From Orbilia blumenaviensis (Eukaryota > Ascomycota > Orbiliomycetes > Orbiliales > Orbiliaceae), in the NCBI GenBank assembly GCA_036872755.1, contig JAVHNS010000009.1, positions 2,108,001 through 2,172,000 on the forward strand: a stretch of DNA of 64,000 nt. The letters are read 5' to 3'. The notes below the pieces were generated by a model. That model saw only the letters and a list, made by a program, of their open reading frames with translations, was not told where the DNA came from and made no database searches. Position 1 is the first letter of the stretch, and every line of letters begins with the position of its first letter. Below, in pieces: positions 1 through 64,000 of the stretch. Both the position numbers and the translations under genes were made by a program.

Positions 1-852
1 ATCCCAGACCACCTTCCGAAAAGACCTTTTTACCTCCCGGTAATAGGTAGACCCGGCGAGCGGCTCTATTACTCTGGAACTCGAGACGGGCATGAGGGGT
101 TCGCCAGGTGCGAGCCCCTCATCGCCTACGCGCTACCCAGTGAGAGCAATGTTGCAGGTTCAGGGCGACCACTTCGGTTCGCCGAATTGCCCGCCCATTT
201 TGCTGAGAACCAGCGGATATTCGAGTTCATCTGGGAGGAGTGGAGTAAGGGGAGGAGGTTGGAAGAATGGTGCAGCGACGTGGAGGGCCACCGGTGGGGC
301 TTTGCCGACCCCAACGTGGCGACGAGGGAGGAGGAAGAGAGGGAGCCTTGCTTGTGTTCCTGGTGGGAAGGGCTGGACGAAGCTCAGATGGAGGAGCTCG
401 ACGAAATGTGGTCCCAATTTGGGGTAGCCACCGGGCCTCCAGTTCTCCTCGGAGAACAGTCTGGTTTCTGTGACCGGCCGGGGCTCATGGGCGACAAGAC
501 CTCCAATGGGGGGATCTTTGTCCGTCCCTCTGAGCTCCAGGCATATCTCGCGGGGTTGGAGGAGAGGTGGGAGAGGAGGATGGAGCTGTTTGTGGAGGAG
601 GTGAGGGCGGTGGCGGCCCAAGAGCCTCGCGGCGGGTCGCAAGGTCCCAACCCTTGGGTATATACCCCGGCGGCGACAGAGCCGGGGCTCGTTTCCATCA
701 TAGATGGCTATGATGACGGGCACCTAGGGTTGGACTTCCCGTCGCTTGTTCCCGTTGTTCTGCAGGGCAATCACCCGTTGGCAATCCCGCCACGATCGAC
801 CTGGCCTCTTCGGGAGGCCGCGATCCACGGCGACGACCTCATTGCGCTCTAG
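1..852 (+). CDS. 3' part of an unrecognised protein, 5' end outside window
   Basis: The frame is open without a stop from base 1 to the TAG at 850-852, giving at least 283 residues, so this is the 3' exon or tail of a gene that begins left of the window. No ATG is needed inside the window, and the TTG at 187 is just an internal codon. The protein is acidic and rich in Trp, Glu, Gly and Pro, with the runs EEEER and ERWERRMELF. There is no signal peptide, membrane segment or motif that I recognise. The stretch is clearly more GC-rich than the AT-rich DNA that starts about 50 bases after the stop, which supports real coding. It could be part of a fungal-specific protein; no function is proposed. 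Confidence 0.6.
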   Translation: MPDHLPKRPFYLPVIGRPGERLYYSGTRDGHEGFARCEPLIAYALPSESNVAGSGRPLRFAELPAHFAENQRIFEFIWEEWSKGRRLEEWCSDVEGHRWGFADPNVATREEEEREPCLCSWWEGLDEAQMEELDEMWSQFGVATGPPVLLGEQSGFCDRPGLMGDKTSNGGIFVRPSELQAYLAGLEERWERRMELFVEEVRAVAAQEPRGGSQGPNPWVYTPAATEPGLVSIIDGYDDGHLGLDFPSLVPVVLQGNHPLAIPPRSTWPLREAAIHGDDLIAL

Positions 853-869
853 AGGTCAATGACGGTGTG

Positions 870-3800
870 ATGTGCTAGCCGGAGGCAGCCGGCCTTAAAA
901 ATGATTTCAGCTTTTGTATGTAGCTTATTTCTGATTTGATTTTTTTCGTTTCGTTCTCAAATCGCTCCAGTTCGTAGATATCGAGGTTACGAGGCTGTAG
1001 ATATCGTATCGCTTGTGATTGGTTACGAGCCTGTTATGACTAACCTAAAATCACCCAGATCGTATGTTTCGTAGTACGTAGCTATTGCTCGCACCCATAA
1101 TATGCACGTTACAATTTAAAGAGCTTTAGGCCTATAGGAAACTAGCACCCACTGGTGCATTGTATGTAGAACCCTCTAATTATAAGTCAACAGGTTGTGA
1201 CCAGGTCTTCCCTTTTTCTAGGAAAATTTTCAAAACTTAATTCCGCTATTTATCCATGCTACCCTTGTCGAGATATATATAGGTATATCCATATCTTAGT
1301 TATAAATCTACCATTATCAGCTACAAATTATCGATATGCATAGCTATTGATCAAGAGAAGATATGCACATAACCATATAAGCGACCATATATTATAAGCT
1401 TATATAAAACGTTAACGCATATAATTGATTATATAGTTTTAATTATAAGAGGTTACTATGGTATGAAGAGTTTAGAAACATAGCTGGCTGAGGAATTATG
1501 AGGCTCTAGGATGGTCTTCGCGAGACTACCAGCTAATGAACTGGCCCATCTATACGGAACATAGAATGAATAATTTAAAGCGTTGCAAAAAGTAGCCTTA
1601 TATAACGCTAAACTTAAAGGAATAAACTCAATAAAAGGGATACGTTTAAGGTTCAAGTGAAAGGATAAATATTGTGGCTACAATGAGTGAATAGAAGAGG
1701 AAAACATGAGGGAATAATTTTACAAATACTGTTGGTACTATTTTTCTGGGGAAAAAATATGAAACGGTAAAAACCACCTAATAGGTGTACGAGAAGGGCC
1801 ACAGCTATCTATCCACTTTATCGATTACTATTACCCTTCATTGACATCGAAGTGCTTTTATAGTAGAATTAAGTCATTTAATTCATTCTAGAACGGTAAC
1901 TGTCGTGACACCCTTAACACCGTATTAAAAATTTGTGGAAATAGGCCTCGTGGGTCTTCGAAACTCGTTAAAGATCTGAAATTTAAATCTGTACTAGAAT
2001 AGCGATAGTATCCGGGCTAATCAGGCAAGCTAATCGCATCGGGTCCGGTACGGTGGACCCAGTATGGTATATAAGTACTTCGTTCTTCAACACTTGTACA
2101 ATTGTGCGGAAGGTTTAGGTTCCAAGTTGCAGGGCGTTTCAAAGGACCCGGATTTATTTTTTATTTTTTATTTTTTTTTTTTCTGCAGAAAAAAAAGAAA
2201 GAAAGAAACCACAGCATCATAATTATTTAGTTATATTGTCTAAGCTAGACTGCAAAGCATGTGCATTTTGACGTACCGGCTAGCTACCTCGTCTTCCCGG
2301 ACTAATCTCTCCATTTATTTGAGATCGATCGATCCCGAGAAACACCTGCCGGTATGCCGTCAAGCACATGTCAAATTAGGATAGTTAGATACTGCTCTTA
2401 ACAATCATGGTGAGCCAGTATTGCATTAGAAACTTTTCGGAAGCCCTAGGCCTGGGTTGCATCGACTAATTTGGCGACTCCGGCTGCTCTTTCCAAGAGG
2501 GCTCGGATATTCCTGCCAAATAGACGAAAAGCTAGTTAGATTTGTACTGTAGATCAATTGATCAATCGGATCAACCCATTTATAATTACATTGGATTCAA
2601 GACTATCTAGACCATTTATCTAGCGCGTAGGTGCAGTATTATAGCTCCGAATCGATATCTGTACCCTATGGAAACTAATGTCGCGCAGGTTCCGAAATTT
2701 AGAAACTATATTTGCGGCCCTTGCCACCTAAGCCAAAAAAGTTCTGGGTTTACGAGACTACAGGGGTGAAATAGTGGTGCTATAACTTTGACTTTGCAAT
2801 AAAGACATGCATTACACGATCATAATATCATCAAGTCGAGTACTCGATCGAGATCGTGCATACAATACATGCGCATGTCACGTCGCAAATCGCTCGAAGT
2901 TAGGGGTTATCTTTGCAAATTCGAGGGGCCATGCATAGAGCCGCGACTCGAAAGAAAAGAGTTTTCTAGGGTCGTGGGTCTTCAATTAACTGTCGGAAAT
3001 CTGTACGCAATATGATCATTAGCACTTGGCAATCAAAGATTCTTGCCATGTTCTAAATTTCCGAAGTTTCGAAACTCTAGCTTCGTGCCCAAATAATTGG
3101 CAACCAGCTTCAGCTTGCTGCTGTGGTCAAGAGACAAAACCCTGAAGTATCGAGGTATCCAGTGCGACCCGAACGTATGCATATACGGCGGTCGCGTCGG
3201 AAAATTCCACATTTGCCTAGAAGTTCAAGGGTCATGGCACTTCACGTGCGTTTATGATTATAGTATGCGGAGGAGATCATCTTCTGTATTATCGGGAGAC
3301 GCTTCTCCTATCGGTTCCTCGTGCCAGTTACACTTTGAGCATGCAGTAGTAGGCGGACATGCACAAAAGACCCGAGGGTAGCAGTAGGCAGCTTTCTCCC
3401 GAGAAGTTGTTTGCACTAGCTCACCAATTGTACAGATGCTAGCTGGAATCAGGTTTTCATTCCTCGCCGGGGTCTTAACTGTATCAATATATATTGTTGA
3501 CTGTTGAGTGGCATGAGCCCCGACCGATTCCTCACGCTAGCGCGCTTCGAATGTCCTTCGAACGCTTCTGCAAGGAATCTCGGAAAGACATGAGAAAACG
3601 GTGTCTTCGTCCATATGTATTACTTGTTCGGCTCATTAGCTGGGATATCGGCAATGGAAACGCTTCGATGGTGCCCTTTTGGTCTGTTCGGCAATCAGCA
3701 GGCGCTGTGGGCACTAACCAGATAACGTTAGCCGCGGTCCAACATGAATTCATGATTGGATAGTGAATCCAATGATGGGCAAGGGCCTTTCTACCACACC

Positions 3801-4040
3801 ACAACTCATTTTGAACACAGTCGATTCAGGAAAGTCTTTGCCAAGATGTGTCTAGATCCCTAGCTGATTAACGCACCCTATGCGTACGATTACGGCGGAT
3901 CTATCAAACAGATTCGAGTCGAATTAAAAAATATCGGTTATGGGGTGAGGGTAGCGTGAGCGGGCTGCAGGCTGCAGGCTAGCCCCGCTCCGTTCGAAAC
4001 ATCACCCTCAGTTTGTTCTACCTGGTATAAGGAAGGGATC
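870..4040. other. AT-rich gene-free tract
   Basis: Roughly 3.2 kb without a convincing gene. It is strongly AT-rich between about 1080 and 1950, with many TATA/ATAT words, and has a T-rich tract at about 2155-2182. The few ORFs (such as 3097-3381 and 3494-3763) have no domain-like composition. The short direct duplication GCTGCAGGCTGCAGGC lies near 3964-3979. It may be decayed repeat DNA, but I cannot identify an element. Confidence 0.5.
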
Positions 4041-4050
4041 ACCGGAAAGA

Positions 4051-4058
4051 TATAAAAT
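4051..4058 (+). promoter_or_regulatory. TATA box of the LysM-tyrosinase gene
   Basis: TATAAAAT lies 234 bases before the ATG at 4292 and is followed by a pyrimidine-rich stretch (CTCACTCCC, then T-rich) that would serve as transcription start region and 5' UTR. It is the only good TATA match close to the gene. Inferred from sequence alone. Confidence 0.45.
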
Positions 4059-4291
4059 CGGGGGCACCCGTCCACGCTCGATATTACCGTAGGAGAATCC
4101 CCAGCTCACTCCCTTGCTGACGGTCGTCGACACTCGTTTCCCAGTCATTCATTTTGCTTTTTTCGTTTTGCCAAATGTTCTGCTAAACATAGACACTCCT
4201 TTTTCTTTAACGACTAACGAATTACAGACACTCATTAAACAAAGAACTGTTTTGAAAGTACCTTATTGGGGTACCCAGACAATTTTTTACG

Positions 4292-7200
4292 ATGAAGCAC
4301 TCATCACTTCTTATGGGGACTGTGGTCTCAGCACTATCGTTAAATGGCGTCGCTCATGCCATGGATAGTGAGGCTGACTGGGCTTTCGCGGCCAACAACT
4401 TGGCAAAGAGAGCTATGGCTATCCCATCGCCGACCCAACCAGGGCAGCCCGAAAACTGTGTATCATGGAAATATGTCGAGGCAGCGGATACTTGCAATAC
4501 CATTGTTAAAAAATACCAAAATAGGAAATTGACGCTGGAAAAGTTTCTTGAGTATGTAGATACCGATGCGTGTTGTTCTGATTGACCACCGCCAGTAGGG
4601 CCGAAGCTTATAAGACGATTTCTGGCAGGTTCAATCCCGCTATTGATGAAGAAGACTGCAACTCTCTCACAAAGAAAGTCTATGTTTGCGTTGAAACTGG
4701 TGCCGCGAAGACTACTTCGGCTGCAGCAAAGGCCACCGAGAAAGCTACTGAAAAGGATTCTGAAAAGGATGCTGAAAAGGCTGACGGGAAAACCGACGAG
4801 AAAACCGAAACAAAGGAAACCGACAAAGCTGATACAAAGGCCGATACAAAGGCCGATACAAAGGATGATACAAAGGCCGATACAAAGGATGATACAAAGG
4901 CTGATACAAAGCCTGAAGCTGAAGCCCCCCCGAAAGACACACCGCCGCCGCCGCCTGCGGAGGAAGATGATCCGTATGCGGACAACCCACCTCCCGTCAA
5001 GCTTACCAAAAAAAATCCAGCAGCCCCCACGAAGCTTGAGGCGGACGAAGCGGATAAGAATGTTATCACTGGTGCTGGTGATACTAAACAGACACCCCGT
5101 TTTTGCGCTAACCGACGGGATCTTGTTGCTTTGCAAAGGGAGCTGCCAGACACCTTCAACTTGCTGGTTCTTGCTCTGGATAAGATGATGAAGACAAAAG
5201 AGACGGATCCATCGAGTTACTTCAGACTATCTGGTAAGTCAAAACTTGTTCAAACTCGAATACCCATGCTGGTTCATGAGAATATGAACGCTAATGAGGG
5301 TTCTGTACTATTTTTTTCCGGGTAGGTGTTCACGGCGCTCCGTAAGTGGCAGCACTAAACTTTCAGAACTGCTCCGTGGTTTTCCACTCTCTTACCGTAC
5401 ATCGTATTATAGATATACTTCTTGGCCAACCACAGGGGAGGAAGGCAATCAACTTGGGTATTGCACCCACAACTCAATTCTGGTATGGTGGCTCCAGCCC
5501 CCCCAAATCACTGTTTTTCTGACTATCTAATGTTATATATAGTTCGCCACATGGCATAGACCTTATATCCTAGCTTTCGAGGTGAGATCTCAATGGCTCT
5601 AGTATTCTAATAGGTGGGATGGCATCCTAATGTCCCAAATAGCAAGCTCTATACAGACATGGTAGAGATATCATCCGGAAGCAGTTCACTGCCGCTGCCA
5701 CCCAGAAAAAATATATTGCAGCGTTGTCACAACTTAGATGGCCGTAAGCCACAGCATCCTCGCCTTGATTTTAAAGGAGCAAACAGGCAGCTAATACAAG
5801 CGACAGATACTGGGATTGGGCCGATAGGACCACAGAGAGCACAATGCCACCTGTCACTATGCAACCTACGATCCGGGTGATGGGTCCTAATGGTAAGGGT
5901 GGTGAGAAGGCAATGACTATCGTCAACCCGTTCTACGCATACAAATTCAAAGATAACGTTGAAGCCGGTGCTTTGGGAGGAAAAGTAAGCGGTCGAGAGT
6001 CTCCCTTAAGACCACCCCCCTCCTCGATTTAGTGAAATAGAAACACTAACTTGGGGTTCTTAATTACGTAATTAGTATAAAGGATTGAAGGCAACAGCTC
6101 GTAGACCAAACAACTCTGGCAGGGATGATAATCAGAACGAAAGTGCGAATATCACCATGCACAGCGGTTATATAACGTGGGTTCCGGCATCTGTAACTCC
6201 TTATGCTCGAGATGTTAGTCAGTGCTAACAAGTGATCGACGTAAATAGGAGACGCAAGCAAACATACAACGCCCTTATGAGCACAAGCGGATTTAACTTC
6301 TTCTCGAACTCCCTTGAGAAACTCCATAATGACGTGCATGTGCAAGTTGGAGGCCCTGGCGTAATGGGTGTTATAACCTATGCGGCCTTTGACCCGATGT
6401 TCTGGTAGGGAAACGTGAACATTTGTCCTATATAAACTTCGACTAAACTAGTTACTAGGCTTCACCATAACAACATCGATCGTATGCTTGCGATATGGCA
6501 GGCCTCTAACCCTGGAAAATATCTAGTAGCAGATTCTGCTGTATCGACATTCGCACGAACCTCAGCAAAAACAGACAAGGACGATGCAAGCACGCCACTG
6601 CATCCGTGGAAGCATCCTGATGGAGAATTTTGGACATCCGAAGACGTTAAGGATGCCACTATGATCTGGGATTACGGATATGGCTATCCAGAGGTCCCTT
6701 GCTATTTCCAAGGCGATACAAATACTTTGGATGGCTTTACTACCGAAGCAATCAACAAAGCTTATAATGACATCCCGCCAAGGCCTAGAATCAAAGGGCG
6801 CTCTGCTATCACCACAAAAGGTCAGACTATTACTGAGTGGGATGTTAACATCATTGTTGATCAAGCCGAACTGCCTGGCACTTTTTCGATCTATGTCTTC
6901 TTGGGACAGCCGCCATCTGACCCTAAAAAATGGGACGCATCTTCGCAGAAAGTCACCACAATGACGCTACTTGGCTCCCCAGGCATGACTAAGCAAAATA
7001 AACTTGAGGGCATGACTATTCCACTAGGGCCATTGCTTGCCAAGAAGGGAATCAAAGGTACAGACAAAGAGGTGGAACAATATCTCGCTAAGAACCTTCT
7101 ATGGACATGCATGAATATCAATGATTCGGTAAGATTTTCTGATAATTTTATTTTATGGGCTACTCTGACAATAGTACGTATACATAGGGGGCTGCAAGGC

Positions 7201-7457
7201 CATATGACGTAAAGGCTATGAGTTCCCTTAAGGTTGCTGTTACCAGTAGGAGTGTTATCATGCCCTCCGATATGTCGAAGAAACCAAGACTTGGCAAGAC
7301 TTTAGTTAAAACAGCCGTTACCAAAGATAAGGCCAAGAGCGGTGGTGCTGCTGCGGTTTCTGAGCTTTCGCACGCCAAGGAGAAGAATGGTGCCGAAGGC
7401 CAGCTTCGTGTCGGCATCCTCCCAGATATCCAGAATACTACCACCAGCAAGCTTTGA
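4292..7457 (+). CDS. Secreted LysM-tyrosinase fusion (chitin-binding module plus type-3 copper oxidase)
   Basis: Eleven exons splice in phase to an 831-residue protein: 4292-4551, 4599-5233, 5326-5341, 5413-5482, 5543-5581, 5643-5743, 5807-5984, 6076-6176, 6249-6404, 6459-7128, 7188-7457. Residues 1-23 form a signal peptide. Residues 56-118 match a fungal LysM (NCVSW, DTCNTI, FNPAI, DCNSL, VYVCV). Residues 120-225 are a Lys/Asp/Thr then Pro-rich linker. The rest is tyrosinase. All six copper-ligand histidines are visible: H301 (VHGAP), H323 (CTH, with the Cys that forms the thioether in fungal tyrosinases), H332 (TWHRPY), H493 and H497 (HNDVH), and the FWLHHNNIDR motif at 518-527. PYWDWA and the YGYGYPE core-end signature near 591-597 are also present, followed by a C-terminal lid-like region. 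Such enzymes oxidise phenols and o-diphenols to quinones. The LysM would target it to chitin. No frameshift is seen. The fusion is read in one continuous exon (exon 2). Confidence 0.93.
4552..4598 (+). other. Short intron inside the LysM module with a tandem CAG/TAG acceptor
   Basis: Donor GTATGT at 4552. The branch-like TTGAC is followed by two acceptors three bases apart: CAG ending at 4595 and TAG ending at 4598. Both keep the frame. Use of the first adds one residue and changes the junction from Glu to Asp-Arg. At 44 or 47 bases it is near the lower size limit for fungal introns. Without splicing the frame stops at 4582-4584, so splicing is needed to join LysM to tyrosinase. Confidence 0.7.
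4831..4914 (+). repeat. 12-bp coding tandem repeat, seven units (DTKA/DTKD)
   Basis: Units start at 4831, 4843, 4855, 4867, 4879, 4891 and 4903, each GATACAAAG plus GCC, GAT, GCT or CCT. They encode Asp-Thr-Lys-Ala/Asp and form residues about 165-192 of the linker. A looser Lys-Glu/Asp repeat precedes them. The near-identical units make length polymorphism by slippage likely. Confidence 0.9.
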
Positions 7458-9034
7458 GAGACCGTATTCCGGCTATATACCATCTTTAGTTCTGCTCCAT
7501 TTATTATTGCATGCGGGTATCCTTAGGGACGTTCAGATTCACCAACCCTGGGAACCAGGTGTGGGTCTCTCTGTGTTATTCACGTACCGATTCCCCTCAA
7601 CTTGTATATCTCGGAGTATGTATATCTATTATCTACTATCTACTTGCAAATTTCTTGGGTTTTTATGGCAAGTAGCTCTGTTTATAAGAAATGTACTTTT
7701 ATTTGCGCCATCTAAAGCAGAGGGGAAGAATGGTGATGTTTATGGACAGAATTTCCAAAATAAAATGACAGGGAAGCGAAACCTACTAGAGCCAGGAAAT
7801 ACATATAATTATTAAGCCTATTAAATACATTCGGTAGTTTAGTCTCGGATAGATATACCTTCATTAAAAGTCGGGGAGCTCTAAATCTGATCGTGGGTTC
7901 CCAAAGGGAAGTTACTGACTCGACTTGCCTGTTTAAAAAAATGCATTTCAGATAGTAATTCACAAAATATAGGTACCCCTTTAAACCAGCGGGTCCAGGC
8001 AGGATCAGTATATATACACGGACGCCAATACAATTTCAACAGAACGAACTTAAAGCTTAGTGTACAAACATTTAGGTTTTTGATAATGAAGCTGATGGTT
8101 GTCGAGAATATGGGTTTAGATGTGCCGGCATACATAAAGCTTGATGTTTTTAGCTAGCTGATAGACATTCTGATACATATCCCCTACTCAGTTAGGCATC
8201 ATTGAAATTAATAAAAGTAGTCTTTTGCAGATCTGGTCATCTAGTAGTATAGTATACTTGTTCACTTGGGTAGGCCTCGGTGTCCCTTGCACCCCAGATG
8301 GACTTCAAACCGTCCCATCTTATAATTGGGTTCGGATCCAACGAGACCAGTTCGGATCCAGTCTTACCACAGTCCCCCTCAATTTAAATTTGATCTAGGC
8401 TAAGTCTTTATGAGCAGTGCCAGCATCTGCGCATTATATTTCAAGACTAACTACGCAACGTATGCATTATTAAGGTAAGCACTCAATATTTGTGAAGGGT
8501 GATTGGTAGCCGAGCTAGCCATTGCATCGTGTGTTGGAGCTGTTGGGGTTCTGCTGTCGTGTTGCAAAAGTCGTGCCAAGATCAGGCCGTGCTAAGCACA
8601 AGGCCACAACATTCCGTTTCCTAGAGACGCGTTCGAACTCTGTTATTTACACCGACAGGCATATTCGGTTATTTGATACACCAAGTACCTATCCCGACTT
8701 AGGAAGACATAACCCTGAGCCTTATCTAGGTATTCAATAAAGGATGTGACTTCAACAGCCCTTTGTCGTAATTGAATGATTTTTAGTCGGGAGACTTGAG
8801 ATGATGTGTCACGGTTGAGGTGAGTTTCAATGACCCAACCCCTGAGATCTGTGCAAGTTCGCGGCTGAGCAGTCTCGCGAACGCTGAGGCGGCCTGGGAT
8901 CTTCGGAGTGACTATGAAGCCTCAACCATGTTCATCATTCCTTACTAAGCAGCGCCTGCCTGTAGTTAGCCCGTGGCCCTTTTGACAAGTCTTTCGCCTG
9001 CGCAAACATTCGATTCTATCTTTGCTTCGCCATC
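7458..9034. other. Intergenic, no gene seen
   Basis: About 1.6 kb between the tyrosinase stop and the helicase ATG. It is AT-rich in the first kilobase. The ORFs here (for example 8522-8740) have no recognisable features. It must hold the tyrosinase 3' UTR and the helicase promoter, but no clear TATA box was seen close to 9035. Confidence 0.5.
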
Positions 9035-12000
9035 ATGTCGCAACACCGCTATCAGTCGGCCCCTTCCTCATTAGGCGCGGGGAAGTCGGGGAGGAGGACC
9101 GGGGCCGACTTTACCGCACTCCCACTCGAAACGCTTCTACATATCGCTGGATACTTGTCAAACGGCGACGTAGCTACCTTTGCTAGGGCATTGCCCTATA
9201 TCAATCCTCTCATAGCCCGGAAACCTTTTCACAGGTGGCAGAGATTGGTTGGAACCTTTACATATCGGCTTAATGATACATTTGATGCCATTGAAAATGG
9301 CCCTCGACAAAAAGCAAGTTCGGGAGCCCCTAGGCTAGTCAATGCGGCGTCTGTGGTGCCTAAAGTTTGCGAAGCGGCCGAATTCCAGGATTCCTACATC
9401 CCCCAAGTCTTAGCGGAAATGAGAATACATCTTGAAAATGAACAGCCCGTCCAATTAGATGATATATTTTTATCACTGCGCAAGCTTGGGGATAGTCCTG
9501 GAATGGCGTTCAGCCCGCTAGTGGATTGCGCGGATGCCGAAGAAGGTTCCAAAAGGCTTCGATCTGCCCTTGACACAATCCTACCTGTCGAATTAGTTAA
9601 ATCTCTTCTTCCATCCGCCATATCTCTGGATATCCATTTGATACCATCTGCCAACCTTGACTTTATTCTTTTAACTGGATATCTCTTGTTTACAGAGCTC
9701 CAACCGAAGGACATCGTTAAGTTACTCCCGCGCTACTCGGGGCGTGGATACATTAGTGAGCAGGCTCTCGCTGAATACTTATCGTATTTTCTATTGTTCT
9801 TGAAAGTTTTTAGACTCAATAGTGCGTGCGTCCTAAATGTCATGCGATCAGTCAATAACGAGATGACGGACCGGGTCCAGTGGAAGTTCACGAATGGATC
9901 TCCTCTATCCGGCCAGAGTTTGCAGATCTTACAGAGACGAATTGAGAGTTGGTTCGCCGACTTCCATGAGGCACAGATCTATCCCATTCCAGATTCCAAG
10001 AAGCCGCCTTTAACGAGAGAGCAACGGCTGTTTGTTGATTTTGACATCCAAAAAAGTCAAGTATTCAAGGTTAGGGCGTATGCTGGGACAGGAAAAACGA
10101 AGTGTCTAGTAGACTATGCGAGCAAGCGGCCGCGAAAACGGATTCTCTACGTAGCATACAACAGATTAGCTAAGTTGGATGCAGATTACAGATTTAAAGA
10201 CTGCTACAATGTAAGTCCACGCCCTTCATTACTGGGCGGGCAGTGATATTAACATATTCTACTAAAATAGGTGGATTGCAAAACACTCCACAGCGTTGCT
10301 TTCAACGCCTTGTCTGTTGTCAATCCAGATGTGGACCTACAGGTTAAAGGAAAAGTGGTTAGTGGACCGGATCATCCGTCCGCTGCATCATCCCGTCGTG
10401 GAACACTCGCACGCATATCATCTGCTCCAGTTGAGAACAACTTTCTTCAGAATTGGGATATCGACGTCATAGCGAAGTCCATGCGTCTTACCCTGGATAT
10501 TGTTGCTCCAGTCTTTACCACAAAATACGAGTGGCCAGGTGAATATTCCAGTTGGATGAGCTTCATGAATAGTCGCAAGCCCGCGGTTGGGACCCCAAAG
10601 AACCCAAAGAACGTCGAAAACCTAGTGAGGATCATTACTACTGGTATTGATAAGTTTTGCAATTCCAGGGACCCCGAACCAACGGTAGCACATCTTTCCC
10701 TATCTCAGTGCCGTACCAAAGTCTGCAATCCTGACTTAGCGGTAAATTGGCTCAAGCGGCTATGGAAGATGATTATGTTGGGAAAGTCTCCGCTGATGAC
10801 CCACGACTGCTATCTTAAGATGTTTTCCCTGACCACCAACCCTGAAGCTGACCAAATTACTTTTGGCAAATATGACATTGTGATGTTTGATGAGGCGCAA
10901 GACGCAAATCCCTGTATGGCAAACATTATTCTAAGGCAAAGGGAAGCCGCCGGGATAATCATAATCGGAGACCCATACCAGATGATATATGGGTTCAGAG
11001 GCGCTAAAAACGAATGTTTCGATGATGAGAAGCTGCCTCCTACACAGACATTTCACCTCACGAAAAGCTTTAGATTCGGGCAAGAAGTAGCAGACATTGC
11101 GAATCTTATACTCGGTACAGTTGGAGAAACAAAGCTTGTTCGAGGGGGAAACTCCAGCGCTCCCTCGCCTGCAGTCTTCCTCCCACCTGCGAAAGGTTCA
11201 AAAGATTTTGCGCCGATCAACCGGCATACTGTTATTTTCCGAACTAATACAAGTACGTCGTCTGTTGTGGCTCTGTAAATTCTGCCAGTGATGCTAACAC
11301 CACACAGAACTTGTCCAATATTTCTTTTCATCGTTTGCGAAATACCCGAACAAAACAATGTGCTTAAAGACAAGCGCCGCAAACGCGTCCACTCTTATCA
11401 TCCCACTCCTTCGGGCAGGATACTTCCTTTACAAGGGAAAACCACCTAAACACCCTAGACTTAGGGGGGTAACATCATTCGAAGAGGCGAAAGCCTATGT
11501 TCAACGAGAAGAAAACTGCGAAGGTCCAGACTCCGACGACGTCGACCTTCCAGCCCTCGCCCTTGTTGTGGGCATGGAGAAGTACTATCAGGCCGAAAGC
11601 GAGCCAAATGGAAGCTCTTTTCTAGAAATGCTAGAGTCCTCTTCACATTGCATTGTCGATGTTGAAAAGCAGGCAGATATCGTTCTAACCACGGCACACC
11701 AATCAAAAGGTTTGGAATGGGATGATGTTATAGTTGCTGAGGATTTTAGATTAGATGGGCTCGACCGGCAAAATGCAACGGCTCACCAGGCGTGGAGCAA
11801 TGAAGCCATTAATTTGATCTATGTAGCCTGTACAAGAGCACGGGAGCGACTTCAACTCTGTCAAGGGCTCGCTCACTTTCTTGTTCGCCGGCTCGGAACC
11901 TCCCGATTCTTCGTCTCTCCCGAAAGCAATTCCGTGTGCCCTTGTTGCCGGGGTAGGCAGCCTTTCAACACTTTCTTAGGTGGATTTTTAACAGACACGG

Positions 12001-12548
12001 ATGCCATAAACGGGACCGACATATCGAATTACTTGTCAGCCAAACCCTCGCCATGCATTGGCTACGAGGCTTTAGTTCCACGAAGGGACCCCTCCTCGCC
12101 CAATGGCTGGATCGACCCCCAAAAACGGCCTCTCAATCCAGCCGAAATCCCCAATGGCGTTTACTTACCCGCAATTGCCTGCGTAAACTGTATACTTTCT
12201 TGGCGATCTTTAACAAACAGGATGCATGGGGACCTTTTTAGGTTTGCCGACGGTATAAAGGGCCGTATTGGGTTTGTGGCTCATCCATACCATAGCGATT
12301 ACCATATTTTCTGGGCGGGCAGGTTTCCCCCCGGTACGACGGGTCACCTTGGCAAAGTAGAAACTCAGCCGTTGCAATCGGCTTATAATTCGAAGATGCG
12401 AATGGGACTTGAAGATGCTGTGAACATTGGACTTATAGACGAAAGCCGGGTTGCCTGGTGTGATTTCGTCTTTGCAAAAATCAGAGACACTGGTGCGGAA
12501 TATGACGACGAGGACATCGACGAGTTCATCAAAACTTTTGAAGGATAA
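9035..12548 (+). CDS. Fbh1-type F-box DNA helicase (UvrD/SF1 family)
   Basis: Three exons (9035-10210, 10271-11252, 11308-12548) give 1,132 residues. Both introns are phase-consistent; intron 2 has the branch-like TGCTAACA. Residues about 28-70 form an F-box (FTALPLETLLHIAGYLS...). Helicase motifs follow in UvrD order: motif I AYAGTGKT (348-355), motif II DEAQDANP (about 600), motif III GDPYQMIYGFRGA, motif V QSKGLEWDDV (about 851) and motif VI VACTRARERL. Fbh1 proteins couple an SCF ubiquitin-ligase F-box to a 3'-5' helicase that limits Rad51 filaments and recombination at stalled forks, in the nucleus. The length is in the family range. After motif VI there is a roughly 220-residue tail with CPCC and CVNC pairs that could bind zinc. 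The N-terminal initiator is in a good context (ATCATGTCG). The name rests on architecture, not alignment. Confidence 0.9.
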
Positions 12549-13019
12549 TACGGCCTGTTCCCTGAGAAACTGTCAGTGTATCTATTAGAGCTTTCGGCTG
12601 GACCTTTTCGGGACTTTGACTGTCTCACACTCAATCCATTTTGGGCGTTTGTCGTTCTCTCCTGATAAAAGGTCGAGGCTAATTGTCTCATTGGGCTATC
12701 TAACTAAATTCAACAATTGGATTGATGCGCTCGGGTTCGGGTGTGAGAAATCAACGGGTATAACTTTAAATCCGGGCGGCGAAGATTATCCACAAATCGA
12801 GGCCCACTTGGTCTGAGACGTCCATAAAGTTGAAGGAGCCACTTTTATCATTGTTTTCTCTCCGCAACTAAAATACTGGTTACCCTCGAGGCGTTGGATT
12901 GGTATTTGCTTTATACAACAACTATTTATTCAATACAAACGTATATTAATATATCGGCCGTTTAAAACGTAAGATAATTCCCTGAAGAATATGCCCATCA
13001 TATTTCTGGGTCACAGAGC
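12549..13019. other. Short 3'-3' intergenic region
   Basis: The helicase gene ends at 12548 and the minus-strand SH3 gene at 13020, so the two genes are convergent. The spacer carries AT-rich words near 12920-12960 suited to polyadenylation on both strands. No further gene is seen. Confidence 0.5.
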
Positions 13020-16000
13020 TTAGGTCCGTCTCCTCCCTCTCAGGTTAAAATCAAGATTTCCTACTTGTGTAAGGCACCATTTTGGCACCCACCCCTCGCG
13101 TCTTGTTTTACTCTGCATTTTGACACCCCAGACAACGTTCGAATCCTGCTCTTCATAATCGACGCTGATCATATCTCCGACTCGTACACTGATCTCTCCG
13201 TCCTTCTTCGCATCATACTGTGCCCAGACTCGATAGGTAGTGTTGGTAGAACGGGGCGGCGAGCGAGAATCGACCAGGTTACGGGACGGAGTAGCTGAAT
13301 GAGTAGACTCTAGGTCGATAAAAGTGGAATGAACATGGGTTGTCGGGTTGCTTAATAGCTTTTCCTGGGCCCTGACAGCTACTGGCGACGCATTTAATTC
13401 ATCAGGGAAGGCGGGAAGGGGTGGAGGCGGTGGGATAAAAAGGGTCGGCTTGGGGCTTGTGGACCCCTTCCGGCGGTTAAAAGGCTCGGGTGATGGAGAC
13501 GGCCGACGCTCTCTAACGAAGCTGCGAGCAGGTCGGACCGATCTGCCAGAGTCGGGGAGCTCTAGGGCACCGATATGTGCGTGCTGGGGCGGTGTTTCGG
13601 GCAATGGTGGCTCCGGTTCCGGGTCAGAATCATCATAGTCATTTTCCTCCATCTCCACAGCAATCTTGTGGTTTATTGTTGCCCGGCGAAGAAGCGTGGG
13701 CATCGATATTTCAAAGGTTGGAAGTTCGACAGCAGCTGATGATGCTATAGATGCCGAATCCAGCTCAAAGATTCCCTCCTCGGTCGCCCCGGTATTTCTA
13801 CTAACCGTGTTTATCACCCTTAAGAGGCTATCACAGAACAAGTCTCGCACTGTAGCTTTCAGTATTCCATGTCGTCAATTGCGGGGGCAAGATGGAAGGT
13901 ATCTTACACTGTCTAGTGGGAAACGAATATATCACCCTTCCGTCCAGACGCCAGCATCTTGGGTCCCCATCACCAGATTTATCAGCAATGGCAGAATCAT
14001 GGTTTAGTACGAATGTTCTATAGCCAACACAACAAGCCTCGATAGATTCTTTGACATTGCGCTCTTTCATAAAATAACTAGGTATTACTAAAGAATTAAG
14101 TGTGTGTCAGCGCCAGTGGCCTATCTGTATCGATATTGGGATTCATACTGTCTTGAGACATTATCCTGTCATTCGAAAAGCTCTGTACCAAGACTCGAAT
14201 GGAATTCAATTCGTCATCCTTGAGGAGAGTCAATCGGCTATTATTAAAGAACCCGCCAAAGAATGCTGGGTTGTCGACATCAACGGATGACTCTTCGATG
14301 ATGCTATAATAGTGACACCCGGATCAATTACTAAGCAACCAAGAGAAGGGCGATGTTGAACTTTGCCATACCACTCATATTCTTTCCTCTCATCTTCTTC
14401 AATATCAAACCATCTCTTCATTTTGAGACGGTTGCGCCAAAAGTTGAACCACCCAAAACCCCGAGATGCGACTTGTTGAACCGTTTTCCCACCGCCTTCG
14501 AAACGCAGCCTCAATCTTCCAGAACCAAGTTTTTCTTCGATGGCATCAATACCAACCGCATTTTCGGGGGGTGAGAGAACCGCATCATCAACCCCCATAG
14601 TTAGAGTTGTGTAAGTCTGTTGGGGATGAAGTTTTGGTGCCGCTCGGACAAAACAGATAAAGTTCCGATTCCCACATTTGAATTGCAATTTGCTCCTCCC
14701 ATCGTCGTCGAATAGCACCCCAGGTCGGGCTGGGTCCTGGCCTAATCTTTCGGCCAAGTCCTTTCGACGCACAACTCTGTGTTGGGAGATAGAAACTTCC
14801 TTTATTGCTGGCGAAAGAAATTTCCATACTCCGTCTAACCTTATCTCGGCTGAAGGAAATATCTCAATATTGCCGAAGGCGGAAAGTATTGAAATCGTGT
14901 CTAGGTCCTCAGTATAGACCGATATCAGTTCTTGGCCGGGTCGCATCCCTACAATCGCCAAGTTTGTCGCAATTCGTGTTCGTAGGAGGTTAGCCATAAC
15001 GTCCTCGAATTGTCGTTCCTCTGAAAATTGTATCAATATTAGAATATCTAAAGAATTATCTATAATATGCCACATGTGTCTTACTTTGGGGGGTTGGGCA
15101 ACGTATATAGAGCTCGAGATTTGATTCCTTCGCAATAACGTTGACGAGGACAAAGCATCCAGGACTTTTCGCATTCCTAGAACCCAGCGCAAGAATAGGT
15201 AAAGTAAATGCGCCAACTAGGTTCGTATTAGTGTTTGCATAATAGATGGGGATATGAGGTGAGCAGAAATTCAAACCTCTATAATCTGTTAATTCATGTT
15301 GTTTAACCGCACCCGTAGTGGTCTTGCAACGACAAGCAAACAAGGGCAGTGCAGCAGGTCCAATAGCATCAAATGACAAGAATAAAGCCGGATTAACTGT
15401 GGCATGAGGACATAAAGAATTTTGCCGTGCTTCATCTAGATATATTTCGATATCCCTAGGTTTTTAGTTAATACAGCGAAATGCCAACCTTCCTATGGAC
15501 AAAAAAAGAAATACTAACAAGTCGTAGCCTTTTGGCGTTTCAAATACTGGCACTTGACTAGTAGAGATTTTCCGGATATGGTTTGAGGGTAGTTCTGCTA
15601 GGAAAACTGATGAGCTACCAGGGCTTTGGTATCTAAGTTCGGGTGTGGCAGTCCTTTCCACAGTTTCTAGCAGTGCGGGTGTGGATATTCTAGATAATGG
15701 GGCTCCCATCGCATCCTCGAGCGCCATCGTCTCAGTAACAAATTCTCCCCGAGCAAGTTCGGTTATCATGCAGATACAAGCCACAGCATCTAAATTATTT
15801 GATCAGACGGAGATAATTTAGATGCTATGATAGTATATGGAGCATACCTTGGTCACTACTAAATTGATAATTGATGGTATTGGGTTCTTGCCGAATCTTG
15901 AGGCATGGCCCATCCTTTTCGCGGCCAGGTAGCAAATGCGTTACATTCGCCATTGGCTCGTCGATACAAAGCGTGTCGTCGTGAAGGTCTATTTTTGTCC

Positions 16001-18801
16001 ATCGACGATCGGTAACTAGGTAATATCTTGTCAGAAAATTGACATTTTGATTTCCTTACAGCCGAATAGTTACCATCCTGGGTCAAAACGCATAACCCCG
16101 ATCCACTTCTCACGACCAGTCTTGTTGATCTCGCCCAGCTATTGTGTAGAATTACGAGAAAGGAACCGTAAAATTCTTGATTGAATATATCGGGTCTACC
16201 TTTCACAGTAATGTTGTTTAAATGACTATATTGGCTGTCAGTTTGGCGTCTTTGAAATATATATTAAAAGTCATTTTCGCTCTTACAATGTTGCTTTAAT
16301 TTCCTCCTTACGAGATGTCCTCGAGGCCCAAAAATTTCTGAGCTGCTCGTGCAGCGGCTGTGTCCAGGCGACCAGGAATGCAGATTCATTTGTGGCCGCT
16401 TTCTTATTTGCGGGAAGCTTTGGAAGATTCCATTTATCTAATTGGATATCATCTGTGAAATATGTTAGTAGATGTTAGCCATACCAACCGCTTTTACTTC
16501 CTGGAGGATATCTCACTAGCGCCTGCTCCGGCAGTCAATGATATCCGTTCGCCGAGGTAAGTAAGAGTCCCAGTCCCTTCAACCTGGAGGCCGTCCTCGA
16601 AATGTCGGAGGTCTCTGACCCTGAAGGTTACAGCGGGGCCCATGATCCGGATCTTTTCTTCCCATACAACTATCATGTATAAAATCAGCCAAGTAAGCAC
16701 GAGATAGACGGAACAGTATATTCCCCAATACGTACAATCGCACCACAAAGATCTTATTTGTTTAAGATACTCGGAGATCTTCGCGAACTCAAGGTATAAT
16801 TTCAGATAATCACCATCTTGCCATGCACCCGGGTCGTCGTCTTCTTGATATAGTTTTTGCTTCCTTATTGATCGATATTGGATAATCATCAGAGATTTTA
16901 CTGGCGGTCCGTCTGACCAGCTGCTATTGTTCGGGGGCAAATATCGAATATTCATAGATTTTATGGTATTTTCAGCCGATATACTTCGGGTTCAAGGAAA
17001 CATTAGTAAGGGTTTACAATCGAGGGTTAGGTAGTCTTACCCTAGACGAACACAGCTTGCAACTAGTACCCTTCCACGAGTCGGTTTGTTCTGGGTCATT
17101 TTCTGGGTCTTTCCGGGAGTTCTATGGCCCAAAGATTGGTTGTTATCCGTCAAAGCGGGAGATTTAGCGCCAGCAATGTCGTTCTCCCAGCGGACCCATT
17201 TGCTCTCCGGTATCACACCGTCGGCGAGACACCTAGCTGCTTGATGAGCAAGAAAAGTCACAAGGGATGCTTCAAAAGCACGTTGGTCTATAACGTCAAT
17301 TAGCCTTAGGTATCAGACCAAAGTCTAGGATAGATAGCTTGCAACTACTTTTTCGTAGCGGAATACTAATGATATAGGGTCTTTCATCGAAGTTATCACC
17401 ACGTTTCGATGCCTCTGGATCTTCGATTCGTGGGGCGTAAAGAGTATACTCTCTTTGCATAAGGTCTGAACTCTCATTCTTGACAATAATTGTTCCTGGG
17501 CCACCTTTGTGCGCGGAATATTAATGTATGTTGAGAGGCCACCGTAAGTAGGCATGTAGAATCCTTACATTTGATCTTGGCGAGAGCGGCATGGTGCGAA
17601 TCCTGGAAAACGCCTTTCATGATACGGCTGCAGTTGCAACAAAACATTGGCTGGTTTGAAATTATGGAGCCTCCGAGAAAGAAATCCGGATTAACTGTGA
17701 CTTCGCGGCAAATCGATGCCATTGGATTCCGGCGGGATATCGAGAAGTTCCTATTTTCGAATAGAAGAATTAGGATCCGGTATCCTGGCGCAGGTAGCAG
17801 TGGTAGCGCTGAGTAGCCTACATCTTCACTTTCGCGGTTTTCTTGTATCCAACTTCAGAGTACGCAAAGAACGGAGGGAATCCTTCGAAAGTTTTCGGCC
17901 TCGAGGATGAGGAGATATGAGTCGCCTCTGGACGTAGGATTTGGTCACCACTATGCCTTTTGTTATGAAGTGATAGACTTCGGCGCTGTCTTCCCTCAGC
18001 TAGCATTTGCTCGAGCACATTCAGTGCCTGCTGCAAATCAGCCCTGTTCGAACCAGCCGTAGTCAGTTTGAGATATTTGACGATACCGAGCTATAGCTCT
18101 CTTGTAGTTTTGGTCTCTCTCCTCCTCCTCCTCCTCCTTCTTCTTGATATTTGCCTACCTATTTAATACGTTGATATAAGCGTCGATGATAACATAATGC
18201 TGATGAAGGTCTTCTTTCAAAGCCCGAATGTCACCTCCTTCAGTCGTCCATTGGATCAACTTATAGCCCTTTGAGAACCAGATTTTCCAGCTCCAGTTCG
18301 ACTCCAGCCTATCCGTATATTTTTCGACGATGGATTCTAATCTGCGTAAGGTGACCCTACACCCATCCACCATTTCCCCAATCTTCTCCTGGTTCCGCGC
18401 ATCCTGTGTGTTTCGGCCAGGTTTACCAGTTTCTCTAGCGAGGGCCTCGAGTACAATGCTCAACGACGAAAGCTGGGATTTAATCTGGAAAGTAGTAGGG
18501 TGTAAGTTGTATGCCCCTATGCGCCTGGATCGATGTGCACATGTGTCGATGCCAGTAACGGGACACAGTACGTAGTTCGCGCAAGCAGACGAACCTCGTT
18601 AAACTCTGAAGCTGCTCCAGTAGGACCGCTAGAAAAACTATTACTCAACCTTAACGCGATTGTTGCCAGTTGGATTATATCTAATCATGCGCGATTAAGG
18701 TCCCCAGGTTAGACTCGTTTTCGCTGTGAGCGACCGCGATTGCAAAAATTCAAAAGGGGGAGAATATGGCACGAACCTCCAACGCCGACGCCGAACGACA
18801 T
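13020..18801 (-). CDS. Large multi-exon protein: fungal STAND-like N-terminal helical domain, central unknown region, C-terminal SH3
   Basis: Minus-strand exons join in phase from an ATG at 18801. Firm exons are 18801-18777, 18680-18595, 18484-18159 and, at the other end, an exon ending 13908 followed by 13849-13020. Several in-frame exons lie between (about 18043, 17760-17580, 17500-17300, 17260-17040, 16960-16500, 16200-15850, 15780-15470, 15390-15080, 15030-14360, 14290-14160, 14100-13908), whose exact borders are less certain. The start MSFGVGVGDIIQLAT, then EFNEIKSQLSSLS, matches the helical N-terminal domain common on fungal STAND/NACHT-type proteins. No P-loop was seen. The last exon has an acidic Pro/Ser-rich stretch and an SH3-like domain (YDAKKDGEISVRVGD ... 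GWVPKWCL) at the C terminus. A scaffold or signalling role is only an inference. Two introns start with the rare donor GTTCGT. The middle region is unlike anything I recognise. It could alternatively be two genes, though phases join throughout the parts checked. Confidence 0.65.
18119..18145 (+). repeat. CCT/TTC trinucleotide tract in an intron
   Basis: A pyrimidine run of CTC/CCT repeats followed by TTC repeats, within an intron (18158-18044) of the minus-strand SH3 gene. On the coding strand it is a GAA/GAG purine tract. Confidence 0.7.
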
Positions 18802-20844
18802 CCCCGCTCTTTCGTTACCAATATCAGACTACTATGATGTGAGGGCGGGGATTGGTCTCTTCCAACTGTGTTGTCCGCGACAGACTCGGAGCATCGTAGG
18901 GATACTGCTTGATCAAAGCCAAGGTGGAACATGTACAGACTAGCAGATTCCGATTGATACTAGTACTTATATATGCGCGGGGGCATCGATTCGCTTTTCT
19001 TTCCCAGGAACCAAGTGGCAGGGCCCCTCCATGGTCATAGGATGGAGAGCAGGCGAGGAAAAACGAAACCTTCAGCCGCTCCAGCTTAATGCGGGGCAGA
19101 TCTGACAGGCCCTCAGGCGGCACCAGTACTCCCCCGAGTATTATACTACTGTGACCTCGAAGCCAGTAGATCGACACCTCTGAAATTATATATAGCTTCG
19201 CGAAATAGGCAACGAATATAGTCTCGGTAGCTGTTCCCAATTACCTTCCTTTGCCACGATCGAGTAAATTACGTATGCAAGCACGCGTAAAAAAATGTAA
19301 CGAGGCCCAGAAACGTCGGATTTGCGAACTGAACTGGGTCAGATTTTACAAATTCGATATATGGCAATAGGATACATATCATTCGCACCTTACCCCTAGC
19401 ATGTATAATGGATCTTGACGTCAATCCAGACTATCACCACAGGTCATATCTAAGAAGTCATTCCAAAAGATACGTTCGTGTACTATTGATAGCCTTCCAA
19501 TATAAACCCGCACTAAACAACTGTTTGTTAATTTCGGCATGTTTTGAAGGTTCCCAAGCGAGGCCAAAAGCTTGAGACTTGGGTCTATTAATATATTTAC
19601 GACTGACATATAGGTACTGACCTGTTTCAGCTGACGGCTGACCTAACTTGCCAGAATCAGAGAGGTCTAAATTAATAAATACTTACTCAAATACTTCATT
19701 AAATATATATTTGTGTTCTAGGAATACAATATTGCTCGCTTCGGGATGCTGTCCACAAATAGTATCAAGCTGGTCTCGTTGATCAAGCCGGCTACTCATC
19801 AGCTCACCAAGTTAGACTTGCCAATATGTGCCCGATGGCAGCGAATCGATATCGAAAACGGACATTGCATGTTCGAGTAGAAACATATAGTGGCATACAT
19901 TTACTAATCAAAACTTGCGAAATAGAACGTCCGCGTGGAAAAATCCAATACACTCTAAACTTGCAAAAAAGTTATGTTCTTTATTTTATTTTATTTTATT
20001 TTTTTTCTCTCATTTATTTTGTTTTTTTTCCTTTTTGTTTTTTTTTTCAAGCTTGACGAGGACACACGATATACATTCAGCACGGTATCCTCGAAATGTG
20101 TTGTCAGAATGAAATGGCCTTGTCTGATGATCTTATCTTATCTGATCCAATTAGGACATGGGTCCCGTCGTTGTTGACAACCACCTCCGCGAAGACCATA
20201 AACAATGAACTGCTGGCATCGGAAACCACCACAGGTTCGCCATAAAATATAGGCTTGTAACAGCCGCCTCCAAGGTTTCTTTCCTTCAATCACCCGTCAC
20301 GAAATCTTTATTCAGGTTTCAATATCACAATCTATCTCGGATAATCCGAAGATAGCACAGGCGAACAAGACATCAGCTCCAGCATTGCAACACCGATATA
20401 ATATCTATAAATCATTATACGAGATTCTCCCTCAATCGGTAGTTGCTGCCTCCAAGGCACGACAAAACATTCCCACGCTCCTTCGTTCCATATACTGCTT
20501 CGCCGGCTGGTGTATACGACTATTGCGGGTTTAAAGTTGGATCGCGCTACGCCGAGGCTAACTTCATAGTTGATTCACAGTTGCCCTGCCCATCATATTT
20601 ACAACCAACTTGCGGCGCCCGCGGTGTTGAAACTCTGAGTTGGAGCATCAAAATATTCCAGTCAACGCCACAACCTTAGCCGTGAATCTTATATTTCCGA
20701 GGATATCTGTCAACGGTCAGTGCTTCCCTCCCGTCCTATCACGTTCAATATATTCGCAGTATCCGTTCGCTAATACAATTGAAATGTGATACGAGGCTTT
20801 AGATTTGTTAACCTTACTTCGCCAACCAAACTTAATCCGCTAAA
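18802..20844. other. Intergenic with T-rich tract
   Basis: About 2 kb without a supported gene. The sequence is AT-rich, with a T-rich low-complexity run at 19977-20049 that includes four TTTTA-type units. ORFs overlapping the run translate to Phe/Leu strings and are artefacts. The 20443-20679 ORF has a reasonable start but no recognisable domain. Confidence 0.5.
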
Positions 20845-20988
20845 ATGAAGCCCAATGATGCTATCGTCCTAATCATCATACTCCTCCTCCTCTTCTTCGC
20901 AGTGATCTTGTGGGCCATATTCCACATTCAGACAATTATCGGCTGGTTCCAGCCCGCACCAAAGACGATCATTATTGAAGAAGACTAA
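20845..20988 (+). CDS. 47-residue single-span membrane microprotein
   Basis: An ATG at 20845 opens a 47-codon frame ending in TAA at 20986-20988. It has a short polar N terminus (MKPNDA), a 22-residue hydrophobic helix of Ile/Leu/Phe/Val ending WAIFHI, then an amphipathic, Pro-containing tail finishing TIIIEED. That layout (short N terminus, one helix, acidic C terminus) is that of a real small membrane protein, not a random frame. It has an A-rich context before the ATG and no intron. I do not recognise the family. Whether it is translated needs RNA or ribosome data. Confidence 0.5.
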   Translation: MKPNDAIVLIIILLLLFFAVILWAIFHIQTIIGWFQPAPKTIIIEED

Positions 20989-22012
20989 ACCCAGACCGCC
21001 GTTTCCAGCACTCATAATGGGATATGAGGGCGAAAAAATAAGAGGGGAGGAAGTATAATGAAGAGCTCACTGCTCCCCAGTTTGGCGGATTACGTCTCCT
21101 ATACCTTTTTTTTTATTATTTTGTTTTTCGGTGTTTCTACTTGCGGGGCGTTGGGATCCATTGTTCGTATGAGGTATGTACATCTATCGGTCTAGTGTTA
21201 TACAAAGACGCTACAATAAGGGGGATAATGTTGGGAGCACTAAGGTACAGTGGTTGGTGGCACTTGTTCCCGACCACGGATCCTTGTGCCGAAACCCTGC
21301 TGAAGGAAAAGGAGAGAGAGGAGTTCATTCTCTTAGTTATAGCGATCGCATCGGTTTTCTGGAGTTCTAAGTTGCGTCAATTGGCACAGATGCTTCAAAA
21401 AAAGAAAGGGGGATCCCTTCCGATGAGTTGATTTTCGATAGTGTTCGCTTGAGTTATGCTATGACGATTTTTCAATGTTGCATGTTGTACGCACGTTATG
21501 TATTCAAACCACGATTTCGCCTTTCTATACAATGTAAATAGTAGTTAATGTCTGATGCCTGAATTTCTTTCTGATCATACATAGTGTCGTCAATATTAGG
21601 GTTACCCTGGGTTATCTTATCAATACAAATGGAGATGAAAGTGTAAAGACGAAACCTGGGTACAAAGCAATACGAATACTCGTAGATCCATACATTCTCG
21701 ATGATGATCTAGCTTAAAATAAGGTTGGGTTAATCTACACACAAATCTACCCGAGCTGCATCGATGACCAGACTACATGCGATGTATATAATATTCGAGG
21801 AAATACTTGGACGCACTTGAATTTTGTTTATATACAGAGGAAAAACGCCGTAGCCAATGCTTCCTTACAAGGGGGGAAATGTTCAACGAAACAAGTAACC
21901 CACACAAACAAAACCAACATGCAACTTACCTCGGTTCAACACACACATTCTCTTTGTAGGGAATCCTAACCAGTAGAAGTTACCAAAAGATATATTTTGC
22001 TTATTCCCGAAC
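20989..22012. other. Intergenic, no gene seen
   Basis: About 1 kb between the microprotein and the AA11 stop codon. The overlapping ORFs at 21137-21431 on both strands have no protein-like features. AT-rich words at 21690-21990 could hold the 3' UTR of the minus-strand LPMO gene. Confidence 0.45.
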
Positions 22013-23344
22013 TTATAGTCTGAAAGTATGGACCATCTGATCATCCCTCTTCCGTAAAATTATATCCACGCCAGTCGAGTGTGTGTGTCGTCTCATATGT
22101 CGTGTTCTAACAGCGGCAGGGCAGCCGATGCCCTTTGTCACACAGTCGCAATGGCCCTTGACTTGTGAGAAGTTCGTGATATCAAGAGGACTCAAGTTAT
22201 CGTCAAGACATGGGCAGAATTCTTTCCAGACGCAATTCTCCCACTGTGAGGATGTGGTGGAGGGTACGGGGCACTCGTTGCCGATCTTGAGGGCTTCCCT
22301 GAAGGAGCATGATTCGTCTCGTTCGGCATGCTCGTGTCTTTTAGCGAAACTGCTGTCGGTGGGCGTCGTAATGTAAGTGGTAGCAGTTACGGTGACAATA
22401 TCGATCACTGGGTGCGTGACAACCTCAGTTACGTAAACAACCTTTTGGTCATCATTCGCCGGTGGTGTTGGTTCTGAGGGCATAACGGATGTCATCATTG
22501 TAGTCGCTATTTCAGTAGGTGTAGGAGTGGGGTCGAGTACGGGGACTGGATTTACCGGCCCCGGCTTTGGTCCAGCTATCGGACCCCCTCCGACGAGGTT
22601 CGAATTGGGAGGAACAGGATCGTGAACAGGCTGACCGCCACCACTTGCAGCATCCCCACACCCAGGGCCACTGGGTAGTGTTTTGCCTTTATGTTGTACA
22701 TATCCGGTCTGAGAGCCATCGGTGACGAATGGACCGGGGTCTGGGAATTCAAGGTTAGTGCCTTCAGGCGTCGAGCACTCCTCAGACTCATCTTTAGACA
22801 AGGTCCCAACAAACATAGCTGGGCGAGGTTGGATCCCAGACACTGGATTATCGTTCTCGATTGTGACGAAGGCGCAATTCATGTACATCTCACGACGGCC
22901 GATAGTGTTAAACCATGTCCAAGCAAAGATGGCCTCTCCAGCAGGCTCGTCCTCAGGAATTTTGAATGTGAATGTCTGGTTGTCGTTAAGAACCTTATTG
23001 TCTTCTGCTGCGCGAGGGCAGTCCCCAATGAAAGAGTGGAGAACTTGGAAAGTTTTCCCACCATCGTGGGAGATCGAGGCCTGGCAGCTACCGCCACCGT
23101 GGGCTGCAATCGACTTCGTATTGAGAGTGAAAGATCCATCTTGACCTGCTTTCCATTGTGCTGTCGCTTGAAATGCTTCTCTGTGGTAACCTTTGCAGGG
23201 GAAATTCGAGAACCCAGGGGCGAGGGGTGCATTGTAATCTGGGTCAAGGTCGAAGTTTATCGGCTTTGGTTCAATCATCGAAGCGTGGCCCGAAACAGTT
23301 CTGATGGTGGCGAGAATCGCCGTCGAAACAGTGATAAGCCGCAT
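22013..23344 (-). CDS. AA11 lytic polysaccharide monooxygenase (chitin-active family) with Cys-rich C-terminal extension
   Basis: A single exon of 443 residues. The frame is open for 20 further codons upstream, but the start is set at the second Met (23344) because it begins the signal peptide MRLITVSTAILATIRTVSG. Cleavage there exposes His20 (HASMIEP), the N-terminal copper-binding histidine of LPMOs. The second ligand is His82 in AAHGGGSCQASIS, the AA11 signature. AFAWTWFN-type and CAFVTI segments follow. AA11 enzymes oxidatively cleave chitin. After the catalytic domain come a Pro/Gly linker, a Val/Thr stretch, and a C-terminal region with eight cysteines (ESC to GIGC) and a His/Arg-rich end. 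I do not recognise this module; it may be a binding domain. A TATA-like TATATA lies about 170 bases upstream. Confidence 0.9.
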   Translation of the reverse strand: MRLITVSTAILATIRTVSGHASMIEPKPINFDLDPDYNAPLAPGFSNFPCKGYHREAFQATAQWKAGQDGSFTLNTKSIAAHGGGSCQASISHDGGKTFQVLHSFIGDCPRAAEDNKVLNDNQTFTFKIPEDEPAGEAIFAWTWFNTIGRREMYMNCAFVTIENDNPVSGIQPRPAMFVGTLSKDESEECSTPEGTNLEFPDPGPFVTDGSQTGYVQHKGKTLPSGPGCGDAASGGGQPVHDPVPPNSNLVGGGPIAGPKPGPVNPVPVLDPTPTPTEIATTMMTSVMPSEPTPPANDDQKVVYVTEVVTHPVIDIVTVTATTYITTPTDSSFAKRHEHAERDESCSFREALKIGNECPVPSTTSSQWENCVWKEFCPCLDDNLSPLDITNFSQVKGHCDCVTKGIGCPAAVRTRHMRRHTHSTGVDIILRKRDDQMVHTFRL

Positions 23345-23514
23345 TTTTGTTCTTTTTTTGTTTTTCTTGTAGAAATTTCTTTTAGGGGGATTTTGATCGA
23401 GCAAGAAGTTCCGGGGTTGAATAAGAGGCGGATACTTAGAAAGTATTTAGTGATCGTTCAGCTGAAATAAAGTTCACGTCTGTGTTTTTAAGCTGAGGCG
23501 TCGACAAGGACGTG

Positions 23515-23521
23515 TATATAT
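23515..23521 (-). promoter_or_regulatory. TATA-like element upstream of the AA11 gene
   Basis: A TATATAT word about 170 bases before the minus-strand ATG at 23344. Its position suits a fungal core promoter. The match is palindromic, so it gives no orientation by itself. Confidence 0.35.
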
Positions 23522-26500
23522 CAAGTAGGTAGATTTAGAGTAACAATATCAAGGAATGCTAAGGTGCAAGTATCTCCCTGCGAACCAATTTCCAGCGCAA
23601 TGTAGATATAGATGGTTGAGTATTAAAGCTTAAGCTTATTCCCAAGGACACAGCTCAGCTATGGCGATATCGATAATAGATAGCGTAAAGTAAAGCTAAA
23701 AAAAAAAGCAGAAAGGGTATCAAAGGAATGAACTTGAACGGACTAGCCGCTATAACCAGTAATTTCGTAAGGAACGGAAGTTAGAGATAGCGTAGCTAAA
23801 TCTCTTAAGAAGAAACAGCAAAAACAAGAACCCAAAAGGACTAAAGCGGATGCTACGAAGAAAGTACTCGATAATTTTCCACTATTAAAGAACAAGTAAA
23901 AAGGGTTGTCGGGAGGGGCACCGTTTTATAACAGCAACTCCTGTTGGACGTTTTGCCGAATGATAGTAATACAAGGCAGAACTGCACTTGCGAGCTGACC
24001 TGCATACAGTTGGGGGGGCACAGGAAGTCACTGCAGGTACGAACAGACAAGGGATAGAAGGTAGCAGTGTGCAGTGCGCATGAGTTCACGCCTCGTCCCC
24101 GGCGCGTTTACTGAGACGAACCATTTGCCAACCTCATGGTCAGCTCGAAGGTTGCGGCGGTGGGGTGGTCTCTGGTTGGACAGTTTGTGGACCAGGGCCC
24201 CACGGCATTTTCCTAATTAGGCCATATTGGATTGCTATTCTTGGCCCTTGTGCGACTGGGCCTGCCCAATCGTTCCACAGCCATACCAATCAGAGCCCTC
24301 AACCGGTCTTCGCGGTGCCTTCTCCTGTCAACACAATCCCGGTATGGTAACTTGCCTGAAGATTCCCTGCTCGCAGAAGCATCAAGAAGGCACAGGCCAA
24401 AACTTTTGTTTCGGGTTGGTGACAATACATACTCAGATGGTTGCTCGGTACACATGCTTGTGAATATGTGCCTGCATCTTCCATGGCCATCGAGTAGCCA
24501 TTAGAATTGTTAGGGTCTCATCTCGATCTCGCAAGCCAGTAAAATAGTATTTGTTCCAAGCCATTAGTCAAAATCAAGTTTTGGATTTCTACAGAAAGGG
24601 TCGCTTGGAGTCATGACACCAGACGTCGACGCGAAGTATTTGGGTAAATTTATAAAATGATATACTTTTATTCAGTGTATTGCACAACTGCATGCATGGT
24701 TTGATGCATCATCATCATTTTTTTTCATCCAAAGGGAATTATATGGTGAAGGTGCTTACTACAACATATGTGAACGAGAGCGGAGCTGCCAGGCAGAAAT
24801 GAGCAGCAGTTCCTGTCAAGCGCCGAACTTCGGGGCGCACCAAAAAGGAGAGGGTTGCACTGACACCTCCAGGAAAAGGATAATGCTTATCGGGATGTTT
24901 CGCTACGCTATCGTATTAATTGACATTATGACCAGACGATGGATCCGTGAAGGAACGTACGGTCGCCAAGCTGTCAGTGTGGTGTACGCATAGTGGTAAA
25001 AAAAACTTTTATTAAGAAAATATTGCGCCCAATCGGCCCACACCAACCACCATTCCCAAACTAGGGCCGAGAAGTGTGAATTCTAGCGAGCCTGAAAATA
25101 AAATATTAATAGGCCGTGCAATTATAATGCACAGTGCAGCGGCGCTACATCACGCATCATCGAACCCCACTGCGCAGCCTATAAGTAGCAACCCCTCTGT
25201 TTATTTACGACTCACTATATCGCGGGCGCAGATGAGGTCCTGGTAGCTCCATTCCAGGCTCATTTTATTGCATATTAAAAAATTTTTCGTGGCCATATGT
25301 TTCATAGGGTTCTGGCTAATAGTTCGGTAAGCGATGCGCGATGAGCTTATTTCGGGAGACTCGAATATTTACGCTTGAGTTCAAGAACGGACGCCCACGC
25401 TCGTGCGCCTTGTAGCTCATGCATATCCACTCTCGCTGTGCCAGCGACCTCAAACCATATAATCTTTTAAATTTGGATTTCTCCGGGCGGTATTATCATA
25501 GTTTTGTAACAGGCCGCGCCGCGTTGCATCCTAGGCTCCATATGGCAAAAAGGGACGAAGAAGAGGGTTATCCGACACTTAAGCAACGGGCAGGCGTGGG
25601 TGGCGCGGTTTGGATATACCCGAGCAAATATAGCCGAAGACCGAGAAACTGACCATTGCGCACAAAATTAAAAGAGACCAGAATCAATAGATATATGAAT
25701 GTTAAATTTACAAACCAAAGTACCTTCCTTTGCAATGGAAGTACATAAATCTAACTGGGGCGATATACATAAGTGGCATCATCTGATTAGGGGATCAAAA
25801 TTAGGCGTATGCCCTTTGTCCGACCTTCACATATCCCATAGCTATTCAGGCCTAAATGCTAAAATTTGCATTTAAGGATCTGGGCAGGTACCTAATTATG
25901 ATGAGGCAGGTATCCTGCCCCCTAACAGAACTAGATGCTGCCCAGACCTCGCCTCTGCATATCTATAAATGTGTCGTCGAGTATACCGGTATACTTCTGC
26001 AGATTGTAATTATGACAATATAAGTGAGCTTATTTTAAGCATGTCTCTTTAAGCATTGCGACTGAAATATCAACCCGTACGTATTTTCACGATCAAGGTA
26101 GCCGCACAACAAAATCAACGACTTTCATGCATAACAAAGTATTTCATGTAGTGGGTTTAAACTCGGCTTCTGGGTTTCTATCGTGGATACAAATACTGCC
26201 GGTCCAGGTAGTGCTGCTCACGATCACGAACGACTGAGTTGACCATTTTAAATTTTGAAAATAAACACGTCTTATATGGAATATTATAATATATTAGTAT
26301 GTGTGTTTTTTCTTTATGGAGGCTGGTTTATAATTTACTGGGGCATGTTTCCTTTCTTAAGCTATTCAGCTCAGTGGTATCCATGTATTATTTTGGAGAG
26401 ACAAAATGTAAATATGCATATGTCGTGACCGGCGGATATAAGTCCATGTTATTTAAGCCCTCTTTATACTTACATGATATCATCGTGGAGCTCACATACC

Positions 26501-27800
26501 GGTAGAGAACCCGCTCCCACGAAAAAAAGAAGTGGTTAAACTAGGTAGCCCCACAAAACGGGTAGTAGATTTGCTGTCGGGCCTAGGTTGATGGACTCTT
26601 TTTGTGTGTCGCCTGTTTTCACTATCGATATATCAATATTATCACCACTGCAGAAATCTAGAAAGTATTACATCTTTCGAGGGACTGGCTTCTCCGACAA
26701 AGGACAGCTGCGCGATGCATATATCATGAATGACATCTTATTTCAGACTCCAACGTCTAATATATTGCCCTAGAGTGCGCACTGGTGAACAAAAGAGGGT
26801 GGTAATGATCTGGGACCTGCCTGATTCGAGAGTGCCCTTGCAACTACAATAACATTACAGATATGTGTGATACTATAAAAAATTTAGTGTTCTTTGCAAT
26901 ATCTTCTTGTGGTTCAGCAACATGAAAACATCTTTGTAATATGTTCTATAGATGGTCTAGAAAGCGTCCCTTCCCTGACGCTATTTTTCGAGACTGCACT
27001 GGCGCTATAAACCGTGTGTTGGCGTTTTAAAAATGCAACAAGTTCGCTACTATATGTTGGTGATGTCAATGACATTAATATATGCGTTGAATTCGATTCA
27101 CTACAGTGGAACTCTAGTAATGATCTTTGCCTATAGCACCTGGGTTCGAGACGGCGGGCTAACATCCAGAGCTTCGAGCTCGATTCCACGTGCAAACCCC
27201 GTAGGTATTCGACTTTGCAATTGTCATGCCTGAGCGCTGACTTGCCTTGTTAGTCTGGTGGCCAGCACCTCGCAGCTCTTACCATGGGCCTGAAAATCTA
27301 CCATGTCCATGACATCCAATGTGAAGCGATATTATTATGATATCACTGTGTATAATAGCCCCCCACCGCCGTCACGGCTGAACAGGCAGAAATGACATGT
27401 TTCTTTACGTTTATGTTACAAACGTTACAAAAACCCGACCAAGAGGAGGAGCTCGAAGGACCCGCTCAAGCTTTGTGTAATGCGGGCGTGAAATCTCTGC
27501 CGGCTCTTCTTGCAAATTGTTAGTGGTGGGTGATGCCGACCTGCCGTCTTTTGATCTTGGCGAGAATCTAATCTGATTGATCATATCATCCAAGCCTGTC
27601 CGAGAGTGGGGTTTTTGGCTGGGCATTTTCAGCCAACCTTCTCGCGATTGCTAATGGCTAATCCCAACTGCTCAAGCAGCAGCTGGCTCTCGCTAGCTCG
27701 CCCGCCTCTTCGAGAAGGAAAAAAAAGATAACGGCACGGACGACCAACAAGCTTCCCTGGGTACCTGGTATCATATGATCTCTGCAGGTTACCCTGCTGG
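23522..27800. other. 4.3-kb gene-free tract
   Basis: No ORF here has domain-like content; the longest (24165-24504, 25419-25652, 26914-27195) are short and overlap frames on the other strand. The tract is AT-rich, most strongly at 25650-27000. A 14-base match to the phage T7 promoter core is at 25207-25220. No tRNA, repeat pair or transposase remnant was recognised. Confidence 0.5.
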
Positions 27801-27949
27801 CTGGGGCCAGCGGCATCACATTTAAATATCCCTAGAGCTTCCTCGGTTGGCCGTCTTTCCTTCCTCGTTCAAACCCTCGACAAGTCAGAACCTAGCCAGC
27901 CCCTTAAGCTTACCCTCTCGAAGTCAAGTCCCTTTTCACAACTATCAAA

Positions 27950-28621
27950 ATGCAGCTTCTTGCCGCCTGTGCGCTTCTCCTCGCTGCTCCAGCGCTTTCG
28001 TCCCCGGTCCCACCAGCCCAGCAGCCGATCAAAGATGTCGACTTCAGGATCCCTACCATTCACGAGTCCGCTGTGATGGCCCGTCGGATCCTCCGGCTCA
28101 GTCCCATCGGAACCCTCTCCACAAACTTGCCGTCCTCCGACCGCCATGCACAAGAATTCCCGATCGGTCTGCCTGATTACATCGGAGATTGTGATCCAAA
28201 GCACCCCGGTGCTCCTACTGTTCTTGCAATGAACATCGCGACTTCCTTCCGAAATGTCGCCGCCGGCTCCCAAATCTCCGTTTCCCTTCGATACGAACCG
28301 CCAGCAGATGCTGAGCGGAAATTCACTGTAGCGAGTCTCCCGCGATTCGCTCTGATGACGAGGTTGGAGGATATTTCTGCCGATGAGGTCGCTAGCGGAA
28401 ACGTCGTCCAGTGCTTTACCAAGTACCACCCGGATGCTAAGTGGTGGCTCCCTGGAAACAGAATCCACACAAGCAGGTGGGCAAGATTGGTCGTCACGGG
28501 TCTGTACTGGGTTGGAGGCTTCGGTGACAGGGCTTACATCGGCTGGATTCCAGCTGAGGAGTGGAATAGCGTGACCGAGGAAGAGATCGAAGCCCTCAGA
28601 CTGCCTGGTGAGAAGTTGTAA
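27950..28621 (+). CDS. Secreted CREG-like protein (PNPOx-like FMN-binding fold)
   Basis: A single exon of 223 residues. A signal peptide (MQLLAACALLLAAPALS) is followed by a domain resembling the pyridoxamine-5'-phosphate-oxidase-like fold of CREG proteins: ESAVMARRILRLSPIGTLST, the GLPDYIGDCD segment, RFALMTRLEDIS, and the closing KWWLPG ... HTSRWARLVV ... YWVGGFGDRAYIGWIPAEEW. Members are secreted or vacuolar glycoproteins that generally lack oxidase activity. Their fungal role is unclear. The start fits because the signal peptide begins right at the ATG. No intron is needed. The long minus-strand frame over the same bases is its shadow. Confidence 0.85.
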   Translation: MQLLAACALLLAAPALSSPVPPAQQPIKDVDFRIPTIHESAVMARRILRLSPIGTLSTNLPSSDRHAQEFPIGLPDYIGDCDPKHPGAPTVLAMNIATSFRNVAAGSQISVSLRYEPPADAERKFTVASLPRFALMTRLEDISADEVASGNVVQCFTKYHPDAKWWLPGNRIHTSRWARLVVTGLYWVGGFGDRAYIGWIPAEEWNSVTEEEIEALRLPGEKL

Positions 28622-29042
28622 ACGTACTGCTAGCTTGACGATTAAAAGCTGAAGCTCGGGTTTGTTCTTCCATCAAATGAGTATTTAAGATTGATATATT
28701 CGTTCAATTGCTTGTATAATACAACATCACAGTGCCGGGTTCACCAATAATAACATCTGGGGGCACGTTTGACCCCACCTTGTCGGTATAACGTCATGCT
28801 GCAACCCCGCATTTCAATCATACGCGTGTCGAGTTCGCAGGATGCTTACGTCCTCTTTTGAATGATTGATAATCCCGTTCAGTACCTTCCTAAACTGTAT
28901 TCTTATTCACAGGGGGCTGCTGCTACTTAAATACGCTTGAGTACAGCTTTATAAATTACTTAATAGTTGTGAACTTGGAAAAACCTCAGCCAGATTCAAT
29001 TCAATTTCAAGGGCGTTGGAGCAGATTCTACTACCGATCAAA

Positions 29043-31098
29043 ATGTTGGAGCTCGAGGCCGCAAAACCATTTGCAATTAATATCCCAACCGACAGAATCG
29101 ATCTTTTGAAACAGAAGCTTGAGCTAGCAGGATTCCCCGATAGTATGTCCCCTAGAGTTTGGTTTGGAGCTTTAAACCACCGTGTATCGAAACTACCAAT
29201 GGGAAGATCATATAAATATCGGTGCAAAAGCTGAAACGTTACTTTTCAAGCGAGGATACCTAATCTATTAAATAGCAATCTTGAAAAATGAGAACGATTG
29301 GTCTCACGGTCCTCCATTACCTACAATGCGGCGTCTAGTTGAATACTGGCGAAGTGGATTCGATTGGAAAGCTGCCGAGGCTCGTCTAAATCTTATTCCA
29401 CAGTACACCGTCCCGATCGATGTCGATGGATTTGGGTCCTTTAATGTTCACTATCTTCACGTAAACAAGGGCAAAAAGGCTGCCGTGCCGCTACTTCTGA
29501 TCCATGGATGGCCTGGTAGTTTCTTTGAATTTACAAAGATAATAGGTCCACTTACAAAAGGAGACGGGGACGAGCCAGAATTCGAGTTCGTGATAATTCA
29601 TTTTCCACCTAATACCATTAGAATCCGCTCTCAATTATGGCCCACTCACTCCGTTTCAACATATTATTAGGCTTATAATTCCGTCTCTAATCGGTATATA
29701 CGGTTTCTCTTGAATTTCTCCATATTCAGACACTATCAAGCCCAAAGTATGGAATCTCCTAACTGGATATAAAATAGGATATGGTTTCAGCGATGGTGCG
29801 AAGGAGCCAGGATTCAGTTGCTTCAAGGTTTGAAATAATATTCCTCCCTCCCCCAGTCTATTGCTTATGTTTCATATGCTTTCTGCCGCAATAGCAAGCA
29901 GAAATGTGCCATAGATTGATGCTTAAACTCGGGTTTAGCGAGTATGGTATGTTGTCCAAAATCAAATATACGCATGGGTGGTCAAGAGCGTCTGGGACCG
30001 AGACTAGTGTCTAATTATAATTATCTTCACCAATAGCTGTTCAGGGAGGAGATTGGGGTACGTTCCTTTGCATGATGTTACCAGACTTCCTCAACGGACT
30101 TCAATCCCAGTTTATTAACTGTCTTCTCTCAAAGGCATGGTGATCACACATATTTTGGCCAATACATATTATCCAAAGCATGTGAAAGCGATCCATATCA
30201 ACAACTCGGACAAATACGACCCGCCCTCCTTTTTCGAAAACCCAATACACTGGCTCCAGAATCAATTACGGGGTCCGTACACCGAGACTGAAAAGGCGGG
30301 GATTGAAAGGACGCAAAGATTCCTCAGCGAGGGATACGGATATAACTTGATGCACAAACACAGGCCCCAAACCGTCGGCTACTCGATAACAGATAGTCCC
30401 ACTGGGTTGTTAGGATGGATTCTTGATAAATTGCAAGATTGGACGGATAAGTATGCTATTATATCCAGATGGCCCAATTTGTTGTATTCATTTTGCAGCG
30501 TGTTGTACTGACCGGTGTACCAAGCTACCCATGGACTGATGATGAAAGTAAGCTCTCCTATACTCGATAGGAAACAATATCTTACCCGCAAATCCGACTT
30601 CCGTTCAATCTCCAGACCGTCTAACAGCTCCTCCGCAATGATTGAAGTCTTGACATGGGTATCGATATATTGGTTCTCAACTTCCGGCCCAACGGCGTCG
30701 CTACGGTTGTACTACGAATCGAGACGAGCTCCGCAGGAGGAAAAGAAGAATGGTTTTGCCTACGCCAAGTGCCCAATGGGGATCAGTCATTTCCCCATGG
30801 ATATCAATGTCTCGCCGATCGTTTGGGCGAGGCCAATGGGTAACTTCGTTTTTGAAAGGGCGCACAAGTCCGGGGGCCACTTTGCGGTATGTGCGGTATA
30901 CCACGCTGAGATCAAACCCCCCTTATCTCCCTTGATTACCGTGGTTTCTACGGGAGTGCATAGAAGTATATCTAATCAGCGTCCGTATATGTCACACAGG
31001 CGTGGGAAAAGCCGGATGTTCTAGCAGGAGATCTGAAAGATATGTTTAAGAAGGGTGGCCCAGTATATGGCGTCGTACCGGGACGGGATGGATATTAA
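29043..31098 (+). CDS. Epoxide hydrolase, alpha/beta fold, with epoxide-hydrolase N-terminal domain
   Basis: Ten exons splice in phase to 410 residues: 29043-29142, 29276-29585, 29671-29693, 29778-29827, 29895-29946, 30037-30057, 30135-30450, 30524-30546, 30648-30886, 31000-31098. The N-terminal domain carries NDWSHGPPLPTMRRLVEYW and FDWKAAEARLN. The oxyanion-hole motif is HGWPGS. The segment PSLIGYGFS corresponds to the family's PSLPGYGFS, with Pro to Ile. The nucleophile is the Asp of VQGGDWG. The catalytic His is in GGHFAAWEKP. The cap has DSPTGLLGWI and YYES. These enzymes add water to epoxides through a covalent Asp ester and work on lipid or xenobiotic epoxides. No signal peptide is seen. 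Exon 2 uses the unusual donor GTTCGT and exon 4 GTTTGA; a reading that ignores them would wrongly call the gene broken. Confidence 0.88.
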
Positions 31099-31318
31099 TA
31101 ACGAGGCTAGCTTTTAGGTAGGCGGACCGGGGAAGCTCATGGGTCTAGAAAAAACGAATGAGGGTTGATGATGCCTAGTTTGAATGGTTTATTTATAACG
31201 TATCCGGCTTTAAATGTGGATGTAAAGATGTAAAATAAGAGTGAATAATAATTGATTAATACCCATCCAGTATTTTGTATATTTTTTTTTACGCTATTTA
31301 CCTAGGTAATGAGATAAC

Positions 31319-31338
31319 AAAAAAAAAAAAAAAAAAAA
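31319..31338 (+). repeat. Poly-A run of 20
   Basis: Twenty consecutive A residues about 220 bases after the epoxide hydrolase stop codon. No target-site duplication or retroelement frame was seen next to it. Confidence 0.9.
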
Positions 31339-31845
31339 CCGAACTTAAGTAAGCAGAAACTATCGAACATCTAGATTGGAACGTCTGCATAGCCGTAGCA
31401 TGGTCCAATACCTCGGGATAAATCAGGCGTGACAACTCCCATCCTTCCACTTACGCCCTCACCCGGGAACGGCGCCCTTGTGATAGAACCGTGTTACTTT
31501 GGTAGTAACGGAGGTGGTATTTAAAATTATTTGGTACTTTTAATTGAAAAGAATCGCCGCGTAGGCGCTGTATGGGCTACCAGTTAGAAATTTCTCCGCA
31601 CCAGGAGTACGAAATTGTATAGCATGCAGGGCTACGTACTAGAATTGTGCGCAGTTAGGTACAGTATAACATAACTCGCGCCATTGACCGAACGTACCCT
31701 TGACACTCAAATTGTTCTGTACAGGCGTGGTTTCAAACGGATAGGTATATCCCCTTCAAACTTGAACTTGAGTACGCGGGGTCTTCCCTACCGCGGTGAA
31801 TACTTTCGTGAAGCGGATTGAAATACCGTACCCTCCACGGCTTAC

Positions 31846-32142
31846 CTACCTTCCTATCCGCATTAGCAGCGCTTGCTCCTGCTTCATAATTCCGCCATCT
31901 GGGGTTATTTCGACTGTGACAGTAACTGGTTCTATCAGGTCTTGTAAACCAGCCCCAGTACTACCCGAACAAATACTAGAGTCGTATGTCGAATCTAAAG
32001 CACTATTAATATATCCAAATTCCATAAATCCAGCTAGATTATAGGCGCCTAGGCTAAAATATCCGATTTTAATCGATAATCGCATAGGTAAGCCTTTCCC
32101 TGCGACAACCGCATCACGCACCACCCAAACAGTTTCAGCCAT
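31846..32142 (-). CDS. Possible first exon of an unknown protein
   Basis: A true ATG at 32142 starts a 98-codon frame, MAETVWVVRDAVVAGKG..., with alternating hydrophobic residues (VTVTVEITPDGG) suggesting beta strands. Near its end, AGGAAG is followed by GTAGGT, which could be a donor, so it may continue into a further exon. I could not find that exon or a family. It could equally be a chance frame in otherwise AT-rich DNA. Confidence 0.3.
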   Translation of the reverse strand: MAETVWVVRDAVVAGKGLPMRLSIKIGYFSLGAYNLAGFMEFGYINSALDSTYDSSICSGSTGAGLQDLIEPVTVTVEITPDGGIMKQEQALLMRIGR

Positions 32143-33412
32143 GACAACCTCCGTGATAAAAGATAACCCGGTAGCCCGTGGCGTTATTGGATGCTCTGAT
32201 AGCGACAGATTCTATGACTAGCTACAAGATTTGAATATTACAAGTTGCAAACCCTTCTGCCAGAATTTCCCTAGCTTGCCGACGCTTTCAGTTCGGATCT
32301 CTCAACGCTGATACCAATATCTTCGAAATCAAGGTTTCTGACGACTATGCCGTTAGCCCATCTACCAATTTTAACTGTCAACAGTTTCAGTTTTACGATC
32401 TAAGATGTATCGTTTGATCAATGACACTCGAGTTTGAGGAGGGGGTGGGGTGGGGCTACCAAAACTCAAGATTTGAGAGCGACTATGCAGTATCCTTACA
32501 ATAGATGTTGGATATGTATTCCTAAAAGATTTGTATGCATAGAATACGGCATCTTAAAATAGCATGCACCTTCATATGTATCGAGTTTGATAGCTTTGTT
32601 TCTTACTTCGTCCTAGTAATTTCATAAACCCAATGGCTAACGTTCTTAATACACTCCGAACAAAGTATCGCGGTATTGTACTATAGTCCCGTGTAAACAT
32701 GTGTACAGATATAAAGATAGTACCTTAGATAAATTACTTAAAGTATGTACTCGTGGCATTGAAAGCCTGAGCAAACTGTAGGCTTGTAGTTTTAAACTTT
32801 TACTCGTTGGCTGTTGCCTCAGTGTTTAAAATTCGCCTAGTGAGATATAACTATATACTTACATCTAGATCTGTATATTAGCTATTTTTGTAGTATATGG
32901 AGAGGCTTCTTTTCTCGTAACTAGAATACCTAGTCAAGGATAGAGAGGATAATATATGCCCTCCCCTAGCACCTAGCACCAATTTGGACGTTCAAGATGG
33001 CGTCATCGATAGGCCCTTACATATATATATAATTATTATACGGCGGTACTAACGTCGAGCCTAAAAGTTGGAGGTGCGGATTAGTATATTGGTTCGGAAA
33101 AAATAATAATATATCCCTGGTGTGTAGCAATAATGTTCACCAATAATATTAATAATATGCATTTATTTCAGAAGCTCGGGTTGTTTAGCGGTTCGAGCTC
33201 GCTCTGGCCAGAACATGATACTCAAGGGCTTTCGCCTCGGGAAGACTGTCGCCGATCGTTAAAAGCCGGTACAACAGGCCATTCGGATCTTATAATTCCA
33301 ACTTTGGCTCGGAGCTAGCGTGTAGTACCAAATACCAGGTCGTAGTTGCGCAATTACATGTCGCATATACGGAACCACTCGCTCCGGGGCTGATTGCAGG
33401 GAGTTGGCTTAG

Positions 33413-33796
33413 CTATACTCTATAGCTCTTTCGATATCTAAGGTTTAGTATTGTCGCCTTAATTTCGATGCTGCCGCTCTGGTGCCCGGGATTTTCAAGC
33501 ATTAGAGTTGGATTATTATCGATAATTGTGGCAGGCTTCTTGGCCGCGGCAAGCCACCCTTCGTAAGATAAGCAATAGGTTTGGAGTTGGAAGTTGGAAG
33601 CTGGCCGTCGGAATCCGGATACGTGCAACCCAGGATCAAGCTTCCCCGCATTTTCATTACGATCGAGTGTAACCTGATCATGATGGCATACGCGCACGAG
33701 GGCACCCACGATCAGCCTACATATATAATCGGATGAAATTAGACGGTTCCTAAGCTCTCGCCAAGCAATAGGCACTACAATTCCTTTCGCCAACAT
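33413..33796 (-). CDS. Possible small protein, unknown
   Basis: A 127-codon frame with an ATG at 33796 (MLAKGIVVPIAWRELRN...). The composition is mixed and includes a Cys-His-His stretch (VCHHDQVTLD). There is no signal peptide and no family I recognise. It lies alone in AT-poor sequence within an AT-rich region, which is its only support beyond length. Confidence 0.28.
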   Translation of the reverse strand: MLAKGIVVPIAWRELRNRLISSDYICRLIVGALVRVCHHDQVTLDRNENAGKLDPGLHVSGFRRPASNFQLQTYCLSYEGWLAAAKKPATIIDNNPTLMLENPGHQSGSIEIKATILNLRYRKSYRV

Positions 33797-33968
33797 TGCC
33801 GATATCTACACCCCCAGCCTTTTGCCCTGAAGAAATAGGTCTTAGCTTTGCCTACTGAGCCGACTGCCTTGTTTCTCAATGAAGTACGTATTTATGCGTG
33901 TTGCAGCATTGTGACACATCCGCCAACCTGCCGAGATACTTACAACAACCCCAAAGCCCTTAATTCCC

Positions 33969-34688
33969 ATGTCGGCAGGTACCCTGCTGCTGTCGAGCCC
34001 CCGAAACACCGTGGGAGAGGATTACATGCCAAAGCCGGGGCTTGTAGGCCTTTTGTTTGACTATACACTCGATTTCGGACGAGAGCGTACAATTGTTATC
34101 TCTCGGCTTCGAGAGCCATCTGAAATCCCGAGACCTACAGATTATAGGGAATCACTGCCCGTTGCTTACTATCTTTCGGTCGATCCGAGATATAGATCTG
34201 TCCTGTTAACGCCGACTTATGATACAGTAGCAGCAATATCCTTTGCATCTTTCCCAAAACCCACAGTTGAGATTCAGGAGCTCTCAGATATCTTCTCTTC
34301 TCGAAGTTCTGGGTCCGACACAAGGACAAAACTGTGGGCGAAATCAAGAGGCCGTAAAATACGGTTTTCAGGTGATCACGGCACCACTATTACTTGGGAG
34401 CGTCGAGAGAACGAAGACGCGTTTGATTTATGGGTGTCTGATGGGTTGGTGGAGTCATCGTCACCAGCCCCACGATCGCAAATTCGGAGGGTCGGGAGCA
34501 TGAGACGGACGACAACCCTCGATTCGAAGAGGATCACAATTGAGGCAAATACTCAGTATATCGGAGAAGTGGCAATGCTAGCTTCTGGGCTTACCGTTCT
34601 CAAGAGAGATGCTTTGGAGGAAAAACGGCGGAAGAAGCCTACGAATGCACGAGGGTTTTCTTTGCCGTTTGTTTCGGCCTTTGCATGA
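33969..34688 (+). CDS. Unrecognised 239-residue protein
   Basis: Single open frame. The start could be the ATG at 33969 or the internal one at 34026 (MPKPGLVGL). It has beta-rich, evenly spaced hydrophobics early on (LPVAYYLSVDPRYRSVLLTPTYDTVAAISF) and a basic, Ser-rich second half (KLWAKSRGRKIRFSGDHG, RRVGSMRRTTTLDSKR). This is much more protein-like than random frames nearby. No signal peptide or membrane helix. I do not know the family. A missed upstream exon is possible, because the frame continues a little above 33969. Confidence 0.5.
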   Translation: MSAGTLLLSSPRNTVGEDYMPKPGLVGLLFDYTLDFGRERTIVISRLREPSEIPRPTDYRESLPVAYYLSVDPRYRSVLLTPTYDTVAAISFASFPKPTVEIQELSDIFSSRSSGSDTRTKLWAKSRGRKIRFSGDHGTTITWERRENEDAFDLWVSDGLVESSSPAPRSQIRRVGSMRRTTTLDSKRITIEANTQYIGEVAMLASGLTVLKRDALEEKRRKKPTNARGFSLPFVSAFA

Positions 34689-34781
34689 TAGTTGCACTCT
34701 TACAGGCGTAGGAAGCCTCCGCGTATGCCCAGGAGCTGGCGAACCAGGGTGTAGAGATACCCTAGGCCTGAATGCGGGAGA

Positions 34782-34795
34782 TTTTTTTTTTTTTT
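34782..34795 (+). repeat. Poly-T run of 14
   Basis: Fourteen T residues about 95 bases after the preceding stop codon. Unremarkable low-complexity DNA; the ORF starting at 34772 reads through it and is an artefact. Confidence 0.85.
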
Positions 34796-35082
34796 AATTT
34801 AAACATTTTAAAACTCTCAGTGACATGGAGCTGCTGGTTTGTTTTGTGGAACTTTTCTAGGTTTTTGTTAACTGCTTCTAGTGTTTGCAGATCTGAGTGT
34901 CTCAAGTATTATTTGACAGCTAGTGAAAGCTTGAAGCTTGGATCACCCCTTATCAATAATTCTGATTGTTTTTTTCTTTCTTTTTCTAGTCAAGGTGCCT
35001 GGGACGGCATCCGAATATCCAGATTGAAAATTGTTTGTGAAAGATCTCTTAGAGGTTTTCGTTTCCATGCTCGTAGCCCATC

Positions 35083-35478
35083 CATTCACTCAGAAGCTGC
35101 GCCCCGCGAGATGTCAGCGCCTGCACATCAGGTTGCAAGTCGAGGCTTAAGTCCTGCTTACCAACTTCATATCTATCTACTAGATTCTACCATGTATTCA
35201 GGGACAAGAATTATGGAAGCAACACTCAGTATATCTGGGTCAAAAATATGTCAGATGGAAAAGCATTTCCGTCAGGGCGTCGAAGCTCCAAAAATACCAA
35301 CTTCCAGAACCCCTGTCCGTCCCAAATCTTTAATCTCTGGGCAGACGCACTTACCCGTTTCAGATTTATAACGGCCTACGGACCGGCTGACCGCCTAAAG
35401 GAGAAAATACTGGGGTCCCCTGAAGAAATCAAGAAACAAACGTCTGAACATCGGATCATTGATGATGTCGATACCTAG
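35083..35478 (+). CDS. Possible 3' exon of an unknown gene
   Basis: The frame is open for about 395 bases after a TAG near 35080 and ends at 35476-35478. The only in-frame ATG is at 35248, so if coding it needs an upstream exon. The end of the translation is protein-like (IFNLWADALTRFRFIT, KEKILGSPEEIKKQTSEHR). An acceptor-like TTCTAG lies upstream at about 34991. No family recognised; confidence is low. Confidence 0.3.
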   Translation, partial: HSLRSCAPRDVSACTSGCKSRLKSCLPTSYLSTRFYHVFRDKNYGSNTQYIWVKNMSDGKAFPSGRRSSKNTNFQNPCPSQIFNLWADALTRFRFITAYGPADRLKEKILGSPEEIKKQTSEHRIIDDVDT

Positions 35479-36088
35479 ATTCAGTGTCTCTTGTATTTCT
35501 TAGTAATTCTTAGCAACAAGATTTTGTACACACACTTAGGGAACTCTTCAAACCTGCCGACGGGTTGAGCTGGTTTGAATTCCGACGTCAGTGATGCTAG
35601 CGTTAATCTTGACCTATGGTACGCCCACCACCCTTCAACGTTACATACGAAGCTGCGCGCCGAAAACCGAGTGCAAACAAACCGATCGTATACAAATTGG
35701 TTGAGATAAATCTAGCTCCACATGTTAATTGAGGGCGTATAGCAGGCTCGCAAGTCCAGAAGAGCAAAAGTCAATTTGGTCATGGGTTAAGAAGCGGATA
35801 AACCTCAAACATCTCAGAAATTAATTCGTCCCAAAATTGACATCGCGGGGCTGGTGGTTGGCTCTTTGGCGGAAGAGTGCACAGAGGTTTCAAGAGTGGA
35901 GAGAATCCTGGCGACCATCGCTCATGGCTGAAATCATAGCTCAGGGCTATAATCTAATACTTGTCGTATTATTATAAAATTTATAAAAGGTTCACGAAAG
36001 GACGTCAGTGAAGTCCGAATTCTGAACAGTTATTCGTTTTCTGCAACAAGTTCCAACACAGAACTCAACGAACCTGGGGTTCATAACG
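35479..36088. other. Promoter region of the GH45 gene
   Basis: About 600 bases without an ORF, AT-rich towards 35960-36100. It ends in a TATATATA word at 36089-36096, so it is probably the endoglucanase promoter. No specific regulator site was assigned. Confidence 0.4.
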
Positions 36089-36096
36089 TATATATA
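36089..36096 (+). promoter_or_regulatory. TATA box of the GH45 gene
   Basis: TATATATA 70 bases upstream of the ATG at 36166, followed by a C/T-rich start region (CTTTCCTCCGAC). Confidence 0.5.
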
Positions 36097-36165
36097 CTTT
36101 CCTCCGACATTAATATTTTATTGTACAGCAATACTAGCTACAAAGCTATCTTCTTCTTTGTAAAT

Positions 36166-37368
36166 ATGAAGACTACATTGATTGTTGCCGCCGCTTTGGC
36201 CGGCGCTGCTTCGGCTCAGCAAAGCGTTTGGGGACAATGTGGTGGTGTCAACTGGACTGGACCCACCAGCTGCCAGAGCGGAAGCACCTGCACGTATGTT
36301 GTCCATAGCAGTTCCTTGAGGCGGAATACGACAACGGATTTTGATGCCCTCGGGCTCAAATCTGATATTTATTCTGAACGTATGCTCACTCGAAGGCTCT
36401 AGATTCCTCAACGACTACTATTCTCAGTGCCAGCCCGGTGGAAACGGCAACCCCCAGACCACCACCGCACGCACAACCACCACCGCTGCCACAACCACCC
36501 GCACAACCACCTCCCAAGGCAACCAACAGACCCCAGGAGGTGGAAGCGGTGCTCAACCCGTCCCCGGTGGTGCATCTGGATCCGGAAAGACCACAAGATA
36601 CTGGTAAGGCCTTTTTGTCATAAAACTTATATATGGAATACCTCTAATAGTTGTACAGGGACTGCTGCAAGGCCTCCTGTGCCTGGCCAGGCAAGGGACC
36701 TGTTATCCCAAATGTCTGCGATGCTAGCGGAAACAGGATCACCAACGACCCAATCAACGCCAAGTCTGCCTGCGATGGTGGAAATGCATTTATGTGCATT
36801 AACCAGCAGCCACAAGTCCTCAATGACAACGTTGCTTATGCGTTCGCCGCTGTCAGCATTGCTGGCCGTACCGAGCAATCGTGGTGCTGCGCTTGCTACG
36901 AGCTTACCTTGACTTCTGGGTATGTAGCTCCCTCGAATATTATATTTCAATTCAGAGATGTCCTAACAAAAGTATGACAGACCCGCCTCCGGCAAGAAGC
37001 TCATTGTTCAGGCTACCAACACTGGTGGTGATCTTGGAAACAACCACTTCGACTTGGCTTTCCCTGGTAGCGGTTTCGGTATCTTTGACGCTTGCACACG
37101 TCAATTCCCTGGCACTCCCGCCTCCAAGTAAGTTCTGCTCCCATCCGTGCTAAGGTCCTCCAGGAACGCTTTCTAACGGTGCTATAGCTGGGGTCAACGT
37201 TACGGAGGTGTTTCTTCCCGAAGCGAGTGTAGCGGCCTTCCTTCCGCCTTGCAAGCCGGTTGCTTCTTCCGCTTCGACTGGTTCGCTGGCTCTGACAACC
37301 CGAGCGTTAACTTCGTTGAGGTCCAGTGCCCCGGCGCACTTTCTGGAATCTCTGGCTGCTCTCGTTAA
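36166..37368 (+). CDS. CBM1-GH45 endo-beta-1,4-glucanase
   Basis: Five exons (36166-36293, 36403-36603, 36659-36919, 36981-37127, 37188-37368) give 305 residues. The signal peptide [17 protein letters not shown] is followed at once by a CBM1 cellulose-binding module ([14 protein letters not shown] ... YYSQC), split by intron 1. A Thr/Gly/Gln/Pro linker follows, then a GH45 catalytic domain. The nucleophilic-side acid is Asp111 in [14 protein letters not shown], the GH45 signature. The proton donor is Asp221 in [19 protein letters not shown]. Many paired cysteines are present, as expected. These enzymes cut amorphous cellulose by inversion, outside the cell. N-terminal placement of CBM1 is less common in GH45 than C-terminal. 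The next gene converges, with stops only 256 bases apart. Confidence 0.95.
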
Positions 37369-37623
37369 GCCTTTTTGTAAAGTATATATCCAAATGCTTC
37401 TGGGTATAGCCTTTCTTCTCTGTTACGAAGAAGTCTGTCGGTACATAAGCGCTTTTGATCGAATTCTCGAACAAATTTGCAAAGGGGCGAGGCAGTCTGG
37501 GCCTCACCCCATGTATATATAACCATACAAAAACATATTACATTGCCTTTTCCTCATTGCCCTCCCACAAAACAAAGAAAAGCCATATACAGGGTATCAT
37601 TAGTTATAGTATCTAAACACACA

Positions 37624-39222
37624 TCACTTTTTAATAATAATCATTTCGTTTTCATCTGAATTCGTAGGCGACGGCCTTCTATAACCCGAAAAGAACCTGG
37701 CTTTCATGGGTTGCATAACGGAGGCCTCAGCTCTCTGGGATTCCAGCTGGTGATCTATCACAGAGGCTCTTTCCTCAATGACTTGAAAACTTCTTTCCAC
37801 TGTAATGTCCGGATATGAGTCCGGCCCCTTCGTATCCATAGCCGCCTCGGGATCCCTTAGCTCTTCCTCGGATCCAGCCCTTGTATTTGATAACTCCACA
37901 TAGCTACGCACAGTGCCTCCCTGCGCGGTTGCCGCAGCAGAATAGCTAATGTACTTCGCATGTCCCTTATATATTTTACCATCGAAACGGATAATACCAT
38001 GCTTGTTTTTGATCCTTTGCGAGCTTCCTTCTGAGACACTTCCACGGTAACAGCCGCAAAATCTCAAAATAGAGCGGTTCAGGGCCGGCAGACAGGCAAT
38101 CGTTACAGCAAGGCTACTCTCCATAATACTCCAGAAACCGACAGACGTGGCGTTCCGCGATAGATCAAACGAGTTGACCATGATGCTATAAAATAGAAAC
38201 ATTCGAATTGAGGTAAAGATAATCGTGACGACTCCTAGCGCGAGAATGAGGTAAAGATTGAGTTTCTTCCGCCTGGACATTGGCAGCTTGGCGATGACCA
38301 GAATTGGTGGGAATATAGTTAGGAGATCGAGTGCAATGTGCCCGGCACACAGCCCTGCATATATATCCACAGACGTAGAGCCCACGCATGTCCCGTCTAG
38401 TCTGGACCGAAGGTCGAAGGCAGCCGCAACAGGCCGGCATTCGAAAATAAGAACCACGAGATTGGCAAATAGAAAGGCGTAAGAGCAAAAGAGAACTCCC
38501 TGGAGGAATCTACGTTTGATCGGGGATTGCGCAGGGGCCAGCCGAAGCAGAAGGTGTAGAATCGAACACCGGGTGAGGTGAAGAGCGAGGGTCCAGAATA
38601 CGGTATGAAGGTATTGTACCTATGAAAGGTTGTTAGGTAATCTCGTACTATTCGTAATATGAACGTAGCTTGACTGGGCGTAAATCTTACAACGAGATAA
38701 TTATGAATATCTTGCCTTGAAAGATCATAGAGGTGGTAGCCAATACCGGTATCCACGAGGCCTGTTTATATAATATTATCAGCATTGGCTAATATATACG
38801 GACCTAAAAGATCACCACATGGATATATCTCGCGGTAAGACCTACCAACGATATTGACGCAGTTAAAGACGCAGTAACACAGCTAATCATCGAATAAATA
38901 TAGACATTAGATTCTACATTTTTATATCATCGGGGTAGAATGACGGTTATCTATCCCCACATACGAATGCCGGTACCATGACCCAATCATCCATCCCAAA
39001 ACTTGACCTCGCTCGAACCCAAAATCGCGAGCATGCTACTACTGTGGTCAAAGAGCAGACAATTGAACCGGTAATCAAACAGTAAAGCGAATTCCTTGTC
39101 GGGATATAACTTGGATCCGTGGCCAGAGGGAATTGGAAATCTGCCGGAAAGTTTTTGAAAAGCGGGAAAAGTGACATGAGATACTCCCTGTCGAGGGCGG
39201 TTTGAGGGTTTGGAGGCCCCAT
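37624..39222 (-). CDS. Seven-helix rhodopsin-domain membrane protein (PTH11-like)
   Basis: Four exons (39222-38965, 38882-38846, 38761-38691, 38619-37624) give 453 residues. After a cytosol- or lumen-facing N terminus, the first helices contain VVACSRFWVRARSSFGMDDWVM, the Arg-rich helix end plus DDW motif typical of the fungal rhodopsin-domain integral membrane family. Further helices include VQYLHTVFWTLALHL, LFANLVVLIFECRPVAAAF, HIALDLLTIFPPILVIAKLP and SLAVTIACLPALNRSI. The C-terminal tail is long, hydrophilic and probably cytosolic. Family members are often called PTH11-like receptors; ligands are largely unknown. There is no CFEM domain at the N terminus. It is one of three such genes in this window. 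Confidence 0.85.
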
Positions 39223-41600
39223 GATAAGATCGGGTACGAATGTGTTGCGGGAGTGCTGGAGCGGTCAACCATTGGCCAATATCACTATCGTCTTCCCTCC
39301 TCCCCTTCGCGCGCCGGTGATACTCAGTCGCCCTCCTTCAGCGCATAGTCTACGGCCGAAAATGCTCGATGGTGTCGCTCAAGGTACGGATACAAGCAAA
39401 GTCGAGGGTTAGGTCTTAGATAAGGAGTAAGGAAGCCTTTGGATAGATATCGATCAGAGAAGGCATGGCGGGAAATATATGACAAGAGCTTATAGCATTC
39501 CAGAGGCGAGAACCATGCCAGTGGAATCCGTAAGGGGCCAAACTTTGGACTCCGAAACACATTGGACCAGCCCTCCTGGCACCCGATCTACATATTTCCA
39601 AAGGTTATGGCTGTTAAAAACCGGTGAAAACGTTGCAGCCTGGCTGCGAATAAGACGACAAATCTTCAGCAGCCAAAAAAAAAGCGTTGACAACAATGGG
39701 CTGGGCATGGTTTAAACCCTTTACCAGGTACAATCCACCAATCGCACCGCGGACGGCTCGGAAGGGGCTCGAAATCGGGAAAGTGTGGAGCGGCTTGGAG
39801 CCTCGGTAACTTGAGACATTCAACGAGTATCGTGATTGAAATTGAAGACTTGCATTTGATTTCAGCTATTTAGAAATGCACTTGCGTTGTGGAGAATAGC
39901 CTTTTTCTCACTGAATTTCCACCGGGCGGATGAGGCTATTCGCAACTATCAAAATCCAATATTGCACTAGTTTATAGAGGGCTCGTTGCAGTTGACGGCC
40001 TGCTACTGCATGCTAGTATAGCGTAGCCTTAACGTATATCCAAAACTCGACCCCCCGTAGATTGTTGTTAACAATACAATGCCATGTTACATGTATCCAC
40101 TCATCCGTCGATGTAATATTGCGAGTGCCTATCCAGCACTGAACAATTGAATCGGGCGTAGCTGTTGGACCCCCAAAACACCAGCTCGTGGGCTAGCTGG
40201 TACCGGCCTCAGTTCGCATGTGGATAGGTAGGTAGGTACCTAGGTAGGTAGGTATGTGTAGGATATACTGATGCATGCCGGCCGGTCGCGTTAAATTCAC
40301 AGTTGATCTCACATGGGATCGACATCAAAGGTCTGTGCAACCGGAGCCACGACAATATATTAAATTGACTCAAAACGTGCGGTAACACAGGCCCACATGC
40401 TCCAGACTGCAGAAGTACAGTGCAACCCGCGGTTGGAAGCGTGAGGTGTGGTGCCGGTGCATGTTCTGAATTCAACATCAGTTTCGATATCCCGGCCGGC
40501 CGTTCGAGTGCTCGGTCCGTTCACACGCACATAGCCAAATTCCCGGTGCGCAATTCACGTATGTAGCTCGACTTTGATACACAGCTTGCAACTGATCGGG
40601 AGCTGGGGTTGGGACTTTCTGATATCGAAATATCGTATGAACCAACTCGTGAAATTTGTCCACAGCCAGCCAACGTGCAACCCAGCGCCGGCCTGAACCT
40701 AGATTTCTTTGTCCTGCCCCCTGTACCTGATCTAGTTTTTAGATCTCTTATTTGGCGGAGGCGTTTGGATGGTAACGTTAACCTCGAATCGGCTAGTTAC
40801 ATACATATGCTAGAAATGGCTTGATGGGTTCCCAAAAACGGGCCTGGAGGGCCTGGAAATTTGACCAGGACAAAGCTAGTGGATATTAAGTTTTGCAACA
40901 ACCCAGATTGAGAAGGAGGTCCGAAAAAGTCTTCTAATAATAAATATTGTAGATTTCAAAAACTGGTCGTAATTACCTGCATATATATACTGGTTATTGA
41001 GCCATATACAGTTCGAACTGAGAGTATGCCCATGAGTGGGAACAATGGTATGCCTCAGACGAGAAATATTCCTATAAAGCTCAAGAACCGATACACCTAT
41101 AACAGATCAAGATAGATACCTCCCATATTCGGATCGAGTTTGCTTTCAGCGCCTCTATGATCAAGACCAAATGGTCAACGCCCAGTTTCCAGAATTCTGG
41201 GAATAGAATGAGCATAAATGATAGAGATTCCGATCAAAGTATTTGTTCGGAGCTTTAGGCTGGTGTATTTTGCAGTCGGAGATACTCTCTCCATGATCAA
41301 TGCCAATCGGCTGACCGCCATTATGGCCATAACCTCTGGCCAATCCTCGTATTATAATATATATCATGGTATTAGGAATTAAAATCCAAGATTGATTCTG
41401 AAGATATACTAGAAATTCTTCCTGGCCATGCTATAATCTTCACTTTTGTGTTCTCAAAATCAATCATACCCCTGCATCGCCAGATCGTCTACTGCTTACG
41501 CCTATGGCAGTTCAGTGCCTCCCCATCTTATTTTTCCTTCTTCCGCCGTTCAATTGAAGTCTTCAGGTTGTAATTGGTACTTCCTAGACTTGGTCGTACA
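39223..41600. other. Intergenic region with GGTA repeats
   Basis: About 2.4 kb between the divergent rhodopsin-domain and aspartic-type protein genes. No frame has protein-like content. GGTA repeats occur at 40225-40255. It must hold both promoters. Confidence 0.5.
40225..40255. repeat. (GGTA)n microsatellite with central inversion
   Basis: GGTA units on either side of a short CCTA block, forming AGGTACCT as a small palindrome in the middle. Confidence 0.8.
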
Positions 41601-42749
41601 ATGGGGTTCAAAGACCTAAATTTGCGTGTTCTTGCGGTTGCTATTATGATGGTAAAGCCATCACTATCCATCCCGCCGCGGCTCATGAGGAACAGTACAG
41701 AGTTACCTAGTAAATTCGCCGAGTTCTCAGAGACTGCGGAGATCGGATGGGGTTCTCCGACTGCAAACGCCGGTTGGAGGATAGCACCCGCCCTTAACAT
41801 AATCGTCAATGGTGTTCGCCGACTTGCGACCATCGATACTGGCTCGACAGGCGCCTTGATGGACAAGTCCTTTCTCCCTAGTTTTGATCCTAAGAAAGCA
41901 GAGGAAGGGCATGTGTTCTATTCTTCATCAAAAATTCTTGAGGAGGGTCATTGGGTTCCGGATATCGAGATCGAATACTTGGGACCGAAGGGTGTTCGAG
42001 TTATGTCGAAGACTCCGGTTCTTGCGGTCGAGAGGACCATCAAGTGCCCGCAATTCAACCAAACTCTTCATGGACACCGATGCCCGAAGAATGCGACAAT
42101 GGGGATCATTAAGAGAGCGCTACAGCAACCATACTTTGGTATTGGGTTCGGAAGAGACCGGGATACCTCATCCCAGGCTACGCCGGATCGGAACCCAATG
42201 ATTAATATCGTTTCTATTAATAATGTTACCATTGATCGGGCCAAATATCACCCCGGATATATCATCACGAATCAAGCTCTCATTGTCGGCTTAACAAGCA
42301 ACAACACTCAAGATTTTGTTACAATGGACTTGGAAAGGGGCCCGAATTGGGAGAAGGACCAACGGGCCTGGGCGGGGCCAAAGGTCTCTGTTGCCCTTAA
42401 CGATGAAACATATGCAAATGGCTCTCAAGGTTCACTCCTAGTTGATACGGGTATCGCACAGATGTACTTAGAAGCTGGGAGACAATTTCAACCTGGTGAT
42501 GAGATCAGATTCGCAATTCCGGATGAGAAGAATCCGGTCGCGACTTATACGATTACGAACAGCGGGGTTCAGAGGAATGTCATGAGCCCATCCAAGATTT
42601 TAAATAGCACTAGCCTTACTCCCTATGTCAACACCGGCAGGAATTTCTTAAACAAGTTTGACGTCTATTTCAACCCAACTGAAGGCCAGTATGGACTCAG
42701 ATTCAAGGGTACAGGGAAGGAGGATTTTGTCAAGTTCTACCACCCTTAG
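41601..42749 (+). CDS. Secreted pepsin-like (A1-type) aspartic protein
   Basis: Single exon of 382 residues. The ATG at 41601 is preferred over upstream in-frame TTG codons. The hydrophobic N terminus (LRVLAVAIMMVKPSLS) looks like a signal peptide. The first Asp motif is DTGSTGALMD (Asp79). The second is VDTGIAQMYL (Asp282). Between them are YFGIGFGRDRD and later YVNTGRNFLNKFDVYF, in the order expected for the two lobes of a pepsin fold. There are only a few cysteines and several N-glycosylation sites (NNT, NGS, NST). In the family it would hydrolyse peptides at acidic pH. The second motif is DTGIA, not DTGT/S, so activity is uncertain and a non-proteolytic role is possible. Confidence 0.75.
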   Translation: MGFKDLNLRVLAVAIMMVKPSLSIPPRLMRNSTELPSKFAEFSETAEIGWGSPTANAGWRIAPALNIIVNGVRRLATIDTGSTGALMDKSFLPSFDPKKAEEGHVFYSSSKILEEGHWVPDIEIEYLGPKGVRVMSKTPVLAVERTIKCPQFNQTLHGHRCPKNATMGIIKRALQQPYFGIGFGRDRDTSSQATPDRNPMINIVSINNVTIDRAKYHPGYIITNQALIVGLTSNNTQDFVTMDLERGPNWEKDQRAWAGPKVSVALNDETYANGSQGSLLVDTGIAQMYLEAGRQFQPGDEIRFAIPDEKNPVATYTITNSGVQRNVMSPSKILNSTSLTPYVNTGRNFLNKFDVYFNPTEGQYGLRFKGTGKEDFVKFYHP

Positions 42750-43850
42750 GGTGTTGGTACTGTTTTACCTTCTATTAGTTTATAAAGAATGTAGTGCTTA
42801 CATGTACTCGTAGGAACGTGTCAGCGTTCTACTTCTTACTTTAATAATAACAATAATTAATAATGATAGGTATTTTATTCATTTTGAAACCGAATCAATG
42901 ATTTGCCTTTTTTTTAAAATGGAAACACCGTTTAAATTTTACATGCTTATATGGCAACGGAGGATGCCGTAGCTCGTATATTTTAACCCCGTATCAGGAA
43001 GTAAACCCCGGTGATATCGCAGAGCTCCTGCTCTACGCTTTGGAGCCGGTTGGTCCAAGCGTGTATGTTAGCATGTATGAGGAGATAATCCCGCTCCGGA
43101 GGGTCGGATCCAGCCTTGACGCCGCTCTTGTATGATATAAAAATTGCTCGCTTCGCGTATCTCGTATCGGCTTTGTGAAAACACCGAGTGAGGCGGGCGC
43201 GGGTACATTCCTTGGGTTGTCGGCCGGCCTTGGTTATTAATTATTGGTCTGGATTAGATAAGGAAAAGGATTGGAAAAGGCCCTAGATCACGCCCTAGTC
43301 GCTGTCGGCCACGTCGGTCGTGTGACTTTTGGCGTTGTTAATGTTGGATCAAGAGGAGGGCTAACCGGAAGGTTTCGGAAGTCATTAGAGCCATGCATTT
43401 GGAATTTCTTTCCAGGGCTGGCTGGTGTCTATTTTCACACCACCTCTCATTCGTCCCCCTCTGCATAATATATTAATACGGACGGGTGAAAAAATATGGG
43501 CCGGGCCAAGGTGCAGTTCGGTCTGCGGGGTCCGAGCTTCCTCTGTCAAAAATTGCTGGGCTCGGAGCAAGAAGATTCCGAGAACCGGTGTTCTGTGCTT
43601 TTGGTTCGACGAATGCTGCTGACATTCCTGATGCATCCTTAGTTGCATCAAGTAAAAACAACCTCTTGCGTTTTGGTTAACGTTTGGAGGGGGCTTTCTC
43701 CCGAGCTGCGAGAGATTTTATTACCAGGTAAAACGGTTACAAACTCGCAATCCATGAAACCAGAGATCACGCATGTCATTAACGTTATTAAGTAATCTGG
43801 ACAAGAGAGCTTAGCATTCGGCTGTGAATTTAAACCCGACTCAGCCCCAA

Positions 43851-43875
43851 CTGTCTGTCTGTCTGTCTGTCTGTC
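43851..43875 (+). repeat. (CTGT)6 microsatellite
   Basis: Six tandem CTGT units followed by CGAC. Perfect copies, hence probably polymorphic. Confidence 0.9.
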
Positions 43876-43999
43876 GACACGGGAACGTGAGGTGAGTGTA
43901 TACACCTACATACATGCCCAGATGCAGCGCAGCAGCGAGCATGGTTGAACAGCACAATGCCACGATTGATTGACTCCGCTGATCCGGAGCCTTGAGGCT

Positions 44000-44815
44000 C
44001 TAGCGAAAAGCGTCTGCAGCCATCTGCATGAGAGTGCGGGGATTCCTCACTCTGGCTATCCACATCTGCAGCTTGGGGAGCCATCCTGCAAGGCAAAAAT
44101 GCCTGTACTTACCATTCCTCAATGCAATAATGTCGGTCGACTTAGTAAGTGTCGTTAATGTTTGTGGTTCTGGCCTCACCCAGAGCCTGTCCTCCGAGGA
44201 TCCACCCACACATGTTTCCTTTCCCGTGCTTGGCGTATAAGCAGGCGTTTCGGCACCTTTAAGGGCCGAGAGGAGGCTTCTCAGCGAATTCTCAAGGGCT
44301 AGCTTGGTCTTCCACAGAGCCCCGTAATAATAATCAAAAAACAAAAGTTCGAGGAGCCTTCTGTGATAGTGCACCTGATAGGGAAGAGGCCAGTAAGTCC
44401 CCAAGCGCAGGAGGAGGAGGAGGCGATGGCTTGAATGAATGGTTCACACTTCCTTATATAATATGTTCGTCGCAGAATGGGACGGTTCGAAGCCTTGGAA
44501 GCTTCCTGTTGAAAGTTTTTCTGCCTCTTCGCCCAAGCTTCGCCCCCCCCATTCTATCCTAATTGTACATACCTCGTACCAGTTTTGAAATCCTTCCAGC
44601 CTTCTCGACAAATACTCCATTAGGACAGGCGCATTATCCAGTATTCCTGTGCGACCACCCGCATGAGCATACGTATTTTCCCTATCACCCGTCAACAACG
44701 CAAAAAAAAAAAACCCTCCGTTTTGTCTGTTTCTGAACCCGGCAAAGGGCTCGGTGCCCGCTGTCAAAGAGCATTTTGACTTAAATACCTGCGTCCAGTG
44801 CGCATGAAGCCGCAT
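44000..44815 (-). CDS. Possible two-exon unknown protein
   Basis: Two adjoining minus-strand frames, 44815-44444 and 44404-44000, look more protein-like than their surroundings. The first starts at an ATG (MRLHAHWTQVFKSKC) and contains VLMEYLSRRLEGFQNWYE right before GTATGT, a good donor. The second contains YHRRLLELLFFDYYYGALW and LALENSLRSLLSALK. I could not settle the acceptor and no family is recognised, so this is a candidate, not a firm gene. Confidence 0.3.
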
Positions 44816-46036
44816 ACGAGATACGAGCCTAAACCTTCTAGCACATCTTTTAAATTCCCGACTTAAATTTGGAGGAGCACCGTGAAACGTAAGCGCTTTC
44901 TATAATTTCCATAGTTGCGTATACAAACGCACCTACATCCACATCCTCTCCTCAGGCAAACACATGCTCTTGCGCGTCCAATTGAGCATCTCCTATCCGA
45001 AGGACCAACAAAGCCTCTTCGTGTCTAAAAAGGCATTTCTCTTGTAACGTTATATTTTCCCTTTTAGCGGGAAGGCCGACAAGGTTCACAGGTGGGTTCT
45101 GAAACCGGAAACGTGGAATAGACGAGATTTGTTGCATGCAGAGAAGCTTGGTGGAAAAACGAAGTCTAAAATATATTACGGACGTCATCCCCAGGCAGCT
45201 CTCACCGCTTGATCATTCAAGTTACCACTAGTGCTCTTCTTGGGAATATTCGACTTCATCGTCATCATTATCATCATTCTATTGCAACTGGGGAGAGAAA
45301 CCAACATTTATACTGTTTTTTATTTTTATTTTTTTAACCCCCCTTTAAATTCGATTTCGAGGTCTTGGAAACAACGTACAGACTTTTAACATTGGATATC
45401 CGGACCACACCGACCATAATTAAATCTGTTCAGCACCCAACGTTGGCAACGCAGTTTCTTATCCGTTCGACATTCCCGACGTGATTCATTTTCAACTTCG
45501 ACCCGGAACCTTTGGAATCTTCTGATAGGCCCAAATATTTGTCCAAGTCGCTGAGATCCTGTCAGCTTACCAGGATCTCTCCATTCTTAGTAAACAGTCC
45601 GCCAAAGGACATCAGGTCACCTGGCATAACGGTGCGAATATAGTCCCGACCGGCCCTGTCCGGCTAGTTCTGCGCAGCTGTGCACTGCCTTGCACTGTCA
45701 CACACACACCACTCGGAGCCTCATACTTTATCATAACCTAGTCCTTTATAATATTGTCCAGGTTAGTTAGCCTCCCTTTATGGCCTTCAATATATATACA
45801 CACAAGTTGTGTTCGCTCTCTACAATCGTAAGCCGAATCCCCATTACTAATACATCTATCTCATCCAGAGGAGCCATCTGCATCCCACCGTAACCCTGAC
45901 AGTTATTTAATCCAACCTTTCACAAACATATATTTATATATCTGATCATATTTATCATCCGACACATTTGAGTAATTGACTGAGTGGCGGCCCTTGGATA
46001 CCTTTCTTCATCAGATGAGTTTATAATTTGAGGAGG

Positions 46037-47246
46037 ATGGACTTCATCACCAAGAAGACTACCCATCAAATCATGCCACTATTCAGCACATTTTGGACGT
46101 CGGCCCCGGCAAAGTCGGAGGAAGAGGAAGGAGGAAGAGAGGCAAAGGATAAAGGCCCTATGATCGTAGTAAATGCTCCATCTACTGAGAATCACCACGC
46201 CGTGGACCACACTGTGCAAGCGACCGACAGGCCACTATCGACTGCAAGTCTAGATGCCACCACAATTCCGTTGCCATTATCGCCTGCGCCAAATTCGCCC
46301 GAAATAACAAAGGTTTCTTCTTCTAGGAGGAGGAGGAAAACAAGATCATTCACGCCGAGTAAAGTGTTCTTGCTCAAGTCCCCAGCGGCAAAGCGGTCGG
46401 ACGGTAAAAAGGGCCGGATGGCGGCGTCGGACGTGACAATTCACTTCCCGAAACTACATATCGATAAGGGCATGCCTGAGGATATGCAGGACCGCTTGGT
46501 TGAGGCATCAAATGCTGCTGATGTGGACTTGGATGGGTAAGAGTGAACTGAAGCTTCCACCTGGTTTGAGTGCAACTAACGTCCTTCCGCTACTCAGGTA
46601 TACGCTTTCTGCGAACTCAATCTCATCATTTTCGCTACTATCCGTAGAAAACTCCGCCCGAATAGCCAACTTTTCACTCCCTCTCCACCCCCACAAAGTT
46701 ATCACTGTATTCTTCCCACCTTCGAGCCCTAACGCTCGGCCTCGACCGCAATCCTGCAGCTCCTCAATATCAAACTCCTCTGCAGCATCCATAGCATCAA
46801 CGTCCCGACGACAGCAACCCAAAAAGATGACACAGAAGATGTTAACAATGACATCGCCTGGAGCGAAATCCAAGGATTTTATATTCGAGGGGTTCAACTA
46901 CAGGTGGACAATAGAGGAGGACGGGACCCGTGTGCTGAGGCGATATGGGGCCCCTGGAGAGTCAAGTTCTAAGGTGGTTGATGGCGAGTTATGCGCAAAA
47001 TACTCTGCTATCAAGCGGAAGCACCATGCAGCGCTGTTAGTGGACCCGAGTCGCTGTGATGAACGGGTGGCCATTGCGACATTATTCGTTTGTTTGAGGA
47101 GAGAGGAAGGGCTAAGAGGCCTTTTGGCAGGAATTATCAGGTAAAAGTTATGAGTTAGTGTCTAAGGGTCTGTGGTATTCGCCTTCTAGCATACCACCCA
47201 ATCACTCCTTCACTGCAGGCGACGTAAATGTATGCATGCGTATTGA
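46037..47246 (+). CDS. Unrecognised basic protein with globular C-terminal half
   Basis: Exons 46037-46536 and 46598-47142 join in phase, and a third exon 47219-47246 is likely because GTAAAA at 47143 and CTGCAG ending 47218 flank it. The product is about 357 residues. If the last intron is retained it ends two codons later at 47144. The N-terminal half is low-complexity and basic (SSRRRRKTRSFTPSK, AAKRSDGKKGR), perhaps nuclear or membrane-associated. The C-terminal half is more ordered (FIFEGFNYRWTIEEDGTRV, YSAIKRKHHAALLVDP, VAIATLFVCLRREEGLRG). No signal peptide. Family not recognised. Confidence 0.6.
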
Positions 47247-48700
47247 TTTTTTTTTGTTTGCGTTATTTTACCTATTACTGTAAATATATAAATCATCTGG
47301 ACGGGATCCTGGCGGCGTTTGGGTATACCTACTCTTTTCTATTTTCTTTTCTTCTCAAGCATTGGAGTCACAAGCATATTGTACATATAGAAACCAGAAC
47401 ATTACCAAGCAGCCCTCATCTTGCTCCCAAAACCAGGAAATAATAAGCATCGGCATTTCCCAGGTGGCTGAAATCGAGCTTGCAGGTGGGTGTGTTCTCC
47501 CAATGCGACGAACTTTAGCTACCCACGAATCAGGAAACAACTAGCTCTGCTTTTGGTTAAACAATCGAGAATGGGCCTGGTTTGACGTGGCCAAACAGGG
47601 AGAGCATAGAGTTTAGCTGAGGATGCTCCCGTTTAAGAACGGGGCCCTTTTTTTGTGTGTGGTCTTTCTTACGCTGACCCGCTGACCTTGCAAAGGGCGA
47701 ACGAACGCGTTGGGTGAGGCAAGAAAAGCCCAAGCCCTGGCTTAAGCCTTGTCGCCTATCTGAGATCGGGAGGCTTGCCAACGGGCCAACGGTTCGCCGC
47801 TACCAAACAAGGGAAGGTATTGTATCTTCAACCATCGATGTCGATACCAAATTCTTGTTGTATGGTGCAAGTTACGAATCAAGTCGAGATACGAGCACAA
47901 GAACGCGCCGAACCCTCAGAGAATTTCAGTAAAGGGGGTTCAGCGAGAATTCAAACCAGGGAACCGGGTCTGTACCAGCTGTCACCGCGCTCTGCCGCGT
48001 CGTGTGGGGAGGGACCTTGAACATGCACTGTCTATCGTTTTCCGTTTCTGGGAACTCTTCGGTTTTGCACTCCACCAACTTGCGGCAGTTCCGCGACCAA
48101 TTGCTGACGGCGGCTCCTGCTTGGTACAGACATAAGCTTTGAAGCCTCGTGACGAGAGGGTCCGTGGATTCATCGTGAGAGGGGTCTTACTAAATTCTCC
48201 TATAGTCAGATAATGTAAGGGTATGCCCGCTCCGCTGCCAACTGCGATGAATTTTGTGAGTGGGATAGAAGGCCCTTGTCTCATGTTGAGATAGATCCAT
48301 GGGAAGGTCCACTCACACTCGAATTGTCAGCATTTTCGAACGGAGTCAATGGGAAGCCTCCCACGAAAAATTGCATTCAGCGATCATATTTCTGCAGGGG
48401 TGGCCCAATGGGTTCCGACTTGTGTCCAAGTACTTCCCGGTGCATATAGGTACATATTAGCTGGTGCGCCCATAATCGATTCAAAATGGGAGGCAAATCT
48501 TTCTCTCTCTCTTTTCGATCCTATTCTTTCTTTAAAAAAAAAAAAAAAAAAAAAACCTTTCAGATCGAGATACGGAAATCAGGGCAAGAAGTACGTCAAA
48601 GGTGTCAATCGAATCTTGGGAATCTGCAATATGTACTATTGCAGATAGTATCGATGAAGGAAACATTTCATTGCCGGTGCCGACACCTGGTGATTAGGGA
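47247..48700. other. Intergenic, poly-A run
   Basis: About 1.45 kb with no supported gene. Includes 22 consecutive A at 48534-48555. ORFs on both strands at 47557-48284 overlap one another and lack domain features. Confidence 0.45.
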
Positions 48701-50129
48701 ATGGCTATTTCAGGCAAACAGGCAATCGTACGTTCTTCTACGCAATCCCGATATCCCTTGCATATGAACTCTGCATGCATTTTATATTAGTTGGGTCGTT
48801 CGTGCTAAAAAAGCCCTTTTACTAGCTATAGGCCTGCGAATGGTCTTTCTTTGGGTTGGCCGCGTTCTTCGTCTTCTTTCGCCTCTACGTCCGTATATTC
48901 ATCACCTGCAACTCCGGCTTCAGCGATGCCCTAGTTTTCTTCGTCTTGGTCTGCTTCCTTTCTACAGCAGTCTGTGACACTATCGCCGCCTCAAAGGGTC
49001 TCTTCGCGGAAAACCTCACATACGAATCCGATCTTATTGCGGCATTCAGGGCTCACGGCGGAAGCTACCTCGAAGAATTAGTGGTTGTGTTGCAAATACT
49101 ATATGCCAGTAGCTTCCCTTATGTATGCGAATTATGGGGCTTGAAAGTATGTTTCTTACTTCTTTACGGAGGGTTGATACCTCCGTCAATGAGGTGGTTA
49201 AGGAACTGTCTATATGCTACATGGGTGGTGGTTGGGATTGGTTTTATTGCTAGTATGCTTCTGATGGCTCTTTGGTGCATACCTGTGGATAGGAATTGGG
49301 ATGTCACAAAGTTGATGGGAGAGGAAGGAAGATGCTTTGCTTACAGCAGTTATGAACCATATTTCACATTGACCGCATTCCATATCGTTACAGACTTTAT
49401 GAGTAAGTATATACCCAGGTGTTAACCAAGTTGTTGGAAACATTCGACTAGATTTACTGATATACTATGTCATTTTCGATAGTCTACGCACTCCCATTTC
49501 CGATTTTAAAGTCCCTGTCGCTAAACCGCCGGCAACATTGGGGAGTCATATCTATTTTTGCGCTTGGTGGTGTCTGCATAGCCAGCACCATCGGTCGAAC
49601 CGTATCCATCGGCCTGGTTTCAAATATTCCTCTCGTCGGGTTCTGGACCTCGTTCGAGCAGATGACTGGTCTCATCGTTGTTTGCATACCGGCCCTCAAA
49701 GTCTTGATATTAGAACATAGGAGCAGAGACGGATCTCGTGTTAAGGTAGACTTTACAGACGGTGGTAGTCGATTAAGCCGCCTGCAAAGGATTAGTGTCA
49801 CCGTCACAAGAAGTGATGCTAGGGGTGGGGTGGATGAAGAGACTGAGGAACGCTGGATTCGGATGGATAGCCTGGTGGAAGGCGATGTATCAAACGAAAG
49901 CCGGAATGCCAGTAGTATCTCATTGCCTGTAGAGGGGCCCGCAGAAGCTGATGTCGAGTCCATAGTTCCGGGCTCGTGGTCCCAGAACGAAATAGGCTCT
50001 AGTAGTATGTTTGACGACCATATCGAGGATATGGGTTCGTCTGCCACAAAAAAGCTAACGCTGCGAAGAGAATCAGCTGACGAGGGTACGGGAAAAGCTG
50101 CGGGGAAGTATAGTATTGTCGAAACATAA
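48701..50129 (+). CDS. Second rhodopsin-domain membrane protein (PTH11-like)
   Basis: Exons 48701-48727, 48832-49402 and 49483-50129 give 414 residues. The first exon is only nine codons (MAISGKQAI) before GTACGT. It was chosen because it joins in phase to ACEWSFFGLAAFFVFFRLYVRIF, the first helix with the typical Arg-rich end. Later helices include YLEELVVVLQILYASSF, CLYATWVVVGIGFIASMLLM, IYALPFPILKSL and LIVVCIPALKVLILEH, the last like the family's closing helix. The tail is long, acidic and Ser-rich. The DDW motif seen in the first paralogue is not obvious here (GFSDALVFF instead). Role unknown; a receptor-like function is inferred from the family. Confidence 0.82.
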
Positions 50130-50607
50130 AGGTTCTTTTTGTTTTTAGATGATCTACTAGTATGTTTGGCCAGCACTGGGCTCGAGTCGGAGCTCTCTTT
50201 GAGTGCGGTGCATTTTATGAGTTTACGTCTATTTGCTGCTTCGCTTCTCTTTTTCAGGGCTATGTTTACTATAAAAGTTTAACCGGCGTTGCAGAGTCGG
50301 TATATCCACTCAATTCTACGTATTGTTACCTGGGACTGGCTATTGCATCAATGCTAATTACGGATCATAAAATCTTGCGTGCTACTTTATAAACGCTCGA
50401 TTCCAAATGCCGCTTTATGCAGGTCAGGACTAGGACGGTCGAACGAAGTCAGAATTTGAGAAAATTAGGTGTGTTTTATTCAAGTTAATTTGATATTCGC
50501 AAAGAATCTAGGATGGCGAATTCTCGTAATCCCCTTGAGAGATGTATAAATCAGGCTAGAGACAAAGAAAGACGCGTGATAGAAGATATAGTATGGAAAG
50601 GAGGCCT

Positions 50608-51238
50608 TTAGATGATAGCCACCACACCAGCGAGCGCAGCTAAAACACCGACTTCTCTAGCACCAGTATTCTTCCCAGCACCATTTGGAGTCCCAGTCGA
50701 AGTGGGAGCCCTGGTGGTTTCGATGCCGGTGATAGTGGGGAGTATTTTTTGGCTACCGGAGACACTGGTGGCATTCGACGAGGCCTCGGAACCGATGGAG
50801 GGTGTAACCGAGGCGATAGCAGAGGAGAGGATGCCAGAGACTTGAGTGCCACCATACTCTGCGCAGATGGCAGATGCAGCAGCGATGATAGCTAGAGAAC
50901 GTCAGCATAAAAGCGGTGGTACCGGAGGGGAGTCTGGGAGACGGGTTTACCTGGGATCTGAACAGCTTCGCAATTGGCTTGAACGCAACTCATGACGGCA
51001 CCAAGGGCAGCAGTATCAGAGCACTGGCATTTGAAGTCAGTGGGATCGCAGTTGGATGAACTGAGGCCGTTTTGGATGCAACCTTGCTACGATGAGGTAT
51101 CAGATGTCAGTAACGACGTGTAAGTGAGGTTCATCTGGGTATTTTGCGGTGACCTACAGCGCATTCTGGAAGGGTGGGGCCTTGTGCATAAGCTGAAACA
51201 GCGGCACCAATAATGATAACGGATGAAATGAGCTTCAT
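50608..51238 (-). CDS. GPI-anchored CFEM protein
   Basis: Three exons (51238-51158, 51086-50951, 50891-50608) give 166 residues. A signal peptide (MKLISSVIIIGAAVSAYA) is followed by a CFEM domain whose eight cysteines can be counted: PECA, QGC, SNC, FKC, QC, MSC, ANC and AIC. The aspartate before FKCQC (CDPTDFKCQC) sits where heme-binding CFEM proteins carry the iron-coordinating Asp. A Ser/Thr-rich stalk follows, then a terminal hydrophobic tail (VGVLAALAGVVAII) preceded by a small-residue site, as in GPI-anchored proteins. Such proteins sit at the cell surface; roles include heme or iron uptake, adhesion and host interaction. Its stop lies 479 bases from the stop of the convergent rhodopsin-domain gene. 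Confidence 0.9.
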
Positions 51239-52271
51239 CTTGAGGGATACGATGAGAAATATCTGGATGACAAGGTCGCTTTGATGGCAGCTCGTAGATC
51301 TTGAGGCGAGCGTGTAGGGTTCTTAGAGCTGGAGGTGGATGTTTGGTGATGGATGAACGGTGGATGGTGGAGTGTTGGGACGTGTTTTGATTTGCTGCTG
51401 ATGAATTCTTTGTGTGTCCATGATGGCAGATGCACTCAAGCCGACTGGGTACCTCTCAGTATACAGTGGTTCTAGAGATTAGGTAATCCGACGATTCTAT
51501 AGCCTGGCTTGGATACCTACTAAGTACTTAGGTAGTCACCGATGCCAGTTCCTAATCTAGGCTTAGCAGCCAGCCCCATCCATGGACCTACGCAAGCTCC
51601 CCCTCCTTACTCATGATTACAAGTGGTCCCTATATAGATGGGTATAGACCCACGCGTTGGTGTTTTTATATCGGGAATCTGTCCCTTTAAGCTCTCATGG
51701 AGCTGCCGATTGCTTCGTACACAGAACTCTTCACAGACTCTGATTCTAGATATTCCCCTCGGCTTCATTAGGTAGAGCTATAGCCTTCTGTCAGTATTCC
51801 ATAGCTATAGAGCTATAAAAAACTAATCCTATGCGGCTAGCTATATAGATGCTTCTAGCACCTGTAAACACTTTGCACATTTTGTGTTGCGCTGTTTTGT
51901 GTTGCGCGTGGTAATTTTTCGATATGACGTCATTGCCATCTGCTTGCTAGATGCTCGTGCGACGGCGGCCGGAAGCGACGGCCTCTAATTCACGTTTCCT
52001 TCCTTACCCTTATACCTGGGTGATTAAGTACTTGTGGTATTTCCTGGGTTTCATTACGTCTGTTTAACCTTGGAAGTTCCCTTTACGCTCAAACCACTGT
52101 TCCTATACGTAAGAAAAATCATAAAGCTTTCACGAAACGGCAAATATCAAATTGCTCTATTTGTAACTAAACCTACGTCTACCTCGATGACATCAATGTC
52201 ACTATAACTTATATATCTCCAGTTACCGATATCAATCAGTTTCTATCGTTGGTTTGATACCTACTTTCAGG
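51239..52271. other. Divergent promoter region
   Basis: About 1 kb between the CFEM gene (minus) and the alpha/beta hydrolase (plus). It contains both promoters; a TATATA word at about 51633-51638 is one candidate. An acceptor-like CTTTCAG directly precedes the hydrolase ATG, so a 5' UTR intron is possible. Confidence 0.4.
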
Positions 52272-53339
52272 ATGCCTCCTCCCAAGCGGCCGTCATGGCT
52301 CCTTCAGGTTCAAAAAACAGGTCTACAAGCTGCCATGAGCTTCGGTATGTACCTGGGCAGTTGGGCCGGACCGTGGCCTCCAGAGCCCTCGTTCTACGTC
52401 GAAATCCCAGCTACAATATCTCCAACCAAAGGCAACTTTAAACTGATCTTCTACGTTCCTAAATCGTACCTTAGACGGACGCAGAACAGTCGTTACCCGG
52501 TTTTCGTTAATTTCCATGGCGGTGGAATGTCCATAGGAAGCGGTACCGACGACGCAAGATGGGCGAAAGATGTCATGCAGCAGTTGGGCGCTATTGTTGT
52601 TAGCGTTGAGTATCGGCTCGCTCCGGAACATACTTTCCCGACGGCTGTTCAGGACTCCGTGGACGCGATACTCTACCTCGTCGACAACGCTGAAGAGCTA
52701 TGCCTGGACAAAGATAGAATTGTACTCAGCGGCTTCTCGTCTGGTGGGAACCTGGCTTTCACTGCCCCAATCCTGCTCGAACAACTTCGCAGGCAGCAGA
52801 TGTTGGCCAGTGAGTCCGGCACCGAAGAGCAGTTTGTCGATGAGTTCGGGGTCCCGGTGTCTAAATTGCCGGCGGGGTATTTGTTGCCTGATTTTACCAT
52901 TAAGGCAATAATCGCATGGTATCCATCAGTAGATTTCACACAAACTCGACATGAGAGGCGGTATACTAATCCTCACCCAGAAGTGTCGATGCCTGGTGCA
53001 ATGTCCAGCATGTTTGACACTGGATATATTTTCAACTCCCATTTAAGCGCTTACGAATCCGCACATCCGCTTTTATCGCCTGGCACGGCGCCCACAGAGT
53101 TGCTGGACGCAGCCATGCCTCCACGTGTCGTGATATATACGTGCCAGTTTGATGCGCTCCAAAAAGAGGGCGAGCTCTTCGCAATAAGGCTTCGAGAGGA
53201 ACTTGGAAGAGAAGTCAAGTTTCGAATGGTGGAAGGCGTCACACATGCCTGGGATAAAATGCCAAATCCAATTTGGCCGCCGGATAGAATTGAAGATGTT
53301 TACAAGGACGCATGCGACAGCATCAAGGATCACATCTAG
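52272..53339 (+). CDS. Alpha/beta hydrolase of the HSL/arylacetamide-deacetylase type
   Basis: Single exon of 355 residues starting at the ATG at 52272. The oxyanion-hole motif HGGG (82-85) and the nucleophile elbow GFSSGG (Ser156) are those of the hormone-sensitive-lipase-like esterases. SVEYRLAPEHTFP (strand and helix after the HGGG) fits the same group. The acid is probably the Asp of CQFDALQ and the base the His of VTHAWDK near the C terminus. It should cleave carboxyl esters of small or medium lipophilic substrates. No signal peptide, so intracellular; substrate unknown. Nothing is odd in length or motifs. Confidence 0.9.
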   Translation: MPPPKRPSWLLQVQKTGLQAAMSFGMYLGSWAGPWPPEPSFYVEIPATISPTKGNFKLIFYVPKSYLRRTQNSRYPVFVNFHGGGMSIGSGTDDARWAKDVMQQLGAIVVSVEYRLAPEHTFPTAVQDSVDAILYLVDNAEELCLDKDRIVLSGFSSGGNLAFTAPILLEQLRRQQMLASESGTEEQFVDEFGVPVSKLPAGYLLPDFTIKAIIAWYPSVDFTQTRHERRYTNPHPEVSMPGAMSSMFDTGYIFNSHLSAYESAHPLLSPGTAPTELLDAAMPPRVVIYTCQFDALQKEGELFAIRLREELGREVKFRMVEGVTHAWDKMPNPIWPPDRIEDVYKDACDSIKDHI

Positions 53340-53534
53340 GCTATCGGTGCGTACCAAAGTTTCGAACCGATTTCGAACTTTTCTTCCTTTTTCTCCCCGA
53401 AGCTTAGGAAGGCGCAGAAAACTACGTAGAGTTTGGGATGGCGTCTAAGGTTTTTTGGTTCCATGCGCTTAGATACATGTATAACAGACAAAAAAAACAA
53501 ATACACTGGTCTCTGGTTTCAACCAATTCCAACG

Positions 53535-53963
53535 CTACCATCCTCCTGGGATCTGCTTAACAATGTCGATTGTAGCTGTCGACTCCATTTGTTCAGCTTG
53601 GGGACGCTGAGGAACACCTAGATGGCTATTCGTTTTTTGGTTATACAGCGGTTGTGGCGTGGATTCGCCCGATTCTTGTGCCACCAGCCGCTTGGAGTGT
53701 GAGGCACGTATATTTTTTCTGTCGCCTGAACTTTCTGATATGTATTGCAATGTAGAGTTGATGTCCTTCATGGGAGGAGTTGCTACTTGGATATGTTGGA
53801 GTTCATCGATTACAGCCTGAGACCATTCGTGGGCGTTCAGGTCTTTAACAGTCCTCGTGCCAACCATCCCACTAGCACTAGTACTTGTGTTGGAGGGCTG
53901 AGAGTTGCTCATGTTGGGTGTTCGAGTGTTGGATGTTGCTGCGGCTGGCGGTTCTGAAGACAT
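53535..53963 (-). CDS. Small Ser/Thr/Gln-rich protein, unknown
   Basis: An ATG at 53963 starts a 142-codon frame. The N terminus is low-complexity (Ser, Thr, Asn, Pro), followed by a possible helix (DLNAHEWSQAVIDELQHIQ) and a polar tail. No signal peptide or known domain. It converges with the hydrolase gene (stops about 200 bases apart). It could be a disordered regulatory protein or a spurious frame; composition slightly favours coding. Confidence 0.4.
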   Translation of the reverse strand: MSSEPPAAATSNTRTPNMSNSQPSNTSTSASGMVGTRTVKDLNAHEWSQAVIDELQHIQVATPPMKDINSTLQYISESSGDRKNIRASHSKRLVAQESGESTPQPLYNQKTNSHLGVPQRPQAEQMESTATIDIVKQIPGGW

Positions 53964-54710
53964 GGTTGGAACCAAAGTTCGATCGCCCCAACGGTAACAT
54001 GCAATGGCTTCTGGATCTGGAAAAATCGAGCGGATCTTAAGTGCTATACCGGTATTTATAGCCCGAGGAGGTGTCGTGTGTATGATAGTAGTATCGACCG
54101 CAACTTTGTTTTTGTTGTAAAATATTGACTTAATATACCTAGGTAATATACATAACTGTACAGAGGCAGAAGGGAAAGGAATGCTTCCCCGAGAAATTTC
54201 TGAAATTGAGATTTATACTCGAATCCTTGCTGCATCGCATTCCTTCATTATGCAATGATGTAGCGCTACGTAATGTGCCGCCAAGCTCGTGGTGCAACTA
54301 GCATGCATGTGCTCATCCTCATCGGTGCATGATACGCTGATGATCATGACCGTAATTAATATTCGTCCTCCCGTGGAATAATTGTCTCCTGTCTCGCTGA
54401 ATTCATGTATGCACTAAATAATCCCCAACACCGTGCTGGAACGCCGTAAATACCACGGAAACCGTAGGTCCCAAATGAACAATGGAGCCCACACGAATTT
54501 CCTGCCCCATACCTTTGAAAACAATACAAAAACACAAACAATGCCGAGTTGATAGAGAACGCCAGGGAAAGGACATGCATGCAAAGGGAAACGCAAAAAC
54601 CAAAATAAATAAAAATAAAATAGAACTTTTGCATTCCGTAAACAGAAATAAAAAGCAAACAGGCATTGATACCGATAGCCAACGGATTTTTCTAATGATG
54701 AGTTCGAAGG
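53964..54710. other. Intergenic, no gene seen
   Basis: About 750 bases, AT-rich. The ORFs at 54356-54682 overlap each other and the end of the next gene and are not supported. Holds the 3' UTR of the rhodopsin-domain gene to the right. Confidence 0.4.
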
Positions 54711-56432
54711 CTACCTTCCTGGGCGCGGGGATAAGATGGTGGTTGCAGAAGGGAAGAACGCATCACTCGGCTGCAGATGGTCGTAAAAATTGTCGTCGTC
54801 TTCCTCCCATTCGTCAAGCAGTGCGAAACTATTTGTTCCCACGGATACTGCCCGTTGTGAACGTGGTATTTGGTGTACTGAAGGGGCTATCTCAAGATCA
54901 GCCTTCGACGTGATAGCGTATAGTGATTGCCAGTCTGATCTCGAGTTCCAAGTGTCAATGTCGGGCGTCTGCGCATCGATAAAAAACCCTTGTCGACTGG
55001 TTTCTGCGGGCCGGGACTCCCTTCGCTGCATCGGGAATGCCTTTTTATTATAGGCCCATCGGAAGAAGAATTTGGCGGAGGGGAGGCAACTTGTGATTAT
55101 CGCGAGGATAACTTCGAAGTAATTAACTAATTCCAACAAAGGCACGTAGTCTATATAGCCTCTCGTTTAGTATTTGAACTTCTATTGAGTGGTCTGGACA
55201 AGTTTGATTCTTACATGTTTGGTCGGAGACAATAACATGTCTAAGACTGACGATCTGCCAAAGCCTGGCAGCGGAAGCCGTAATCGTCCTAGGGAGTTCA
55301 AGGTTAGGAATAAGCTCTTGACTCCGAGTAATCCGGTCTGGTCTGAGGGAACTTACAAGAAACCACAAAGAAATATGACACAAATTTGCACCTGTCGGGT
55401 TCTTTTGAGTTTCTTCAGTTTTGGGATGAGGGGTAAAGGTGTCAAAAGGATTAAACAATCCAAGGCGAGGCCTGCGGCGCATATGCCAATCGTCGGTTTC
55501 ATCGGTCTAGCTCTGTGGATTGTGGATTTCCAGATGTCGAAAAGTACACCGGGGTGTCGTGGGACCTGGAAAACCAGAGCTGCGAAAGAACCAAGGCAGT
55601 AGATCAACTTGCAGGCAACTAAAATATCACATAATAGTTGCATTCGGGTGCGGAATCCAGAGTATAGACGGCGAATGGATAAGAGGAGCGATATTCTAGT
55701 GATGGTGTAAGTCCAGATAGAAAGGAGATTCACGACCACTACGGGTTAGATGGTTAGCATTCGTTCACCGGAGCACCTTTACCCACATGCATAGTGCAGC
55801 AGATGCTGAGCGGATTCTGTGGACATACTGATAAGCTAAATTATCGAAAAATTAGCCCACCTGCCTTTAAATGACCCGATGATTGCATTGCTTTTCGGGA
55901 TCGGGACTAAATATACATACTTTGAAGGTCTCCTCTGCGCTTCGAATGCGCACGTCCCAGATATGCCACCCCGCTTGGTACAGGTACGTTGAGGCGAGTG
56001 ACACTATTAGGACTGCATAGCTAGATAGCTATAGAGTAGAAATATAGACTGTTAAAACTGCGTCCTTCCACACAAGATCCTAAGAGAGGTATATCTACTC
56101 ACCAAAGCTACAATTAAAAGCCAGTCCTCGATGAATAAAAGTTTTGTCGCGCGACCTCTTTGTGTTGTCACGATCTTGAATGCGACCAGCAGCCCAGTAA
56201 AGAGCATCCCGAACAGAAATGCAATAGTTAAACCGATTTTGAAGCCCTCTTGTCTGTGTGGCACATAATCCGGGTCCAAAAGGCCCGGAGGCAACCATCC
56301 TTCCGTTATATACGGATTACCTTCGACTTGTAGTATCTGCCACAGCGCTTGTAACTGGAAAAGATCGTGCGCTGTTTGCCCCGTCGATTTCACAACCACT
56401 GTATTGGTATCGATAATGTCGTTCAACGACAT
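54711..56432 (-). CDS. Third rhodopsin-domain membrane protein (PTH11-like)
   Basis: A multi-exon minus-strand gene. Exon 1 is 56432-56103, with an N-terminal extracytosolic region, a first helix (IAFLFGMLFTGLLVAFKIV) and EDWLLIVALV, the family's D/E-DW position. Further exons contain YAVLIVSLASTYLYQAGWHIW, YVHRIRSASAALCMW and VVVNLLSIWTYTITRISLLLSIRRLY, then CDILVACKLIYCLGSFAALVF, TIGICAAGLALDCLILLTPLP, TITASAARLWQIVSLRHVIV and finally exon 55150-54711 with YFEVILAIITSCLPSAKFFF and an acidic tail. Phases agree at every junction checked. About 400 residues. Receptor-like role inferred from family. Confidence 0.78.
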
Positions 56433-59400
56433 CTGGACGAACGGATGCCGTAGCCGGCGAAGCCACGGAAAGTATTTAAATTAGTCCCCCGCCCAACCGC
56501 CGCATTGACTTTTGGAAAATGTCGAAAAGATCGGAGACATGAAGAAAAGACAGTCTAGTTCCGAGCCCTTGGGGGGAAAGGTGCGGCCAACCTTATATCG
56601 CAAATTATCTCCAGTTGTCAATTGATCAATGCCACTTGGGATCTGTGCCTGAACAACACCAACAGGGATCAGTGAGGTTCTTTTGGGAACAGGCTGGTAA
56701 GGATAGAAGGTTGAAACATGTTGGCGAGTCTATCCCTGCAACTGGGCGAGACACACTCCTTCCCTTCAGGTGCCTAGCTGCATATGCACTACCAACAGGT
56801 GGTATGGGAGCCTGGCCTTAGGGAGGCGTTCATCAGCGAAAATAGTGTCTGGCCGCTCTGTTGGAGGCTTTCAAGATTGAACACCTGAAACGAAAGCGAT
56901 GTGTCGTTTGCTCGCATTTAGATTTGTGGCGGCATTGCTAATAAGATAAAATCATGTCCGCTCGAAGGCAATGGTTGACCGTGGCAGCCCTACCGGAATT
57001 ACTCGCCAGGGAACTCTAAATGAGGTAATCGGATCGTGCGCACGTCCATGATACTAAAATGGGCTATGTTCTTGGTGGGTATATCGTTTGGTGCCTGGTC
57101 GCTGTCGAGCAATTTTCTCATTCGGGCTGACTAATATGGCTTAAGGGGTCCCGATGTCTGGTTAGGTACTGATCCATCCGATGGTTCAATCGACATAACT
57201 AAGTAATTATCAGGCCCAGCCGCCTCTTAGTTAGATAGGCTAGATTATACATGACAGAAGCCTATCGACGATAGCCAAGAAGCGGAGATACCAACGCCTG
57301 ACACTAACTATGCTGGCTGGTGGCGTATTTATCGTAATCTGTAACATCGCTCGCGTATGCGGGTTGATAAAGTGGGCATATGTTGCCGAATTACTAAAAA
57401 AACACACACACACACACACACACACAGCAGAGCAGCACTTTGTAGCTACTTGAATATGAAGTGATCACTTGTTGATCATGAACATTTTTAGTTTCAGTAT
57501 ATGCGTGTTAGATATCCGTTGGTATCACGTTGGCTCCGTCTTAGTCACCTTTCTAGCTGGGGTCGGTGGGGCAGAATTTATATTTAAATTTAAACAAATT
57601 TAAAATTTGTGCATGTATCTAGGAATATAGGATGCGCAAGTAGATAAGGTAGGGTATTCGCATTTTGTTGTCAAAGTACTGCTCCTTCGAGAATTTAATA
57701 CGCCTCAGGAGAGCTTGGCCGCGATCAAATGTGTTAATTATAGAGTAAGCTCAAGCCTTGGAATACCTCAAAAATTAGAAACCTTCAACGATCGCAAAGG
57801 AAACAACTTCAGGAGGATTATGGAATAATTAATAGCGCAACACGAAGATATTTTCCACTTTTGGGATCTCGAGATGGGATTAACGCTGACTGCTTTTGGA
57901 AGCCCAGATTGCATTCGTGTTACCTGTTTGCTGGGTCGGTTCAACAAGATGCACTCTGTAATAATGGGGTATAAAATGTACTTTCTATGGGTTTGTTTGG
58001 TACCCGCCTCTGAACCATGGTATTGCTGCTTTGGATGAGTATTGAAACATGCTAACTGCGGATGCTTTGAGGTTGAGATTAGGGCAGGGTTTAGGCGGTA
58101 CAGTGGGTTATATACAAACATGGCAGCTCGTCGATATACAAGAAGTCTGATAATCCAATGTGGTGCTGGGGTTACGAGGGCTGAGCTAGATAGGCGGTCT
58201 GGAGTGCGTGGATTTAGGACATCTGACCCCGATGTCTGGCCTGATAACGCTGGGTGCCTCAGAATTCATTTTTGTGAATACTAAGTATCGGGATGTTCCT
58301 TTATGGTACTGTTTCAGGATGACTTTCACGGAAGTTAGCGAATTTAGAAAACTTATGGATGCTGGTGCCAATTAGGTTAATGGCGGCTGGGAATCGGGGG
58401 AAAACAGTAAGCTGGCCATCCAAGTTGATATGGTGCACATTACGACATATGGCTGACAGTCTACAGAGCCTTTGCAATGAATATGCATCTCACGAGGACC
58501 GAAACCATTAGCATTTGGTTCTTTTTTATTAGGGTACACTGACCCAAGTAATACGTGGGAAAGTGACCTGGTACGTAGAAGTGGAACTGGGACCAATGTT
58601 ATCTGGGCTAGTATCGGGGTATCGAGGCCTGTGTACATGTGGCCGTGCGCTACAAATTTTATTGATCTAATTGGGCATCTGTTACCATAAAAAGTGTTCT
58701 GGATAACCAGGGTTCCTTATTATTGAATTCAGAAGGTAGATTATTGCACACGTGCACCAGGCGTTGGAGATTCCCGCGAATGGACGAATTGAACGTGATC
58801 ACATTCCAAAAGAAGTCGCAAATAGAATGTTTCAAGCTCGAGGTTGATTCGATTTCACTGAAGTTTCCAGTTACAGCAGAGTTTTTAGGTTTTAAACTTT
58901 TTAAATTCGATGTGATCTGCTGTCGTGATAAGGGCGAGGCTTTAGGGTGCCGCTGTGGGTCGCGCTCGGTCAAAGAGGCAGTTACTTGCCGTTGCATTAG
59001 GCGAGCTAACTTCTCTCGAACGTTGGCCTGCCAGCGTAGTTTCATAAATGGCTGACAACGGTCTGGCTTCCTTCTTTTTCGTTATTGGGACAAGGGACCA
59101 AAAACACCAGTTAACTAAACGGCCAGAGGCTAGTTGTTGACTCTCATGGGTCCCCTACCTATCTGCATAATGCACATCGTACTGATGCCAGACCCCGCCC
59201 ATCTGCCGCTCACTTGATGGGGTTTTGTTGTATTTTGTATGTTGTTCTGACAGGTAATGGATGGACTATTGAAGGGAGCGAGATATATAGATATATATAC
59301 ACGGTGCAGCACAGTATTTACATGCAATGATGACGATGGAATTGGAAAGAAAAAACGGAAATATGGGTTAAGTTTGGCTGAAGGCTTTACCGTCAGAGAT

Positions 59401-59448
59401 CGATTATAAATGGCCCTGCGTTGACAGCTAAGCTTGGATACCAATCGC
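56433..59448. other. 3-kb intergenic region
   Basis: No supported gene. A (CA)n run is at 57402-57426. The opposing ORFs at 58659-59055 overlap on both strands; neither has domain-like content. AT-rich DNA at 57560-57620 includes ATTTAAATTTAAA-type words. Confidence 0.45.
57402..57426 (+). repeat. (AC)12 microsatellite
   Basis: About twelve perfect AC units following a short A run. Confidence 0.92.
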
Positions 59449-61941
59449 CTACAGACACTGAGAGTAGTATGGATTAAGGGATTGGCATGTTGAACCTGAG
59501 ACACACGTAGTGGGACCCGTCCATCCGATTCCACCACACTGACCCCATTTACTTTGTGTACCTCCAGAGCTCGTAGTCGTTCTGGTGGTGGTAACTGGGG
59601 TAGTCGTCCTCGAGGTGGTTGTGGTTGTTCGAACTGAGGTTGTCGAGGAAGTGGTCGGGTTATTTCCAGCACGTGCCTTGATAAGATCGGCGGCCTAAAG
59701 TATTCATGGGTTAGATAATGTTGATTGGATTTGGGGAGTACGTAACGGTATACCTTTTCTGCAATTGCATAGACGGTGGCACAAGTATGGGTGGCTGGGA
59801 TTAGTGGGATAATGGAGATATCGCCGACGCTGAGGCCGGTAACACCGTAGACTAAGAGCTCGGCAGACACGACACCTCCCTGATCTTGGGGCATCATTGC
59901 TGAGGTACCGCAAGAGTGAGCTGTACTGGAAATCATTCCCTGGGTAGCATAGTTGATGAGCTGTTGGTCAGTCGTGACACTAGCACCGGGAGACTGCTCC
60001 TGTGGGCCGAGCTGTTGCATGGAAGGTGCTTGCATCCACTTGCGGTAGAATTTGATCATAGCAACAAATATTTCGTTGTCAACAGGGTTTATCGAAGTGT
60101 TATAATCGACAACGGGGTCGGCCCATTTGTCGGAAGGATTGATTAGGACTGTTCCTCGGCTCAATGGTTTCTCGTGAACTAGAGAGGTGCCACCACCACC
60201 GGAAAACGGAATCTCGACAATACCGTTCTTGAGGGACGCATAAGATGCCATCAAGACTCTTCTCTGGGCCTCGAAACCGCGAATACTAGCCGCACTATAG
60301 GTGCTTGGAAGATACTGGGCGGCGTTTTGGCTATTCACACGGCTGATAAGAGATTGGTAAGTTGAAAGCATTGTGGGAAGAGGCAGTGTTGCGAGAGCGT
60401 TGCCAACGAGCATCGACATGGGACCTGGACTTTTGGTAAGCAAACGTTACGAATGAATTCGTCGATCGAGCAATCCTACATACCCTTGCGGAACTGTTGC
60501 CATTGTTGTTGGGCCCATGCTTGGAAAGTCTGGTTGGTGTAGAGCGAAGCCTGGTTGGGTTGAAGATCTCGGGTGTCTTCGTGGTTGGTGGTAACAGGAT
60601 TAGCGACTTATACGAACTAGAAACGGGAAAAGATAGCTTACATTGGAAATTGATTTGAGTCGCGGGATGGTCTTGGAGATTGGAACCGACTCCGGGAAGG
60701 TCAACGACGACAGGTATATTGGCACGGTTCAAGAGATCTTGTGGGCCGATGCCGCTTCTCTGAAGGACTGCTGGGGTATTCAACCACCCGGCGCAGAGGA
60801 CGATCTCCTGAGTCGCCCGAATGGTAGTTGTAGATCCTCCATTGGCTGTACCTCGCTGCTGGATACGAACACTCTCTGCTCTCTTGGAGGACGAGAATTG
60901 GATATCATTGACTCTATATCCGGTTAAGAGATGGAGATTCGTACGAGATGCAACTGGGTCGAAGTATCTGTTCTTGGCATACGAGCGGCGGGATTGTGCA
61001 TCAACATTGTTCGGGACCCAATATGCATTGAAGGCGTTGCCGTTCTCGCCATCACGCATGGTTGGGACGCCGACCTCATTCCACGCCTTCCATTGGACCT
61101 CTGGATATCAAAGTTAACACTGCGGCCTGAAAATATTACGCCGGGGATAGCTCAAAGCTTACTGATCGTAGGCCATTGCCAAGAGGGGAACGTAACTTGG
61201 ATAGGTCCATTCCCATAAGCAGATGGTTCCCAGGTAATTCCGTAATCTTGGACGACGGCGGGGTCTGGAGTGCCAAAAGTAGTAGACTACCGTTGCCGAA
61301 TGTTAGTCCACTTCTATGAAGTGCAACGAGGTAAAATGATCTTCATATAATATATGCATACCTTCCTAAAGTACGGGAGCAGTCCAGCGAAATCCCAGCC
61401 TGGGTTGCCGAGTGCCGCCCAATTATCATAATCTTCAGCAGCACCACGGTCAAAGAGCATGCCATTGACAGTTGACCCACCGCCAACCACGGAGGCTGCG
61501 TAGATAGAGACACGTTTACCGCCGATCCCTGTTTGGGGAACAGTGGTGACATTAAACAGATTTTTCGCTAGGTAGTTGGTGGCTGAACTTGGCTCCAATT
61601 GGGCGGGATTGGTATCGACGTATCCATACTCGACGACAAGGACGTTCTCTATCAATTAAGATTACGCAAGTTAGTTACGTAGCTCTACTAGCTAATGAAT
61701 GTGCACGATTTGTGATAGATTTCCGGGTCAACTTACTCGTAGAGTCTTCACTCAGTCTGTTCGCGATAACCAGTCCACTTTGACCGCCACCAACGATAAT
61801 GTAATCATAGGATGACCTCAGGGACCCCACATTGATTTGACGGGCTCTAATTTTGTCAGCCAATTCTGGATAAGCGGAGCAGACGTTGCCTAAAATCAGC
61901 AACTGCACTGCAATTGCAGCGAAGCGCGAAAGAAGCGGCAT
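59449..61941 (-). CDS. Secreted GMC flavo-oxidoreductase (AA3) with C-terminal CBM1
   Basis: About seven exons, roughly 700 residues. Exon 1 is 61941-61737, exon 2 is 61648-61362, the exon ending at 59754 carries the catalytic core end, and the last exon is 59694-59449. A signal peptide ([22 protein letters not shown]) is followed by the FAD-binding [18 protein letters not shown] and the GMC signature [21 protein letters not shown]. The second signature [15 protein letters not shown] and [10 protein letters not shown] are also present. The catalytic-site histidine lies in [14 protein letters not shown]. After [15 protein letters not shown] comes a Thr/Ser/Arg linker and a complete CBM1 ([13 protein letters not shown] ... 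NPYYSQCL) ending at the stop. No heme (AA8) domain is present, so it is not a classical cellobiose dehydrogenase. It could oxidise sugars or aryl alcohols at the cellulose surface, feeding H2O2 or electrons to LPMOs. The expected second active-site His/Asn region reads THTCATVY. Confidence 0.9.
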
Positions 61942-62050
61942 TCTTGAAATTCTGCAGAGGGTTAGAGTTGTCTAGTTGTCCGGGTTTACACCTACACTGA
62001 TCTGCGCAGCACAGCTAAGACACAAACAAACTCGCAGACTCCGAGTACGA

Positions 62051-62060
62051 TATTTATATA
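62051..62060 (-). promoter_or_regulatory. TATA box of the GMC-CBM1 gene
   Basis: On the minus strand TATATAAATA, 110 bases before the ATG at 61941, a good match in a suitable position. Confidence 0.5.
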
Positions 62061-63939
62061 AGTCGAACATGCTACTTATTGTACTGCAAAGCTTCGGAAC
62101 GAGCAGCCTAAAATTTTTGGCATATAACCCGGCGCGATATTAGATCATAGAATAACCCCGTCACGTCTTCCGACAGTTGCGTTCATTATATCCTAGCTCT
62201 TTTCTTCGAGTATGCTTGCCTTCTGTCAGTTATTAAAGTACTTACAGTAGGAATCATTGATAGACCCGCTGGAGTTCCATCCGGACCCATGACGGCTTTG
62301 AATGAGCGAGTTCAATTTCCTTTCTGCCGAGAACTCTGAGCATTACGGAACTCTCGCCTATACTCACCCTGTCGTTATCGTGGAAAACGGTCGTTAGTAT
62401 CCGGGGAAACAAGGTATATACTTGTAGGAAATTCGCTGATCTTAATATGGGTAAATGACCCCGGCCGGATTTAAGCTTGTGCAGGGCATCGCGGAACTTC
62501 AGGCAGAATGGCTAAACTCTCCGACCAAAATTTCCGATTTGGTTTTTGAACAACTGTGTTGATTTTGTTGCAAGCGCCCCATCAGCTTCTTGTTTCCTGT
62601 CAACATTATGCACGCAACGTAAAGGTAACAGTGAACTCTGACAGAAAGCCAAGGCCTTGGCGATAGCTATCTGCAAGTTCGTCTGATATATTAAATATTT
62701 GAATACTATAGGGTTGGTTGTCCCATCGTTCAAGATTTCCCGTCGTCCCCGAGAACCTGATCATTCAGCCCTCACCGGTTGCATAACTACAGCCTGTTCA
62801 GTGCGGAGTATCTTGAGGTGGCAGACATTGATCGGTGAATATAACATTCGGAGACCATATAGACACGGCAAACAGACTCGGATCAACTTCTGGCCTATCT
62901 TCTTTGCCTGTGGGGTTTCCTAAAGGGATTGTGGATACGAGTGGCTCATGGTGGAAATAACTAATAGCCGCTCGAAGCCATCTCACGGGCAAATGTCTCG
63001 GTTGATAGCATAGGGTGTCTAATAATGATTTAAATTAGGATTTTGTACGAACTATATGCTAAATATATGAGTATGTGTGTAAAATACACCACAGTATCGT
63101 TTTAGGGATGCTTACGTACAAAGCCAAAGCTGTCATTTGGTTGAGGGCGGGTATGCTAACATCGAAAGCAAGAGCTGAGAGGCTGCTTAAGTAGGTACAC
63201 TTAGGTACTGGGAGCCTAGATTCATAGAACTTGAACAATACATGCATGTCCAAAGCAAAGCACGATTCATAGCGCTAACCCTAGTATTTCGACAAGAGGA
63301 CATCGATTGACAGTAGACAAGTAGGATGAGTCGAACGCCTTCTCAACCTTGGACAGCATATCCGCTTAATATCACTGCACTATATATAACGGAGTTTCAA
63401 TCACCGGTGTATCCGCAAACACAAACAATATTGTGAAATGTCGTGTCGTTTAGATATCTAGATACGTCGTCCAATGCCTATATGCCGGGGATATAAGCGA
63501 GAATGAGATTACCTCGATTAGCCCCCTGCAGAGCTTTGTTTTTTAATTTTGAGCAACCGGCCCTGGTTTCCCGTCATATGCACCGAAAATTGTGATACCT
63601 AAGTCGCATGGAGGCAAGGATTCGGGAATAGATTAATTCTTGCCGGCTAAAACCCCACACAGGCACCGGTTCCCATACCACAGATGAAGAATCTAGCGAG
63701 AAAGACAGAGACACGTGAACGAAAGCTCTTCTTTCTATCGCAAACTTGTAGCTTGAAGCCGATCATCTCGGACGATAGGGGTTGCGAGATCCGCTTGTTG
63801 GCAAAGTCGAAACTTGCTTGGTGTAATCGCAAGTTACAATGAGAGGCTAAATGGAGGACAAGATGGCTCCGAGACTAGTTTTCTGGAGGATTCTTGGGCA
63901 AGAGCTCTCCTGCTAGCTGAAAAGCGGTGGACAGAAAGC
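62061..63939. other. Intergenic, no gene seen
   Basis: About 1.9 kb upstream of the GMC gene. The short ORFs at 62512-62992 and 63059-63253 have no domain content. The minus-strand frame at 63647-63832 starts at TTG and is not supported. Confidence 0.45.
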
Positions 63940-64000
63940 TATAAATACAGTGACGGGAAACCAAAGGGTGCTCGAGCCTGGTGGTTCAGATTGCGGTCTA
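63757..64000 (+). CDS. Open frame running off the right edge, doubtful
   Basis: The frame beginning after a TGA near 63757 stays open to the window end (about 80 codons) and translates to a protein-like stretch (SETSFLEDSWARALLLAEKR, then WTESYKYSDGKPKGARAWW). It has no ATG, so it would have to be an internal exon. The overlapping TATAAATA at 63940-63947 argues instead for a promoter. Kept only because the edge hides the context. Confidence 0.2.
63940..63947 (+). promoter_or_regulatory. TATA-like box near right edge
   Basis: TATAAATA, which may serve a plus-strand gene starting beyond the window. Confidence 0.3.

Follow-up and report, generated by a model that had tools for sequence, protein, structure and literature searches.

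A LysM module joined to a latent-type tyrosinase in an orbiliaceous fungus and its relatives

Introduction

Does the gene at 4292..7457 of this window encode one protein in which a LysM module precedes a complete tyrosinase, and what would such a module do for a copper oxidase? Chitin is the usual ligand of LysM modules. The window is the whole 64,000-nucleotide stretch analyzed here, C9:2108001-2172000 of a 42.46 Mb genome in 23 contigs from an orbiliaceous ascomycete. Tyrosinases are of interest in this group. The family is expanded in nematode-trapping fungi, where infection raises the expression of some members, and a contribution to adhesion through cross-linking has been speculated upon (available sections of PMC3828140). 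Tyrosinases are also among the transcripts that differ between hosts (PMC4237727, available sections). The portions of these two papers at hand do not state which tyrosinases carry a LysM.

Results and Discussion

Gene structure and splicing

The LysM-tyrosinase gene (4292..7457, plus strand) is read as 11 exons encoding 821 amino acids, in a predicted in-phase splice model with collinear homologues. Exons 1-6 are predicted at 4292-4551, 4629-5233, 5326-5341, 5413-5482, 5543-5581 and 5643-5743, and exons 7-11 at 5807-5984, 6076-6176, 6249-6404, 6459-7128 and 7188-7457, all on the plus strand. From the ATG at 4292 to the TGA at 7457, this model runs through 821 codons free of inner stops, and all its introns are GT-AG and 54-92 nt long. 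We compared 11-residue stretches around the ten junctions with 11 homologues. The mean identity was 0.45 to 0.88 at eight of the ten junctions; junction 7 stood at 0.30 and junction 10 at 0.31. None of the homologues has a gap at a junction; some have insertions, amounting to 7 extra columns at junction 7 and 1 at junction 10. This alignment with collinear homologues supports the predicted splicing, and the single in-phase 11-exon gene proposed in the initial annotation is borne out by the 821-residue frame and the GT-AG introns. Three public proteins of the LysM-tyrosinase family, P0006, P0007 and P0008, lack the stretches holding the CuA ligands, probably owing to gene-model errors in which exons were skipped.

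Intron 1 (4552-4628, phase 2) falls within the LysM, the first half of which lies in exon 1. Exon 2 (4629-5233) then carries, unbroken, the second half of the LysM, the linker and the start of the tyrosinase, just as had been described for this exon at the outset.

Signal peptide, propeptide and linker

A putative signal peptide at residues 1-23 (4292..4360, plus strand) was read from the sequence, and homologues have a similar hydrophobic N-terminus. It is followed by a short candidate propeptide, residues 24-40 (4361..4411, plus strand), with a Kex2-like Lys-Arg end at 39-40 and a [KR]R pair in homologues. Such a pair is found between the start and the LysM in 24 of the 26 family members (the exceptions being P0005 and P0050), and the linker is free of it in 25 of 26 (the exception being P0041). 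Since the pair lies ahead of the LysM and is missing from the linker, the mature enzyme should start shortly before the LysM and retain it. The linker itself, residues 109-245 (4693..5103, plus strand), is of low complexity and rich in Lys, Asp, Glu, Thr and Ala. Its description as a repeat linker proved correct, as it consists largely of 12-nt repeats (core 4825-4916) that match a 44-nt reference copy in 11 registers, spaced mostly by 12 nt. The dibasic site at 39-40 ahead of the LysM and the C-terminal lid domain described below are features beyond those of the initial annotation.

Identity of the LysM domain

The LysM domain spans residues about 55-108 (4454..4692, plus strand, including intron 1). 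Pfam at E<=10 lists no LysM (PF01476/CBM50) for the window protein, and the Pfam LysM model matches 3 of 13 family domains at E<=10, with a best value of 0.0081. One member of the same clade, P0057, lies above the Pfam LysM cut-off (28.3 vs 20.9 bits), and its entry in a protein collection already shows LysM plus tyrosinase by Pfam. Pfam being blind to the LysM here, the identification rests on a family profile and the predicted fold of orthologs. A total of 13 family domains went into the profile. Its PDB matches are LysM chains without exception, and in comparison with the genome's own LysM repeats it scores far above 400 shuffles. These shuffles, together with 200 in which the cysteine columns were fixed, rule out a chance cysteine pattern. 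By profile comparison, the N-terminal module is a LysM homologous to accepted LysM domains.

Fold predictions were made on the orthologs P0003 and P0002 rather than on the spliced window protein. A structure search with the whole P0002 left the LysM part uncovered, and the domain was therefore folded alone. The P0003 domain was predicted to adopt a beta-alpha-alpha-beta LysM fold (pLDDT 93.6), and the model of whole P0002 likewise contains a predicted LysM fold. The initial annotation had named a structure prediction lacking a LysM fold as the outcome that would speak against it; for the orthologs, the predictions give that fold. Its assignment of a LysM to residues 56-118 stands as to the domain, by profile and predicted fold, but the span is corrected to about 55-108. 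When homologues were sought with the LysM part of P0057, 6 candidates were scored and P0057 itself was the sole match. In the same genome, the LysM place L005 is matched by neither profile.

Tyrosinase core and lid domain

The tyrosinase core (PF00264, residues 281-524; 5209..6504, plus strand) and the C-terminal lid domain (PF18132, Tyrosinase_C, residues 635-750; 6835..7241, plus strand) are both over the Pfam cut-off, with E values of 4.3e-45 and 2.5e-21. From the homologue alignment columns, the copper-ligand histidines are H291, H313, H322, H483, H487 and H511/H512. We take these motifs to hold the copper ligands and the second histidine of the H511/H512 pair to be the ligand. The ligand positions are histidine in all aligned rows covering them, so that both Pfam and the ligand columns agree with the earlier description of a tyrosinase with all six copper ligands. 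The Asn after the first CuB histidine, N484, is conserved in 18 of 18 aligned rows; this residue is linked to monophenolase activity. With six ligands, the central domain and the lid domain all present, the protein has the makeup of a latent fungal type-3 copper tyrosinase, and the enzyme may oxidize mono- or diphenols.

In structure, the ortholog model is matched best by latent AbPPO4 and Aspergillus oryzae melB, which also consist of a tyrosinase core and a C-terminal lid. The P0002 model aligns to AbPPO4 over 512 residues, and the alignments to both enzymes start at the tyrosinase core. To our knowledge, neither AbPPO4 nor melB has a LysM or a long N-terminal linker.

Distribution and origin of the fusion

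We examined 143 proteins, the window's and 142 from two homologue searches, one of which supplied 120 of its 412 matches. Among the matches listed, 26 of the 143 tyrosinases carry a LysM (24 by profile A1 and 25 by profile A2), and 13 of these 26 were absent from the building set of A1. In P0010 only half of the LysM was matched, and P0050 and P0051 were matched by A2 only. The tree holds 79 of the 143 rows, 19 having been dropped for profile coverage below 80% and 45 left out by number. In it, a single 30-row clade with support of 100/100 contains all 25 LysM rows, among the matches listed, and none of the 49 rows outside the clade has a LysM. Five rows of the clade are without one (P0016, P0017, P0047, P0049 and P0052). 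P0016 and P0017 begin inside the linker or enzyme and may be truncated gene models, and P0047, P0049 and P0052 have a normal-looking start though they lack the LysM.

The LysM-tyrosinases with a named organism come from Arthrobotrys, Orbilia, Dactylellina and Drechslerella, all of which we take to be Orbiliaceae. Among the 143 proteins, which include 120 of the 412 matches of one search, no LysM-tyrosinase was seen outside this family. Dactylellina haptotyla has at least five LysM-tyrosinases (P0009, P0050, P0053, P0054 and P0057), compared with two found in the window genome. The latter has at least 26 tyrosinase matches in at least 19 places. An exon-blind profile search of the genome placed a LysM on 2 of 19 such places, the window gene and L048 (C13:1231000-1238200, minus strand, start at locus base 4313), which has a long Thr-rich linker. 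The first intron of L048, 420 nt long and of phase 2, lies two residues before the Asn-Pro of the LysM, at the same site and in the same phase as in the window gene. This common place and phase favors a single fusion in an ancestor, with duplication afterwards. The LysM-tyrosinase is thus a member of a many-membered conserved family and not a lone odd gene, and the recurrence of the joined design in relatives points to an enzyme that sits on chitin-rich surfaces.

Comparison with described proteins

The nearest described kind is the CBM18-tyrosinase (TL genes) of Batrachochytrium dendrobatidis, in which a chitin-binding module and a tyrosinase are likewise joined in one fungal protein (PMC3569864, available sections). 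The chytrid module is a hevein-like CBM18, whereas the protein studied here is from an orbiliaceous ascomycete and has a single LysM; CBM18 is absent among the 5 Pfam families listed for it at E<=10. Related tyrosinases with a carbohydrate-binding module also occur among the matches listed, namely P0069, P0078, P0089, P0099, P0114 and P0123, but these have a cellulose-binding CBM1 where the window protein has a LysM. The CBM1 lies ahead of the enzyme in P0069 and, by eye, in P0078 and P0089. Five of the six were placed in the tree (P0114 was too short), all outside the LysM clade. Different binding modules thus occur on the tyrosinase family.

Fungal LysM proteins also include the LysM effectors and the LysM-GH18 chitinases. 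One expression study of A. oligospora includes a GH18 plus LysM chitinase (PMC4237727), and in P. expansum LysM occurs together with GH18, CBM18 and other domains (PMC5662087; available sections of both). A LysM-GH18 enzyme is a chitinase, whereas the enzyme considered here is a copper oxidase with one LysM. LysM effectors are defined by having no enzyme domain, and the window protein differs in that a complete tyrosinase follows the LysM.

Within the open-licence literature, so far as its text was available, no description pairing LysM with tyrosinase was found. The fusion is not described in the available parts of PMC3828140, PMC4237727, PMC3569864, PMC8003418, PMC6909477, PMC5662087, PMC12387763, PMC11105155 and PMC4704728, nor in the tyrosinase mentions of PMC10458900 and PMC4226871, and six locus tags gave no literature match. 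The initial suggestion of a candidate for an undescribed system stands in part. No description of the fusion was found in those texts, but CBM18- and CBM1-tyrosinases offer precedents and the family has many members.

Genomic neighborhood

The window holds 27 open frames of at least 180 aa, of which 8 were scanned against Pfam, none of them lying beyond 28.7 kb. Two gave UvrD-type helicase matches, one an SH3 match below the cut-off, and five nothing at E<=0.01. Downstream of the tyrosinase, a UvrD-type helicase-like gene is split over several open pieces (8966-12548, plus strand), with Pfam matches in two of three pieces. It is followed by open frames at 13020-15216 (minus strand), where the frame 13023-13874 has the weak SH3 match. 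A pigment gene cluster was considered and rejected: no pigment gene was present among these 8 of the 27 frames, scanned unspliced up to 28.7 kb.

Role of the LysM

We propose, with a probability of roughly 0.6, that the gene product is a latent type-3 copper tyrosinase that is secreted, is held on chitin by a single LysM and cross-links or melanizes there. A Kex2-type protease cutting at Lys39-Arg40 would probably remove the signal peptide and propeptide, with the LysM staying attached. The mature protein would then carry in its N-terminal part one chitin-binding LysM, joined to the enzyme through a flexible linker and anchoring it on chitin, most likely in the walls of the fungus's own hyphae or traps and in the layer where these touch prey. 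Displacement or cutting of the C-terminal lid, probably by a secreted protease, would render the enzyme active. Phenols or tyrosyl residues would be converted to quinones at the chitin surface, and these quinones may cross-link adhesive and wall proteins or yield melanin.

It is also conceivable, though unlikely, that a true chitin-binding LysM acts mainly in the manner of LysM effectors, shielding wall chitin from hydrolases or masking chitin fragments, with the tyrosinase being secondary or melanizing the shield. The LysM identity (profile, shuffles and predicted fold) fits such a role, which is known for fungal LysM effectors (PMC8003418, available sections). Against it, the tyrosinase is complete, its ligand positions being histidine throughout the covering rows, and six LysM repeats also occur in an open frame of this genome in which no enzyme domain was noticed, so that a shield would not need fusion to a tyrosinase. 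That frame, L001 on C7, is 520 aa long on the minus strand, and its six repeats are LysM-like.

We consider it similarly improbable that the module keeps a LysM-like fold without binding chitin any more and serves the tyrosinase in folding, dimerization or latency. Sequence drift so large that Pfam misses the LysM in the window protein would agree with lost binding, as would the copies without a LysM (P0047, P0049 and P0052) and the divergent LysM of P0050 and P0051. Yet the linker ranges from 19 to 285 residues across the 26 members, its composition also varying among homologues, which is unlike a module packing on the enzyme. Moreover, 18 aligned LysM domains share the Asn-Pro and three of their cysteine columns without exception, and a fourth cysteine column is conserved at >=90%.

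That a LysM gene and a following tyrosinase gene were wrongly joined is scarcely credible, even though the splicing is predicted, and we rule it out on the single unbroken exon across the join, the identical domain order in separately annotated proteins of other species, and the repetition of the arrangement in the paralogue L048.

Conclusions

The preferred reading of a chitin-anchored latent tyrosinase can be carried one tentative step further. Orbiliaceous fungi may have evolved such an enzyme to cure the contact layer of the trap or hypha in situ, with the LysM directing cross-linking by quinones to the spot at which prey is retained; the family, having undergone duplication in several lineages, could then be a tool of carnivory. 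A domain library can hide fusions of this kind, since by Pfam the window protein is a tyrosinase and the LysM goes unlisted. For the prey-contact hardening of adhesive and wall in nematode-trapping fungi, the fusion would offer a specific, testable protein for the idea of cross-linking by tyrosinase (PMC3828140, available sections).
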